A stretch of 43,294 nucleotides of DNA from a virus, in the IMG/VR virus record IMGVR_UViG_3300024311_000004, positions 1 to 43,294 of that record. One strand, written 5' to 3'. Positions within the stretch are counted from its first letter, which is position 1. Each line of letters opens with the position of its first letter. The position numbers were made by a program, and so were the translations under genes. This document shows positions 1 to 43,294 of this stretch, piece by piece. The notes below the pieces were generated by a model. It saw only the letters and a list, made by a program, of their open reading frames with translations, was not told where the DNA came from and made no database searches.

Positions 1-267
1 ATTGACGCCATTCCGGGCCAATGGGTTCAGACTAGCTATAACACACGGGGCGGCCAGCATCCAGAAGGGCGTCCATTACGCAAAAACTACGCTGGCATTG
101 GCTATGTTTACGATAGTGTCAGAGACGCTTTCTACGCACCTCAGCCATACTCATCTTGGGCATTGGACGAAGAAACATGTTTTTGGAACCCGCCAACCCC
201 ACATCCAGCCGATGGAAACGCGCACACATGGGATGAGTCATCATTATCTTGGATTCCTGTTTCTTAA
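1..267 (+). CDS. Tail-associated conserved protein, 5'-truncated
   Basis: This is the 88-codon 3' part of a gene whose complete version is at 42206-42538 (110 aa). Reading starts in frame at base 1 with IDAIPGQW and continues through TSYNTRGGQHPEG, a Trp-rich middle and DEETCFWNPP, ending at TAA 265-267. The missing N-terminus lies off the left edge. I recognise it as a small protein often encoded beside tail fibre genes in environmental phages; its biochemical role is unknown. It differs from the right-hand copy at a handful of residues, for example around YVYDSVRDAFYAPQPYSSW. Confidence 0.8.
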   Translation: MDAIPGQWVQTSYNTRGGQHPEGRPLRKNYAGIGYVYDSVRDAFYAPQPYSSWALDEETCFWNPPTPHPADGNAHTWDESSLSWIPVS

Positions 268-270
268 TTT

Positions 271-531
271 ATGGCAAGAAAATCTGTATCACTCGCAGTA
301 GGTCGCGGCGAAAAGTTGCCTGTGTCCAAAGGTGCAGGCCTAACAGCAAAAGGCCGAGCCAAATACAATCGAGCTACTGGCAGCAACCTTAAGGCTCCTG
401 CGCCCAACCCAAAAACCAAGTCTGACGCTGGCCGTAAGAAATCATTTTGTGCTAGGATGGCTGGTGTCGTAGCCAAAGCAAAAGGCCCAGCAGAACGGGC
501 TAGAGCAAGCATGAGACGCTGGAAGTGCTAA
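271..531 (+). CDS. Small basic conserved phage protein (DUF6321-like)
   Basis: This is an 86-aa, Lys/Arg-rich protein with the pattern GLTAKGRAKYNRATGSNLKAP, then KKSFCARMAGV and a C-terminal RRWKC. That arrangement is characteristic of a small conserved family common in environmental phages, which I associate with DUF6321. No enzymatic motif is visible; the charge suggests nucleic-acid or virion association, which is inference. It begins three bases after the previous stop, in the context TAATTTATG, with no Shine-Dalgarno. The second copy at 42542-42802 differs by three residues (R3K, S51A, R78K) despite about 23 nucleotide changes. Confidence 0.75.
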   Translation: MARKSVSLAVGRGEKLPVSKGAGLTAKGRAKYNRATGSNLKAPAPNPKTKSDAGRKKSFCARMAGVVAKAKGPAERARASMRRWKC

Positions 532-532
532 T

Positions 533-679
533 ATGAAAAAAGGACTCTACGCCAATATCCACGCCAAGCGCGAGCGGATCGCCGCTGGCAGTAAAGAACG
601 CATGAGGAAGCCCGGATCAAAAGGCGCGCCAACTGCAAAGGCTTTTAGACAATCGGCCAAAACGGCCAAGAAGAAATAG
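533..679 (+). CDS. Small basic conserved phage protein (48 aa)
   Basis: The frame encodes 48 residues: MKKGLYANIHAKRERIAAG, then SKERMRKPGSKGAPTAKAF, and a Lys-rich end. The motif order KGLYANIHAKR...KPGSKGAPT is typical of tiny basic proteins encoded between tail/fibre and lysis genes in many environmental phages. Function is unknown; the high positive charge suggests nucleic-acid or head association. It starts one base after the preceding stop. The second copy at 42807-42953 is identical apart from A8S. Confidence 0.7.
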   Translation: MKKGLYANIHAKRERIAAGSKERMRKPGSKGAPTAKAFRQSAKTAKKK

Positions 680-681
680 GT

Positions 682-861
682 ATGGACGAGTTCATCAGCA
701 AGGTGCTCACCCATATCTTCGACCAAGGCTTGACGGTCTCCCTGCTGGCGTTGGCCCTGTACTATCTGCACAGCAAACTAAACAAACTAGAGGTAAAGAT
801 CTCAGAATGCGAGCAAGACAGACTCAAGCTCTGGGAACGAATCGCTCAACTCCACGACTAA
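682..861 (+). CDS. Small membrane protein with coiled coil (holin/spanin-like candidate)
   Basis: This encodes 59 aa. Residues about 15-32 (LLALALYYL core) form one hydrophobic transmembrane segment, followed by a charged helical stretch (KLNKLEVKISECEQDRLKLWERIAQL) with heptad character. A short N-terminus, single membrane span and coiled coil directly upstream of another membrane protein and an endolysin fit a lysis-cassette holin or inner-membrane spanin. The sequence does not discriminate between these. A diverged copy lies at 42956-43135 (S6A, T10N, D14E and a conservative change near residue 41). Confidence 0.65.
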   Translation: MDEFISKVLTHIFDQGLTVSLLALALYYLHSKLNKLEVKISECEQDRLKLWERIAQLHD

Positions 862-865
862 TCCT

Positions 866-1021
866 ATGAAAGAACATCTCAAACAACCATCCACTTGGCT
901 CGGACTTGCTAAACTTGGCGCTGCTGTTGGATTGTACAGCACTGGCATCGGTGGCGCTATTGCCCAAGGAGTTATGGCAATCTTTGGCATTATTGACGTA
1001 ATCCGCAACGAGAAACGGTGA
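866..1021 (+). CDS. Small membrane protein, candidate holin
   Basis: This is a 51-aa protein with two short hydrophobic Gly/Ala-rich stretches (about residues 10-25 and 28-46) and a charged C-terminus ending RNEKR. Its stop overlaps the GTG start of the endolysin (GTGA at 1018-1021), so translation is probably coupled. Size, hydrophobicity and position make it a candidate holin that would permeabilise the inner membrane to release the endolysin. No family-specific motif proves this. The copy at 43137-43292 differs only at residue 4 (H/Y). Confidence 0.6.
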   Translation: MKEHLKQPSTWLGLAKLGAAVGLYSTGIGGAIAQGVMAIFGIIDVIRNEKR

Positions 1022-1494
1022 TTGACGAGCGGTCAGCCAAGCACATTTCAACGCTGCTCCCTGAAGTACAGGGCGCATTTACAGCTTTTTTGCTCGATGC
1101 TAAAGAACTGGCAGCTAAAGACGGCTTGGACTACAGAGTCATCTGCGGTACTCGATCATGGAACGAACAGGCTGCACTGTACGCCAAGGGGCGCACTGCG
1201 CCGGGACCAAAGGTGACTAATGCCAAACCGGGATCATCGATGCACAACTTCGGACTCGCCATCGACTGCGGCGTGTTCAAGGGCAAAGTGTACATGGATG
1301 GCAGCACACCCGCTGACGCAAAGATCGCTGACCTTATGCATAAACAAGCCTCCACGCTGTGCGCCAAACACAAGCTCCGCTGGGGTGGCAAATTCAAGAA
1401 GCTGTACGATGCGCCTCATTTTGAGTACGATACTAATTATTCTCTTGCTGAGTTGCGTGTTCGCCGGGCCAAAGGGCAATCCTTAATCGCTTAA
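1018..1494 (+). CDS. Endolysin, M15-type zinc peptidase (L,D-/D,D-carboxypeptidase-like)
   Basis: This is a 158-aa peptidoglycan peptidase of the M15 / VanY-like family. It carries SSMHNFGLAIDCG, supplying Zn ligands His76 and Asp83, and DAPHFEY, with His134 as the third ligand. TRSWNEQAALYAKG at residues about 45-58 is the usual substrate-side segment. The length fits single-domain phage endolysins that cleave the stem peptide. The start is GTG at 1018, overlapping the upstream stop by four bases. No signal peptide is visible, so export through a holin is expected, and two small membrane proteins lie immediately upstream. The right end of the window stops two codons into a second copy. Confidence 0.92.
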   Translation: MIDERSAKHISTLLPEVQGAFTAFLLDAKELAAKDGLDYRVICGTRSWNEQAALYAKGRTAPGPKVTNAKPGSSMHNFGLAIDCGVFKGKVYMDGSTPADAKIADLMHKQASTLCAKHKLRWGGKFKKLYDAPHFEYDTNYSLAELRVRRAKGQSLIA

Positions 1495-1497
1495 CTT

Positions 1498-1749
1498 ATG
1501 CCTAAGTCAATGAAATCCTTACTGATGATCCTTGGTGGCCCTATGGGCGACAAAGGACGTTCCTGTCCTGAATGTGACTCTCCAATGGAGGCCGACGGCA
1601 CTTGTTCCGAGTGTGGGTATGGCGAAGAGGAAGAGTACGAGGACGAGGGTGAAGAAGAGGATGAGGACAACGGCCACATGGAGCGTATGGTCGAGATCCG
1701 CGACGATCTTCAACGCCTTGTAGACAAGCTTAGTAAGCTTATTTCCTAA
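1498..1749 (+). CDS. Acidic zinc-ribbon protein of unknown role
   Basis: This is an 83-aa protein with paired CPEC and CSEC motifs (Cys23/26 and Cys36/39) expected to bind one Zn ion. A very acidic run (EEEEYEDEGEEEDEDNG) follows, then a short amphipathic helix at the C-terminus. It starts three bases after the endolysin stop (TAACTTATG), and its stop overlaps the next start (TAATG). Zn-ribbon plus acidic tail suggests protein- or nucleic-acid mimicry or binding, but no specific function is recognisable. It sits at the junction of lysis and tail genes. Confidence 0.7.
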   Translation: MPKSMKSLLMILGGPMGDKGRSCPECDSPMEADGTCSECGYGEEEEYEDEGEEEDEDNGHMERMVEIRDDLQRLVDKLSKLIS

Positions 1750-3698
1750 TGCCGCAAGAACTTCAAGTAGAGGGTGACAACATGTTTATTGGCTTTGCCA
1801 GTAGGCTGGATGCTGCCAACTTAAAGCCCGGAATGCTACAGGCGAGCTTTAACACCCGCTTGCAGCGCGGCGTGGCACAGCCCCGCAAGGGAACTAAAAG
1901 GCTTACCGACAATGATCTTGTGTCTTTGACAATGGTTGGATCAGGGCTGTACGTTGACGGCGCAGGACATGACAACATCGTGCTGGTATTCACTGACAGG
2001 ATGTACCTGTACAGGCCAGCTCAAGGCTCAGAGCCTGAAGATTTAAGCCAAGCATTTCTGTTTCCTGCCAACAGAACAATTGCAGTGGGCGGAATTTGCG
2101 ATGTAGTGGCGGCGCTTAATAAGATCTACATCTTTCGCGGTAAGTACGACAAAACGACGTTCGTTGCAGCCGAGTCTAACCCTGACATCCTCAACGGTCA
2201 CACTGGAACGATCACAATCACGACCACACCAGCGCACGGTTACACCACAGGCGACGAGGTAACTATCGGGCGCACAGACGGCTCAGACACGGCGGGACAG
2301 GCCGTCACGGGCAGTTACTTCATCACGGTGACAAGTCCGACCACGTTCACGTTTGAGTACGACAACAACACTGGCTCAACCTATGCCACACGAACCAACC
2401 AGACAGGCTGGACAGCTCGACGCGGGAAGCCACCGTTAATATGGCAGGATGGGCAGGCGGCACTTTCGTTTGCACAGCAAAAGTCCACAATAGACGCTGG
2501 CGTTGTTACAGGCATCACGCAATCTGTGCCATGCGCTGATTTTGGGTTGTATTTTCAGAACAGGCTTGTCCTTAAGTATGGCGACTACCAGATGTTGGTG
2601 AGTGACATCTTAAGCGAACAGTGCGACACGACATTAAACAACTTCACAATAAACACTGGCGGAAATGACTCGATTGTGGGGGTGCTGCCGTGGGTGCAAG
2701 ATCAGTTCTTGGTCTTTATGACTAAGAGTATTTATGTTGTTTATGTTGAGACTGACAACTTTGCCACTGATTCACCCCCCGGAGCGCAGAGCAGCACAAC
2801 GGTGGTGACGACCGAGATTGGCTGTCTAGCCAGACGTTCAATCGTTTCTGCGGGTCAGTTTGTATTTTTCCTTTCGGCCAACGGCGTCCACATGCTGACG
2901 CCCCAGCTTGACTTAAAATTACTAGGCAACACACTGCCGCTCAGTGAACCGATTGCAGACTTTTTTGACTCCATAAACTACGACACTGTTCAAAACTCGG
3001 TTGCGACTTATTATAACAATCGTTTTTACATTGCTATGCCAACAGGCGACGCAACAAGAAATAACAAGATTTTGGTGTACAACACGCTCAACCAAGCATG
3101 GGAATCAATTGACTATTATCCGACTGGGTTATTTTTAGACAACTTTATCTTGTCCGCGTATATCAATCAACGCAGGCTGATGATTATTACTAATTTTGCT
3201 GGAGAAGGTCAGTACGGAGGCGTGTTTTTAAGTGAAGAGCAAGTTGAAGGCGACGAGTTTAATACATCTAATGCAACGCCTGTATTGTCGTTTACTTTAT
3301 TTCCGGCATCTATTCAGCCAAATGGGCAGCCAGCTAAGACTGAATCTACCTTGATTGCAAGCACGCAGAATTTTGTCCATATTCCTGCATCTGTAAAAAC
3401 TAGAGAATACACGTTTGGCGGCGCTTCTGAAAAACGGTATAGCAGGGGCGAGTTTAGCTTTAGCAACGTGCAAAATGATTTTGTTGAGATTGACGCAACA
3501 ACATACGACCCAGACTCTACTGAGACGGTGCTAAAATACAGCTTTAGCGGAAACTCAGATGGCACGCTCCGCCCAAGGATAGCAGCACGGGGAACGTCGA
3601 TTGCCTGCACTGTAAATTTCGTTGTTGGAAGACCATCCTTGAAAAGTACTGCTATTTATGCTATAGCAGCTAATAGACCAATGATCTCGCAGGAGTAA
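1749..3698 (+). CDS. Tail structural protein (nozzle/stabilisation-like candidate)
   Basis: This encodes 649 aa. The N-terminal segment FASRLDAANLKPGMLQ plus a short 'RGVAQPRKGTKRL' is typical of long beta-rich phage tail proteins that begin with a description of bound conformers. The rest is beta-strand and Gly/Thr rich, including an inserted small beta domain around residues 145-215. Repeated short blade-like strands and the position next to collar and ejection proteins suggest the role filled by P22 gp10 or T7 gp12 in the tail tube. That is inference from length, composition and context; no catalytic motif is seen. The start overlaps the previous stop by one base. Confidence 0.6.
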   Translation: MPQELQVEGDNMFIGFASRLDAANLKPGMLQASFNTRLQRGVAQPRKGTKRLTDNDLVSLTMVGSGLYVDGAGHDNIVLVFTDRMYLYRPAQGSEPEDLSQAFLFPANRTIAVGGICDVVAALNKIYIFRGKYDKTTFVAAESNPDILNGHTGTITITTTPAHGYTTGDEVTIGRTDGSDTAGQAVTGSYFITVTSPTTFTFEYDNNTGSTYATRTNQTGWTARRGKPPLIWQDGQAALSFAQQKSTIDAGVVTGITQSVPCADFGLYFQNRLVLKYGDYQMLVSDILSEQCDTTLNNFTINTGGNDSIVGVLPWVQDQFLVFMTKSIYVVYVETDNFATDSPPGAQSSTTVVTTEIGCLARRSIVSAGQFVFFLSANGVHMLTPQLDLKLLGNTLPLSEPIADFFDSINYDTVQNSVATYYNNRFYIAMPTGDATRNNKILVYNTLNQAWESIDYYPTGLFLDNFILSAYINQRRLMIITNFAGEGQYGGVFLSEEQVEGDEFNTSNATPVLSFTLFPASIQPNGQPAKTESTLIASTQNFVHIPASVKTREYTFGGASEKRYSRGEFSFSNVQNDFVEIDATTYDPDSTETVLKYSFSGNSDGTLRPRIAARGTSIACTVNFVVGRPSLKSTAIYAIAANRPMISQE

Positions 3699-3702
3699 CT
3701 TT

Positions 3703-4449
3703 ATGTCCATCCAGCAAATCCAAAAAGGCACAACTTATGCAAATTACCCCGCCAGTAATTCGCAGGTAACTGCTGAAAATCTTAATGACCACGTTGACAA
3801 CGCGGTGTTGTTGTCCGGGGCTATTTCGGCACAAAACGCAGGCGTTCCTCAGGATGGCGATTACATTTTAGCTGAACGAACAGGATCGCTTTTTAAATAC
3901 ACGCTTTCGGCTGTTCAAGCATTGCTTGCAACTTACTTTCCATTGCGGTCAGGCTCGTCAATGACTGGCGAGTTGACGCTGTCTAACAACAATCCAAGCG
4001 GAGCAAATGTGGCGGCAAGCAAGGGATATGTTGACTCCGTAGCCACAATAACAGCCGCAAGGGTGCCTGCGGGCACAATTGTTATGTGGGGTGGATCAAC
4101 GCCTCCGTCTGGCTGGCTGGAATGCAACGGCCAACCTACTTCTAGCTATCCGAATCTTATTGCTATATACGGATCAACCGTACCAGATCTTCGTGGCGAA
4201 TTTGTCCGTGGATGGGATAACGGCAAACTTGTTGATCCGGGGCGCGGAATCAGAACTTATCAGGGTCAAAGCATACAACCGCACACGCACACCGTTGCAA
4301 GCGGCGGCCAACAAAGCAACAATCAGAATCAAAGGTACGCCGATAATCCGGGAAACATCAACAACCTTGGATCACAGACAACTGGGTCCGCAGGAAGCAC
4401 TGAAACCCGCCCACGCAACTTTTCCCTCATGTTTATCATCAAGACATGA
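3703..4449 (+). CDS. Tail fibre/collar-domain protein
   Basis: This is a 248-aa protein with a phage tail collar domain. PAGTIVMWGGSTPPSGWLEC at residues about 122-141 is the classic collar signature. It is followed by the YPNLIAIYG and VPDLRGEFVRGWDNG motifs, and QPHTHTV with the C-terminal ETRPRNFSLMFIIK. An N-terminal part of about 110 residues contains SGSSMTGELTLSNN, a fibre-shaft-like repeat. The protein likely forms a trimeric fibre or tip that contacts the receptor. It starts four bases after the upstream stop (TAACTTTATG) without a Shine-Dalgarno and overlaps the next gene by four bases. Confidence 0.88.
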   Translation: MSIQQIQKGTTYANYPASNSQVTAENLNDHVDNAVLLSGAISAQNAGVPQDGDYILAERTGSLFKYTLSAVQALLATYFPLRSGSSMTGELTLSNNNPSGANVAASKGYVDSVATITAARVPAGTIVMWGGSTPPSGWLECNGQPTSSYPNLIAIYGSTVPDLRGEFVRGWDNGKLVDPGRGIRTYQGQSIQPHTHTVASGGQQSNNQNQRYADNPGNINNLGSQTTGSAGSTETRPRNFSLMFIIKT

Positions 4450-4964
4450 CCATTCAAGAATGGGAGCAACTTGTAGACACGTTATATGAACAATGCCGAA
4501 ACCATCTTCAACTTCTTGGACAAGTCTCCCGAGATGACGTTGACGGGTATCTCAGCTTTTATGGTGTCCATGACAGCATTTATGTGGCTCGCCGTGACAA
4601 CGTCATCACCGGCATCTCGACTACACATCCCGGCGTTAGCGACTTTAATTGGAAGTGGCGCAAGCAGGACGGCCTCTGGACGATTCACATGGCATGGGCA
4701 AGCGAGCCTGAAGCAGTCGCAGACATGTTCAACCAGTTCTTTGCACGCAAATCACCGATCACACAAGTGTGGGCATGGAGGCACGATCATGCCGTTCCAA
4801 TCACTCCAAGGAAACTAGAAAGACTTTTATATGGGCGGAGGCAAAACTCAAGTTGTACAAGCACCACAGGCTCCAAATTATCAGGAGTCCATGCGGTCCA
4901 TTTTGCAGGCGCAGGTGGATATGGCTCCGCAAGTTTATGCCAGCGAGGCGATTTACCAGCCTAA
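4446..4964 (+). CDS. Small tail-region accessory protein, long 3' overlap
   Basis: The 172-codon frame has a convincing first ~130 residues (Trp-rich VSDFNWKWRKQDGLWTIHMAW and ITPRKLERLLYG), but the last ~43 residues are low-quality Ser/Gly-rich sequence lying over the start of the next gene. Overlap with the gene at 4831 is 134 bases, the largest in the window. Either the C-terminus is a true read-through of the neighbour, or a frameshift has removed a native stop: a one-base shift upstream would reach TAG at 4816-4818. I do not recognise a function with confidence. Confidence 0.55.
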   Translation: MTIQEWEQLVDTLYEQCRNHLQLLGQVSRDDVDGYLSFYGVHDSIYVARRDNVITGISTTHPGVSDFNWKWRKQDGLWTIHMAWASEPEAVADMFNQFFARKSPITQVWAWRHDHAVPITPRKLERLLYGRRQNSSCTSTTGSKLSGVHAVHFAGAGGYGSASLCQRGDLPA

Positions 4965-5889
4965 ATATCAGCTTCTTCAGGATCAGATTGCAAGGCAGGC
5001 CGCCACAAGCCAGATTGGCTTGTATCGAGACCTGCAGCCTCATTACTCCGCGCTAGAAGAAGACTACATGAAGAGCCAGCAGGCTGCGCAGCTGCGCGGC
5101 TTGCAGGGGCGTGGAGGTGAATATGTTCAGGCATTTCAGGATGTGCAGGGTGTTGGCGGCATCAACCAAGCTCTTCAACAGTACGCCCAACAAAAACTAG
5201 GAGCCTTGCAGACTAGTGGCACATTGCTGTCTAAAGCTGAAGAAAGAGACATTACAAACGAAAGCCTTAGAGGCTACGCAGCCAGAAACACGGCACTTGG
5301 TTTGCAGGCCAATCTTGCCGAGGTAATGAACCGCTACAACGCTCGTCAGGCCCGGGAACAGCAGCTTGTGGCCCTTGGCACAGGTTTGGGTGGCTACTTC
5401 CAACAGCAGGCAGCTCCTGCGCTTACTTCGTTCTACCAACAGCCTATGTATGCTGGCAACTTTAGCGGTCAAGCAGCGCAGCTTGCAAACATGGCTCAGC
5501 AGCAGGCTGGCCCGCAGTACTTTAACCCAGAGTCACAAACAGGCATGGGCTCGATCTACGGGGCGTACAACGCGCAGATGCAGTTGGCTGCTGGCACGGC
5601 TCAGGCGAGAGCTATGGAACGTGCAGGACGTAGTGCGATGTGGGGACAGATTGCTGGAGCTACTATCGGAGCCGTTGGGAATATGGCAAAGTGCTGGGTG
5701 GCCCGTGAAGTGTATGGCCGCATGAACCCAGACTGGCTAACCTTCCGCGAATGGATGGTGAACGAAGCGCCTGCATGGCTAAGGAATATCTACATCAAGT
5801 ACGGAAAACAACTTGCAGCCTTTATTAAAGATAAGCCTCGCGTAAAGTGGTTTATCAAGCTGTGGATGGACTCAAAGATTAAGCACTAA
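4831..5889 (+). CDS. Candidate internal/ejection protein with CWVAREVYG C-terminal domain
   Basis: This is a 352-aa, Gln/Ala-rich protein beginning MGGGKTQVVQAPQAPNYQES, followed by long helical stretches rich in LQ, AQQ and YNA. The last ~65 residues, starting CWVAREVYGRMNPDW and then FREWMVNEAPAWLRN, are a conserved C-terminal module I recognise from many phage virion proteins of unknown role. Together with the next three genes it forms a block of Gln/Ala-rich structural proteins typical of podovirus ejection proteins, which leave the capsid with DNA. That role is inferred from context. There is no Shine-Dalgarno (CTTTTATATG). Confidence 0.6.
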   Translation: MGGGKTQVVQAPQAPNYQESMRSILQAQVDMAPQVYASEAIYQPKYQLLQDQIARQAATSQIGLYRDLQPHYSALEEDYMKSQQAAQLRGLQGRGGEYVQAFQDVQGVGGINQALQQYAQQKLGALQTSGTLLSKAEERDITNESLRGYAARNTALGLQANLAEVMNRYNARQAREQQLVALGTGLGGYFQQQAAPALTSFYQQPMYAGNFSGQAAQLANMAQQQAGPQYFNPESQTGMGSIYGAYNAQMQLAAGTAQARAMERAGRSAMWGQIAGATIGAVGNMAKCWVAREVYGRMNPDWLTFREWMVNEAPAWLRNIYIKYGKQLAAFIKDKPRVKWFIKLWMDSKIKH

Positions 5890-5893
5890 CTTT

Positions 5894-6550
5894 ATGGCAA
5901 AACCTCGTGAACTTTATAATACACCGGCACCACAAGCGATGAGCTTGATGGGCCAAGGCATTGCTGACGCTTACGCTAACGTAGGGCGCATTCATGGCCA
6001 AGGATACCAAGCCCTTGGAGAAGGTATTGCTCAAGGGATTACTCAGGCTGCCAGCGCTTATGCAGGCTACAAACAACAACAGTCTCAGGCTAAAGCCTAT
6101 GAGGGATTCTTAAATAATGAACTTGGGCAGAAGGCGCTTGGCATTAATGCAGAAACTGCTAAGGGCTACATCAAGGCAGCTAAAGACATGGGCGGCCCAG
6201 AGGCTCAAATTCAGTTTTACCAGATGGGTATTCCCGGCTTGATGCAGCAAAACTTTATGATGCAACGGATTGGTGCCCAAAATCCCGTAAAACCTGCACC
6301 TTCATATCCAGCTATTACCTTTGAGGAGTCTCCACTGTCAACCCCAACGCCATCTCCATCGCCATCTGGCGGCATGACAGTTGGAAGTGATCTTGGAAGC
6401 GGAGCAATCTCTCCACAAACTGCGTCTGATGGCGATGTGGATTTCACCAATTTTTTAAGAAAGAAAGGCTGGGCTGGCGGACCCGTAAAGCAAACTTGGG
6501 TGGATGAATATAATTCACTTAACCAAATTCCTTATTTCATTAGAAGATAA
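5894..6550 (+). CDS. Candidate internal virion protein
   Basis: This is a 218-aa protein. The N-terminal half is Gly/Ala/Gln-rich and helical (GIADAYANVGRIHGQGYQALG, YAGYKQQQSQAKAYEG). A Pro/Ser linker around residues 135-160 (TPTPSPSPSGG) precedes a short C-terminal segment. The pattern of amphipathic helices resembles small internal virion proteins that oligomerise during DNA ejection, but no family motif is certain. It starts four bases after the previous stop in the recurring TAACTTTATG context, and is followed three bases later by the next gene. Confidence 0.55.
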   Translation: MAKPRELYNTPAPQAMSLMGQGIADAYANVGRIHGQGYQALGEGIAQGITQAASAYAGYKQQQSQAKAYEGFLNNELGQKALGINAETAKGYIKAAKDMGGPEAQIQFYQMGIPGLMQQNFMMQRIGAQNPVKPAPSYPAITFEESPLSTPTPSPSPSGGMTVGSDLGSGAISPQTASDGDVDFTNFLRKKGWAGGPVKQTWVDEYNSLNQIPYFIRR

Positions 6551-6553
6551 CAT

Positions 6554-8038
6554 ATGTCTTTAGGTGATTATATCTTTAAAAGTCTTCCGTACAGGATGCA
6601 GAGTGATATTGCCTATGGCAATTACATGAATGCAGAGGCTGACATTAACCGTTTACAGGGGTTAAATCAAAACCTTGCCTCCTATCGCGAGGCCTTACAA
6701 GAAGCACAGCAAGCCAAGTTCACAGCTGGGGAGGAGTATCTTGCCGCAATCAATGCATCCCGAAAACAACAAGGCAAGGAGCCATTTACTGGATATCCAG
6801 AAGAGGCTATGGGCACACGCAGGGTAATGCCAGCAGTTGACCGCATGGGTGCGCCCCTTACGCCTGATGAAGAAGATATGCTTAGGCATACACCTCCACG
6901 CAGGGCTGTTCCTGTTTCTCCAGAAGAGATGACGCAGGCGCAGGAGACAAGGTTTATGCAAAATGCTGGTGAAATGGCTCCAGCATCATACCAAGAGACC
7001 AGCGAGGAAGGCAGTGTGCCCACAAGCCCGTCTAGAGTTCAATTCCTTGGTGGAAGAATGGAGGGTCAGCCAGAAGCTCCTAAGCAACCAAAAGCTACAA
7101 AGAAATCTGATTTCACTCAAGTCTCGAACGAGAAACAGCCTGCAAGGCAGTTAACTCCACTTGAGCGGTACAATGACTTGATTTCAAGAGGCGAAGTTGG
7201 TGAGGCAAATGAACTTAAGTACAATCTTGAGAAGCAGACATTTGACCGCAACATGGCAAAGATCAACGCTGCTTACGTTCAAGTTTTAAACACTCAGGGT
7301 GCCGCTGAAGCGGATAGGTTTAGAGATGGGTACGCTAAAATAGCCAAAGAAAGGTTTCAGACTAAGCCTATTGAGGAGACTGAAGCATTTAAGACTGCTC
7401 AAGTGTATGTGAACCGGGCTGGCTTCCATCAGAACCGCAGTAGCGTTGCGATGCTTGGAGAAGAGTTGGCTTTTGCAAAAAAGATGATAAAGGATGGCAA
7501 ATCTAAAGAAGCTGTAATTCAGGCTCTTTCAGCAAACATCCCAAAACTAATTCAGTCTCTTGCTACTGGACAATCAGATGCCGTGCAGGAAGCCGAAGCA
7601 AGAAGGTTGATGCCTGAACTTACAACGATTCTCGGCCAAGGATTTGACATAAATGCTGCGCTTAAGCTCGCAAGTCAAAAGGAAGCATCCAAGTGGTTTA
7701 CGACTCAACCTCAAGACTTTATTAATAAAGCAGAGAAAATCTTTGCTGCTGCTGTGAAGGTTCAAAACGAAAGTGCAAAGCAGTACAGAAAGCAGATTGG
7801 ATCAAGGGCTGCGGAGTCCATACTATTGACCGAACTTCCAACAGCGGTTGAACCCGGAGGAGGTAACGAATTGTTTCAATACAGGCAAAGACTTGCCGCA
7901 ATAAACCCTTCGCCACAGCAGGCTCAGATGCAAGGTCAGCCACAGCCTCCTCCAGTACAAACCCAAAGGGGCACTGCTGCTGGAGTTAATCCCTCGTCTA
8001 TTTGGCCTGTCTTTGGTAAAGATAGCTTTGGCCAATAA
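6554..8038 (+). CDS. Candidate internal virion protein (494 aa)
   Basis: This is a 494-aa protein of unknown family. Residues ~25-60 are a coiled-coil-like segment (ADINRLQGLNQNLASYREAL). A disordered Pro/Glu/Gln region at about 85-200 is followed by a mostly helical core (residues ~205-440), and a Pro/Gln-rich tail ends the protein. It sits between two other candidate ejection proteins and is of late-gene type (TAACATATG start, no Shine-Dalgarno). I infer a virion component; no enzyme motif was seen. Confidence 0.55.
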   Translation: MSLGDYIFKSLPYRMQSDIAYGNYMNAEADINRLQGLNQNLASYREALQEAQQAKFTAGEEYLAAINASRKQQGKEPFTGYPEEAMGTRRVMPAVDRMGAPLTPDEEDMLRHTPPRRAVPVSPEEMTQAQETRFMQNAGEMAPASYQETSEEGSVPTSPSRVQFLGGRMEGQPEAPKQPKATKKSDFTQVSNEKQPARQLTPLERYNDLISRGEVGEANELKYNLEKQTFDRNMAKINAAYVQVLNTQGAAEADRFRDGYAKIAKERFQTKPIEETEAFKTAQVYVNRAGFHQNRSSVAMLGEELAFAKKMIKDGKSKEAVIQALSANIPKLIQSLATGQSDAVQEAEARRLMPELTTILGQGFDINAALKLASQKEASKWFTTQPQDFINKAEKIFAAAVKVQNESAKQYRKQIGSRAAESILLTELPTAVEPGGGNELFQYRQRLAAINPSPQQAQMQGQPQPPPVQTQRGTAAGVNPSSIWPVFGKDSFGQ

Positions 8039-8039
8039 T

Positions 8040-11000
8040 ATGCCTTCTCCGATCTTAACCAAACAACTTCCAGTTGACCCTGAATCCGATAGCTACAGCA
8101 TTGCCCTTCCAACTAGGTTTCTAGAGGATGGCAACATTGCTACTATAAGTTATCCAAAGAGTGTTCCTCTAGAAGAGGCACTTGCTGATATTCATGCAAA
8201 CAACCCAAGGGATGCTGCTGATACGCACATTGAGTACATGCTCGATCCTGAGTATCGCAAGAACATGCCGTTTGAGGATTTTAAGGAGTGGAAGAACGTA
8301 AAGCGCAAACTACAGGGGACGGAAGTGGACATGAGCTATATGGATCTTGCCGTGGATGCGGCAAAGGCTATAGCCAAGGGGGCAGGGCAGACTGCTGTCA
8401 GTGTACTTGGGTATGGTTCTACGGATCTTGACCTAAAGAAACAGGCTTCCAATATGTGGAATGCCGTCGAGGCCGGTCTTCAAGGAACTGAAAGACTTTT
8501 CCAACTTGGAAAGCTGGCTGCTGGACTTACTGCCAAGCAACTTACTTTTAATACTGACGCAACTGATGAGGTTGAGTACTGGCTTTATCAGCAAGAGAAC
8601 AATCTTGTTGATACCATGCAGAAGCGTAGTTCTGGTGAACTTATCACATCGGATATGCGCCCATCTCAGATGGCGGCACCGACCAAAGAAGATATTGCAG
8701 ACATCAATTCGATGGCTAACTTCTTGGATGCCAGTCTTCTTGTTCCTCCGCTTGGAATTGCCGAGAAGATAGGAGCAAAGGTAGCTGCCAACACTATTGC
8801 CAGAAACATCCTTCCAAAGGTAATTGCTGGAGAGATCTTGCCTAAACTTGCATTTGGAGCAGCCGAATACACTGGCAAGGCGTTGGATTACGGCACCAAG
8901 CTTGTACTTAACGGTGTTGTTGGAACTGTTGAAAAACTAGCCGAGGCGGCAGGCCAAGGGGCTGTATCTCCGGGGGCGCAATATCTTGCGCGTAAGGCGG
9001 CTGTTATTGGACTTGGACTTACGGATGCCACATCGGGACTTGTAGCCATGTCTGCTGCTGGGAAGTTTGGCTTAAGACCATTAGGCGAGATGGGCGGGGC
9101 TATGGCGAAAGCAATGGCAGAGGGTGCGCCAGTAAGGGGCGCATTGCGTGAAGTTGCTCAAACCAGCAGTTCGGACGTTGTTCGGGCAATGGCAAGGGGC
9201 GCTGTAAAGATAGCTCCCCCAGAGGCGTTCTTTGATGGTGTAAAGCACATTGCTTCAGCGGCCTTCGATACTGGCATGTTCATGGGAACACTTGGCATGA
9301 TGGAGGCTAGTGCCGCACAGGATGATCCTATCCACGGGTTCATGGAAGGGTTTGCAAGTGGTGCTGGCGCTGGATCTATGTTTGGTGCAGTAGGGGCGCG
9401 TGGTGCTGCCAAGGGAGCCAAGGTTGCAAGGCTTGCAGAGTACTTTGATAACGACATCCGGGGCAGGCAGCCGCAGGCGGCAATCGACGTAAACGGGCAG
9501 CAGGTAAGGATAAACGATCTTGATGGTAGGGTTGCACTATTTAACCGCGACGATCTTACCCCTGAGCAAAAAGGATTCATCTTATCGCTCACTCAAGCTC
9601 ACGAAAAAAGCGGCAACTCAGTTTACTTCCATGATGGCTCGCCAGAGATGCTGGCAGCCTTAGAAGCCGCTGGAATTGGTGCTGGTGAAGGCGTGCAGTT
9701 CTTTGATGGGCCAGAAGGCAGGAGTACGGTCATCATGGATGCCTCGGCGTTAAGTCCCGGCACGGCTGTTGAGGAGGTATTCCACGGGATGGTCAGCGAC
9801 TCGGTCATTAAAGAGATTGGTCGCAACATCAACTTGGAACTAAAGGCTGCTACAGCCCCAGAGGCTGCAGTTGACCCGACCCTTCCGACCTACGCCCCAA
9901 GACGGTCTGCGGCAAACAAGGCCCGTGGGCAGGAGATGCTTAACGATCTTCAGAGTTTTGCTGACAGGTATATCGACCTTCTTGAAAAGAGTGGCACCGA
10001 ATCTGGACGCGCAAAGGCGGCGGAGTATCGCTCGTTGATCTATCGGGTAGCGACAGACCCGAACATGATGCCTGACATCAAGGCTGACATCCTTACCCCT
10101 ATCCTTAACGAGTATGGGGCAAACTACGCTAGGGCCAAGTTGGCTGGCATGAAGTTGCCAAACCTAATGGAGGGAAACATCCGCAACTTGTGGGATAACC
10201 TGTGGGATAAGACGATGGGCAACCTGTTGTCTTCCTTTGATGCCAGCAAGATTGGGGCGATGAAAGATCCGATCACCGGGCATTTCTTCAACGAGAAGGG
10301 CAAGCGTGTAATCAATCCTACCCTTGAGCGGATGGTTGATCGGTACATAGAAGCCGCCTCCGAGGGGCGCAAAGAGATCCCTGCCGAGAATACAACATCC
10401 GGCACCTACTACTTTGACGTTCGAGCCGACAAGCCGTTTGTGTCCTACGAGGACATGATCGACGGCAGGCAGACAACGCAGGCCGAGAAAAAGAAGATCC
10501 ATAATGCTGCATTTAAAGAAGCGGCTGAGTGGTTAAACGCCAACTCTCCTGTGGACAATGTTGTTCTTGTGACGGATCGCCTTAAGTACGAGGGCGCGTT
10601 TCACGGGAACATAACAAACATGAAGTCAGGCAAGGATACGCTTATCTTTACACAAAACATGCCAGAAGCCTTCTTTGATTTTGAGGCAGAAAGGGGCCGA
10701 CTTACCCCAGAGCAGGCAAGTATCCATAAGAGCATAAACCGCAGCATGGTTGGCGGCCAGATTATAATGATTGATGCTATATCGGATATTGGCAAGCATA
10801 AGGGTGACAGGAGCCTTGTGTACTATGGGCGCGGCAATCGAGCATTCTTGCCCATTTCCTACCAACAAGGGCCGACGGGCGGTCTTACACTTTCAGGGCT
10901 GGATATAACCCGTGTATGGAGCTACGCCCAACGTGCAGCCAAGAAAGTGCGTGCAGTACGCGAAGAGTTTAAAGCCAAGGGCATTGACTCCATGCAGGAG

Positions 11001-12941
11001 TTCCTGCCGTACATGCAGAGGTACTTTGATAACTACTCCAGCGAGAACCCAATCCCGGCAGCCGAACTTAAAGACTTCTCGCCAACCATGCGGGATGTAA
11101 TCAGCATGGCACTTAGCGACAGCATTGGGATTCGTGAATCCTTTAGGGCCGAGGATGAAGGCAAGTTTCAGAACCTGCACACCTTCAGCGCAAGGTTAGT
11201 TGGTAGCCCAGAGGCATCGGTTGTCACAAAGTACCGCAGGGGCGACATCACTCACGCTGAGATGAACAGGGGGCTTGAGGCCAAAGGGGCGCGTCAACGT
11301 GTTGTGCCTCTTGGTAAAACGGAAGCTGAAGCGGTAAAGGCCGTGAAGATGGCGCGTGAATCTGTGTCACTACTACAGCTTAGGGCTGACCGTATACTTG
11401 GCTTGTCAGACTTTTCGATCAACAACGCTCCGTTTGCCATCAAGTACAACCCGTACAAGGTAACCAATCTTGTCCGTGCAAACTTTAGTCCGGGGCGCAC
11501 CATCAACGAGAAGATTGGCGACTCGCAAGTTATTACCGACGCAGTCAATGGCAAGCGCATGATTGTCAAGCCAACTGGCAAGGTGACCTTGTTTGATGGC
11601 GAGAACAAGAGCATCCACGATAGCGTCGAGGAAGCGCAGGACTTTGCCAATAGCAGGACTAATAAGCAGGATCTTAAGAATCCTCCTGTAGAGCAACCTG
11701 ACGTTGAGGCTATGTTTGCGCCTAAGCGCAAGAAGGATGCAATCGAGTCCACAGACAACGCTTTCAATGATCCTACAAACTCTATCCGCGCTTTGTCTGA
11801 TAAGGCGGCACGCCTTTACCGGGATGGGCATCTTGAAATTGGAGAACTAAACAAGATCCTTGTTACCCTCAATCAGCGGCAAGGCAAGTCAACTACCGAG
11901 GCAAGGAAAGAAGCTGCCCTGTTTGTGGCGGATGCCGTGCGTGGATTGAAGCCTGAGATCATTCAGCAGGAGAAAGCGCCTGCAGTTGAACTTCCAGCGG
12001 AAGAGCCATCGAATGTCACCTATGAAGGGATGACTAGAGATGAAGCTGTTACCCTTAAGTTGCTTAACAAGAACGGCACTGTATCTCTGAGCAAGATCCG
12101 AAAGTACAACGCCGAGAAGGCTAGGGAGCAAAGAGAGCTTGACCGTCTTCAAAAGGAAAAGAATGCCGAAGTTGAGGCTCTTGCAAGGGAGATTAAAAAG
12201 AAAGAGGAGCAAGACAAGCGGGAACAGGATCAAAAAGATCAAGCCAGACAGAAGGAACTCGATGCTGCAAAGCGTGCAAGCGAAAAGGAGTACGAGGCTA
12301 CGACCAAGCGTATCGAGAAGATGATCCGCGATGACAATGAGAAGGCGTACCTTGAGCGTCAAAAGATAGAGGCGAATTTTGAAAATCGGATGGAGAAGAT
12401 TCGCGAACGGGCACGCAAGGTTCGCAAGAAGACAATGGAAACCCTGCTTAAGGAGCAGGATCAGTCCTATGATGCTTATGTAAAAGAGTTTCTGGCCCAA
12501 GAAGACCTTACTTCCAAACAAGCAATTGCCGCTGGCGTTGAGCGCAGGAAGGCAGGTGAGCAGGCCGAGGCTACAGCCCGCAGGCAACGCACAGTCGAAC
12601 GTGTAATGGGTATGAAGTCCCTGCTGGAGGCAAGGGATACTCAGGCGGCTGAAGATGCTGCCACAGTACTAAAGTTCCAAAACAGATTGGCTGACCAGCA
12701 AACGGCCATGCAGGATATAGCGGCTAGAAAGGCCGAGGCTAGGGAGTTAAGGGCACAAGAGCAACCTGCCAGAGTTGAAGATATCCAACCGATCTCTGAT
12801 CCCCGGATACCAAACAATGTCCGAATCATCTTTACTCCATCCAAGAAGTACCGTGTATATTACTCTGGCGCAGGGCTTGTGGGTATAGTAAACGACTTTG
12901 ATTCCGCACTTAAACTATCTCAAAAATATGCCGCTCGTTAA
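8040..12941 (+). CDS. Giant internal virion/ejection protein (1633 aa)
   Basis: This is the largest gene. I place the start at ATG 8040, one base after the upstream stop; an in-frame GTG at 8013 is less likely. Residues ~100-470 contain several Gly/Ala-rich amphipathic or hydrophobic stretches that could insert in membranes. VEEVFHGMV at about 577-585 resembles an HExxH metallopeptidase helix with the first His replaced by Glu. Residues ~1350-1465 form a long Lys/Glu-rich coiled coil. Length, position after three structural genes and hydrophobic segments resemble the large ejection proteins of podoviruses (T7 gp16 class), but I see no transglycosylase motif. It may be a multidomain polyvalent-type protein injected with DNA. 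Confidence 0.6.
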   Translation: MPSPILTKQLPVDPESDSYSIALPTRFLEDGNIATISYPKSVPLEEALADIHANNPRDAADTHIEYMLDPEYRKNMPFEDFKEWKNVKRKLQGTEVDMSYMDLAVDAAKAIAKGAGQTAVSVLGYGSTDLDLKKQASNMWNAVEAGLQGTERLFQLGKLAAGLTAKQLTFNTDATDEVEYWLYQQENNLVDTMQKRSSGELITSDMRPSQMAAPTKEDIADINSMANFLDASLLVPPLGIAEKIGAKVAANTIARNILPKVIAGEILPKLAFGAAEYTGKALDYGTKLVLNGVVGTVEKLAEAAGQGAVSPGAQYLARKAAVIGLGLTDATSGLVAMSAAGKFGLRPLGEMGGAMAKAMAEGAPVRGALREVAQTSSSDVVRAMARGAVKIAPPEAFFDGVKHIASAAFDTGMFMGTLGMMEASAAQDDPIHGFMEGFASGAGAGSMFGAVGARGAAKGAKVARLAEYFDNDIRGRQPQAAIDVNGQQVRINDLDGRVALFNRDDLTPEQKGFILSLTQAHEKSGNSVYFHDGSPEMLAALEAAGIGAGEGVQFFDGPEGRSTVIMDASALSPGTAVEEVFHGMVSDSVIKEIGRNINLELKAATAPEAAVDPTLPTYAPRRSAANKARGQEMLNDLQSFADRYIDLLEKSGTESGRAKAAEYRSLIYRVATDPNMMPDIKADILTPILNEYGANYARAKLAGMKLPNLMEGNIRNLWDNLWDKTMGNLLSSFDASKIGAMKDPITGHFFNEKGKRVINPTLERMVDRYIEAASEGRKEIPAENTTSGTYYFDVRADKPFVSYEDMIDGRQTTQAEKKKIHNAAFKEAAEWLNANSPVDNVVLVTDRLKYEGAFHGNITNMKSGKDTLIFTQNMPEAFFDFEAERGRLTPEQASIHKSINRSMVGGQIIMIDAISDIGKHKGDRSLVYYGRGNRAFLPISYQQGPTGGLTLSGLDITRVWSYAQRAAKKVRAVREEFKAKGIDSMQEFLPYMQRYFDNYSSENPIPAAELKDFSPTMRDVISMALSDSIGIRESFRAEDEGKFQNLHTFSARLVGSPEASVVTKYRRGDITHAEMNRGLEAKGARQRVVPLGKTEAEAVKAVKMARESVSLLQLRADRILGLSDFSINNAPFAIKYNPYKVTNLVRANFSPGRTINEKIGDSQVITDAVNGKRMIVKPTGKVTLFDGENKSIHDSVEEAQDFANSRTNKQDLKNPPVEQPDVEAMFAPKRKKDAIESTDNAFNDPTNSIRALSDKAARLYRDGHLEIGELNKILVTLNQRQGKSTTEARKEAALFVADAVRGLKPEIIQQEKAPAVELPAEEPSNVTYEGMTRDEAVTLKLLNKNGTVSLSKIRKYNAEKAREQRELDRLQKEKNAEVEALAREIKKKEEQDKREQDQKDQARQKELDAAKRASEKEYEATTKRIEKMIRDDNEKAYLERQKIEANFENRMEKIRERARKVRKKTMETLLKEQDQSYDAYVKEFLAQEDLTSKQAIAAGVERRKAGEQAEATARRQRTVERVMGMKSLLEARDTQAAEDAATVLKFQNRLADQQTAMQDIAARKAEARELRAQEQPARVEDIQPISDPRIPNNVRIIFTPSKKYRVYYSGAGLVGIVNDFDSALKLSQKYAAR

Positions 12942-13086
12942 ATCTCCATCTGATAAAGCCTTCACCGAGAACCTTCGCCGCGAGCTTGGGGCTGGGAAGC
13001 CACAGAAGCAGGCAGTTGCTATTGCTTACCGCGTACAAAAAGATGCTGCGCGTCAGCAGCACGCAAAAGCAGCAAAACGCAGATAA
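12928..13086 (+). CDS. Small basic conserved phage protein (52 aa)
   Basis: The start is ATG 12928, overlapping the end of the giant gene by 14 bases. The protein reads MPLVKSPSDKAFTENLRREL, then AGKPQKQAVAIAYRVQKDAA and a Lys/Arg tail. The order MPL-KS-S-KAF-N-E-AGKPQKQA-AIAY is a well-recognised small phage/prophage family of unknown function (annotated in places as DUF6496). It is probably a helical nucleic-acid- or protein-binding peptide. It is the last gene before a non-coding gap of 87 bases and the replication block. Confidence 0.7.
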   Translation: MPLVKSPSDKAFTENLRRELGAGKPQKQAVAIAYRVQKDAARQQHAKAAKRR

Positions 13087-13173
13087 GTAAGAAAAAAGTC
13101 TTGCGCGTCCTTTTGTTGCGGCTAGGTTTGCTCCACATCTTCATGGTGAGGATGTAAACTAGAAAACAACAAA
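13087..13173 (+). promoter_or_regulatory. Intergenic leader of the replication block (weak promoter candidate)
   Basis: This 87-base gap separates the structural block from the first replication gene. A weak -35/-10-like pair is TTGCTC at 13128-13133 and GATGTA at 13151-13156 with a 17-base spacer, but the match is poor. An imperfect small inverted repeat (ACATC/GATGT) spans 13135-13155. The gap's place at a change of functional module makes it a reasonable promoter location; the specific hexamers are uncertain. Confidence 0.25.
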
Positions 13174-13842
13174 ATGACTCAAATCAAAGACTTAGAACAA
13201 TTAGCGCCAAACACCGCAATCGCGGAAATGGTACTCGGGGTAAAAGCTGTTTACCCTCCTAAAAGCCCAAAGGCACCCTACAACTTGGTGGTGTTCGACT
13301 CCACGGGTGAATCCCGCCTTGCCGCATGGAGCGACGTTGACCTGTCTGACTACAAGGGTGGCCGGATTACGGTACGCAGCACGGCAGGTAAGCGAGGGCT
13401 TGACGGACTTAATGTGGTCTACAGTGAGTACAACAAGCGTAACGAACTCAAACTTGGCAAAGCTGGACAGATCTTCAATGATGCTGAGTTGCAGTTGCAA
13501 GGTGGAAGCACGGGGCCAAGTCCTGCTGTAACCAGCAAGAGTCCGATTGCAGGCCCGAACGGCGGCAGTGGAGTTGCGCCTTATAATGCTTCAGCAATTA
13601 CTCCCAAGGCGTTCATCTTCCAGAATGCTCAGTTGATGGTCGAGGCCATCAATGCCGCACAGTGGGTAGCCAAGCAGGTAGAGGCTATCACCCCGGATCA
13701 CCTTCAGGCCATTGCGTCTTCGCTCTACATCAGCGCAGAACGTGCAGGCATGGCAAGGCAGTTCCCTCAGGCCGAGAAGAAGGCTGAGACAAAGGTTACT
13801 GCACCAGCAAAGAAAGACGACGAAGATGATCTTGGATGGTAA
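13174..13842 (+). CDS. Candidate ssDNA-binding protein (OB-fold-like, acidic tail)
   Basis: This is a 222-aa protein. Residues ~12-95 show alternating beta strands compatible with an OB fold (YNLVVFDSTGESRLAAWSDVDL, GGRITVRSTAG). A Gly/Pro/Ser linker (~110-145) and a helical part follow. The extreme C-terminus is acidic and ends in an aromatic residue (DDEDDLGW), the architecture of bacterial SSB and T7 gp2.5 tails that bind replisome partners. Being the first gene of the replication block supports a ssDNA-binding role. I infer this from architecture, not from a diagnostic motif. Confidence 0.55.
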   Translation: MTQIKDLEQLAPNTAIAEMVLGVKAVYPPKSPKAPYNLVVFDSTGESRLAAWSDVDLSDYKGGRITVRSTAGKRGLDGLNVVYSEYNKRNELKLGKAGQIFNDAELQLQGGSTGPSPAVTSKSPIAGPNGGSGVAPYNASAITPKAFIFQNAQLMVEAINAAQWVAKQVEAITPDHLQAIASSLYISAERAGMARQFPQAEKKAETKVTAPAKKDDEDDLGW

Positions 13843-13843
13843 T

Positions 13844-14038
13844 ATGGAACGACTTATCAAAACCAAAGAGGTAGCCCTGCAACTAGGGCTGGAAACAAAC
13901 ACCGTCCTACGATTGGCGCGTGAAAACAAAATCCCACACTTTCGGTACGGCCCTCGTACTATAAGGTTTAAGGCAAGCGATATTCACAAGTATCAAGCCA
14001 ATGCCAAAAAAGATCAACAGCCGTCAGAAGGGGTGTAG
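13844..14038 (+). CDS. HTH excisionase-like DNA-binding protein
   Basis: This is a 64-aa protein beginning at ATG 13844, one base after the previous stop. It reads as a MerR/excisionase-type winged helix-turn-helix: LIKTKEVALQLGLETNTVLRLARENKIPHF followed by the wing RYGPRTIRFKASDIHKY. Such proteins bind DNA as transcription regulators or recombination directionality factors. No integrase is visible in this window, so a regulatory or replication-accessory role is more likely than excision. The 3' end overlaps the next gene by 38 bases. Confidence 0.75.
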   Translation: MERLIKTKEVALQLGLETNTVLRLARENKIPHFRYGPRTIRFKASDIHKYQANAKKDQQPSEGV

Positions 14039-14360
14039 GGGCGAACGACTGTGGCGTGATGTCCTCCGCGAGGAGGGCTTCACCGCCCGTCGAGGCCAGC
14101 AGTTCTCAGGTGGAACAGAGTCACCTGACGTAATCTGTGATGAGCTTAAGTCTCTTCACATGGAAGTGAAGTTTGTCGAGCGGCTCAACCTTGAGCAGGC
14201 TTGTGAACAGGCTGACCGGGATCGCGGTGTAAAGCCGTACATCATTGCCCACAAGAAAAGCCGTAGCGGCTGGAAGGTAACGATGGAAGCATCACTATTC
14301 TTTGCACTCCTGCGTGATGGCATGGATGTGTTGAGACATGAGTGGATGTCAGAGCTGTAA
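14001..14360 (+). CDS. Holliday-junction resolvase-like PD-(D/E)XK nuclease
   Basis: This is a 119-aa protein with the signature of small phage/archaeal-Hjc-like resolvases: GCRGERLWRD (catalytic Glu15), QQFSGGTESPDVIC (Asp43) and MEVKFVE (Glu55-x-Lys57). The metal-binding set E..D..ExK matches the PD-(D/E)XK fold. It would cut four-way junctions or branched replication intermediates before packaging. It overlaps the HTH gene by 38 bases, so expression is coupled. Substrate specificity is inferred. Confidence 0.78.
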   Translation: MPKKINSRQKGCRGERLWRDVLREEGFTARRGQQFSGGTESPDVICDELKSLHMEVKFVERLNLEQACEQADRDRGVKPYIIAHKKSRSGWKVTMEASLFFALLRDGMDVLRHEWMSEL

Positions 14361-14433
14361 GACTTAACCGATCTGTAGGTTCCGAGGACTGCTGTCAAAG
14401 GTGTCCCTTGAAGAAATCGGAAAGCAGACAGGG

Positions 14434-14450
14434 GTGCGACTGTAACGCAC
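14434..14450 (+). other. Perfect 5-bp hairpin in the 14361-14480 gap
   Basis: GTGCG at 14434-14438 pairs with CGCAC at 14446-14450 around a 7-base loop. It lies in the 120-base gap before the next gene. No T-run follows, so it is not a canonical terminator; it might be an RNA-processing or regulatory structure, or chance. Nothing else with a clear function is seen in the gap. Confidence 0.3.
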
Positions 14451-14480
14451 ACTTTAACCAAGAAAAACAAAGAAAAAACA

Positions 14481-14786
14481 ATGAAAAAACAAAGACACTT
14501 AGTGGAGATCGGGGAAGACGTTGCTAGTGCGGTACTGATTACCCGGCACCAAGATGGGAAAATCGGGCTTGCTACTCCAAAGGGAGATGTGGGTCTTATG
14601 GAGATCATGGCACTCACCTACGGCGTGTTTGTCAGCGTGTTGCAGGGTGGCGAGCAGCAGGGCGTTAAGGAGTTAAGCCTCATTCGTGACGCGATTAAAA
14701 TTATGCCGCTTGAGGAAGTCCGCGAGAAGTTGGTTGAGATTACCATCCTCGTTAAGGCAGACATGGAGGGCGCATCCAATGATTAA
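14481..14786 (+). CDS. Unknown early protein (101 aa)
   Basis: This is a 101-aa protein that I do not recognise. The N-terminal half has beta character (LVEIGEDVASAVLITRHQDGKIGLATPKG) and the C-terminal half is helical (SLIRDAIKIMPLEEVREKLVEI). The start follows an A-rich leader with AAAAAACA. It ends overlapping the next start by eight bases, and it sits inside the replication block between a resolvase-like nuclease and a possible helicase-loader gene, suggesting DNA-metabolism context only. Confidence 0.6.
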   Translation: MKKQRHLVEIGEDVASAVLITRHQDGKIGLATPKGDVGLMEIMALTYGVFVSVLQGGEQQGVKELSLIRDAIKIMPLEEVREKLVEITILVKADMEGASND

Positions 14787-15537
14787 ACTTCGCATCACAA
14801 CCGCAGGCGGCACCAAGATCGAACTCGATATTCCAATCGACGATTCTAAGCCAGCTTCTATCGAGTCCGCTGTACCTTATCAGCCGGAACCCGTGACCCC
14901 TGTAGAAACGGCCACAGAAACGCAGGACGAGGTAGTTCGTTTGTTCGATGAGCCAGCGCCTGTTCAGCCAGCAACGGATCTTGAGCAAGCGATAAGGAAG
15001 TATCAAACCTCGCCAACCTTTCCGTCGAACAAAGATCTTGAACCAACGGGCAAACGCTACACCTCAGTCGAGGCAATGATTGAGGATACTTGCCCTGAGA
15101 TTCTCGATGCATTCAAGCAAAGCCTACAGCAGGGGGAAGGGGAAAAGGGGGAAGATGGTAGGATAGGGGGTGTGGGGGAAAGGAAGGAAGATGGGGAAAA
15201 GGGGAAACCCGAGCGATCCATTGCGTTTGATTTTAAATTCATGTGCAAAGGTAAAGATGACTACACGCCACCAGACTTGTTGGTTCAAAACCATCTTGCC
15301 GCTTATGGCGAGGAGTTTGTCATTGCCCAATATCGCGAAGCTCAAAACTGGCTGCTCACAAACACGCACAAGCTGAAGACACTTGGAGGAACTGGAAAGT
15401 ATCTTTCTGGATGGCTAAAGCGATCCAAGAAGTATCAAGACGAAGAAGCTCGCAAGTTGGCGGCACAACCAGTTCGCGTTTACCAGAAAGCAGATAATTT
15501 ACTGAGCAATGCAAACACGCAAACAGAAGGGTGGTAA
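14779..15537 (+). CDS. Possible replication accessory/helicase-loader-like protein with G-rich linker
   Basis: This is a 252-aa protein starting at ATG 14779 inside the previous gene. The N-terminal ~110 residues are poorly conserved-looking and Pro-rich. A Gly/Glu/Lys linker at about residues 118-143 is encoded by a striking G-rich tract. The C-terminal ~85 residues (TPPDLLVQNHLAAYGEEFVIAQYREAQNWLLT core, then KYLSGWLKRS) resemble the helical C-terminal domains of phage replisome organisers and helicase loaders. It directly precedes the helicase N-half and overlaps it by 29 bases. Function is inferred from that position. Confidence 0.5.
   Translation: MIKLRITTAGGTKIELDIPIDDSKPASIESAVPYQPEPVTPVETATETQDEVVRLFDEPAPVQPATDLEQAIRKYQTSPTFPSNKDLEPTGKRYTSVEAMIEDTCPEILDAFKQSLQQGEGEKGEDGRIGGVGERKEDGEKGKPERSIAFDFKFMCKGKDDYTPPDLLVQNHLAAYGEEFVIAQYREAQNWLLTNTHKLKTLGGTGKYLSGWLKRSKKYQDEEARKLAAQPVRVYQKADNLLSNANTQTEGW
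15131..15207 (+). repeat. G-rich near-polypurine tract in a coding linker
   Basis: This strand contains seven runs of four or five consecutive G separated by A-rich spacers, with only a few T and no C. The G-runs start at 15132, 15139, 15147, 15166, 15174, 15193 and 15201. It encodes a Gly/Glu/Lys linker, so it is in frame with the surrounding gene. Such a tract can form G-quadruplex or triplex structures. Base composition is unlike its neighbours. Confidence 0.75.
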
Positions 15538-16222
15538 CCCAACGCCGGATCTTGAGTTCTGCCGTGCAGAGGAGGCCGAGAAAGGACTTGTCAGCATCAT
15601 CCTGAACAACCCGGACGAGGCGCTGCTAAAGATCACCGAAGCAGCCTTTAGCGTTGCTGACATCTTCGACATCCAACTCCGAAACATTGCAGAGATAACT
15701 CTACAGCAAGCTGCTCAAGGCAAGGCGACTGACATTCGCGTCATCTACGAGTTGGCACGGAAGGATACTCATCTGGAGTTTTATCAGTTGAGTGACTTGT
15801 ACACGGCTTGCCCGATCTTGTCGCTCGCTAGTGAGTTCATCGAGTTAACCCGTACAGCAGCAAAGCGCAGGACTATGCAGATAGTATTGCACAACGCACA
15901 GACGGATATTCGGTCCGGGGACTTGAACGAGTTCCTGACAGGGCTAGTGGCAGTATCGGAGGGGGTGCAAAACGAGATTGCTCCACCCAAAGTGCTTGAC
16001 ACTAAAGCTCAATTAATGGAGGCAACTACACGCTATGAGACTGGTGATGACAACAGCACCAGAATCAGAACTGGCTTTCCAGAGATTGACAACATGACAC
16101 CGATGCGCGAAACAGATTTGATCGTCGTTGGTGGAGAAACAAAATCAGGGAAAACAACTTGGGTACTAAACGTAATCGCAAACATAATCAAACATGAAAT
16201 TAGTCAACTTGACACCGCATAA
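15509..16222 (+). CDS. Replicative helicase, N-terminal half (DnaB-like, with Walker A)
   Basis: This is a 237-aa protein. Residues ~20-145 match the helical N-terminal domain of DnaB-type helicases (EEAEKGLVSIILNNPDEAL, later LSDLYTACPILS). The linker RIRTGFPEIDNMTPMRETDLIVVGGE leads into the P-loop GGETKSGKT at 208-216 (Lys215). The protein stops 21 residues after the P-loop, before beta-strand 2. The rest of a DnaB helicase (SLEMS motif, Walker B, H3/H4) is encoded separately at 17604-18200. No intein sequence is visible at this end. Together the halves would form a ring helicase that unwinds DNA at the fork. Confidence 0.85.
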   Translation: MQTRKQKGGNPTPDLEFCRAEEAEKGLVSIILNNPDEALLKITEAAFSVADIFDIQLRNIAEITLQQAAQGKATDIRVIYELARKDTHLEFYQLSDLYTACPILSLASEFIELTRTAAKRRTMQIVLHNAQTDIRSGDLNEFLTGLVAVSEGVQNEIAPPKVLDTKAQLMEATTRYETGDDNSTRIRTGFPEIDNMTPMRETDLIVVGGETKSGKTTWVLNVIANIIKHEISQLDTA

Positions 16223-16517
16223 CATCCACATCACCGGGTACGGTGACATTGAACCGTCGGGCACAATCCCGCGCAGCCACTCGTACCTCTCGCAGGTAGA
16301 CTCCGTGGAAGGTATACCGATCATGCTCGCAACACAGGGAGACGTCTCAAATATGCCTCCTGCAAAAAAAGGCGTGCTATACGTTGTGAGTTCGTATATC
16401 CGTGAATGCCTGCCGGAACGAGCAGACCTGCTTAGTCCGTCAAAACTGATTCGCGATCAGGGTGGTAACATCATCGGTTGCGGAGCATTACAAGCCAACA
16501 ACAGCTACAAGAAATGA
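16194..16517 (+). CDS. Conserved 'NLTPH' protein of unknown function (107 aa)
   Basis: This is a 107-aa protein opening MKLVNLTPHNIHI, with IEPSGTIPR, the GIPIM...GDVSNMPP segment, KGVLYVVSSYI and a C-terminal RDQGGNIIGC. That motif order is a small family I recognise in phages and bacteria without known function. Its ATG lies inside the helicase N-half and it overlaps it by 29 bases. It is the first gene of a cassette that separates the helicase halves. Confidence 0.7.
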   Translation: MKLVNLTPHNIHITGYGDIEPSGTIPRSHSYLSQVDSVEGIPIMLATQGDVSNMPPAKKGVLYVVSSYIRECLPERADLLSPSKLIRDQGGNIIGCGALQANNSYKK

Positions 16518-17287
16518 AAACAGAACTAATCCTAGACCTAGAAATGAACCAGTACAGAAAGCTCGACGGGCTTTCTAAGCATCAACTCGATGCCTTCAGC
16601 GTATGCCCATCCTACTACAAGTGGCGCGGAACTCAGGACTTCAAGCCTACTAGGGAGATGGAACTTGGCACTTGCATTCATTCACTTGCCCTTGAGGGGC
16701 GCGTGGACTATGTGCAGGCACCAGAGATCAATCGTCGCACTAACGCTGGAAAGGCCGAGTGGGAAGCCTTTTGCTACGACAATCAAGGTAAGATCGTCGT
16801 TAACGCAGAAGAAGCCGCTCGCATTGAAGGCGCAGTCAAGGCCTGCGAACCTTTGCTTAACATGATCTCTGCAAAGAAGATTATCGAGGGCAGTATGTTC
16901 TGGGAGCGCGGCGGCATGCAATGCAAGGGCAGGCCAGATGTCATTACCGAGATCAAGGGCAAGCCAGCAATTGTGGATCTAAAGACCACAAGCGACATCA
17001 TGCGCTTTGACAGCAAGTTCTTTAGCCTCAAGTACGACAGGCAGGCAGCATGGTACGCTTACGGGCTAAAGCAGATTCACGACCTTGATGAAGTGGACTT
17101 CTACTTCTTGGTGGTGGATACCGAAGAGCCATTCTTAGCTCAGTGGGTTAAGCCAGATGAGGAGGTTCTAGATAGCGCAAACGTGAAGCTAGACCTTGCT
17201 GTTGCAGGACTTAAGCATTGCATAGAGCAGGATGTGTGGCCCGGACTTCCAACCATCAGAACGATCAGTAAGCGGCCATGGGACTAG
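16514..17287 (+). CDS. PD-(D/E)XK exonuclease (RecB/Cas4/DUF3799-like)
   Basis: This is a 257-aa nuclease. The start is ATG 16514, overlapping the previous stop (ATGA). Motifs in order: LSKHQLDAFSVCPSYYKWR (~20-38), GTCIHSLALEG with His56, CKGRPDVITE with Asp142, and AIVDLKTTS with Asp155-x-Lys157, then a QAAWYAYG helix near residue 180. This is the arrangement of phage exodeoxyribonuclease VIII-like / lambda-Exo-type enzymes used in recombination. A partner annealing protein is not obvious here. It sits between the two helicase halves. Confidence 0.85.
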   Translation: MKTELILDLEMNQYRKLDGLSKHQLDAFSVCPSYYKWRGTQDFKPTREMELGTCIHSLALEGRVDYVQAPEINRRTNAGKAEWEAFCYDNQGKIVVNAEEAARIEGAVKACEPLLNMISAKKIIEGSMFWERGGMQCKGRPDVITEIKGKPAIVDLKTTSDIMRFDSKFFSLKYDRQAAWYAYGLKQIHDLDEVDFYFLVVDTEEPFLAQWVKPDEEVLDSANVKLDLAVAGLKHCIEQDVWPGLPTIRTISKRPWD

Positions 17288-17526
17288 TAGACTACATCGT
17301 CTTCCGCAAGACGACTGTCATTGCAGATGTGAAGCTGCCAAGGCCGAAGATTACCAATGACGTTGTCTTCCGTGGAACCAAGGAAGAAGCATACAAGCAT
17401 CTCGAAGAGATCGAGAAGCTGCCACAGAATCAGTCGAGTGACATAATCAAAGTAGACTTAAAAGTAGTGAGATATGAAGGACAAAAAACAGGAACAAGCG
17501 CACGGCCCGGCAACGGGAAACGATAG
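17278..17526 (+). CDS. Unknown small protein (82 aa)
   Basis: This is an 82-aa protein, basic, with beta-rich segments (YIVFRKTTVIADVKLP, ITNDVVFRGTKEEAY) and a helix (KHLEEIEKLP). It starts ten bases before the exonuclease stop and ends inside the next small frame. No recognised family. Position suggests a recombination/replication accessory gene within the cassette between the helicase halves. Confidence 0.6.
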   Translation: MGLVDYIVFRKTTVIADVKLPRPKITNDVVFRGTKEEAYKHLEEIEKLPQNQSSDIIKVDLKVVRYEGQKTGTSARPGNGKR

Positions 17527-17662
17527 GGACACAGTAGGATTGCAGGCTCACATCCGTGAGTTGAAGGAGTTGGTTGGTAAACTTGAAACTAAAATAGAGA
17601 AATATGAAAAAAGGGATAATGATAGTCAGTCTGGAGATGTCTGCACAGCAGATCATCGATAG
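17474..17662 (+). CDS. Short coiled-coil protein, overlapping on both sides
   Basis: This is a 62-aa frame with an N-terminal charged linker and a heptad-like helix (GLQAHIRELKELVGKLETKIEKYEKR). The last 20 codons lie over the start of the helicase C-half, and the first 18 over the previous gene. The coiled coil suggests a real small protein, but heavy overlap at both ends lowers confidence. If real it could tether partner proteins; that is speculation. Confidence 0.45.
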   Translation: MKDKKQEQAHGPATGNDRDTVGLQAHIRELKELVGKLETKIEKYEKRDNDSQSGDVCTADHR

Positions 17663-18200
17663 GCTTGTAGCCAACTTAGGCGAAGTGTCGTTGCGCTCTC
17701 TTGCAGAGGGCGTGAAGAGCGAGGGCGAGATGCGGGGTGTGTTCAAGGCTATGAACGCACTTAACAAGGTGCCGATTGTGATTCGTGATGATCTGCATGA
17801 TATCGCGTCCATAGTGGCAGCAGCGCGAGCGATGGGTAAGTCAAAGGACGGACTGAAGATCTTGTTTGTTGACTACATCCAGCTAGTGCGCTGTGACCTG
17901 ACAAGTCACAAGGATATCACCCGTGAGCGTGAGGTGGCCGAGGTTAGCCGCAGGTTGCGTTTGCTGGGCCTTGAACTGGGGTGCGTGATATTTGCCATTA
18001 CGCAACTTAATGAGCAGGGCAGGGCACGCGAAAGCCGGGCAATCGGACAAGACGCGACTGCGGTTGTGATCGTCAAGCTCACGGAAAATGCTGGAGAGCG
18101 CGAGATTAGCATCCCTATCCAACGCTCAGGCCCATCGGGCGTAAGCACCAAGCTAGGCTTTTCGGGCAGGCACGCAAAGTTCTTCTCTCTACCAAAATGA
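17604..18200 (+). CDS. Replicative helicase, C-terminal half (DnaB-like)
   Basis: This is a 198-aa protein opening MKKGIMIVSLEMSAQQ, exactly where beta-strand 2 and motif H1a (SLEMS, residues 9-13) of DnaB follow the P-loop helix. Walker B is ILFVDYIQL (86-94). Motif H3 is RLRLLGLELGCVIFAITQLN (117-136). A probable arginine-finger segment is RESRAIGQDA (142-151), and IQRSGPSGV-like C-terminal residues are typical of DnaB. It lacks any P-loop, which is on the separate protein at 15509-16222. The first in-frame stop upstream is only nine bases before the ATG, so it cannot be extended. Confidence 0.85.
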   Translation: MKKGIMIVSLEMSAQQIIDRLVANLGEVSLRSLAEGVKSEGEMRGVFKAMNALNKVPIVIRDDLHDIASIVAAARAMGKSKDGLKILFVDYIQLVRCDLTSHKDITREREVAEVSRRLRLLGLELGCVIFAITQLNEQGRARESRAIGQDATAVVIVKLTENAGEREISIPIQRSGPSGVSTKLGFSGRHAKFFSLPK

Positions 18201-18562
18201 GCGCACAAGTCATCGATAACCTGATGGAGCAACTAAAAACCTTGCGACTGCAACAACAGATCGATATAGGTGAAACTGTCGGTAAATTAACAAACGAAAT
18301 CAAGCATATGGAAACACAAATCAATCAGTATGTTGAGGCGCACAACAGACAAGCGCAGGTAATCGCGGATCTGCGATCCACCTTAATCATGTACAGGCAC
18401 TTAACCTCGAAGTCACAGGAGTGCATTGAGAAACTGGCGCAGCGGGTACGCAACCGTACCCCGGACGACATGTCCTCGTTCCCCGGCGACAGAGCAGCAC
18501 TTCTGGATGCAGACATGGTTCTGTCCCAGATCTACAAAACCTTCCAAGCGGAGCAGGCGTAA
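18197..18562 (+). CDS. Coiled-coil protein (121 aa)
   Basis: This is a 121-aa protein dominated by a long heptad-rich helix (residues ~5-85: NLMEQLKTLRLQQQ, then GKLTNEIKHMETQINQYVEAHN). A short tail with RTPDDMSSFPGDRAALLDADM follows. Its start overlaps the helicase stop (ATGA). I recognise no function; it opens a run of very small early-type genes. Confidence 0.65.
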   Translation: MSAQVIDNLMEQLKTLRLQQQIDIGETVGKLTNEIKHMETQINQYVEAHNRQAQVIADLRSTLIMYRHLTSKSQECIEKLAQRVRNRTPDDMSSFPGDRAALLDADMVLSQIYKTFQAEQA

Positions 18563-18563
18563 C

Positions 18564-18893
18564 ATGAGATCAAAAGACGATATTCTTGCAATCAAAGAAC
18601 TTGAAGGCACAGTAGAGTACTTGCACCGTCATTATGAGGATGTTGTAGAAGAGCGTGACAAGGCTCACGCTGAAGTAGAACAACTTAAGCAAGCTCTACA
18701 CGATGCTAGGCTGGAAAATAGTGGACAGGCGGCATTGCTTGAGCGGAAACGCCCAGAACCGTCGCGGCTTGAGATTGCGGCGATGGCAATGCAGGGCCTA
18801 CTTGTAAGCTCAGAATATCCTAAATCAGTAATTGTAACAGATGCTGTATGGTGCGCTGACAAGTTAATCGCAGCAGCAAAGGAGGGGAAATGA
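18564..18893 (+). CDS. Coiled-coil protein (109 aa)
   Basis: This is a 109-aa protein starting at ATG 18564, one base after the upstream stop. An in-frame upstream extension crosses a real gene and is rejected. It has an acidic/basic coiled coil (LEGTVEYLHRHYEDVVEERDKAHAEVEQLK) and a C-terminal segment (RLEIAAMAMQGLLVSSEYPKSV, ending AADKLIAAAKEGK-like) of the small 'DUF-like' helices common in phage early genes. Function unknown. Confidence 0.65.
   Translation: MRSKDDILAIKELEGTVEYLHRHYEDVVEERDKAHAEVEQLKQALHDARLENSGQAALLERKRPEPSRLEIAAMAMQGLLVSSEYPKSVIVTDAVWCADKLIAAAKEGK
18881..18887 (+). promoter_or_regulatory. Strong Shine-Dalgarno (GGAGGGG) fixing the 18890 start
   Basis: This near-consensus ribosome-binding site lies three bases before ATG 18890 and sets the start of the 83-aa Tad2-like protein. 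It illustrates the strong-SD style of this early block, in contrast to the structural genes. Confidence 0.7.
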
Positions 18894-19141
18894 AACTCAT
18901 CCAAAATAGATTGCCGTTCTGCACTGCATTTAAAGCTATGCTCAACGAGCCGCACAAGATTGGCATCAGACTTCCTATGTGGAGGGGCGCGTATATCGGG
19001 CTGCTTAGGCTTGAGCGTAAGCTGGATAAGAAAGGGAAGACATGGGAAAAGCTCTATTACACGAGCGATCCTGCCGATCTGAATCCACGTTTAGGCGCAG
19101 ATGAACTCTTATCTGAAGAATGGGAGACTTACGAAGTATGA
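18890..19141 (+). CDS. DUF2829/Tad2-like small protein, candidate Thoeris anti-defence protein
   Basis: This is an 83-aa protein. FCTAFKAMLNEPHKIGIRLPMWRGAYI at about 10-36 resembles the 'F-AL--M--G--I-R-GW' opening of the DUF2829 family. The C-terminus LNPRLGADELLSEEWETYEV resembles the closing 'W-PS--DLLAEDWE' motif, and the length matches. DUF2829 includes Tad2, which sequesters the cyclic ADP-ribose signal of Thoeris defence. Here the usual Trp before the serine is not clear, so assignment is tentative. ATG 18890 has a strong upstream GGAGGGG and overlaps the preceding stop (ATGA). Confidence 0.45.
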   Translation: MKLIQNRLPFCTAFKAMLNEPHKIGIRLPMWRGAYIGLLRLERKLDKKGKTWEKLYYTSDPADLNPRLGADELLSEEWETYEV

Positions 19142-19353
19142 GCGATATTACTTACATGCTGGGTAGAAGAGATGCAGATGGAGAATTTTGGTGCTCTAGT
19201 GAATTTTCCGACCGAGATCAAGCATACGGAGCATGGGCTAATAAAAAGAAAACCGTAAATGTAAATGAACACATTGAGCTGGTTATGTGCGTGAAGGTTT
19301 TTAAAACACTAGAGACGCACTTCAGAACTGTAAACAGGGTGACCCAACCATGA
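19138..19353 (+). CDS. Unknown small early protein (71 aa)
   Basis: The start is ATG 19138, overlapping the upstream stop (ATGA), with GGGAG about 11 bases before it. It encodes 71 aa with a beta-like pattern (ITYMLGRRDADGEFWCSSEF, HIELVMCVKVFKTLE). No recognised family. Part of an operon-like ladder of genes with four-base overlaps. Confidence 0.6.
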   Translation: MSDITYMLGRRDADGEFWCSSEFSDRDQAYGAWANKKKTVNVNEHIELVMCVKVFKTLETHFRTVNRVTQP

Positions 19354-19652
19354 CCGACGATCAAATTAACGAGCGAATTACAGAAATAACAGGCTTATGG
19401 GATCACCCATACAGTTCTGATACACGGCGAATGATGGACTTTTGTAGCGACCTCAACGCGATGCATGACGCTGAACAGATATTAAAGCGCATGGGGCCAG
19501 AATATGCTCGCTGGTTACTTGAAATTGTAAGTCGAGACGCTGGTCCGGGGATTTTTTATGCAGCAGGATCTTTTGCTCACATAAAAGCCACAGCCCGCCA
19601 ACGAGCAGAGGCGTTCTTGCGGACACTAGGCAAATGGGAGGATGCGAAATGA
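19350..19652 (+). CDS. Phage ABA-sandwich-like protein (100 aa)
   Basis: This is a 100-aa protein. MTDDQINERITEITGLWDHP, then DFCSDLNAMHDAEQIL in the middle, and the C-terminal ATARQRAEAFLRTLGKWED are the hallmark stretches of a widespread small phage family described as the phage ABA sandwich domain. Its molecular function is unknown. ATG overlaps the previous stop. Confidence 0.7.
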   Translation: MTDDQINERITEITGLWDHPYSSDTRRMMDFCSDLNAMHDAEQILKRMGPEYARWLLEIVSRDAGPGIFYAAGSFAHIKATARQRAEAFLRTLGKWEDAK

Positions 19653-19915
19653 CAAGATACATAGAAGAAAACCAGTCTTCGCCGCAGGATAGTACTACCT
19701 GCATCTGGTGTGGTGAAGTTATCCCGGCTCAAGAGGGGCGCTGGCAGATCTCCATTCAAAGAGAAGACTTTGATGACGATCACAGGGCGTACCTACACTA
19801 CGATTGCCACAGGGCCATGTATAAGTATCGGAAATCAGTCAACTACGAGCGGAATTTCCCGCCACATTTCATGCATAGAGGTGAGTGGGAGATAAGAATG
19901 GAGGAGGCAAAATGA
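19649..19915 (+). CDS. Small zinc-binding protein (88 aa)
   Basis: This is an 88-aa protein beginning at ATG 19649 with GGGAGG just upstream. Cys residues in CIWCGEVI and a HYDCH motif near the middle (TTCIWCGEV ... LHYDCHRAM) form a probable Zn site. The remainder is charged and aromatic. No recognised family; zinc-binding early proteins are common in phage accessory ladders. Confidence 0.6.
   Translation: MTRYIEENQSSPQDSTTCIWCGEVIPAQEGRWQISIQREDFDDDHRAYLHYDCHRAMYKYRKSVNYERNFPPHFMHRGEWEIRMEEAK
19900..19907 (+). promoter_or_regulatory. Strong Shine-Dalgarno (GGAGGAGG) fixing the 19912 start
   Basis: This near-perfect anti-16S complement lies four bases before ATG 19912. It argues against the longer in-frame start at 19885. 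Confidence 0.7.
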
Positions 19916-20085
19916 CACTTACAGAAAAGCAACTAACTGAACTTAGAGCAGCGGCATTACCACTAATGCAGTGGATCAATGACAACTGTCACCCGCACGT
20001 TGCCGCAATAATAGACAGTGAACACATTGAATTGGTTGAGGGGCTGGGGACCGCAAGGCGTGAGCCTAGGGAGGAGGATAAATGA
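19912..20085 (+). CDS. Unknown small early protein (57 aa)
   Basis: This is a 57-aa protein starting at ATG 19912 with the strong site above and an ATGA overlap with the upstream stop. It is helical, with NDNCHPHVAAIIDSEHIELVEG in the centre, similar to small phage proteins that carry a CHPH segment. No function assigned. Confidence 0.6.
   Translation: MTLTEKQLTELRAAALPLMQWINDNCHPHVAAIIDSEHIELVEGLGTARREPREEDK
20069..20077 (+). promoter_or_regulatory. Strong Shine-Dalgarno (GGGAGGAGG) for the 20082 gene
   Basis: This exact-type SD is four bases from ATG 20082, again within a four-base stop/start overlap. Confidence 0.7.
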
Positions 20086-20270
20086 GAATGACAGAGGAAG
20101 AAGTCAAAGAAGCCCTAGCTGACCTGCGAATGCTTTGGGGTGACGTCGAATGGTGGGAAGAGCAGGGACTCTCCCGTGTCAGGCCAACGCTCAAAGCCGC
20201 TCTCGATGCCGCTGAACAGCTTAAGAAAGAAGCTCACTACTGGGCTATGGTAGCCAAGTCAGGGAATTAA
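20082..20270 (+). CDS. Unknown small helical protein (62 aa)
   Basis: This is a 62-aa acidic protein with two helices (EEEVKEALADLRMLWGDVEWW, LKAALDAAEQLKKEAHYW). It has a strong SD and overlaps the upstream stop. No family recognised. Confidence 0.6.
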   Translation: MRMTEEEVKEALADLRMLWGDVEWWEEQGLSRVRPTLKAALDAAEQLKKEAHYWAMVAKSGN

Positions 20271-20272
20271 AC

Positions 20273-20401
20273 ATGGAATCGTTTACAGAAATATTCATGT
20301 ATGTTTGCGTACACTTGGTTGCTGCTGCCTGCACCGTTATGGTACTGGCAATGGCAACGATGATGGTTAAACTACTGATCGAGGGATGGAAAGAAAGATG
20401 A
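20273..20401 (+). CDS. Very small membrane protein (42 aa)
   Basis: ATG 20273 is two bases after the preceding stop. The 42 residues contain a long hydrophobic stretch (YVCVHLVAAACTVMVLAMAT) followed by a short charged C-terminus (KLLIEGWKER), giving one likely transmembrane helix with cytoplasmic tail. It overlaps the start of the next gene. Function unknown; small phage early membrane proteins often alter host envelope or transport. Confidence 0.55.
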   Translation: MESFTEIFMYVCVHLVAAACTVMVLAMATMMVKLLIEGWKER

Positions 20402-20640
20402 AGATCAACGCCTGCCCATTTTGCCAAAGCAAAGATGTGATAGTGCATAAAGCGTCTATCGGGTTTGATTACTCCGTTGGGTGCAATTCTTGCGATGCGC
20501 TAGGCCCATCTGAACAAGAGGCTAAATTTGCAGTAATGTCTTGGAATAAAGGTACTCCGAGATGGAGTAAGGTCTTTGAACTTGAAGCTAAACTGGCTGA
20601 ATTAAACAAAAAATTGAACACCGAATTGAACACGAAATGA
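20398..20640 (+). CDS. Lar-like zinc-ribbon protein (restriction alleviation family candidate)
   Basis: This is an 80-aa protein. MKINACPFCQSKDVIVHK at the start and VGCNSCDALGPSEQEAKFAVMSWN in the middle reproduce the CPFCGS ... C..CG..GP....EAI..WN pattern of the Lar restriction-alleviation family. Lar in Rac prophage modulates type I restriction; related proteins are often only similar zinc ribbons. The C-terminus is a coiled-coil-like helix (LEAKLAELNKKLN). It overlaps the previous stop. Confidence 0.6.
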   Translation: MKINACPFCQSKDVIVHKASIGFDYSVGCNSCDALGPSEQEAKFAVMSWNKGTPRWSKVFELEAKLAELNKKLNTELNTK

Positions 20641-20858
20641 ATGCTTGTCTAAATATGAAAACCAAAACTAAAATCAAAAAGAACCCGATCCTTGACCTAG
20701 ACTTCTACGACCTAGATGTCACAGCATTCTTCTTAAACGCTAACCGCAAGGCATTTATTGAAGAGATTATGGCATTTGGTTACTCGAAACCGTCAGCAAC
20801 CAAGATGGCGGCAAGGATCGTTCAAAGCATTTCCTTCCAATGTCTACGAAACCTTTAA
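20637..20858 (+). CDS. Unknown small early protein (73 aa)
   Basis: This is a 73-aa frame; ATG 20637 overlaps the preceding stop, and an alternative ATG is at 20655. The C-terminal half is helical (ANRKAFIEEIMAFGYSKPSATKMAARIVQ). Weak SD. No family recognised. Confidence 0.5.
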   Translation: MNACLNMKTKTKIKKNPILDLDFYDLDVTAFFLNANRKAFIEEIMAFGYSKPSATKMAARIVQSISFQCLRNL

Positions 20859-21121
20859 CAGAAGACTTCTATCGGCAGGCCAATCGTATTGTGTTGGATG
20901 CACTTAGGCGTAATATTGTTGTGTTTCCCGAGGACATCGGGGAGCGTAAAGGCTTTAAGTACAAAAAGACTGCCGCAATCTGCGTAAAGTGTGGTAGTAA
21001 CTACGAGAAGAACGTAACCATCCAGAAGTACTGCCGCGAGTGCGGCGAAATTGAAGCAAAAGAAAGATACATAAGGAGAAAGAATGATCGCATTAAACGA
21101 CAAAACAGCCCTGCTCTTTGA
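20840..21121 (+). CDS. Small zinc-ribbon protein (93 aa)
   Basis: This is a 93-aa protein with CVKCGSN and KYCRECGEIEAKERY, two CxxC pairs (about residues 48-51 and 66-69) that make a probable zinc ribbon, followed by a basic tail. It overlaps the preceding gene by 19 bases and the next by 38, which suggests translational coupling. Nucleic-acid or protein binding is likely; no specific role. Confidence 0.6.
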   Translation: MSTKPLTEDFYRQANRIVLDALRRNIVVFPEDIGERKGFKYKKTAAICVKCGSNYEKNVTIQKYCRECGEIEAKERYIRRKNDRIKRQNSPAL

Positions 21122-21428
21122 TGCAGGCAACCAAACAGCCAGACTTGTAACTTACGATGGCGAGAGCTTAGATCCTATCTACAAGTGGCTTAACTGTGAT
21201 TTAGTTGATACCATCAGGCTGGATAGGCATCACATCATTTTTGTGGATGATGAGGGTTTGTGGAAGGATCAAGACACAGGGTTCCGAATCACTTACAACA
21301 ATAGAACGGTAAAGTTTGTGGGATCCGGCTTGCTTGTAGGTGATATGATGGGCAACACAGCCCCTATCAAACTCAACTTCTCAGATCTAGATATCGAGGT
21401 AATCGTCTATGAGCGCCCAGAAGCCTAA
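21084..21428 (+). CDS. DUF3846-like early protein (114 aa)
   Basis: This is a 114-aa protein starting at ATG 21084 with AAGGAG six bases upstream. The pattern of VDTIRLDRHHIIFVDDEGLWKD in the middle and VGSGLLVGDMMG towards the end resembles the DUF3846 small proteins of phages and plasmids. Biochemical role unknown. Confidence 0.55.
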   Translation: MIALNDKTALLFDAGNQTARLVTYDGESLDPIYKWLNCDLVDTIRLDRHHIIFVDDEGLWKDQDTGFRITYNNRTVKFVGSGLLVGDMMGNTAPIKLNFSDLDIEVIVYERPEA

Positions 21429-21951
21429 GAAGAAGAAACGCCAGTACAAGTCAGCCGAGACCCGTGCAAGGCAGCTTGCCGGGCTTGCCAACGTCAAGAT
21501 CGAGAACCACGTTATGGGCGTGCAGATGGAGAAGATCAACGGCAAGGGACTCTTTGCCAGTATCTCGGAGGATCAACGCAAGCAAATCCTAGAACTATAC
21601 TCACAAGGCCATAGCTCTCACTACATAGCCGATAAGGTTGGCACTAGTCACAATACCGTATGCGAGGTTAAGTCTTACTTCCTAGATTACGATTCCCAGT
21701 TTCGAGAGGCTTACTTCACGGCCAATCTCAAGAGCAAGATGCAGACTATCATTGATACCGCATCTGATCGAGTGATTGACTTGCTCCCAGAGATGAACGC
21801 TAAAGATAGCGTTCTGACCTTGGGCATCGTTCTGGATAAGTACATAGCCGTAGAAAAGGCTAAGGCACCAGAACAGCTTCACAACCACATTCACCTGCAC
21901 GGGAACGCTGAGATTGATGATCTCTTTAGTAACGCCCAAAAGAAGAAGTGA
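21409..21951 (+). CDS. HTH protein, candidate small terminase subunit
   Basis: This is a 180-aa protein. A Lys-rich N-terminus (KPKKKKRQYKSAETRARQL) precedes a clear helix-turn-helix (ISEDQRKQILELYSQGHSSHYIADKVGTSHNTV). Long helices follow (NLKSKMQTIIDTASDRVIDLL), and there is an ExLHNHIHLHG segment near the end. Small terminases combine an HTH with an oligomerising helical core, and the large terminase lies 4 kb downstream, so this is the best candidate. A transcription-factor role is an alternative. Confidence 0.5.
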   Translation: MSAQKPKKKKRQYKSAETRARQLAGLANVKIENHVMGVQMEKINGKGLFASISEDQRKQILELYSQGHSSHYIADKVGTSHNTVCEVKSYFLDYDSQFREAYFTANLKSKMQTIIDTASDRVIDLLPEMNAKDSVLTLGIVLDKYIAVEKAKAPEQLHNHIHLHGNAEIDDLFSNAQKKK

Positions 21952-22214
21952 AGAAACAAAATTTGAAATTCGTACATAGCCCATTGCTTGGCATGGGACT
22001 GGAGTACACAGCCTTCATTGATGAAGCTAAACGAATAGCCTCAGAACTTGTTAAGGCTAAAGAAGAAGGCTTCCTTAAAGATAACCAAGAAGATGCAGTC
22101 AGGCTGGCAGGTGTACTTGCTATTTTTGGTGCGACAGTAGATGAGGTGCATGTACCCCTTACAGAGGAAAGTAAGGCAAGCAAGTGGGATGAGTTGCGCA
22201 AATCATTGGGTTGA
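21948..22214 (+). CDS. Unknown small protein (88 aa)
   Basis: This is an 88-aa frame starting with GTG 21948, overlapping the upstream stop (GTGA). The sequence is helical (AKRIASELVKAKEEGFLKDNQEDAVRLAG) with no motif I recognise. It is the last gene before the repeat-rich non-coding block. Confidence 0.55.
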   Translation: MKKQNLKFVHSPLLGMGLEYTAFIDEAKRIASELVKAKEEGFLKDNQEDAVRLAGVLAIFGATVDEVHVPLTEESKASKWDELRKSLG

Positions 22215-22216
22215 TT

Positions 22217-22299
22217 TTTGAAATTTGAAATTACGATTTCGATTTTTGAAATTACGATTTTTGAAATTTGAAATTTGAAATTTGAAATTACGGATTTGC
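22217..22299 (+). repeat. TTTGAAA 7-bp direct-repeat array
   Basis: TTTGAAA repeats with a 7-base period (two, one and four copies), broken by three GAAATTACG units at about 22228, 22249 and 22284, forming [TTTGAAA]n-TTACGATTT arrays. Units are too short and too regular for a CRISPR. Such iteron-like AT-rich arrays can bind replication proteins or act as an unwinding element. Confidence 0.75.
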
Positions 22300-22403
22300 C
22301 GCCGGGCCGTTCCGCCGCCAGCCAGCCACCGTCGATTTGGCCGCCGCGCCAAAATGATTGAGATGCCGCCGAGATTGTAACGCTCCGCCGCCGCTCCGCC
22401 GCC
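22298..22403 (+). repeat. GCCGCC/TCCGCCGCC GC-rich repeat segment
   Basis: This segment contains repeated TCCGCCGCC and GCCGCC units (for example at 22311-22319 and two near 22384-22402), in sharp contrast to the adjacent AT-rich array. The triplet-periodic GC stretch is not coding in any convincing frame. Confidence 0.6.
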
Positions 22404-22417
22404 AGAATAATATATTC

Positions 22418-22463
22418 CTCCAGCTTGTGGAGCCTGGAATCTTGTTCCGATTGCAAGGCAATC
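22418..22463 (+). other. Two short hairpins
   Basis: CTCCA/TGGAG with a GCTTG loop spans 22418-22432. GATTGC/GCAATC with an AAG loop spans 22449-22463. Neither is followed by a T-run. They may be structural sites in an origin or leader. Confidence 0.4.
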
Positions 22464-22488
22464 TGCCTTTGTCGCATAAATCGAGGGT

Positions 22489-22518
22489 GAGTTGCTTTTT
22501 TATTTGCGAGTTGCTTTT
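22489..22518 (+). repeat. Direct repeat GAGTTGCTTTT
   Basis: Two exact 11-base copies lie at 22489-22499 and 22508-22518, 19 bases apart, about 90 bases upstream of the amidoligase start. The arrangement suits a protein-binding site pair. Confidence 0.5.
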
Positions 22519-22598
22519 GCTTCTCTAGTCTAAGGTTTCGGTGTGGTCTGGACGGCGGGAGTGAAACAACAACCTAAACAGAAGAAAGAAAGTAACTT

Positions 22599-23780
22599 AT
22601 GTCATTGCAAGAAATAGCGTTGAATGTACTAAATAATACTCGCTGGAGTTTCCAATCACGTTGGGAAATTACTCGCCAGCAGAAAGATAGAATCGCGGAG
22701 CGGTTTAAGTTGGTTTGGAGCGAACCTGCCACATGCTGGATTACAGAGGATGAAGCGGTTTTACTGTACAGCGGGTATTACTGCCCAGCTGATGATGCTC
22801 ATGAGATAGATGGACGCTGGTATCACGTTAACGAGCTTAATCATTGCGAGAGTTGCGACGAATTGGAGCTTCCTTGCAATATGCACAGGGTGAGGGTTAA
22901 CAGCAGGAGGCAACTTTGGTGCTCGCCTTGTGTGGACACTGACACGTTTTATTGCGAAGGCTGTGAATATACGTACCACAACGACGAAGCGGTTGAACAC
23001 TTCAACGGTACGTTATATTGCAGAGACTGTATTCCTAAAGAAGAAAATTCCGTTCACTCTTATCATTCACAGTCCCGCCCACGAATCCCTCACGACAAGC
23101 TGGAATTTCCTTTTTGGAGCTTAGAGCTTGAGCTTGAGCTTGAATCAGAGGACGAAAGATATCAATTCGCTAGGGATATTCAAAACGATTCACGTTTAAA
23201 GCGGGAGCAAATTATCTTGGAAAAAGACGGTTCCCTTTGCCATGAAACTGGGGTTGAGGTCATTTTTTCCCTATTTGAATCAAAAGAGGACTTGCTTCGT
23301 AATGTTGCTTTGGTTCAAGAAAAGGCTCGCAACTGCGGAGGATTAAGCTGGCAACTTAAAAGCAAAAGGGGCCGCTGGGCGGGTTGTCACATTAATCGCA
23401 ATAGACAAGGATGGCGTGAAAGGGATTTGATGCGCTTGTGCTATCTAGTGGAAAGACTCCGCTCGCAACTTATAACCCTTTCAGGAAGGAACTGTACAGA
23501 TTATGCAGCTTATTCTGACTGTTATTACGGAACACGAGGAAGGCGACTCAGAGACCTTGCAAGGGGGACTCAGGGAAAGTATTCAGCATTAAACCTATCC
23601 TCTGGAAACCGAATTGAATGGCGAATGTTTTCGGGTTCCCTTAAACCACAACGGATTTCAGCTTATTGCGATTGTATTGAAATGCTGGAAATTTTAGCTA
23701 AAAGCACCTTACCCGCTCATCAGTTAACTAAAACCGCCGCACCCCTTTTAGCTTCAATAAATAATAGATTTAACAAATAA
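22599..23780 (+). CDS. Amidoligase-family protein with N-terminal zinc-ribbon region
   Basis: This is a 393-aa protein. Residues ~80-145 are a Cys-rich zinc-ribbon region (CESC, C93, WCSPC, FYCEGC, YCRDC). The catalytic-type core matches the amidoligase (glutamine-synthetase-fold COOH-NH2 ligase) family: ELELELE (175-181), KDGSL (209-213), GVEVIF (218-223), AGCHINRN (261-268), and KYSALNLSSGNRIEWRMFSGSL (327-348) with Glu340 and Arg342. In the family the 261-268 site is usually CGxHVH; here the second His is Asn. Such enzymes form amide bonds with ATP. It is followed by a class II amidotransferase. SD-like AAGAAAGAAAG precedes TAACTTATG. Confidence 0.75.
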   Translation: MSLQEIALNVLNNTRWSFQSRWEITRQQKDRIAERFKLVWSEPATCWITEDEAVLLYSGYYCPADDAHEIDGRWYHVNELNHCESCDELELPCNMHRVRVNSRRQLWCSPCVDTDTFYCEGCEYTYHNDEAVEHFNGTLYCRDCIPKEENSVHSYHSQSRPRIPHDKLEFPFWSLELELELESEDERYQFARDIQNDSRLKREQIILEKDGSLCHETGVEVIFSLFESKEDLLRNVALVQEKARNCGGLSWQLKSKRGRWAGCHINRNRQGWRERDLMRLCYLVERLRSQLITLSGRNCTDYAAYSDCYYGTRGRRLRDLARGTQGKYSALNLSSGNRIEWRMFSGSLKPQRISAYCDCIEMLEILAKSTLPAHQLTKTAAPLLASINNRFNK

Positions 23781-23802
23781 CAAAAAGAAAGGAAAAGTAA
23801 TT

Positions 23803-24507
23803 ATGTGCCTACTAGTAGTAAGAAAAGCAAACTCATCGTGGAAACCATCAAAGCAGGAGTTTCAAAACGCATGGGACATCAATTCGGACGGCTTTGGCCT
23901 AGCGTACGCTAAAAACGGGAAACTCAGGATAAGTAAAAGCTTGGATGAAACCGCCGCATGGAAAGAATTGTCCCGCCTCCCCGATAATGTGCCTGCTCTT
24001 TTACACTGGCGCATGGGAACACACGGGAGCGTCAGCTTAAACAACGTTCACCCTTTCCAGCTTTCAGCGGTTCGGGATGTTCGGCAATGGGTAGGCGCGC
24101 ACAACGGTGTTTTGTCCAATATTGTCCCTGAAAAAGATAAGACGGATAGTGAAACCTATTTTCGCACCTTAAAGCATATTCGGATTGCCGATGTTGAAAG
24201 GGACATCTCTAAGCTTGGATATGGCAAGATGAGTTTCCTAAGCAACTCGGGTGATCTGCTAATCGCCAATGAAGCCCATGGAAGTTGGAGAACTCCCGAG
24301 GTATGGCAAAGCAACTCAGGCATGGATGATAAGGGGTTTTCGTATTGCGGGTTTGGGAAAAGCTGGAAGCCTACCGCATATCACGGCAAGGATCCTATTT
24401 TGACCCCTATCGAGTGCTGCGTGTGCAGCCGTCAAGCTGTGTCCTATCGTGATGGATTTGACTTCTATTGCGAAGGCTGTGCAACGTATCCCGAAGTGTG
24501 GAGGTAA
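23803..24507 (+). CDS. Class II glutamine amidotransferase-like protein with C-terminal zinc ribbon
   Basis: This is a 234-aa protein. Cys2 follows Met1, giving the N-terminal nucleophile expected for class II (Ntn) glutamine amidotransferases. NSDGFGLAY (27-35), HWRMGTHGSVSLNNVHPF (68-85), AHNGVL (99-104) and DSETYF (115-120) match the family in order. The C-terminal ~30 residues contain Cys205/Cys208 and Cys223/Cys226, with FYCEGC repeating the motif of the adjacent amidoligase. Predicted job: release ammonia from glutamine and pass it to the ligase. It starts 22 bases after the ligase stop with AAGGAAAA upstream. Confidence 0.75.
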   Translation: MCLLVVRKANSSWKPSKQEFQNAWDINSDGFGLAYAKNGKLRISKSLDETAAWKELSRLPDNVPALLHWRMGTHGSVSLNNVHPFQLSAVRDVRQWVGAHNGVLSNIVPEKDKTDSETYFRTLKHIRIADVERDISKLGYGKMSFLSNSGDLLIANEAHGSWRTPEVWQSNSGMDDKGFSYCGFGKSWKPTAYHGKDPILTPIECCVCSRQAVSYRDGFDFYCEGCATYPEVWR

Positions 24508-24525
24508 TTAGAAAGGAAAAAGACT

Positions 24526-24675
24526 ATGAAAGAAGTATTATTTGCAGCCATGGCCCTTTGTGCGCCGATGATGATTGTGACAGCCCTTTGTGGGGTTGTT
24601 GCCTTATGTGAAACGGTAGGCGAGAGACTAGGCAAGAAGCGGTTCCAACGTTGGGAAAGGGATAGGCAAGCGTGA
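24526..24675 (+). CDS. Small membrane protein (49 aa) after the amidotransferase
   Basis: This is a 49-aa frame with GAAAGGAAAAAG upstream. Residues ~5-28 are hydrophobic (LFAAMALCAPMMIVTALCG-VVAL), giving one transmembrane helix, followed by a basic C-terminus (KKRFQRWERDRQA). Immediate position after the ligase/amidotransferase pair suggests it belongs to the same unit, perhaps directing it to the envelope; this is inference. Confidence 0.5.
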   Translation: MKEVLFAAMALCAPMMIVTALCGVVALCETVGERLGKKRFQRWERDRQA

Positions 24676-24690
24676 ATAGGTGATAGGCAA

Positions 24691-24724
24691 GGCGCATCTG
24701 AGGGTTGAATCCTTTGGATGCGTC
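24691..24724 (+). other. Hairpin GGCGCATC / GATGCGTC
   Basis: GGCGCATC at 24691-24698 pairs with GATGCGTC at 24717-24724, giving eight pairs with one G-T. An inner AGG/CCT pairing is possible. The 3' arm can also pair with GACGCATCC at 24892-24900, so two mutually exclusive structures are possible. Confidence 0.45.
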
Positions 24725-24746
24725 CACCCCTCCCCCTCTCCCCCCA

Positions 24747-24766
24747 AAGGTGCAAACGTTCACCTT
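24747..24766 (+). other. Inverted repeat AAGGTG / CACCTT
   Basis: AAGGTG at 24747-24752 and CACCTT at 24761-24766 flank an 8-base loop. It is a possible operator or RNA hairpin. Confidence 0.4.
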
Positions 24767-24850
24767 AAGCTTGCAAGCTGGCTGACTTGAGCCGATAGCA
24801 AACAAAGATTCGGCCCCTTTTCTTTTTCCTTGCATTCATTTTTGAAAGCA

Positions 24851-24863
24851 GGGGGGGAGGGGG
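24851..24863 (+). repeat. Poly-G tract (G7-A-G5)
   Basis: Seven G, one A, five G. C-rich tracts of complementary type flank it at 24727-24745 and 24899-24908. Such homopolymers are prone to length variation by slippage. Confidence 0.65.
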
Positions 24864-25074
24864 CTTGAATCTTTTTATGGCCGAAATACGCGACGCATCC
24901 CCCCCCTCACATTTTATTTTTACAAAGGCGCTCCCCCGCACTTGACGGCTGCTTTTACTCTGTACAGACTTGTTGCCGGGTGTAGTAGAAATAGACGCGA
25001 GCGCAATTGCTCCCTAGCATGTTTAGGCAGCCTTTACAGGGGTGTATAAGGTCAGCTTAAGTGTGACTAGGCTG

Positions 25075-25106
25075 GCTTTCCTGTGGAAGGCTGGGCGTCT
25101 TTTTTT
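25075..25106 (+). terminator. Weak terminator-like hairpin
   Basis: GCTTTCC (25075-25081) pairs with GGAAGGC (25085-25091) across TGT, with one G-T. A run of seven T follows at 25100-25106, but eight bases downstream rather than directly, so it is non-canonical. Confidence 0.35.
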
Positions 25107-25118
25107 GTGTCGACAGTA

Positions 25119-25145
25119 TTGACGTATGAAGATTGGGCGTATAGT
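25119..25145 (+). promoter_or_regulatory. Promoter-like boxes upstream of 25155
   Basis: TTGACG at 25119-25124 and TATAGT at 25140-25145 resemble sigma70 boxes with a 15-base spacer. The -10 box ends only nine bases before ATG 25155, so a transcript from here would be almost leaderless. Treat as a candidate. Confidence 0.35.
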
Positions 25146-25154
25146 CCAAGAAAG

Positions 25155-25565
25155 ATGACACAAAAGTACGAGTTAAGTGAGAAGAAGGTAAAAGAGGTGT
25201 ATGGAGACAAGTTTGAGGACAAGTTGGCCTTACTTGTGGAGGGAGTTGACTACATCAAAGTCAAAGATAAACGGTGTTTGGCTGGGTTTAAACGAGTTTA
25301 CCGGGAAGATCTTCTTGATTCGCTAGAGAAGAAGGTGGGTTTGGCTCAAGATAAGGTCAAGTTGGATGTAAGTCCTGCCAAGTTGGACATACAAGATGAA
25401 GTTATCTTTACTGAAGAGGTACAAAACATCTTTCCAAACACAAGATATGTGCGGGTAAAGAGTGGAAAGACGATTTATGTTGGTGGTAAAGGAACAAGTT
25501 TGCGACTTGGCCAGAAGATAAACTACAAAGGAACCACTATGTTTCTAGGTAAAGCGCAAAGCTAG
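25155..25565 (+). CDS. Unknown protein (136 aa) between two non-coding blocks
   Basis: This is a 136-aa protein starting at ATG 25155 (AAGAAAG upstream); a longer GTG start at 25083 lies in the terminator-like hairpin and is rejected. It is basic and charged, with helical N-terminal (YELSEKKVKEVYGDKFEDKLALLV) and a beta-like C-terminal part (RYVRVKSGKTIYVGG). It might be DNA-binding, consistent with its isolated, regulated setting. No family recognised. Confidence 0.6.
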   Translation: MTQKYELSEKKVKEVYGDKFEDKLALLVEGVDYIKVKDKRCLAGFKRVYREDLLDSLEKKVGLAQDKVKLDVSPAKLDIQDEVIFTEEVQNIFPNTRYVRVKSGKTIYVGGKGTSLRLGQKINYKGTTMFLGKAQS

Positions 25566-25576
25566 GCCCTAGCTTT
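25558..25576 (+). terminator. Palindromic terminator candidate overlapping the 25565 stop
   Basis: AAAGCTAGG and CCTAGCTTT form a perfect 9-base inverted repeat around one C (realistic stem of seven, loop GGCCC). It is followed by a pyrimidine-rich stretch (CCTTTCATCTTCTTCTT). The arrangement is that of a rho-independent-type terminator, though the T-run is interrupted by C. Confidence 0.5.
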
Positions 25577-25709
25577 CCTTTCATCTTCTTCTTATCTTCT
25601 TCTTCTTTCTGTCGCTCCCTTTGGTCGCTCTCGCTTCGCTCGTTAGTTAACCTACTAAAGAAGAAAACAACTCACCAGAACCAGAGACCTGAGTGAGCAT
25701 AAGTAACCC

Positions 25710-25723
25710 TGTCAAAAGTGACA
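25710..25723 (+). promoter_or_regulatory. Inverted repeat TGTCA-N4-TGACA
   Basis: A perfect 5-base inverted repeat with 4-base spacer, the size of a repressor half-site pair. No regulator can be assigned. Confidence 0.35.
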
Positions 25724-26001
25724 TAAAAAAGAAAAGAAAATCTTTTTATGAAGTTACTTAAGCTCACCGCAAGAAGAAGTGACACTCACCGTCACCGTCG
25801 CCTTTCGTTTCGCTTTTACCAAGTCACGCGCAGAGGGTACCCGAGTCAACCTACGCTAGTCTTCTTTCGTGGACTACTTGGAAGTATCAGGTTCCCAGCC
25901 CCTGAGTTTTTAATCCCCCCCGGTTTTCATGCAAGGGGAACCTCTCCTTCACCTGTGGCTCGCCTTACGCGACTATCCAGAGGCTACACGGCAGATCTAT
26001 T

Positions 26002-26030
26002 TTGACCTGCGAGGTAAACATAGCTACATA
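26002..26030 (+). promoter_or_regulatory. Promoter-like boxes before large terminase
   Basis: TTGACC (26002-26007) and TACATA (26025-26030) are spaced 17 bases. The -10 box overlaps the AGGAG at 26030-26034, seven bases before ATG 26038, so an RNA starting here would lose the Shine-Dalgarno. A genuine promoter should then be elsewhere, or translation is leaderless. Confidence 0.3.
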
Positions 26031-26037
26031 GGAGCCT

Positions 26038-27765
26038 ATGTCAATGACAGAAGAACAAAAAAATAAGCTGATAGAGAAAATTTTAAGGTTCAAGCTGACG
26101 GATCACCCTACCTTGCCGAGTCCAGACAGGGAACAGAGGTTGACGATGATCGAGAATGTCGGCCCTGAGAAGGTGATGGAGCTTTTCATCATTAGAGAGA
26201 ACAGGGCCAAGGCAGAGGCGGAAGATCCGCACAGGTACGGGGCAGACTTGGAGCCTTGGAAAGATGCTGATGATCTATTGACTAGGTTTAATGAGGTGGT
26301 GGCACTTGGGGGTAACCGGGCAGGCAAAACTGAGTGGGCGGCTAAACGGATGGCACAGGCGTTTGTGGGTGCGGACTTGTCCGGCCATGTCCCGCATTGG
26401 GTTAACGAGAGGATTAAGAACAGGGGTTTGCGGATCTGGTGCCTGCACACTAGCAGCATGACCAGTATCTCGATGCAGCAAACCGTGTTTTACAAGTACT
26501 TACCAAAAGAACTTAAAGGTACAAAGCGTAACCACAACATACAGATAAGTTTCACGCAAAAGAACGGCTTTAGCGAGAATACAGCGGTGTACATGCAGAA
26601 CCAGATTTGGTTTCTCAACTACAAGCAGGACATCAAGGTGGTTGAAGGTGGCGAAGTTGATTTTATTTGGTGTGATGAAATGGTGCCAAAAGACTGGCTG
26701 GATACGCTTCGGTACCGTTTGGTTACCCGGAACGGCAAGTTGATTGTCACCTTTACCCCGGTACAAGGCTATACCCAGACCGTTAAGGACTACATTAACT
26801 CAGCAAAAATTACACATTGGAAACAGAGTGAACTACTTCCAAATAATAACGTGCTAAGTGTGCCTGCTGGCAACATGCCGTACAAGGCTGAGAACATCTA
26901 CGGAAGACATGCCTGCATTTGGTTTCATTCCAAGTTGAATCCGTACAACAACTGGGAGCGCATGAAGCAGGAGCTTAAGGGGCGCAGTACCAATGAGCTT
27001 AAGATTCGTGCCTACGGCTGGGCAGATCAGACTGCTGGTACGGAATTCCCGTACTTTGGCGAGGTGAACATCTTTAAGGGAGATGTTATGGAACTTGTGC
27101 CTGAAGGGACAAACTACATGGCTATGGACCCTGCTGGAGCGCGGAATTGGTTTATGTTGTGGGGCAGGGTTGATGACAATGATATCTTATGGATCTACAG
27201 GGAATGGCCAGACCAAAGTTACGGCGAATGGGCGTTGCCAAGCGATAAGCCTGACGGCAGACCCGGCCCTGCACAAAGAAGCGGAGCAGGAAGAGGGGTA
27301 AATGAGTATAGTGAACTTATTTGGGGAGTAGAAGCTCAAGGAGATAAGCGTGAAGAGATTGCTGAACGCTATATTGACCCTAGAACTGCTGGGACAGAAA
27401 CAATTACCAAGGAAGGTGGAATTACAATTGTAGACCTATTTACCGAGGCTACAGTTCCTCTATACTTGCAGGCATCTGCTGCGGTTCCTGTCGAGGAACG
27501 GGTCATTTTGATTAACGACATGTTGTGCTACGACAGAGAACAGCCGTTGGTTAAAGGACGTAATCATCCTAAAATAATGGTACATGAATCTTGTCAAAAC
27601 TTGATTTATAGTTTAAGGGAATGGACTGGGGCTGATGGCCAGAAGGGGGCTAGTAAAGATCCTATTGATGCTTTAGGCTACCTTGTGGTCATGCAACCCA
27701 AGCACTACGGCGGCGAACAATGGGAAAAGCAGATGAGACAAATGTCGAAATGCGGTTCCTATTGA
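26038..27765 (+). CDS. terL: Terminase large subunit
   Basis: This is a 575-aa packaging motor. Walker A is GGNRAGKT at 91-98; Walker B is DFIWCDE with Asp213/Glu214. The C-terminal nuclease has an RNase H-like fold: MAMDPAGARNWFMLW with Asp364, and a conserved late Asp in KDPIDALGYLV (Asp544). It translocates DNA into the prohead and cuts the concatemer. The start has a good AGGAG site; an internal ATG two codons later is possible. Followed 13 bases later by portal. The candidate small subunit is the HTH protein at 21409. Confidence 0.93.
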   Translation: MSMTEEQKNKLIEKILRFKLTDHPTLPSPDREQRLTMIENVGPEKVMELFIIRENRAKAEAEDPHRYGADLEPWKDADDLLTRFNEVVALGGNRAGKTEWAAKRMAQAFVGADLSGHVPHWVNERIKNRGLRIWCLHTSSMTSISMQQTVFYKYLPKELKGTKRNHNIQISFTQKNGFSENTAVYMQNQIWFLNYKQDIKVVEGGEVDFIWCDEMVPKDWLDTLRYRLVTRNGKLIVTFTPVQGYTQTVKDYINSAKITHWKQSELLPNNNVLSVPAGNMPYKAENIYGRHACIWFHSKLNPYNNWERMKQELKGRSTNELKIRAYGWADQTAGTEFPYFGEVNIFKGDVMELVPEGTNYMAMDPAGARNWFMLWGRVDDNDILWIYREWPDQSYGEWALPSDKPDGRPGPAQRSGAGRGVNEYSELIWGVEAQGDKREEIAERYIDPRTAGTETITKEGGITIVDLFTEATVPLYLQASAAVPVEERVILINDMLCYDREQPLVKGRNHPKIMVHESCQNLIYSLREWTGADGQKGASKDPIDALGYLVVMQPKHYGGEQWEKQMRQMSKCGSY

Positions 27766-27778
27766 ACTTCTTTTATTT

Positions 27779-29887
27779 ATGTATTCAGCTTCTTCTGATC
27801 CTCTGGCTATTGCGACAAATGTCCCTGATGTGGGAGATTTGCTAAGTGAATATGGGCGGGCAATGGTCAACTCCACTCAGGGGAACCTGACAACCAAGTT
27901 TGACGATATCCGCTTTGCGCGTTGGGCGGGACAGAGTGATGACGGGAAGAAGCATAGCAACCTCCGCAACGAAGGCGACCCAGCTTGGCCGTTTGAAGGC
28001 GCTAGTGACGTCCGTAATCGTTTGATCGACTCAACTTGCAACGAGTTGTCTTCCCTTCTGGTTACAGCCTTTGAACGCTCAAATATCCGGGCTGATGGGG
28101 TGGAGTTAAACGACACTTCTATAAGTGGAATTGCAACTACGCTACTTCGCTGGATTCGCGACAATAAGATGCCGCTTGAGCTTCGCAGGGAGGCTGAACT
28201 TGGCGCACAGTACGCTTTTCAGTACGGTTGGACGGCTTTCTTTATTGGCTGGCGGCAGAACATCAGCAAGCGCGAGCAGCAGGTGACCATGCAGGAGGTG
28301 ATCGCTATCGCTCAACAGAGTGGCAGTCCAACGCTGATGCAGTTGCCTGATCTTATCATGCAACAGTCCGAAGAGGCTGCTGCTATTATTCAGGCTGCTG
28401 TGCCCGGCACTACGGAATCCGAGGCAAAACGGATGGTTAGAGAGTTGGCCGAAACTGGCGTAACAACCCGTGACGAAGAGTATGTCAGCAAGAATTTGCC
28501 TGAGATATTGGCTCTTAAGCCTTGGGATGAGATCCTTTTCCCGCCTGAAGCAGCGGATTTACAGCGTTCTCGCGTGATTTTCCGCCGGACTTGGATGTCC
28601 GAGGTTGAGATCCGTGAAAAGATCACTACCGAAGGCTGGAACAAAGATTGGGTTGAACTTGCAGTCCAAATGGCTGGCAAGAGTAGCACGGTGTACAACA
28701 CAAACATCCTGCCAAGTACAGAGATGTTGGTCTATAACGGCCTGAACTACCAGAACATGATCGAGGTGGTTTACTGCTATACCAAGAGTCTGGATGGCAA
28801 AGCTCCGTGCATCTATTACACCGTCATCTGCCCTCAAGCGGCAGTTGATCATCGTAAGGAAAGGATCTCATATGCGATTCATGAGAGGTTGGATTACGCT
28901 CACGGAGAGTATCCGTTTGTGGAGTTTCGTCGCGAGTGCATTCGTCGTGCCATTACTGATACTCGTGGTGTCCCTGAACTTGCTCACACGGATCAGGACG
29001 AGATTAAAGCACAGCACGACTCCATCCGAGATCATACTGCCTTCTCAACCCTTCCACCCATCAAAGTCGTTAAGAGAATTGGAGCAATCAACAAGGTTGG
29101 GCCGGGCGTATCTTTGCCAGTTGTAAATCCAACGGACTACACGTTCATGGACCCGCCTGCTCGCGAGCCGAATGTTGCTTTTGAGCTGATTAAACGGGTT
29201 GAATCCAGTCACGCTGCTTACTTTGGTACGGTTAACCCGTTTGTTGTTCCTCAAAAGACTCAACTTACCCAGCAAGCACTTGTAAACTCTTGGCTTTTGA
29301 CTTGGCGCAGCATCTATCGACAGATGTTTGCGCTTTGCTGCCAGTACATGAGTCCTGAAGAGATTCAGCGCATCACAGGCGGACAGTTGCCTCAGAGCTT
29401 GTCTGAGATCCACAACGAGTTTGATTTGAGCGTCAAGTTCGATGTCATGGATCTTGATAAGGAGTACATTGCCCAGAAGATCGATTTCCTTACCAAAGTT
29501 GCCCAACTTGACACAGGTGGCGTGCTAAACCGCAACAAACTCACAGCCATGATGATCCAAGCTGTGGCACCTGAGATGGCACAGGAACTTATCCTCAACC
29601 CTCAAGACGCAAGTCGCCAGATGTTCAAGGATGTCCAGAGTGATATCGGCATGATGTTGCTTGGCAACGAGGCGCTGTATCAGGAGAACGATCCTACGGC
29701 ACAGACCAAGTTGCAGTACGCACAGCAGATCTTGCAAGCCAACCCGAAAGCACAGGCGGCACTCCAGCAGGATGAGAACTTTAAGGCACTCTTTGAGAAC
29801 TACGTTAAGAGTCTTGAGATGTCTGTTATGCAACAGCAAAACGCGCAGATTGGCCGAATCGGTGTAACTCCTGTATCACAACAATGA
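27779..29887 (+). CDS. Portal protein
   Basis: This is a 702-aa protein. The N-terminal region has the typical portal-like run (TKFDDIRFARWAGQSDDGKK and EGASDVRNRLIDSTCNELSS). A long central part with FVEFRRECIRRAITDTRGVPELAHTDQDEIKAQHDSIR and a Gln-rich helical C-terminus (about 620-700) follow. Length and placement between large terminase and scaffold agree with the dodecameric channel at the capsid vertex. There is no Shine-Dalgarno (CTTTTATTTATG). Confidence 0.85.
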   Translation: MYSASSDPLAIATNVPDVGDLLSEYGRAMVNSTQGNLTTKFDDIRFARWAGQSDDGKKHSNLRNEGDPAWPFEGASDVRNRLIDSTCNELSSLLVTAFERSNIRADGVELNDTSISGIATTLLRWIRDNKMPLELRREAELGAQYAFQYGWTAFFIGWRQNISKREQQVTMQEVIAIAQQSGSPTLMQLPDLIMQQSEEAAAIIQAAVPGTTESEAKRMVRELAETGVTTRDEEYVSKNLPEILALKPWDEILFPPEAADLQRSRVIFRRTWMSEVEIREKITTEGWNKDWVELAVQMAGKSSTVYNTNILPSTEMLVYNGLNYQNMIEVVYCYTKSLDGKAPCIYYTVICPQAAVDHRKERISYAIHERLDYAHGEYPFVEFRRECIRRAITDTRGVPELAHTDQDEIKAQHDSIRDHTAFSTLPPIKVVKRIGAINKVGPGVSLPVVNPTDYTFMDPPAREPNVAFELIKRVESSHAAYFGTVNPFVVPQKTQLTQQALVNSWLLTWRSIYRQMFALCCQYMSPEEIQRITGGQLPQSLSEIHNEFDLSVKFDVMDLDKEYIAQKIDFLTKVAQLDTGGVLNRNKLTAMMIQAVAPEMAQELILNPQDASRQMFKDVQSDIGMMLLGNEALYQENDPTAQTKLQYAQQILQANPKAQAALQQDENFKALFENYVKSLEMSVMQQQNAQIGRIGVTPVSQQ

Positions 29888-30135
29888 CGGAAAATCAAAA
29901 GACAGCCTTTGGATTTGCAGGTAAAAACCTGCTTTGGAGCGAGATTGTTAAGCACTTAAATGAGGTGCAAACAGCTTTAACGCTTCAAGCAATTGCACAA
30001 TCCGTTAAGGGAGAAGATAGAATACATCTTTGTGGGCAAGCTGATGCGGTTAACTACGTTATATCTTCTTTGATAAGTATGCGACAAGAGGCGAGACAAT
30101 TAAACGGCTTGACTCCTGACGAAGATTTGGCATAA
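29884..30135 (+). CDS. Unknown small protein between portal and scaffold (83 aa)
   Basis: This is an 83-aa, mostly helical protein (LLWSEIVKHLNEVQTALTLQAIAQ, AVNYVISSLISMRQEARQL). Its ATG overlaps the portal stop (ATGA). Small genes here in short-tailed phages may be head accessory proteins; I assign no role. Confidence 0.6.
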   Translation: MTENQKTAFGFAGKNLLWSEIVKHLNEVQTALTLQAIAQSVKGEDRIHLCGQADAVNYVISSLISMRQEARQLNGLTPDEDLA

Positions 30136-30150
30136 CGCCACTAACGGACT

Positions 30151-30167
30151 TCACAGCGTTACTGTGA
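30151..30167 (+). other. Perfect hairpin TCACAG-CGTTA-CTGTGA
   Basis: A six-base stem with a five-base loop lies in the 62-base gap between the small gene and the scaffold gene. No T-run follows, so regulatory or RNA-processing rather than terminator. Confidence 0.5.
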
Positions 30168-30197
30168 TGATTAAATAAGGACTTGCTACCTATTAGC

Positions 30198-31196
30198 ATG
30201 ATAAAGACTAACTCACAGCCTGATTCCGGGAGTCAGGAGGCAGCAAATGTACCCGTTGCAAATAACCTCGGAATGATTGATGAAGGCAGTTTGACTGATT
30301 TCATTAAATCAAATTTCCTTAACGAGGAAGGGGCGGCTCCAGCCAAAGAGGAGCAGCAGGCTGAACCTGAAGCGGAGACTGAGGAGCCAATTGTGGACTC
30401 GGAAGTGGAAGCTGAGGAAGAAGCCGATCAACCCGCTGAAGAAGAAAGCGAGGCTGAAGAAAGTCCATTAAGCAAGGGTGTCCAGAAGCGCATCAACAAG
30501 TTGGTTGCGGCGAAGAAGGCGGCCCAAGCTGAACTGGAAGCGCAAAAGGCTGAGTTGTCTAAACTACAACAAGAGCTTGAGGCTGCAAAGTCTTATGCTC
30601 CTGAACCTAGAGTAGACATTTCCGATGCAGTCCAACGCTTGACCTCGATTGAACAAATCAGGAAAGAGCACAAGAATGCAGTGGATATGATATTGTGGTG
30701 CGAAAACAACCCAAATGGTGGCACTTTAAAGACCTCAGATGGCGTTGAGCATGAGCTTAGCGATGTTGAAGTTCGCAACATAAAGCACTTGGCAATCACG
30801 CGAAAGGAAGTCGAATTGCCTGCTCGTGCCGAATATATTCAACACGAAGCGCAAGCCAAAGCTAATGCGATTAAGGAGATGCCATTTTTGACAGATCCTA
30901 AAAGCGAAAAGTATCAGGTAGCGCAACAGGTGATTAAAGACTTCCCTGAAGTTAAACGTAGGCCTGATTATTTGTGGTTGGCTGGAATCTTTGCCCTTGG
31001 TGCCGAAGCAATGGCAGCAAAACAAACGGGTAAGAAGTCGGTAACTCCAATTAAACGCGCCCCAGCGCAACCTACGGTTAAGGCTGCTCCAGCTACAGTA
31101 TCTCAATCGGATCTTCAGAAAGCCAAGCAATCCTTTGCGAAGGATTCTTCGATGCGAAGTGTTGAAGACCTTATTAAAGCAATGGACTTAGTTTAG
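30198..31196 (+). CDS. Scaffolding protein
   Basis: This is a 332-aa protein starting at ATG 30198 (a TTG at 30183 is rejected). It has an acidic disordered N-terminus (EPEAETEEPIVDSEVEAEEEADQ region at ~55-95), a coiled coil (residues ~105-135: LVAAKKAAQAELEAQKAELSK), a helical middle and a basic C-terminus (SVTPIKRAPAQPTVKAAPAT then a helix). That order, directly before the capsid gene, is characteristic of scaffolding proteins that shape the procapsid. Confidence 0.8.
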   Translation: MIKTNSQPDSGSQEAANVPVANNLGMIDEGSLTDFIKSNFLNEEGAAPAKEEQQAEPEAETEEPIVDSEVEAEEEADQPAEEESEAEESPLSKGVQKRINKLVAAKKAAQAELEAQKAELSKLQQELEAAKSYAPEPRVDISDAVQRLTSIEQIRKEHKNAVDMILWCENNPNGGTLKTSDGVEHELSDVEVRNIKHLAITRKEVELPARAEYIQHEAQAKANAIKEMPFLTDPKSEKYQVAQQVIKDFPEVKRRPDYLWLAGIFALGAEAMAAKQTGKKSVTPIKRAPAQPTVKAAPATVSQSDLQKAKQSFAKDSSMRSVEDLIKAMDLV

Positions 31197-31226
31197 TCCT
31201 TAACAACTCAAACCTTATTTAGTTTT

Positions 31227-32285
31227 ATGCCAATTCTTACTGAACCTAATCTTAGTGGCCGTGGTAAACGCGAAGATCTTGCTGACATGATCAGCATGGT
31301 TGACGCAAAAGACACGCCTTTTACGTCTATGGCCCGCAAGGGCAGCAAGCCCGGAAACATGTATTTCCGCTGGCAGGCAGACAGCAATCCTGCTCCCAAA
31401 ATCGGGGGTACGGTTGACGGTACTGATGTGCAGTCCACCGATTACACCAACTTCGACGTTGGTTATCGTGCGGAACTTGCGAACTACGCGCAGGTCTTCC
31501 GTATGGATCCTGTCCGTGTGTCCAAACTCTCCACTGACATTGCCCAAGTGGCTGGTGTCCGTGACGAGCTGGCATACAACGTCAGCAAGTCCATCCTTCA
31601 GTGCAAACGTTCGATTGAGACGACTCTCTGCTCGAACCAGACTGCACAGCAGGACAACGGATCTGTTCCTTACCTCACGGCAGGGATTCAGACTTGGATC
31701 AGCACCGCTGGAACTGGAACGCCAACCCCCGGCGACATCCCTTCCATCTTCCGCACTCCTACGGATTCGATCCTGACTGGCGCATCCAGTTCGATGACGG
31801 ACACGGCTGTGCAGGGGTTGCTCAAGAGCATCTACAACCAGACTGGTCAGTATCGCTCCTATGACGCGATTGTTGGCACCGATCTGAAGCGTGCGTTCAC
31901 GGGCCTCCTTGGCACTACCGCTCTGACCACTACGTCCACCAGTGGCGTTTTGGCAGCAGGCGCAACCAAGGTGCAAACCTTTCAGCGTGATGCTTCTGCC
32001 GATGCTTACATCCAGTCGGTCGATGTGTTTCAAGGTGACTTTGGCACTGTAAAATTGCACCCCACGGTGTTTCTCGGGACTATTACTGGTGGTGCATGGA
32101 CGGTTACCCCGTACAAAGGTCTTGTCCTGAACATGGACTTGATCGAAGTGCGTTACGGTGGGAACGTCGCTGCTGTTGAAGCTCTGCCAAGCTTCGGTGG
32201 TGGTCCTGCTCGCCTCGTTGAAGCGGTTTGCGGTCTGGTTGTCGGGAACCCGTTGGGTCTTGGCAAGTTTGACTTCAGCTCGTAG
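31227..32285 (+). CDS. Major capsid protein (DUF5309/SU10-like HK97 fold)
   Basis: This is a 352-aa protein. The N-terminal segment KREDLADMISMVDAKDTPFTSMARKG and 'GNMYFRWQADSN' match the DUF5309/SU10 major-capsid pattern. Middle and C-terminal parts are beta-rich with LNMDLIEVRYGG near residue 300, and VAAVEALPSFGGGPARLVEAVCG towards the end. Expected to build the icosahedral shell. Follows the scaffold; TTAGTTTTATG start without Shine-Dalgarno, as for other structural genes. Confidence 0.85.
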   Translation: MPILTEPNLSGRGKREDLADMISMVDAKDTPFTSMARKGSKPGNMYFRWQADSNPAPKIGGTVDGTDVQSTDYTNFDVGYRAELANYAQVFRMDPVRVSKLSTDIAQVAGVRDELAYNVSKSILQCKRSIETTLCSNQTAQQDNGSVPYLTAGIQTWISTAGTGTPTPGDIPSIFRTPTDSILTGASSSMTDTAVQGLLKSIYNQTGQYRSYDAIVGTDLKRAFTGLLGTTALTTTSTSGVLAAGATKVQTFQRDASADAYIQSVDVFQGDFGTVKLHPTVFLGTITGGAWTVTPYKGLVLNMDLIEVRYGGNVAAVEALPSFGGGPARLVEAVCGLVVGNPLGLGKFDFSS

Positions 32286-32464
32286 GCCTTCTGAGCGACA
32301 CCTGCCAGTACGCGATCAAGGTTGCGTTTCTAGAAGTGGTGTGACACTCTGGAGAGACAGAGACACTTTAGCGACACCTGCCATTCTGGATAGCTCAGAG
32401 TGCATGGTCTGGGAGTTCCCGGACGACGAGTGGTGTGACAACTGGGAGAGATACCAGCCACTTT
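32286..32464. repeat. Duplicated intergenic element after the capsid gene
   Basis: AGCGACACCTGCCA occurs at 32294-32307 and 32370-32383. AGTGGTGTGACA followed by a GGAGAGA-like stretch occurs at 32335-32357 and 32429-32451. The two units share the same order of these boxes but differ in spacing (41 and 59 bases), like a duplicated non-coding element. No convincing gene was found here. Confidence 0.55.
32407..32424 (+). terminator. Strong hairpin, no T-run
   Basis: GTCTGGG pairs with CCCGGAC (one T-G), loop AGTT. It lies in the second repeat unit between capsid and the next gene and may limit read-through or protect mRNA ends. Lack of a T-run makes intrinsic termination uncertain. Confidence 0.4.
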
Positions 32465-32812
32465 ATGCTGAACATTGATCCTAGTCTTGCACCTCAGCTT
32501 GAGGCTGAGTTTCGTCGTGGATGGCAGATGCGGCGTGTACGCGCCGAGATCCAAACCAAACAAGCTGCCAAGTTCACCCAGATGCGACACAAGTCGATTG
32601 AAGGACTTGGTCAAAAGATGGGCAGCATCCCCGGTGATGCGTATCACTTCTGGGGACACAAGCTGGGCTATGGATGTTGGGATGACCCGCAGTTCTTGAA
32701 GGAATTTTGGCGCGACAACCCTCGGTGCAAAGTAAACTCTGGCGGCACAAAAGAAATCAGTGTAGGCTGGGTTCCGTCCACCAACTTCAGATCACGCACT
32801 GTCTATAAATGA
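32465..32812 (+). CDS. Unknown head-region protein (115 aa)
   Basis: This is a 115-aa protein beginning at ATG 32465; an in-frame GTG at 32435 is less likely. It has a basic helix-rich N-terminus (AEFRRGWQMRRVRAEIQTKQAAK) and an aromatic C-terminal half (AYHFWGHKLGYGCWDDPQFLKEFW). It overlaps the next gene by four bases. Location suggests a head-completion or tail-connector part; no family recognised. Confidence 0.6.
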   Translation: MLNIDPSLAPQLEAEFRRGWQMRRVRAEIQTKQAAKFTQMRHKSIEGLGQKMGSIPGDAYHFWGHKLGYGCWDDPQFLKEFWRDNPRCKVNSGGTKEISVGWVPSTNFRSRTVYK

Positions 32813-34017
32813 AGACCGTTCCGTTTAGCGATATTCTTGCTTCAGTGTGTCAGCTTGTTGGTTTGGATCGCACGACGCTAAACGATAAGGCATTTGGGGC
32901 GATTCGCGATTTTACTAGCAGGCGCTTGTCTGTAATTTGGGATCGCGAGGAATGGCCTGAAGTGCAGCGGTACATGTACACTTGGCCGGGAATGCCAGTT
33001 GAGTCGATTGACGCTGGGTTGAATATTTTGGCCACGGAAAACAATGTTCCAATAGCCACGGAAGACTTGGAGGATTTGTTTTCTGAAAACGATCTTAACA
33101 CAAACACAACGCGCATTAACTTTGACACCAACTTTAAGCGCATTTACTTGCAAGACTTTGCAAACGACGCTTACAAAAAGAACACAATTTCTCAGTCGTA
33201 TGTAAAGTTTTTGAACCCATTTTACGGCTCAGCTCAAAACGGAGATCTGTCTCCAATTGACGAAGAACAATATCAGTTCACTTATTTGACAGCAATTGAC
33301 AGCATTGGTGAATACATAACAAGCATTGTTGTTGAGACTCCATTTATAAGCACAAATTATTTTGCGTATGGAGGCCCAAATTCACCTTTAACAAGTAAGG
33401 TGTTGTTTTTGGACAACCAGCAACTGCTTATTCAGATTCCAGAGGGATCCTTGCAGGGGCTGAACATCTACAGCAACGACCCAAGACAATCGACTAGAGC
33501 AATTCCATTGCCGTTTATTGTTGAGGATTTTGCAGATCAGTCTCCGCAATCGTTTAATGATGATGTAAGTTACCTTCGCACATTTGATGCTAGCCGTCAG
33601 TTTGTGCAGTATCGCTTAGAGCCGCCTCGCATGTTTGGCTTAAAGTACGAGTCAACTTTTACATACACGACTGGCGCGCAAATTTATTTTGATTTAGGGC
33701 AAAATAGCGGCAGTTACCACATTGTGGACAAAACGAAGCCAAGCAATGGAAGCTTTTTCTTTGCCAAAACCAACGTGCCAGCTGGGGCTAGCCCATCTGA
33801 ACAAGCGTCGGAAATTTGGCAGATTGTTGAAATTCCTGCTAGGTTTAGGGATTATTTAACTAACTCAGTATCTTCAGATTTTTTAAAGTCCGAAGGCCGC
33901 ACAGAAGAAGCTGTAGTGTTTGAGCAATTGGCGGAAACGGCCATTCAACAGCAGATTGACATTCTTGTTCGCCAGCAAGGTCAAGTTCAGAAACTGGATA
34001 TGGTGTACACTTACTGA
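32809..34017 (+). CDS. Head-tail connector/tail-tube-A-like structural protein
   Basis: This is a 402-aa protein. The N-terminal helical segment (FSDILASVCQLVGLDRTTLNDKAFGAIRDF) followed by the motif REEWPEVQRYMY is common in connector proteins of short-tailed phages. The rest is beta-rich with many Asn/Tyr, and a helical C-terminus (EEAVVFEQLAETAIQQQIDIL). Position between capsid and fibres fits a head-tail adaptor (P22 gp4 or T7 gp11 role). No Shine-Dalgarno; overlap with the previous stop. Confidence 0.6.
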   Translation: MKTVPFSDILASVCQLVGLDRTTLNDKAFGAIRDFTSRRLSVIWDREEWPEVQRYMYTWPGMPVESIDAGLNILATENNVPIATEDLEDLFSENDLNTNTTRINFDTNFKRIYLQDFANDAYKKNTISQSYVKFLNPFYGSAQNGDLSPIDEEQYQFTYLTAIDSIGEYITSIVVETPFISTNYFAYGGPNSPLTSKVLFLDNQQLLIQIPEGSLQGLNIYSNDPRQSTRAIPLPFIVEDFADQSPQSFNDDVSYLRTFDASRQFVQYRLEPPRMFGLKYESTFTYTTGAQIYFDLGQNSGSYHIVDKTKPSNGSFFFAKTNVPAGASPSEQASEIWQIVEIPARFRDYLTNSVSSDFLKSEGRTEEAVVFEQLAETAIQQQIDILVRQQGQVQKLDMVYTY

Positions 34018-34018
34018 C

Positions 34019-34216
34019 ATGATTACTCAATTTATCAGAAAAAGAAACGCGAACACCTCTCTTGATATAAACAAAAATTTTGCCCGCGTTCAAGTAAGCG
34101 GCAACTCTAAAACATTTTCGTTTAAAAAGACAGATGTCCCAATAAGTTCTCGCATCTTGACGCAGGCAAGTGATTTTCTTAATACTGAGGCTAATCAGCG
34201 CATTAACATTGGCTAA
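34019..34216 (+). CDS. Unknown small protein (65 aa) before the fibres
   Basis: ATG 34019 is one base after the previous stop. The basic 65-aa protein reads MITQFIRKRNANTSLDINKN, then FSFKKTDVPISSRIL. Beta-like and without known motif. A longer in-frame extension would lie in the connector gene and is rejected. Confidence 0.55.
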   Translation: MITQFIRKRNANTSLDINKNFARVQVSGNSKTFSFKKTDVPISSRILTQASDFLNTEANQRINIG

Positions 34217-34219
34217 CCC

Positions 34220-35125
34220 ATGAGCATTAAAATTTCCAATCTACCACCAGCAGCAATTGCAAATGACGCTGATGTTGTTCCAATAGTTCAAGGTGGCGTT
34301 ACAAAAAAGGCTGCAATATCTTTAGTGCGCCCAACATTTGGAACAGGACCAACTGATGCATGTGTTGGTAATGATTTTCGGTTAAGCAATTCACGCCCCC
34401 CATCTGGAACGGCTGGCGGCGATTTAACTGGCAGCTATCCAAGTCCAGAGTTGACAACGACAGGTGTTGCTGCATTAACCTACGGATCCTCTAGTGAGGT
34501 TGGCCAATTTACAGTGGATGATAAAGGGCGCATCACTACAGCCGCTATTGTAGCAATTAGCCCAAGTGCAATCGGCGCAGTAAGCACGTCGCAGCTTGCT
34601 GCAAATATTGCAACATTTCTTTCAACGCCAACTAGCGCAAATCTGGCTGCTGCACTTACTGATGAGGTTGGCATTGGATCTGTGGTGTTTGCAAGTGGAG
34701 TTATTGGAACTGGATCGGTTGTTTTAGCAAGCGGAGCTACAGGTTCTGGTGACGCTGTTCTTGCAACTACGCCAACAGTGCAAAATCCAACAATCAATGG
34801 ATATGTGGAAGGAGTTACATCCGTAACAGTTGCATCAAATTACACTATATCTATTGCAGCAAGCACGGTAATTATCGTACAGCTAACTTCCAACACGCCA
34901 TGCACGTTCACAATGCCTGCGCTGCAAGCAGGTAAATCATTTGCCTTGTATCTTAAGCAGCCGTTGACTGGAACGCCAGTTTCCACTGCAACATTTACTG
35001 GTGCCGTCTGGTCTGGAGGATCTGCTCCGTCATTAAATAACGCACTTGGAAGGCTTGATATATTTTCTTTTGTTTCTGATGGCGTTAAATGGTATGGAAA
35101 TGTTTCTAAAAACTACGTTTACTAA
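34220..35125 (+). CDS. Tail fibre/adhesin with shared N-terminal anchor (301 aa)
   Basis: This is a 301-aa protein. MSIKISNLPPAAIANDADV then IVQGGVTKKAAISL at residues 1-36 is closely related to the N-terminus of the 1340-aa fibre at 36008, so likely a common virion-attachment module. GGDLTGSYPSPEL is a fibre-shaft repeat also found there. The C-terminal ~100 residues are a beta-rich tip. Expected to be a fibre component attached to the tail. Confidence 0.75.
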   Translation: MSIKISNLPPAAIANDADVVPIVQGGVTKKAAISLVRPTFGTGPTDACVGNDFRLSNSRPPSGTAGGDLTGSYPSPELTTTGVAALTYGSSSEVGQFTVDDKGRITTAAIVAISPSAIGAVSTSQLAANIATFLSTPTSANLAAALTDEVGIGSVVFASGVIGTGSVVLASGATGSGDAVLATTPTVQNPTINGYVEGVTSVTVASNYTISIAASTVIIVQLTSNTPCTFTMPALQAGKSFALYLKQPLTGTPVSTATFTGAVWSGGSAPSLNNALGRLDIFSFVSDGVKWYGNVSKNYVY

Positions 35126-35967
35126 TGTTTTCAAAATCTTTTGCAATTACTCAAGGAATTGCCGTTTTAACAACACCATTTAATGCATTGTTTGTTGCTG
35201 GCGGTGGAGGCGGCGGCGGATATGATTCAAGTGGCGGTGGAGGTGGCGGCGGAGTACTTACATTTGCATCTGCAACGCTAGAGGTTGGGCAAGCATACAA
35301 TGTAATTGTTGGGGCTGGCGGGCAGGGAAATTTTGATATTCGTGGAGCTAATGGAAATAACTCAGAAATACAAGGCTCTATATTATTTTCTTTAGGCGGC
35401 GGCGGAGGCGGCTCAAATGGTACGGGGGGGATTATTGATGGTTCAAATGGCGGCTCTGGCGGCGGTGGTTCGTCAAGTACTATTAATGGAGCTGGAGGGC
35501 AGGGAACTTCCGGGCAAGGCTTTAATGGAGGGTCAGGCTGGGGTACAACTGCCAGAGCCGGAGGTGGAGGCGGTGGCGGAGGGGCTGCCGGAGGAAATGC
35601 AACTTTAACTGCCGCAGGAGCTGGCGGAGCAGGAAAATCCGTAACAATTCCGGGCAGTGTTGCAACTTTATTTGGAGGGGGAGGAAGCGGTGGCCGCGCC
35701 AATAACACTGCTGGATTGCCCGGCGGCGCGGGAGGCGGGGGCGCAGGCGGCTGGGGAAATTATAACAACGGCTCTCCGGGAACTGCCAACTTTGGCGGAG
35801 GAGGTGGCGGAGGAGCGTTTTTATCTAGCGGTGGAAACGGAGGCTCTGGACGTGTGGTAATTTGGTACACTGGAGCGCAGCGAGCAACTGGAGGCACTAT
35901 CACAACACCAAGCGGAAATACAATCCACACATTTACAACCTCTGGTACAATCACATTTACTTCGTGA
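35125..35967 (+). CDS. Glycine-rich adhesin-like protein (280 aa)
   Basis: This is a 280-aa protein of which a large fraction is Gly, in long runs such as AGGGGGGGYDSSGGGGGGGV, separated by short beta segments. The C-terminus (SGRVVIWYTGAQ..., TIHTFTTSGTITFTS) is a beta tip. Gly-rich receptor-binding proteins with polyglycine helices are known from tail adhesins such as S16 gp38. The start overlaps the previous stop by one base. Its position among fibre genes supports host recognition. Confidence 0.75.
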   Translation: MFSKSFAITQGIAVLTTPFNALFVAGGGGGGGYDSSGGGGGGGVLTFASATLEVGQAYNVIVGAGGQGNFDIRGANGNNSEIQGSILFSLGGGGGGSNGTGGIIDGSNGGSGGGGSSSTINGAGGQGTSGQGFNGGSGWGTTARAGGGGGGGGAAGGNATLTAAGAGGAGKSVTIPGSVATLFGGGGSGGRANNTAGLPGGAGGGGAGGWGNYNNGSPGTANFGGGGGGGAFLSSGGNGGSGRVVIWYTGAQRATGGTITTPSGNTIHTFTTSGTITFTS

Positions 35968-36007
35968 TTGCATATCTGTAAGATTATTTTTGTAGCCACA
36001 TAAAGTT

Positions 36008-39000
36008 ATGCCAGACATCAAAATTTCCAACCTTCCAGTAGCAACTGTTGTTAACGACAGCGACATTGTTGTTTTAAATCAGGGGGGCGACACTAAAACT
36101 GCCGCAAAAAGCCTGATTGTTGCTGGGCTGGCTACCACAAGCCAAATTTCTGGATTAAACAGCGCGCAGGTTGCGGCGTTAACTTCCTCGCAGATTGCAA
36201 CAATTACGCCAGCCAGTATTGGGGCGCTTGCAACGGAGGCGGCATCTGGATTTGCCAGCACAGCGGACATTCAGGGAATTGCGTTTACCTCACAGTTAAG
36301 CGGGTTTGTTTCGACCAGTCAAATTTCTGGGTTCACTAATAGTGCTCAAGTTCAAGCTCTCGCATCCGCTCAAATCGCCGCAATCACGCCAGCTTCGATT
36401 GGCGCTTTTGCTACAAGCGACGTTATTGCAATCTCCAACGGTGGAACTGGAGCAACAGACGCCGTCAGTGCGCTAGCCAACCTTGGCGCTGCTTCCTCGC
36501 AACAGTTAAACGCTTATGTGTTAAAGTCCGGCTCAACGATGGAAGGCCGCCTCATCATGGCGGCAACCACGGATCAGGCCAAGGCTAACATTGGGGGGTT
36601 AATTGCAACATTAAATCCATCTACTGTAACGGCAGGAGATGTTTGGATCAGCAGCCAGAGCAAATTAACATTTTCTCCTTCATCTGGGGTTAATGTAACT
36701 GTTCCCGGTCTTACTCAGTCAAACACATTCAATCAGCCGCAAACCATTGGCGTTGGCGGCACTTCAACGTCACTTGCGGTAAATCAAAGCGGCACAGGCC
36801 GCGCAGCTACGTTCGCAGCCAACTCTACGGCTCCTGCTGTTGCGATCACGCAGACTGGCACTGGTGCTGCGCTTTCGGTGGACAGCAAGGGCATCTCATT
36901 CTACGACGGTACAGTTCAAACAGGCGGCACAAGCCATTATGTGACTGGGCTGGCAGCTTTAGTAAATCAAGCCGGAACGCCAAACATTGGCGTCGCGCCA
37001 AACACGTTTACCTACACTTCTTTTGGCACCCCACAGCTTGACGGCCAAAATGTTTCTCTTGGCGTTGTAGTTCTTTTTACGGCTCAATCTGACGCAAAAC
37101 AAAACGGGCCGTGGATTGTAACCACGATGAACACTGGTTCATCTGGCGCTATCTTGACTCGCCCAGCGTGGTTTAGTGGTGCGATCTATCAGGGTGTCAC
37201 CGTCAGTGTTGGCGCTGGAAACACACGTTCTGGATACATCTACAACGTAGGCAAGGCTACAAGTGGAGCTATTAATGTTGGCACAAGCGACATCTCTGTT
37301 TCTGTTGTCAACTACAATCAAAATGCGGTTGGCACGGCTCAGATTTCTGGCTTTGCAACTACCGCGCAACTCGGTAGCTACGCGACTACTTCGCAGATTT
37401 CTGGGATTGCCACAACTGCACAGCTTTCAGGGTTTGCCACGACCACACAGCTTGGCGGCTACGCAACAACAACACAGATTAGCACGCTTCAACCTGCGCT
37501 AACATCTGCCGCGCCCCTCGCCATCTCGCAAGGTGGAACTGGAGCGACCACCGACATTGCTGCGCTAACAAACCTTGGCGCGTTGTCTGCGACTGCCGCT
37601 GCTGGCGGAGATCTGTCCGGCAACTACCCGAACCCGACGGTGGCAAAGATTCAAGGTCAGGATGTGTCTGCCGCTGCACCAACTAACGGACAGGTGTTGA
37701 CATGGAATGGCTCGGCATGGGTGGCGACAGCGCCTGCTGCCGGAGGCTCTGGTGGTGGTGGAGTGCTGTTTTACTTTAATAACGCAACTGCGGGCGGAAC
37801 TATTCCAGCGGGAGCCAAAGAGCTTGGTCGTGTTGCTGAAATTGGCCAGACCACTATTACAAGCGGAACACTTACGCCCACAGTTTGGACGCCAATTGCA
37901 GGATTTGTCTCCGACAACGATCCTCTTGATCCTAATCTTGAGTTTCTTCCTGCTGGTATTTTTGATTTTAATGTCTGGTGTACAGGCACGGCAAACATTA
38001 ATGCCCCAACACTACTAAGAGCAGTGGTGTATCGGTGGACCGGCTCCACATCAATACAGGTTGGAAATCCTTCTGGAAGTGCAGTGGTGGCAAACGGGCC
38101 AGCAAGCACACAAACTGCCATTTCGATGGTAATCCCGCAAACAGACATTGATCCAACTGATCGTCTGTACATTGTGCTGGAAGCGCAGGCATCTGGATCC
38201 GGGCATACAATCAGCATCGACCTTGGCAACAACACCCCTTCGCACGTTCACACGACGATCCCGTCGGTAGGCGGCACAGGTGTGGTAAAGGTCATTAACG
38301 GTGTCCCGCAGAACCCGGCATCACTAATCACCGACTCGGATGTCTCAAGCGCAGCGCCCCTTGCACTAAACAAGATCCAGATGTCCCAAGTCAGCGTGTC
38401 TGCTGGCACAGGATTGACTGGCGGCGGAGATCTTTCAACAAGCCGCACGCTTGCGCTGCAAACCACGGGAATCCCAGCCATCACAGGCGCAGGATCGTCT
38501 GTCGCAGTTCCAGTCATCTCGGCTAACATTTACGGCCAAATCACCGCGCTTACAACGGAAGCCATCGCAGTTGGCGGCTCTGGCACGGTAACGTCGATTA
38601 CGGCTGGCACAGGGCTGTCTGGCGGCACTATCACGGCATCTGGCACGATTGCCCTTGAAACGGCTGGTCCGGGCGTATTAACCAACGTAGGCTCCAGCGC
38701 AGCGGTGCCAGTTATTAGCGTGGACGCTTACGGGCGCATCAGCGCGCTTCAGACAGCTTCGCTTTCACAGCTTGGCGCTGGCACAGTGACGAGCATTGCG
38801 ATGACAAGCCAAGTGTCCGGCCTGTCATTTTCGCCAACGAGCGCAATCACTGACAATGGCACGTTCAACCTGACTGGTACGTTGGACATCTCCAACGGTG
38901 GGACGGGCGCAACGGACGCGCCATCTGCACTGAGCAACCTTGGCGGGATCACCTCGGCGTCACTGAGTGGACTAGCGACAACGGATCAGTTGTCTGCCTA

Positions 39001-40030
39001 CCAGCCTGCGCTTACAACGGCTGCTCCGCTGGGCATTGAGCTTGGTGGCACTGGGGCCATCACGCAGGAAGACGCTCGGATTGCAATGGGCGGGTTTCAA
39101 CAGGTTGATTACTATATTAGCGGCGCAATTGCAGGCGTGATGACAACGTCTGGAATAAACGTATTGACTTACAATACGGCTGCTGTGCTTACTATTGAAG
39201 GCATTTCGCCATCTGTGGGTGATACGGTTTTTGTTGGCGGACAGACAGGCACCACAACACCTACCAACATTGCAAATGGGCCGTGGATTATTACGAGAGT
39301 TGGAACTGCAAGTGTTACAACAGAATTGACGCGCCCGCCATGGTTTTCTGGAACCGTAAAAAATAACACTATATGTGTTATTAAATATGGCAATGGAAGC
39401 GCCGGAACTGCAAGAGCTGCTATTGGCCCAGTAACTACATCAAAAGTAGACATTACTGTTGGGACAACTGCAATAACTGCACCTCTTGTCTCTTCTAGAA
39501 ACAGCAACGCAGTTACCGCTGCCAACACATTTAATGGGCGTCAAACATTTGTAGCAAATTCAACTACAGTTAATCCGATTAGCTTCAGCACAGCGGCAAA
39601 CAACCTTTTGTCCACCCGCGCACTCGGCGCTCTTGAGTGGGACAACACGCAGCTTTACATTACCGAGTCCAATCAGTTCTCTGTGCTTAACAGAACGCCA
39701 ATTGCCACGGCAATGGTGCTTATTAACGCGCAGACTAGCACTAGTGCGATCCCTGCGCTGGCCGACGCTGGAAAACTAATCACGCTCAGTAACCCAAATC
39801 CAATTGCGGTAACAATTGCCGCTGACACAGGCTCTGTTACGACCGACTTTCCTGTTGGCACACAGCTTCTAATGATGCAGCTTGACGCAGGTCAGGTGAC
39901 AGTGTCCGGGGCCGCTGGTGTAACCATTGTTAGCAAGAACGGGACAAAAACTGCTGGTCAATACTCGCTGATTTCGCTAATCAAAATAGCCGGGAACCAG
40001 TGGGTCGTTGGTGGCGATGCAACAACTTAA
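36008..40030 (+). CDS. Large tail fibre/host-recognition protein (1340 aa)
   Basis: This is a 1340-aa protein. Residues 1-36 match the N-terminus of the fibre at 34220. It has multiple repeats: TTAQLSGFATT/TTQLGGYATT (~450-490), and SNGGTGATD..SALANLG four times near residues 143, 507, 962 and 1014. A roughly 125-residue unit about 310-435 is repeated at about 1035-1165 (NGPWI...TRP-WFSG). A beta-rich globular tip lies at the C-terminus (~1180-1340). Repeat fibre architecture indicates a trimeric shaft and receptor-binding end. The 36008 start has no SD. Confidence 0.8.
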   Translation: MPDIKISNLPVATVVNDSDIVVLNQGGDTKTAAKSLIVAGLATTSQISGLNSAQVAALTSSQIATITPASIGALATEAASGFASTADIQGIAFTSQLSGFVSTSQISGFTNSAQVQALASAQIAAITPASIGAFATSDVIAISNGGTGATDAVSALANLGAASSQQLNAYVLKSGSTMEGRLIMAATTDQAKANIGGLIATLNPSTVTAGDVWISSQSKLTFSPSSGVNVTVPGLTQSNTFNQPQTIGVGGTSTSLAVNQSGTGRAATFAANSTAPAVAITQTGTGAALSVDSKGISFYDGTVQTGGTSHYVTGLAALVNQAGTPNIGVAPNTFTYTSFGTPQLDGQNVSLGVVVLFTAQSDAKQNGPWIVTTMNTGSSGAILTRPAWFSGAIYQGVTVSVGAGNTRSGYIYNVGKATSGAINVGTSDISVSVVNYNQNAVGTAQISGFATTAQLGSYATTSQISGIATTAQLSGFATTTQLGGYATTTQISTLQPALTSAAPLAISQGGTGATTDIAALTNLGALSATAAAGGDLSGNYPNPTVAKIQGQDVSAAAPTNGQVLTWNGSAWVATAPAAGGSGGGGVLFYFNNATAGGTIPAGAKELGRVAEIGQTTITSGTLTPTVWTPIAGFVSDNDPLDPNLEFLPAGIFDFNVWCTGTANINAPTLLRAVVYRWTGSTSIQVGNPSGSAVVANGPASTQTAISMVIPQTDIDPTDRLYIVLEAQASGSGHTISIDLGNNTPSHVHTTIPSVGGTGVVKVINGVPQNPASLITDSDVSSAAPLALNKIQMSQVSVSAGTGLTGGGDLSTSRTLALQTTGIPAITGAGSSVAVPVISANIYGQITALTTEAIAVGGSGTVTSITAGTGLSGGTITASGTIALETAGPGVLTNVGSSAAVPVISVDAYGRISALQTASLSQLGAGTVTSIAMTSQVSGLSFSPTSAITDNGTFNLTGTLDISNGGTGATDAPSALSNLGGITSASLSGLATTDQLSAYQPALTTAAPLGIELGGTGAITQEDARIAMGGFQQVDYYISGAIAGVMTTSGINVLTYNTAAVLTIEGISPSVGDTVFVGGQTGTTTPTNIANGPWIITRVGTASVTTELTRPPWFSGTVKNNTICVIKYGNGSAGTARAAIGPVTTSKVDITVGTTAITAPLVSSRNSNAVTAANTFNGRQTFVANSTTVNPISFSTAANNLLSTRALGALEWDNTQLYITESNQFSVLNRTPIATAMVLINAQTSTSAIPALADAGKLITLSNPNPIAVTIAADTGSVTTDFPVGTQLLMMQLDAGQVTVSGAAGVTIVSKNGTKTAGQYSLISLIKIAGNQWVVGGDATT

Positions 40031-40033
40031 TTT

Positions 40034-42202
40034 ATGCTAGCTTTACTTGGCAGCCTTAGGAAAGCTGGAGGCGCTCCTCCAAGTCCTAGTTTTATAACCA
40101 ATTCGCTTAGGTTTCGCTCAAGTGCATCTACCTACTTAAGCCGGACATTTGCAACGCCGACAAGCTCTACTGTTTTTACTTGGTCCGCATGGGTAAAACG
40201 TGGATCCACTAACGCAACATTTAGGTTATTTGGAGCAAGCACAAATACAAGCCTTGGGTTTAATGCAGCAGATAACCTTGTATTAACGCTTAACGGCACC
40301 GCAGCAATTATAACAACATCTGTTTATAGAGATCCGCTTGCTTGGTACCATATTGTTTACGCCCAAAACGGAGCAGCTCAAACAATTTATGTAAACGGAT
40401 CTTCCGTTGGCACTGGAACAACTGCAAATACTGTTTTTAATACAGCTATTGTGCATCAACTTGGAGCCGCAAATACACTAAATTATTTCGACGGTTATCT
40501 TACGGAAGTCAATTTTATTGATGGTCAAGCACTCACGCCCGCATCGTTTGGTGAAATTAACGCAACCACTGGCGTGTGGTCTCCAAAGCAGTACGCTGGC
40601 ACTTACGGCATAAATGGCTTCCGTTTGCGATTTAATGATATATCGTCCATATCGGCGCTTGGCGCAGACGGCTCAGGAAGCGGAAACAATTGGAATCCAA
40701 CAAACACATCACTGACAACTGGCGTAACATACGACAGCATGGTTGATGTTCCAATGAATTACAGCGATGGGCAAAACGGAAGAGGAAATTATGCTGTAAT
40801 AAATTCGCTCAATCCAATAACAACAGCTTCCTTAACTTCTGCAAACCTTCAAACAGCTTCCGCAGCTTCTCAAGCTATTGTTGGGAGCATGTCAATGGAT
40901 AACGGAAGTTGGTATTGGGAAATACAATACAACGCTGCAACCGCGGATCAATTGGTTGGGGTGTACAAAACATCTGCAACCACTATTTCGGTTACGCCAA
41001 CAACCAATGTTATTGGTGTAAGGTTTAATGCCGACACGGGAGATTTGGATTACACTGTTGACGGAACATCATACAGCTCGATTGCCACAGGACTTACTGG
41101 AGGAGGATACATTCCATACGCAGCCTCTGCAACAAACGCTAAAATTATCTATGCTAACTTTGGCCAGCGTCCGTTTCAGTATACGCGACCTGCCGGGTTT
41201 AACGCGCTTAACACAAACAATCTTTCAAATCCAACAATTGTTAATCCGGCAAATTATGTTGCCGCCACAATCTACACTGGCACAGCTAGCGTGCGATCGT
41301 TGTCAAACATCACAAACGGTGTGTCATTCCAGCCAAATTTAGTGTGGATTAAATCTCGTGCGTCAGCAAATCATGCGCTGTTTGATTCTGTAAGAGGGGC
41401 AACAAATTACATTTCATCTAACACAACTGCAACTCAAGTTACTAATGCCAATACGCTTACGGCGTTTACAGCAAACGGATTTGATCTCGGCACAGACATA
41501 ACGCTGGTTAATGCAAATGCTGGTTCTTATGTGGCGTGGCAGTGGAAAGAAAGTGCCACCTCAGGAGTAGACATTGTTTCGTACACAGGCACAGGCGCAA
41601 GCACTACAATTGCCCACAATTTAGGCGTTGTTCCTGCAATGATTATTGTAAAACGGTTAACTGGAGCTGTTAGCAACTGGCAGGTATATCATACCTCAAT
41701 CCCGGCTACAGACAGCATGCAGCTTAATACGCAAAATCAAGCAGCGGCGGCTCCAACAGTGTGGGACAATACAGCTCCAACCTTAAATAGCTTTAGCATT
41801 GGGGCGTCTTCTGATGTAAATGCCATTGGCATAAGTTACATTGCATATTGTTTTGCTGAAATTTCAGGGTTTAGCAAATTTGGTGTATATCAAGGCAACT
41901 CAAATCTTTCTGGCCAATTTGTAAATTGCAATTTTACTCCTAAAATAATTTTAATAAAAAATTCTATTTTAAGCGGATCTGGGTCTGATTGGTTTATTTA
42001 CGATTCATCTAGAGGAATAAATGCCAAGCCCGCACTTAGAGCAAACGCAGTGTTTTCTGAAATAACAACCGCTAACCTTGATTTTATTTCAACTGGGTTT
42101 AAATTAAGAAGTAATCAAGCCGACATAAACGGAAGCGGAAACAATTATATTTTTGCAGCTTTTGCAGAAGCTCCATTTAAACACGCATTAGCCAAATTTT
42201 AA
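40034..42202 (+). CDS. Adhesin with concanavalin/LamG- and SPRY-like domains (722 aa)
   Basis: This is a 722-aa protein. Residues ~20-200 look like a LamG/concanavalin lectin-type domain (RSSASTYLSRTF, FTWSAWVKRGST, WYHIVYAQNGAAQTIYVNGSSV, FDGYLTEVNFIDGQAL). Residues ~285-400 resemble a SPRY-like fold (MDNGSWYWEIQYN, GVRFNADTGDLDY). Residues ~420-720 carry a repeated jelly-roll-type part (NLVWIKSRASANHALFD, PAMIIVKRLTGAVSNWQVYH, FTPKIILIKN). Sugar-binding surface adhesin is the likely role. The recurring TAATTTATG start context is used. Confidence 0.75.
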   Translation: MLALLGSLRKAGGAPPSPSFITNSLRFRSSASTYLSRTFATPTSSTVFTWSAWVKRGSTNATFRLFGASTNTSLGFNAADNLVLTLNGTAAIITTSVYRDPLAWYHIVYAQNGAAQTIYVNGSSVGTGTTANTVFNTAIVHQLGAANTLNYFDGYLTEVNFIDGQALTPASFGEINATTGVWSPKQYAGTYGINGFRLRFNDISSISALGADGSGSGNNWNPTNTSLTTGVTYDSMVDVPMNYSDGQNGRGNYAVINSLNPITTASLTSANLQTASAASQAIVGSMSMDNGSWYWEIQYNAATADQLVGVYKTSATTISVTPTTNVIGVRFNADTGDLDYTVDGTSYSSIATGLTGGGYIPYAASATNAKIIYANFGQRPFQYTRPAGFNALNTNNLSNPTIVNPANYVAATIYTGTASVRSLSNITNGVSFQPNLVWIKSRASANHALFDSVRGATNYISSNTTATQVTNANTLTAFTANGFDLGTDITLVNANAGSYVAWQWKESATSGVDIVSYTGTGASTTIAHNLGVVPAMIIVKRLTGAVSNWQVYHTSIPATDSMQLNTQNQAAAAPTVWDNTAPTLNSFSIGASSDVNAIGISYIAYCFAEISGFSKFGVYQGNSNLSGQFVNCNFTPKIILIKNSILSGSGSDWFIYDSSRGINAKPALRANAVFSEITTANLDFISTGFKLRSNQADINGSGNNYIFAAFAEAPFKHALAKF

Positions 42203-42205
42203 CTT

Positions 42206-42538
42206 ATGGCTCACTTTGCTGAAATTATTGACGGTGTAGTTCAACGTGTAATTGTTGCAGAGCAAGACTTCATTGACGCCATTCCGGGCCAATGGGTTCA
42301 GACTAGCTACAACACGCGGGGCGGCCAGCATCCAGAAGGGCGTCCATTACGCAAAAACTACGCTGGGGTTGGTCACATTTACGACAGTGTCAGGGATGCT
42401 TTCTATGTCCCTCAACCGCATCGATCATGGGTGCTTGACGAAGAGACATGCTTTTGGAATCCACCAACCCCGTATCCAGCGGATGGAGGCGCGCACACAT
42501 GGGATGAGGCGTCCTTATCTTGGATTCCTGCTCTTTAA
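42206..42538 (+). CDS. Tail-associated conserved protein (complete copy)
   Basis: This is the complete 110-aa version of the truncated gene at 1-267. MAHFAEIIDGVVQRVIVAEQ is followed by the conserved Trp-rich core (QWVQTSYNTRGGQHPEG), then CFWNPP and the final WDEASLSWIP. It follows the adhesin immediately (TAACTTATG), a common place for tail fibre-associated small proteins. A role in fibre assembly is plausible but unproven. Confidence 0.75.
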   Translation: MAHFAEIIDGVVQRVIVAEQDFIDAIPGQWVQTSYNTRGGQHPEGRPLRKNYAGVGHIYDSVRDAFYVPQPHRSWVLDEETCFWNPPTPYPADGGAHTWDEASLSWIPAL

Positions 42539-42541
42539 TTT

Positions 42542-42802
42542 ATGGCAAAAAAATCTGTATCACTCGCAGTGGGGCGCGGCGAAAAGTTGCCTGTGTCTAA
42601 AGGCGCAGGCCTGACAGCAAAAGGTCGAGCCAAGTACAATCGAGCTACTGGCAGCAACCTTAAGGCTCCTGCACCCAACCCAAAAACCAAAGCTGATGCT
42701 GGCCGCAAGAAGTCATTCTGTGCTAGGATGGCTGGCGTCGTAGCCAAGGCTAAAGGCCCAGCAGAACGGGCCAAGGCAAGCATGCGGCGCTGGAAGTGCT
42801 AA
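42542..42802 (+). CDS. Second copy of small basic protein (DUF6321-like)
   Basis: This 86-aa protein is orthologous to 271-531, with R3K, S51A and R78K. The many silent changes versus few residue changes show purifying selection on both variants. Confidence 0.75.
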   Translation: MAKKSVSLAVGRGEKLPVSKGAGLTAKGRAKYNRATGSNLKAPAPNPKTKADAGRKKSFCARMAGVVAKAKGPAERAKASMRRWKC

Positions 42803-42806
42803 TCTT

Positions 42807-42953
42807 ATGAAGAAAGGACTATACTCCAACATCCACGCCAAACGCGAGCGTATCGCCGCTGGCAGCAAAGAACGCATGCGCAAGCCCGGCAGCAAAGGTG
42901 CGCCAACTGCAAAGGCATTTAGACAATCCGCCAAAACAGCAAAGAAGAAGTAG
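42807..42953 (+). CDS. Second copy of 48-aa basic protein
   Basis: This matches 533-679 with A8S. It starts after a small spacer (TAATCTTATG), three bases longer than in the left copy. Confidence 0.7.
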   Translation: MKKGLYSNIHAKRERIAAGSKERMRKPGSKGAPTAKAFRQSAKTAKKK

Positions 42954-42955
42954 TT

Positions 42956-43135
42956 ATGGACGAGTTCATTGCCAAGGTTCTTAACCACATCTTTGAGCAA
43001 GGCCTGACGGTGTCCCTGCTGGCATTGGCGCTGTATTACCTGCATAGTAAACTAAACAAACTAGAAGTAAAAATCACCGAGTGCGAGCAAGACCGGCTCA
43101 AGCTCTGGGAAAGAATCGCTCAACTACACGACTGA
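42956..43135 (+). CDS. Second copy of small membrane/coiled-coil lysis-type protein
   Basis: The 59-aa counterpart of 682-861, with several conservative changes (for example S6A, T10N, D14E, S41T). Stop is TGA rather than TAA. Membrane span and coiled coil are preserved. Confidence 0.65.
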   Translation: MDEFIAKVLNHIFEQGLTVSLLALALYYLHSKLNKLEVKITECEQDRLKLWERIAQLHD

Positions 43136-43136
43136 T

Positions 43137-43292
43137 ATGAAAGAATACCTCAAACAACCCTCCACTTGGCTTGGACTTGCTAAACTTGGCGCTGCTGTTG
43201 GATTGTACAGCACTGGCATCGGTGGCGCTATTGCCCAAGGAGTTATGGCAATCTTTGGCATTATTGACGTAATCCGCAACGAGAAACGGTGA
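43137..43292 (+). CDS. Second copy of candidate holin
   Basis: The 51-aa counterpart of 866-1021, differing at residue 4 (Y instead of H). The stop again overlaps the next start (GTGA at 43289-43292), whose endolysin gene runs off the end. Confidence 0.6.
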   Translation: MKEYLKQPSTWLGLAKLGAAVGLYSTGIGGAIAQGVMAIFGIIDVIRNEKR

Positions 43293-43294
43293 TT

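Follow-up and report, generated by a model that had tools for sequence, protein, structure and literature searches.

The window analysed here is the whole 43,294-nucleotide stretch of viral DNA making up the IMG/VR record IMGVR_UViG_3300024311_000004. On its plus strand, two ORFs of 237 and 198 residues with four genes between them respectively encode the N-terminal and C-terminal parts of a DnaB-type replicative helicase. The features of this locus are:

15509..16222, + strand: N-half of the DnaB-type helicase, 237 aa (Pfam DnaB and DnaB_C 2-46; PHROG 19; 2r6a residues 9-229)
16133..16156, + strand: Walker A motif GETKSGKT, identified from the sequence (K215 and T216 at least 97% conserved in 83 N-halves)
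16194..16517, + strand: 107-aa ORF of unknown function, overlapping the end of the N-half (PHROG 30542/21731, unknown function)
16514..17287, + strand: exonuclease VIII-like PD-(D/E)XK nuclease, DUF3799 (Pfam PF12684; PHROG 412)
17278..17526, + strand: 82-aa ORF of unknown function, found between the halves in 73 of 74 loci
17474..17662, + strand: 62-aa ORF in a variable slot, which in relatives is empty or holds a longer ORF or a cytosine methylase
17604..18200, + strand: C-half of the DnaB-type helicase, 198 aa (Pfam DnaB_C 49-253, E 3.7e-30; 2r6a residues 233-440)
17628..17642, + strand: SLEMS motif of the C-half with the conserved glutamate E11, identified from the sequence (E11 at least 97% conserved)
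17859..17885, + strand: Walker B motif ILFVDYIQL of the C-half with D90, identified from the sequence (D90 at least 97% conserved)
18003..18005, + strand: sensor glutamine Q134 of the C-half, within ITQLNE, identified from the sequence (at least 97% conserved)
18111..18134, + strand: IPIQRSGP of the C-half with the arginine-finger residue R174, aligned with KQRNGP of DnaB (R174 at least 97% conserved)

The N-half comprises the N-terminal domain, the linker, the first strand of the core, the Walker A motif and the helix that follows it, and stops 21 residues past the threonine of GETKSGKT. The C-half, whose N-terminal sequence is MKKGIMIVSLEMS, contains the RecA-like core from the SLEMS strand through the arginine finger and on to the end. 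A first-pass annotation had recognized both halves with their motifs and stop codons, had the N-half stop 21 residues past Walker A and the C-half begin at the SLEMS strand, and had counted four genes between them (the 107-aa ORF, the exonuclease VIII-like gene, and the 82- and 62-aa ORFs); all of this held. Its statement that the two halves are shifted in frame likewise held: the 107-aa gene starts at 16194, one position after the first letter of an N-half codon (16193), and therefore removal of positions 16194-17603 does not yield a single frame. The ATGAAA sequences that it had noted at both boundaries are present, but the meaning suggested for them failed. One is simply the start codon of the 107-aa gene and the other that of the C-half; as the C-half begins with ATGAAC in other members, we rejected the idea of a recombination scar.

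Profile searches with both halves returned complementary matches to Pfam DnaB_C and PHROG 19. The Pfam DnaB_C model matches the N-half over positions 2-46 (24 bits, below the 27-bit cut-off; E 3e-5) and the C-half over positions 49-253 (105.6 bits; E 3.7e-30), and PHROG 19, the DnaB-like replicative helicase family, aligns with them over 161-377 (E 5e-16) and 382-571 (E 9e-31), respectively. The DnaB N-terminal domain (PF00772) gives only weak matches, with 19.5 bits for the N-half of the window and 20.4 bits for that of a relative (L332), against a cut-off of 23. On a single PDB chain, GkDnaB (2r6a), the N-half alignment covers residues 9-229 and the C-half alignment residues 233-440, with neither overlap nor loss. 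Using an HMM built from 79 intact DnaB proteins of bacterial and phage loci, we found that the N-halves align up to position 228, after which about 4 conserved residues are left, and that the C-halves align from position 235, which corresponds to residue 3 of the C-half. Taken together, the HMM and 2r6a boundaries locate the break to the loop that joins the Walker A helix to the SLEMS strand.

Read in succession, the two parts show the domain order and motifs of DnaB (PF00772, here matched only below its cut-off, plus PF03796; PHROG 19; 2r6a), and the motifs of the RecA-like core of PF03796 are complete only when the two halves are combined. In the RecA fold the strand preceding Walker A sits within the central sheet, and therefore the C-half by itself would miss an inner strand. 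Unlike DnaB, which is a single polypeptide, the helicase of the window and of 85 relatives is encoded by two ORFs, with no fused case, lying 1.3-3.8 kb apart, with the break falling within the RecA-like core just past the helix that follows Walker A. The closest intact proteins that we found are only about 30-36% identical. A further difference from DnaB is the shorter loop ahead of the arginine finger: throughout the aligned members the C-half is without about 11 residues between the sensor glutamine and the arginine finger, and an isoleucine replaces the lysine found in DnaB two residues before the latter. Given this missing loop and the lysine-to-isoleucine change, the activity may deviate from that of canonical DnaB.

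The same split was recovered in related phages. Among 94 contigs, each counted once and with the window included, 86 from many IMG/VR metagenomes contain both halves; in the other 8 the C-half lies less than 2 kb from the upstream end of the locus and no N-half is detectable. No fused ORF was found among the 94 contigs or among all the viral loci examined. Near relatives with this split have N-halves of 75-99% identity. A search with the intervening exonuclease added about 58 more contigs, whose N- and C-halves are 45-48% and 66-69% identical to those of the window, and queries with deeper alignments of the C- and N-halves reached a third, more distant set of split loci. Across the whole collection, pairwise identity falls to as low as 34% for the N-halves and 62% for the C-halves. 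The concern that the window is a chimeric assembly, raised in the first-pass annotation, is removed by the presence of this split in 86 contigs. Such recurrence, along with matches of the two pieces to complementary portions of a single family (E 3e-5 and 4e-30), exceeds what chance would give.

The position of the break is itself conserved. The C-half begins with an ATG at the same residue in 86/86 cases, about two residues ahead of the next strand, and the N-halves end 11-30 residues past Walker A, at the point where the helix is complete; conservation of the N-half is lost in the tail that follows residue 226 and overlaps the downstream gene. A stop codon immediately 5' of the C-half ATG is present in many members, and in those members the C-half can therefore have no hidden N-terminal extension. 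Walker A is readable in 85 of the 86 N-halves, the exception being a contig in which the N-half frame is broken. In that contig (3300025872_000304; L010, positions 3-660) the frame is broken once, by a sequencing error or a mutation, and the C-half is intact. K215 and T216 of the N-half and E11, D90, Q134 and R174 of the C-half are each at least 97% conserved.

The distance between the halves ranges from 1303 to 3785 nt and always contains protein-coding genes. The 107-aa gene and the exonuclease are present there in 74/74 loci and the 82-aa gene in 73/74. In the about 58 contigs added through the exonuclease, the shared gene order, where the contig is long enough, is: the resolvase-like gene, the upstream gene, the N-half, the 107-aa gene, the exonuclease, the 82-aa gene, the variable slot and the C-half. 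The variable slot (17474-17662 in the window, 9969-10828 in L021, and also seen in L022 and L009) may be empty or code for a 60-62 aa protein, a 121-127 aa protein or a C5-cytosine methylase (PF00145), and its ORFs overlap the start of the C-half or end just ahead of it.

The gene directly upstream (14776-15537) overlaps the start of the N-half, is always present, and is only weakly conserved, at 25-35% in the distant group; it has no match to a Pfam family, and its position allows the possibility that it is an initiator or a loader. Further upstream, a RusA-like Holliday junction resolvase family protein (PHROG 244; 14001-14360) is 68-83% identical in relatives. Elsewhere the window encodes a 1642-aa ORF (8013-12941) without a PHROG or Pfam match, and a class II glutamine amidotransferase-like protein (PF13230, E 9e-9; 23803-24507).

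Among near relatives, purifying selection acts strongly on both halves: over whole halves, pairwise dN/dS is 0.04-0.14 for the N-half and 0.03-0.06 for the C-half for the pairs that were compared, most of which are close to saturation at synonymous sites. In a tree of 32 split C-halves retained after clustering and 23 intact, mostly bacterial DnaBs, all the split sequences fall on one side of a long branch with 100/100 support. This topology agrees with a single fission, which we consider the probable history; given the long branch and the mostly bacterial sample, a nearer intact relative may exist that was not sampled.

An intact helicase elsewhere in the genome would have refuted the split reading; neither the window nor any of 14 relatives of 34-44 kb yielded one. 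The window has no DnaB_C match other than the two halves, and each of these 14 relatives has exactly two, one covering model positions 2 to about 47 and the other about 44 to 255. Fifteen records of 34-44 kb thus carry only the two helicase pieces. As the record ends are classed as linear, a helicase lying outside the contig cannot be fully excluded for any one record. The absence of a visible intein, as recorded in the first-pass annotation, also held: no intein or homing endonuclease family occurs among the Pfam (E<=0.1) or PHROG hits of the halves and the intervening ORFs, and no Rfam intron family matches the window. Among named phages, a DNA-level search gave no match and the N-half protein gave none at 1e-5; a diverged N-half query retrieved, among the matches inspected, only intact helicases of 21-26% identity. 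One phage, Orisa03, appeared as a candidate split helicase because two features lay under the match, and was rejected, as its helicase gene is intact and of the usual kind, with a length of 1365 nt and an overlap with a neighbor.

The explanation that best accounts for these observations is that the only detectable DnaB-type helicase of this phage consists of two polypeptides that assemble in trans following an old gene fission, and we regard this as very probable. The complementary content of the halves, the lack of any intact copy found, the conservation of the break and motifs across a deep clade, the purifying selection and the grouping of the C-halves against the sampled intact DnaBs are all established by the above analyses. 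Non-covalent assembly, ring formation and helicase activity are inferred from sequence alone, there being no data on physical interaction. AlphaFold models of each half alone, computed on shallow alignments of 9-11 sequences, were uninformative (pLDDT 38 and 40).

Under this proposal, the first protein (237 aa) would supply the N-terminal collar domain and the linker helix, together with the opening part of the RecA-like core (strand, Walker A loop and helix), and the second (198 aa) would supply the remainder of the core with the SLEMS glutamate, Walker B, the sensor glutamine and the arginine finger. Since neither protein has a complete ATP site, we infer that one copy of each would co-fold 1:1 into a single RecA-like domain, and that six such N+C pairs would make up the helicase ring. 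The arrangement is predicted to have originated in one old, probably single, fission in the ancestor of the clade, with the 107-aa gene, the exonuclease and the 82-aa gene having remained between the parts from that time on. The first-pass annotation had left trans assembly and an unseen form of splicing as alternatives; trans assembly is now strongly favored, because the intervening DNA varies in length (1.3-3.8 kb) and codes for proteins in every case, and because the C-half begins with an ATG of its own, in many members directly after a stop codon.

Splicing at the protein level could in principle be mediated by a split intein too small or too diverged to be recognized, and split inteins in fractured gp41-type phage helicase genes do occur in environmental sequences. 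However, the halves leave no spare sequence for such an element, with the N-halves ending at the end of the helix and the C-halves starting about two residues before the strand, the Pfam and PHROG hits of the halves and the intervening ORFs include no intein or homing-endonuclease family, and in many members the C-half ATG is immediately preceded by a stop codon. Alternatively, the halves might be brought into one reading frame by RNA splicing or ribosome hopping; phages are known to have group I introns, and a recent report describes group II introns in them as well (PMC12350094). Against this, the 1.3-3.8 kb in between consists of conserved protein genes along with changing extra genes, the window has no Rfam match, and cutting at the start codons would break the frame. 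With no intein or Rfam hit, no spare residues and a variable gap filled with protein genes, we consider both intein-mediated trans-splicing and RNA splicing or hopping to be highly improbable.

Less readily dismissed is the possibility that the parts no longer constitute a helicase and are retained for another role, such as binding or blocking the host DnaB, with the phage using the host helicase. No DNA polymerase was detected among the large ORFs scanned, so the phage may lean on host replication, and fragments resembling the N-terminal domain and the core could in principle contact the host DnaB. Yet conservation reaches at least 97% both for the P-loop of one part and for each of the SLEMS glutamate, Walker B, sensor glutamine and arginine finger of the other; a P-loop lacking its partner set of strands would have no reason to be conserved, and the two parts always co-occur where the contig is long enough. 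This alternative hence appears unlikely, though we cannot exclude it. Finally, an assembly artefact or pseudogene might be invoked on the grounds that the record is a metagenome contig and that one relative has a broken N-half frame (3300025872_000304, L010); 86 contigs from many metagenomes with varying gap content speak against an artefact, and dN/dS values far below 1 in both halves against a pseudogene, leaving next to no room for this explanation.

Returning to assembly in trans, there are precedents for a single enzyme formed from two polypeptides. In T4-like phages the DNA polymerase 43A/43B, the ribonucleotide reductase NrdA of Aeh1 and the T4 topoisomerase are each split into two chains that are not spliced, and activity has been demonstrated for the split NrdA and 43A/43B enzymes (PMC2988022). 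The present locus resembles these in having two conserved complementary ORFs with no intact copy found, which is one criterion for a natural split enzyme, but here the reassembly is inferred. The T4-like splits are tied to homing endonucleases or to an untranslated insert, neither of which is seen at this locus. The present cut also affects a different enzyme and, unlike those splits, leaves Walker A and the remainder of one ATP site on different chains. The fractured gp41-type helicase genes likewise consist of two ORFs with other genes between them, but the locus described here is without intein halves and without a homing endonuclease. The literature searched contained no account of a DnaB-type helicase that is conserved in split form without an intein; many subscription papers were outside the search, and an earlier report is possible. 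Naturally split phage enzymes being already known, the new aspect is that a replicative ring helicase is cut inside its motor core and is kept in this state across a deep clade.

A bolder reading is that the split is functional, with the pairing of the chains controlling the formation of the ring or the switching-on of the ATPase around DNA, since the core would form only upon binding of the second protein. Pairing might, for example, serve to load the helicase, or to set the time of its action, in the absence of a dedicated loader. We consider this reading doubtful, even if it is not ruled out.

In an essential ring ATPase, it is the catalytic core that is cut here, and the cut has been retained while the N-half diverged to about 34% identity. 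Gene-calling procedures may record such phages as having a partial helicase or none. If the two pieces do assemble, they would represent a natural split RecA-like motor that tests the tolerance of this fold to a break in the chain, make it possible to test if the pairing of chains can control the loading of the ring, and serve as a possible source of a natural split-ATPase pair.

Follow-up and report, generated by a model that had tools for sequence, protein, structure and literature searches.

Why would a virus of bacteria encode an amide-forming ligase directly beside a class II glutamine amidotransferase (GAT), and do the two proteins serve a single reaction? The window analysed here is the whole stretch of 43,294 nucleotides of IMGVR_UViG_3300024311_000004 (positions 1 to 43,294), for which the host type is bacteria. 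Its ligase and GAT ORFs are co-directional and separated by 22 nt, each preceded by a purine-rich, ribosome-site-like stretch, and their coordinates and order (Table 1) agree with an earlier, sequence-only reading of this DNA. That reading described a GS-fold amidoligase beside a class II GAT and took the two to be functionally linked; families, folds, invariant residues and co-occurrence all bear this out, and the proteins almost certainly work together as a pair. The enzyme pair, its adjacency and its functional link thus stand, while the idea that an identical hexamer in both proteins marks co-evolved docking does not. Phage amidoligase-GAT pairing with a proposed cell-wall role is already published, and the window holds a minimal version of a known module; what is new here is that the pairing is quantified and the locus is found to be exchangeable.

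Table 1. Features of the amidoligase-GAT locus (window coordinates)
Feature	Coordinates	Strand	Basis
GS-fold amidoligase, 393 aa	22599..23780	+	Family profile, AlphaFold model, invariant catalytic residues
Ligase N-terminal Cys-pair (LIM-like, putative zinc-knuckle) region, residues 83-144; FYCEGC at residues 117-122 = nt 22947-22964	22845..23030	+	
Ligase glutamine-synthetase-like catalytic domain, residues 167-393	23097..23777	+	Structure alignments span model residues 167-393
Class II glutamine amidotransferase (GAT), 234 aa, starts Met-Cys	23803..24507	+	PF13230, GlmS-like profile and model
GAT C-terminal Cys-pair ribbon, residues 205-226; FYCEGC at residues 221-226 = nt 24463-24480	24415..24480	+	
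Small membrane protein (49 aa), third cassette gene	24526..24675	+	Hydropathy, similar ORFs in relatives
Divergence block marking the exchangeable cassette	22301..24850	.	Nucleotide identity, dS, replacement in relatives

The sequence-only reading had named profiles of both enzyme families as the check on its assignments, and the outcome was divided: PF13230 (GATase_4) matches the GAT above its curated cut-off (E 9e-9, 35.1 bits against 23), whereas PF12224 matches the window ligase weakly and below its own in a Pfam profile search (E 0.081, 13.2 bits against 22). The ligase assignment is secured indirectly, because 41 of the 59 members of the aligned ligase family match PF12224 at 1e-3 or better (best 3e-16) and because the AlphaFold model of the window protein (single chain, mean pLDDT 89) has the glutamine synthetase fold, aligning to glutamine synthetase with a Z of 13.5 and an rmsd of 3.6 over 183 residues. 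Foldseek matches the model to YbdK, PafA and Dop, and phrog_16683 matches the protein at E 4e-8. Eleven positions are invariant across the family (E176, E178, D210, S212, G218, E220, G262, H264, R297, E340 and R342), and the catalytic set of glutamine synthetase is present, comprising the metal-binding Glu pair (E176, E178), a further Glu (E220), His (H264), Arg (R297) and the C-terminal E-x-R (E340, R342). One position departs from the usual pattern. Most members carry an HxH motif at the ATP site, whose second His is Asn in the window ligase (HIN), a form found in 12 of 82 non-redundant pairs, the window included; the activity of this ligase could therefore be altered, which counts against the explanation favoured below. 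Its closest viral model is A0A6J7X2B6 of an uncultured Caudovirales phage, 56% identical across the full ligase length, known as a predicted model and named 'LIM domain containing protein'. Searches with single sequences retrieved little: tblastn found no match to the window ligase in phage records and none to the ligase of the relative L088 in plasmid records, and a scan of viral contigs with the window ligase as a single sequence returned nothing, whereas the alignment-based scan succeeded.

For the GAT the assignment is direct. Its profile matches GlmS at E 8e-11 and also finds PurF, and its AlphaFold model (single chain, mean pLDDT 86) aligns to the GlmS glutaminase domain with a Z of 15.4. 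The features of a class II GAT of the Ntn type are all in place, namely a Cys that becomes N-terminal after Met removal (C2), the glutamine-site Arg (R70), the oxyanion Asn-Gly (N101, G102) and an Asp (D115); these residues, together with T73, are invariant in the GAT family. The gene is under purifying selection, with a dN/dS of about 0.07.

How tight is the pairing? Alignment-based scans of IMG/VR gathered 80 GAT-seeded and 71 ligase-seeded loci, with a few contigs in both. The partner is present, and usually adjacent, in 145 of these 151 loci (77/80 GAT-seeded and 68/71 ligase-seeded), and the six without one (L024, L025, L069, L097, L101 and L151) all lie so close to a contig end that under 240 nt remain on the partner side. 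The sequence-only reading had held that genomes in which the two never co-occur would speak against it; in IMG/VR, every unpaired locus ends at a contig edge. The ligase precedes the GAT in 144 of 151 pairs, with a median gap of 12 nt (window and annotated phages counted), and clustering by GAT identity leaves 82 of these pairs at 90% and 35 groups at 50%. Paired genes were the seeds of the search, so the counts describe this GAT/ligase clade rather than all PF12224 proteins, and this possible bias in the co-occurrence count also weighs against the favoured explanation. Ligase and GAT distances correlate (r 0.79), and in 18 loci the ligase-GAT correlation is 0.87, against 0.79 and 0.72 with a helicase. 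The association is thus more than chance, an almost obligate adjacency, which recommends the two proteins for co-expression and biochemical work.

Bacterial genomes contain 15 loci with the pair, mostly in Actinobacteria, and a sixteenth (L169, Atopobiaceae) in a frameshifted form. A ligase-GAT fusion was considered for the latter and rejected, since its ligase tail shows a frameshift when compared with that of Collinsella L162 and a fused GAT would lose its N-terminal Cys. Unpaired bacterial matches number only five, all weak-scoring and, at 571-613 aa, of the size of GlmS. Bacterial copies lie near ArdC, SSB, GajA/GajB, Abi_2 or AbiEii genes, which suggests that they reside in accessory DNA. 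In Collinsella sp. An7 (L162 1197-8771) the pair adjoins GajA/GajB (Gabija) and Abi_2 genes, and Nocardia sp. CDC159 (L166 6799-10859) has two ligase-GAT pairs in tandem.

Annotated phages place the window within a wider set of modules. Marvin (gp105-106), MEP401/402 and the podovirus MW202733 likewise encode a GS-fold ligase immediately before a class II GAT, with GATs 25-31% identical to that of the window and ligases that are alignable, if more weakly. Their ligases are longer (453-548 aa) and carry HxH where the window has HxN, and the GATs of MEP402 and MW202733 lack the tail ribbon seen in the window. Marvin gp105 (JF704100.1 61626-62987; L004 3563-4924) is labelled 'glutamine amidotransferase domain protein'; it is the amidoligase, and gp106 is the GAT. 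Two reports on 'peptidoglycan modification' cassettes of the LUZ24/tf/UFV-P2 and RIO-1/phiEco32 types describe Amidoligase_2 together with a class II GAT in a single cluster of early genes, with a proposed role in peptidoglycan or superinfection (PMC3890496, PMC5498523). The two families occur together there as in the window, but such cassettes additionally contain an ATP-grasp enzyme, a protein of the AIG2/GGCT type and another ligase, none of which was found in the window. Searching the window with a profile made from ATP-grasp genes at neighbouring loci gave no match, and no AIG2/GGCT match was found among the window ORFs scanned against Pfam, a scan that left out some very short ORFs. Of the 158 loci gathered, 19 have an R2K ATP-grasp gene, mostly right 3' of the GAT. 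Peptidoglycan amidation by the MurT-GatD complex offers a further comparison, an ATP-dependent ligase and a glutaminase encoded side by side that amidate a carboxylate (PMC3267633; PMC5871853). The side-by-side arrangement of ligase and glutaminase is what the window pair has in common with it. The folds differ, MurT-GatD combining a Mur ligase with a class I GAT, against the GS fold and class II GAT of the window.

Both proteins carry Cys pairs and the FYCEGC hexamer, as the sequence-only reading had observed, with four CxxC in the ligase (C83, C108, C119, C141) and two in the GAT tail (C205, C223). The Cys pairs are a family trait, beyond chance: among the 82 non-redundant pairs, two or more CxxC are present in 66 ligases and in 52 GAT tails, and LIM proteins of the PDB are matched by the ligase family profile, the best at E 1e-4. 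Does the shared hexamer signal docking between the partners? The comparative data contradict this part of the earlier interpretation. Any 6-mer in common was found in 1 of 40 true pairs and in 5 of 1,560 mismatched pairs. In the nearest relative (L005, whose GAT is 86% identical) the ligase reads FWCEGC against FYCEGC in the GAT, and in the next (L088) the two read FTCYNC and FYCDTC, so that the match is already gone in the two closest relatives, and the presence of a ribbon in one partner is uncorrelated with its presence in the other (Fisher p 0.39, 82 non-redundant pairs). With so low a rate in true pairs and its loss in both relatives, the hexamer is rejected as a docking signal, and the presence of FYCEGC in both proteins is most readily explained by chance, given how common this kind of knuckle pattern is. 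Ribbons of true partners resemble each other slightly more than those of mismatched proteins do (42.7 against 39.3; permutation p 0.0016, a test that ignores kinship). For the putative zinc knuckles, docking or recognition of the target is the most likely function.

Directly 3' of the GAT, starting 18 nt after its end, the small membrane ORF announced by the sequence-only reading is indeed found; the ribosome-site-like GAAAGGAAAA precedes it, and its hydropathy reaches 2.34 over 19 residues. Similar small ORFs follow the GAT in L005, L006, L088, L185 and L189. As a general partner of the pair this protein is rejected: by a simple criterion it accompanies 6 of 82 pairs, though it is found in the six cassette-bearing members of the window's lineage. 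Together, ligase, GAT and membrane gene constitute an exchangeable cassette at one site upstream of the terminase gene. Nucleotide identity between the window and its nearest relative (L005/L007) is mostly 53-83% within 22300-24850, against mostly 80-95% in the flanks, and dS is 1.7 for the GAT and saturated for the ligase, against 0.25 for an HTH gene, 0.52 and 0.59 for the adjoining genes on either side and 0.36 for the terminase. A sample of 24 contigs of this lineage was retrieved through a conserved element upstream of the terminase. Six members, the window among them, have the ligase and/or GAT at the same place, and in 11 relatives with both flanking genes unrelated small minus-strand ORFs replace the cassette, which is therefore accessory. 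The replacing ORFs, of about 54-167 aa (L180, L183, L186, L192-L194 and L198-L202), are flanked by homologues of window 21948-22214 and 25083-25565. Setting the window beside its relatives thus offers a natural with/without comparison at one locus. Directly 5' of the cassette, at 22213-22289, lies an AT-rich imperfect tandem repeat with 7- and 21-nt units and the motif TTTGAAA.

What would the pair do? The enzyme families imply the chemistry, glutamine hydrolysis plus ATP-dependent amide formation, and ligase and GAT probably form one functional unit for the glutamine-dependent amidation of a host carboxylate. With its N-terminal cysteine the GAT would hydrolyse glutamine, and the ligase would use ATP to activate a carboxylate and amidate it with the released ammonia (or another amine), while the zinc knuckles would dock or recognise the target. 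We infer from this both glutaminase and ligase activity, as well as transfer or channelling of ammonia within a physical complex. In this phage the unit, accompanied by a small membrane protein, would act as an accessory cassette that is swapped at one site, and modification of a carboxylate-bearing host target during infection is its most likely purpose. Against this amidation scheme, free ammonia can serve as a substrate for GS-fold enzymes, and a dedicated GAT is therefore in principle dispensable. The fold of the GAT is a further point against it, as it fits the hydrolysis of a gamma-glutamyl amide by an EgtC-like enzyme equally well (Z 15.3 to EgtC, against 15.4 to GlmS). Could the two proteins then act in sequence on a small molecule, as EgtA and EgtC do? 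The ligase would attach a gamma-glutamyl group to an amine, and the resulting amide would later be hydrolysed by the GAT-fold protein, a protection and deprotection route with no ammonia transfer, to which the Foldseek matches of the ligase model to YbdK-type gamma-glutamyl ligases (1tt4, 1r8g) would also be suited. The GAT profile, however, finds the glutaminases GlmS and PurF, with EgtC absent among its matches at 1e-3, and enzymes of a metabolic route need no constant adjacency, yet this pair is nearly always adjacent; we consider such a route unlikely.

The remaining alternatives concern the target of the glutamine-dependent amidation favoured here. The cell envelope is a guess, and a doubtful one. 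A cell-wall peptide as substrate is likewise a guess, already published, with which the membrane protein fits weakly; the literature has proposed a superinfection or a cell-wall role for phage amidoligase-GAT pairs. No feature of the window identifies the target, and no experimental work on any member of the pair was found in the literature surveyed. The pair might instead modify a host defence protein or signal molecule in a conflict between elements. The locus is accessory and exchangeable, a Lar restriction-alleviation gene lies nearby in the window, and bacterial copies are found near ArdC, GajA/GajB, Abi_2 and AbiEii, a raw proximity taken without a background rate for accessory genes; neither protein matches any PADLOC model at 0.01, however, and an anti-defence role seems improbable. 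Amidation or aminoacylation of a carboxylated DNA base is very unlikely. Its precedent is the phage ATP-dependent amide ligase CmoY, which joins glycine to carboxymethylcytosine and some of whose homologues have a glutaminase domain (PMC12783734), but CmoY is an asparagine-synthetase homologue and not a GS-fold enzyme. The ORFs scanned in the window, which may be incomplete, yielded no gene for base modification (thymidylate synthase type, methyltransferase, 2OG oxygenase or CmoA), and DNA-modification genes are rejected as recurrent surroundings of the pair, the one exception being a cytosine methylase-like gene in three loci. A more elaborate scheme, which we regard as quite unlikely, would have the three-gene module amidate a host target that is associated with the membrane or wall and selected by fast-evolving zinc knuckles, confer immunity to competing phages or a defence system, and alternate at one site with an unrelated module of similar use.

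Other features of the window deserve mention. Just upstream of the terminase gene, an element of about 240 nt (25783-26022) shows about 94% mean column identity over 18 aligned copies from 24 matching contigs and is far better conserved than the protein genes of the same contigs. It matches no Rfam family at gathering and nothing in phage records, and folding of the single sequence is no better than that of shuffles (z -0.05). The RNAalifold consensus has 58 pairs, five of them with two-sided compensatory changes, and the element is a candidate structured RNA or packaging element. The Lar-type restriction-alleviation protein is encoded at 20386-20640 (placed by sequence), and a VanY/M15-type peptidase encoded in the window is a possible endolysin.
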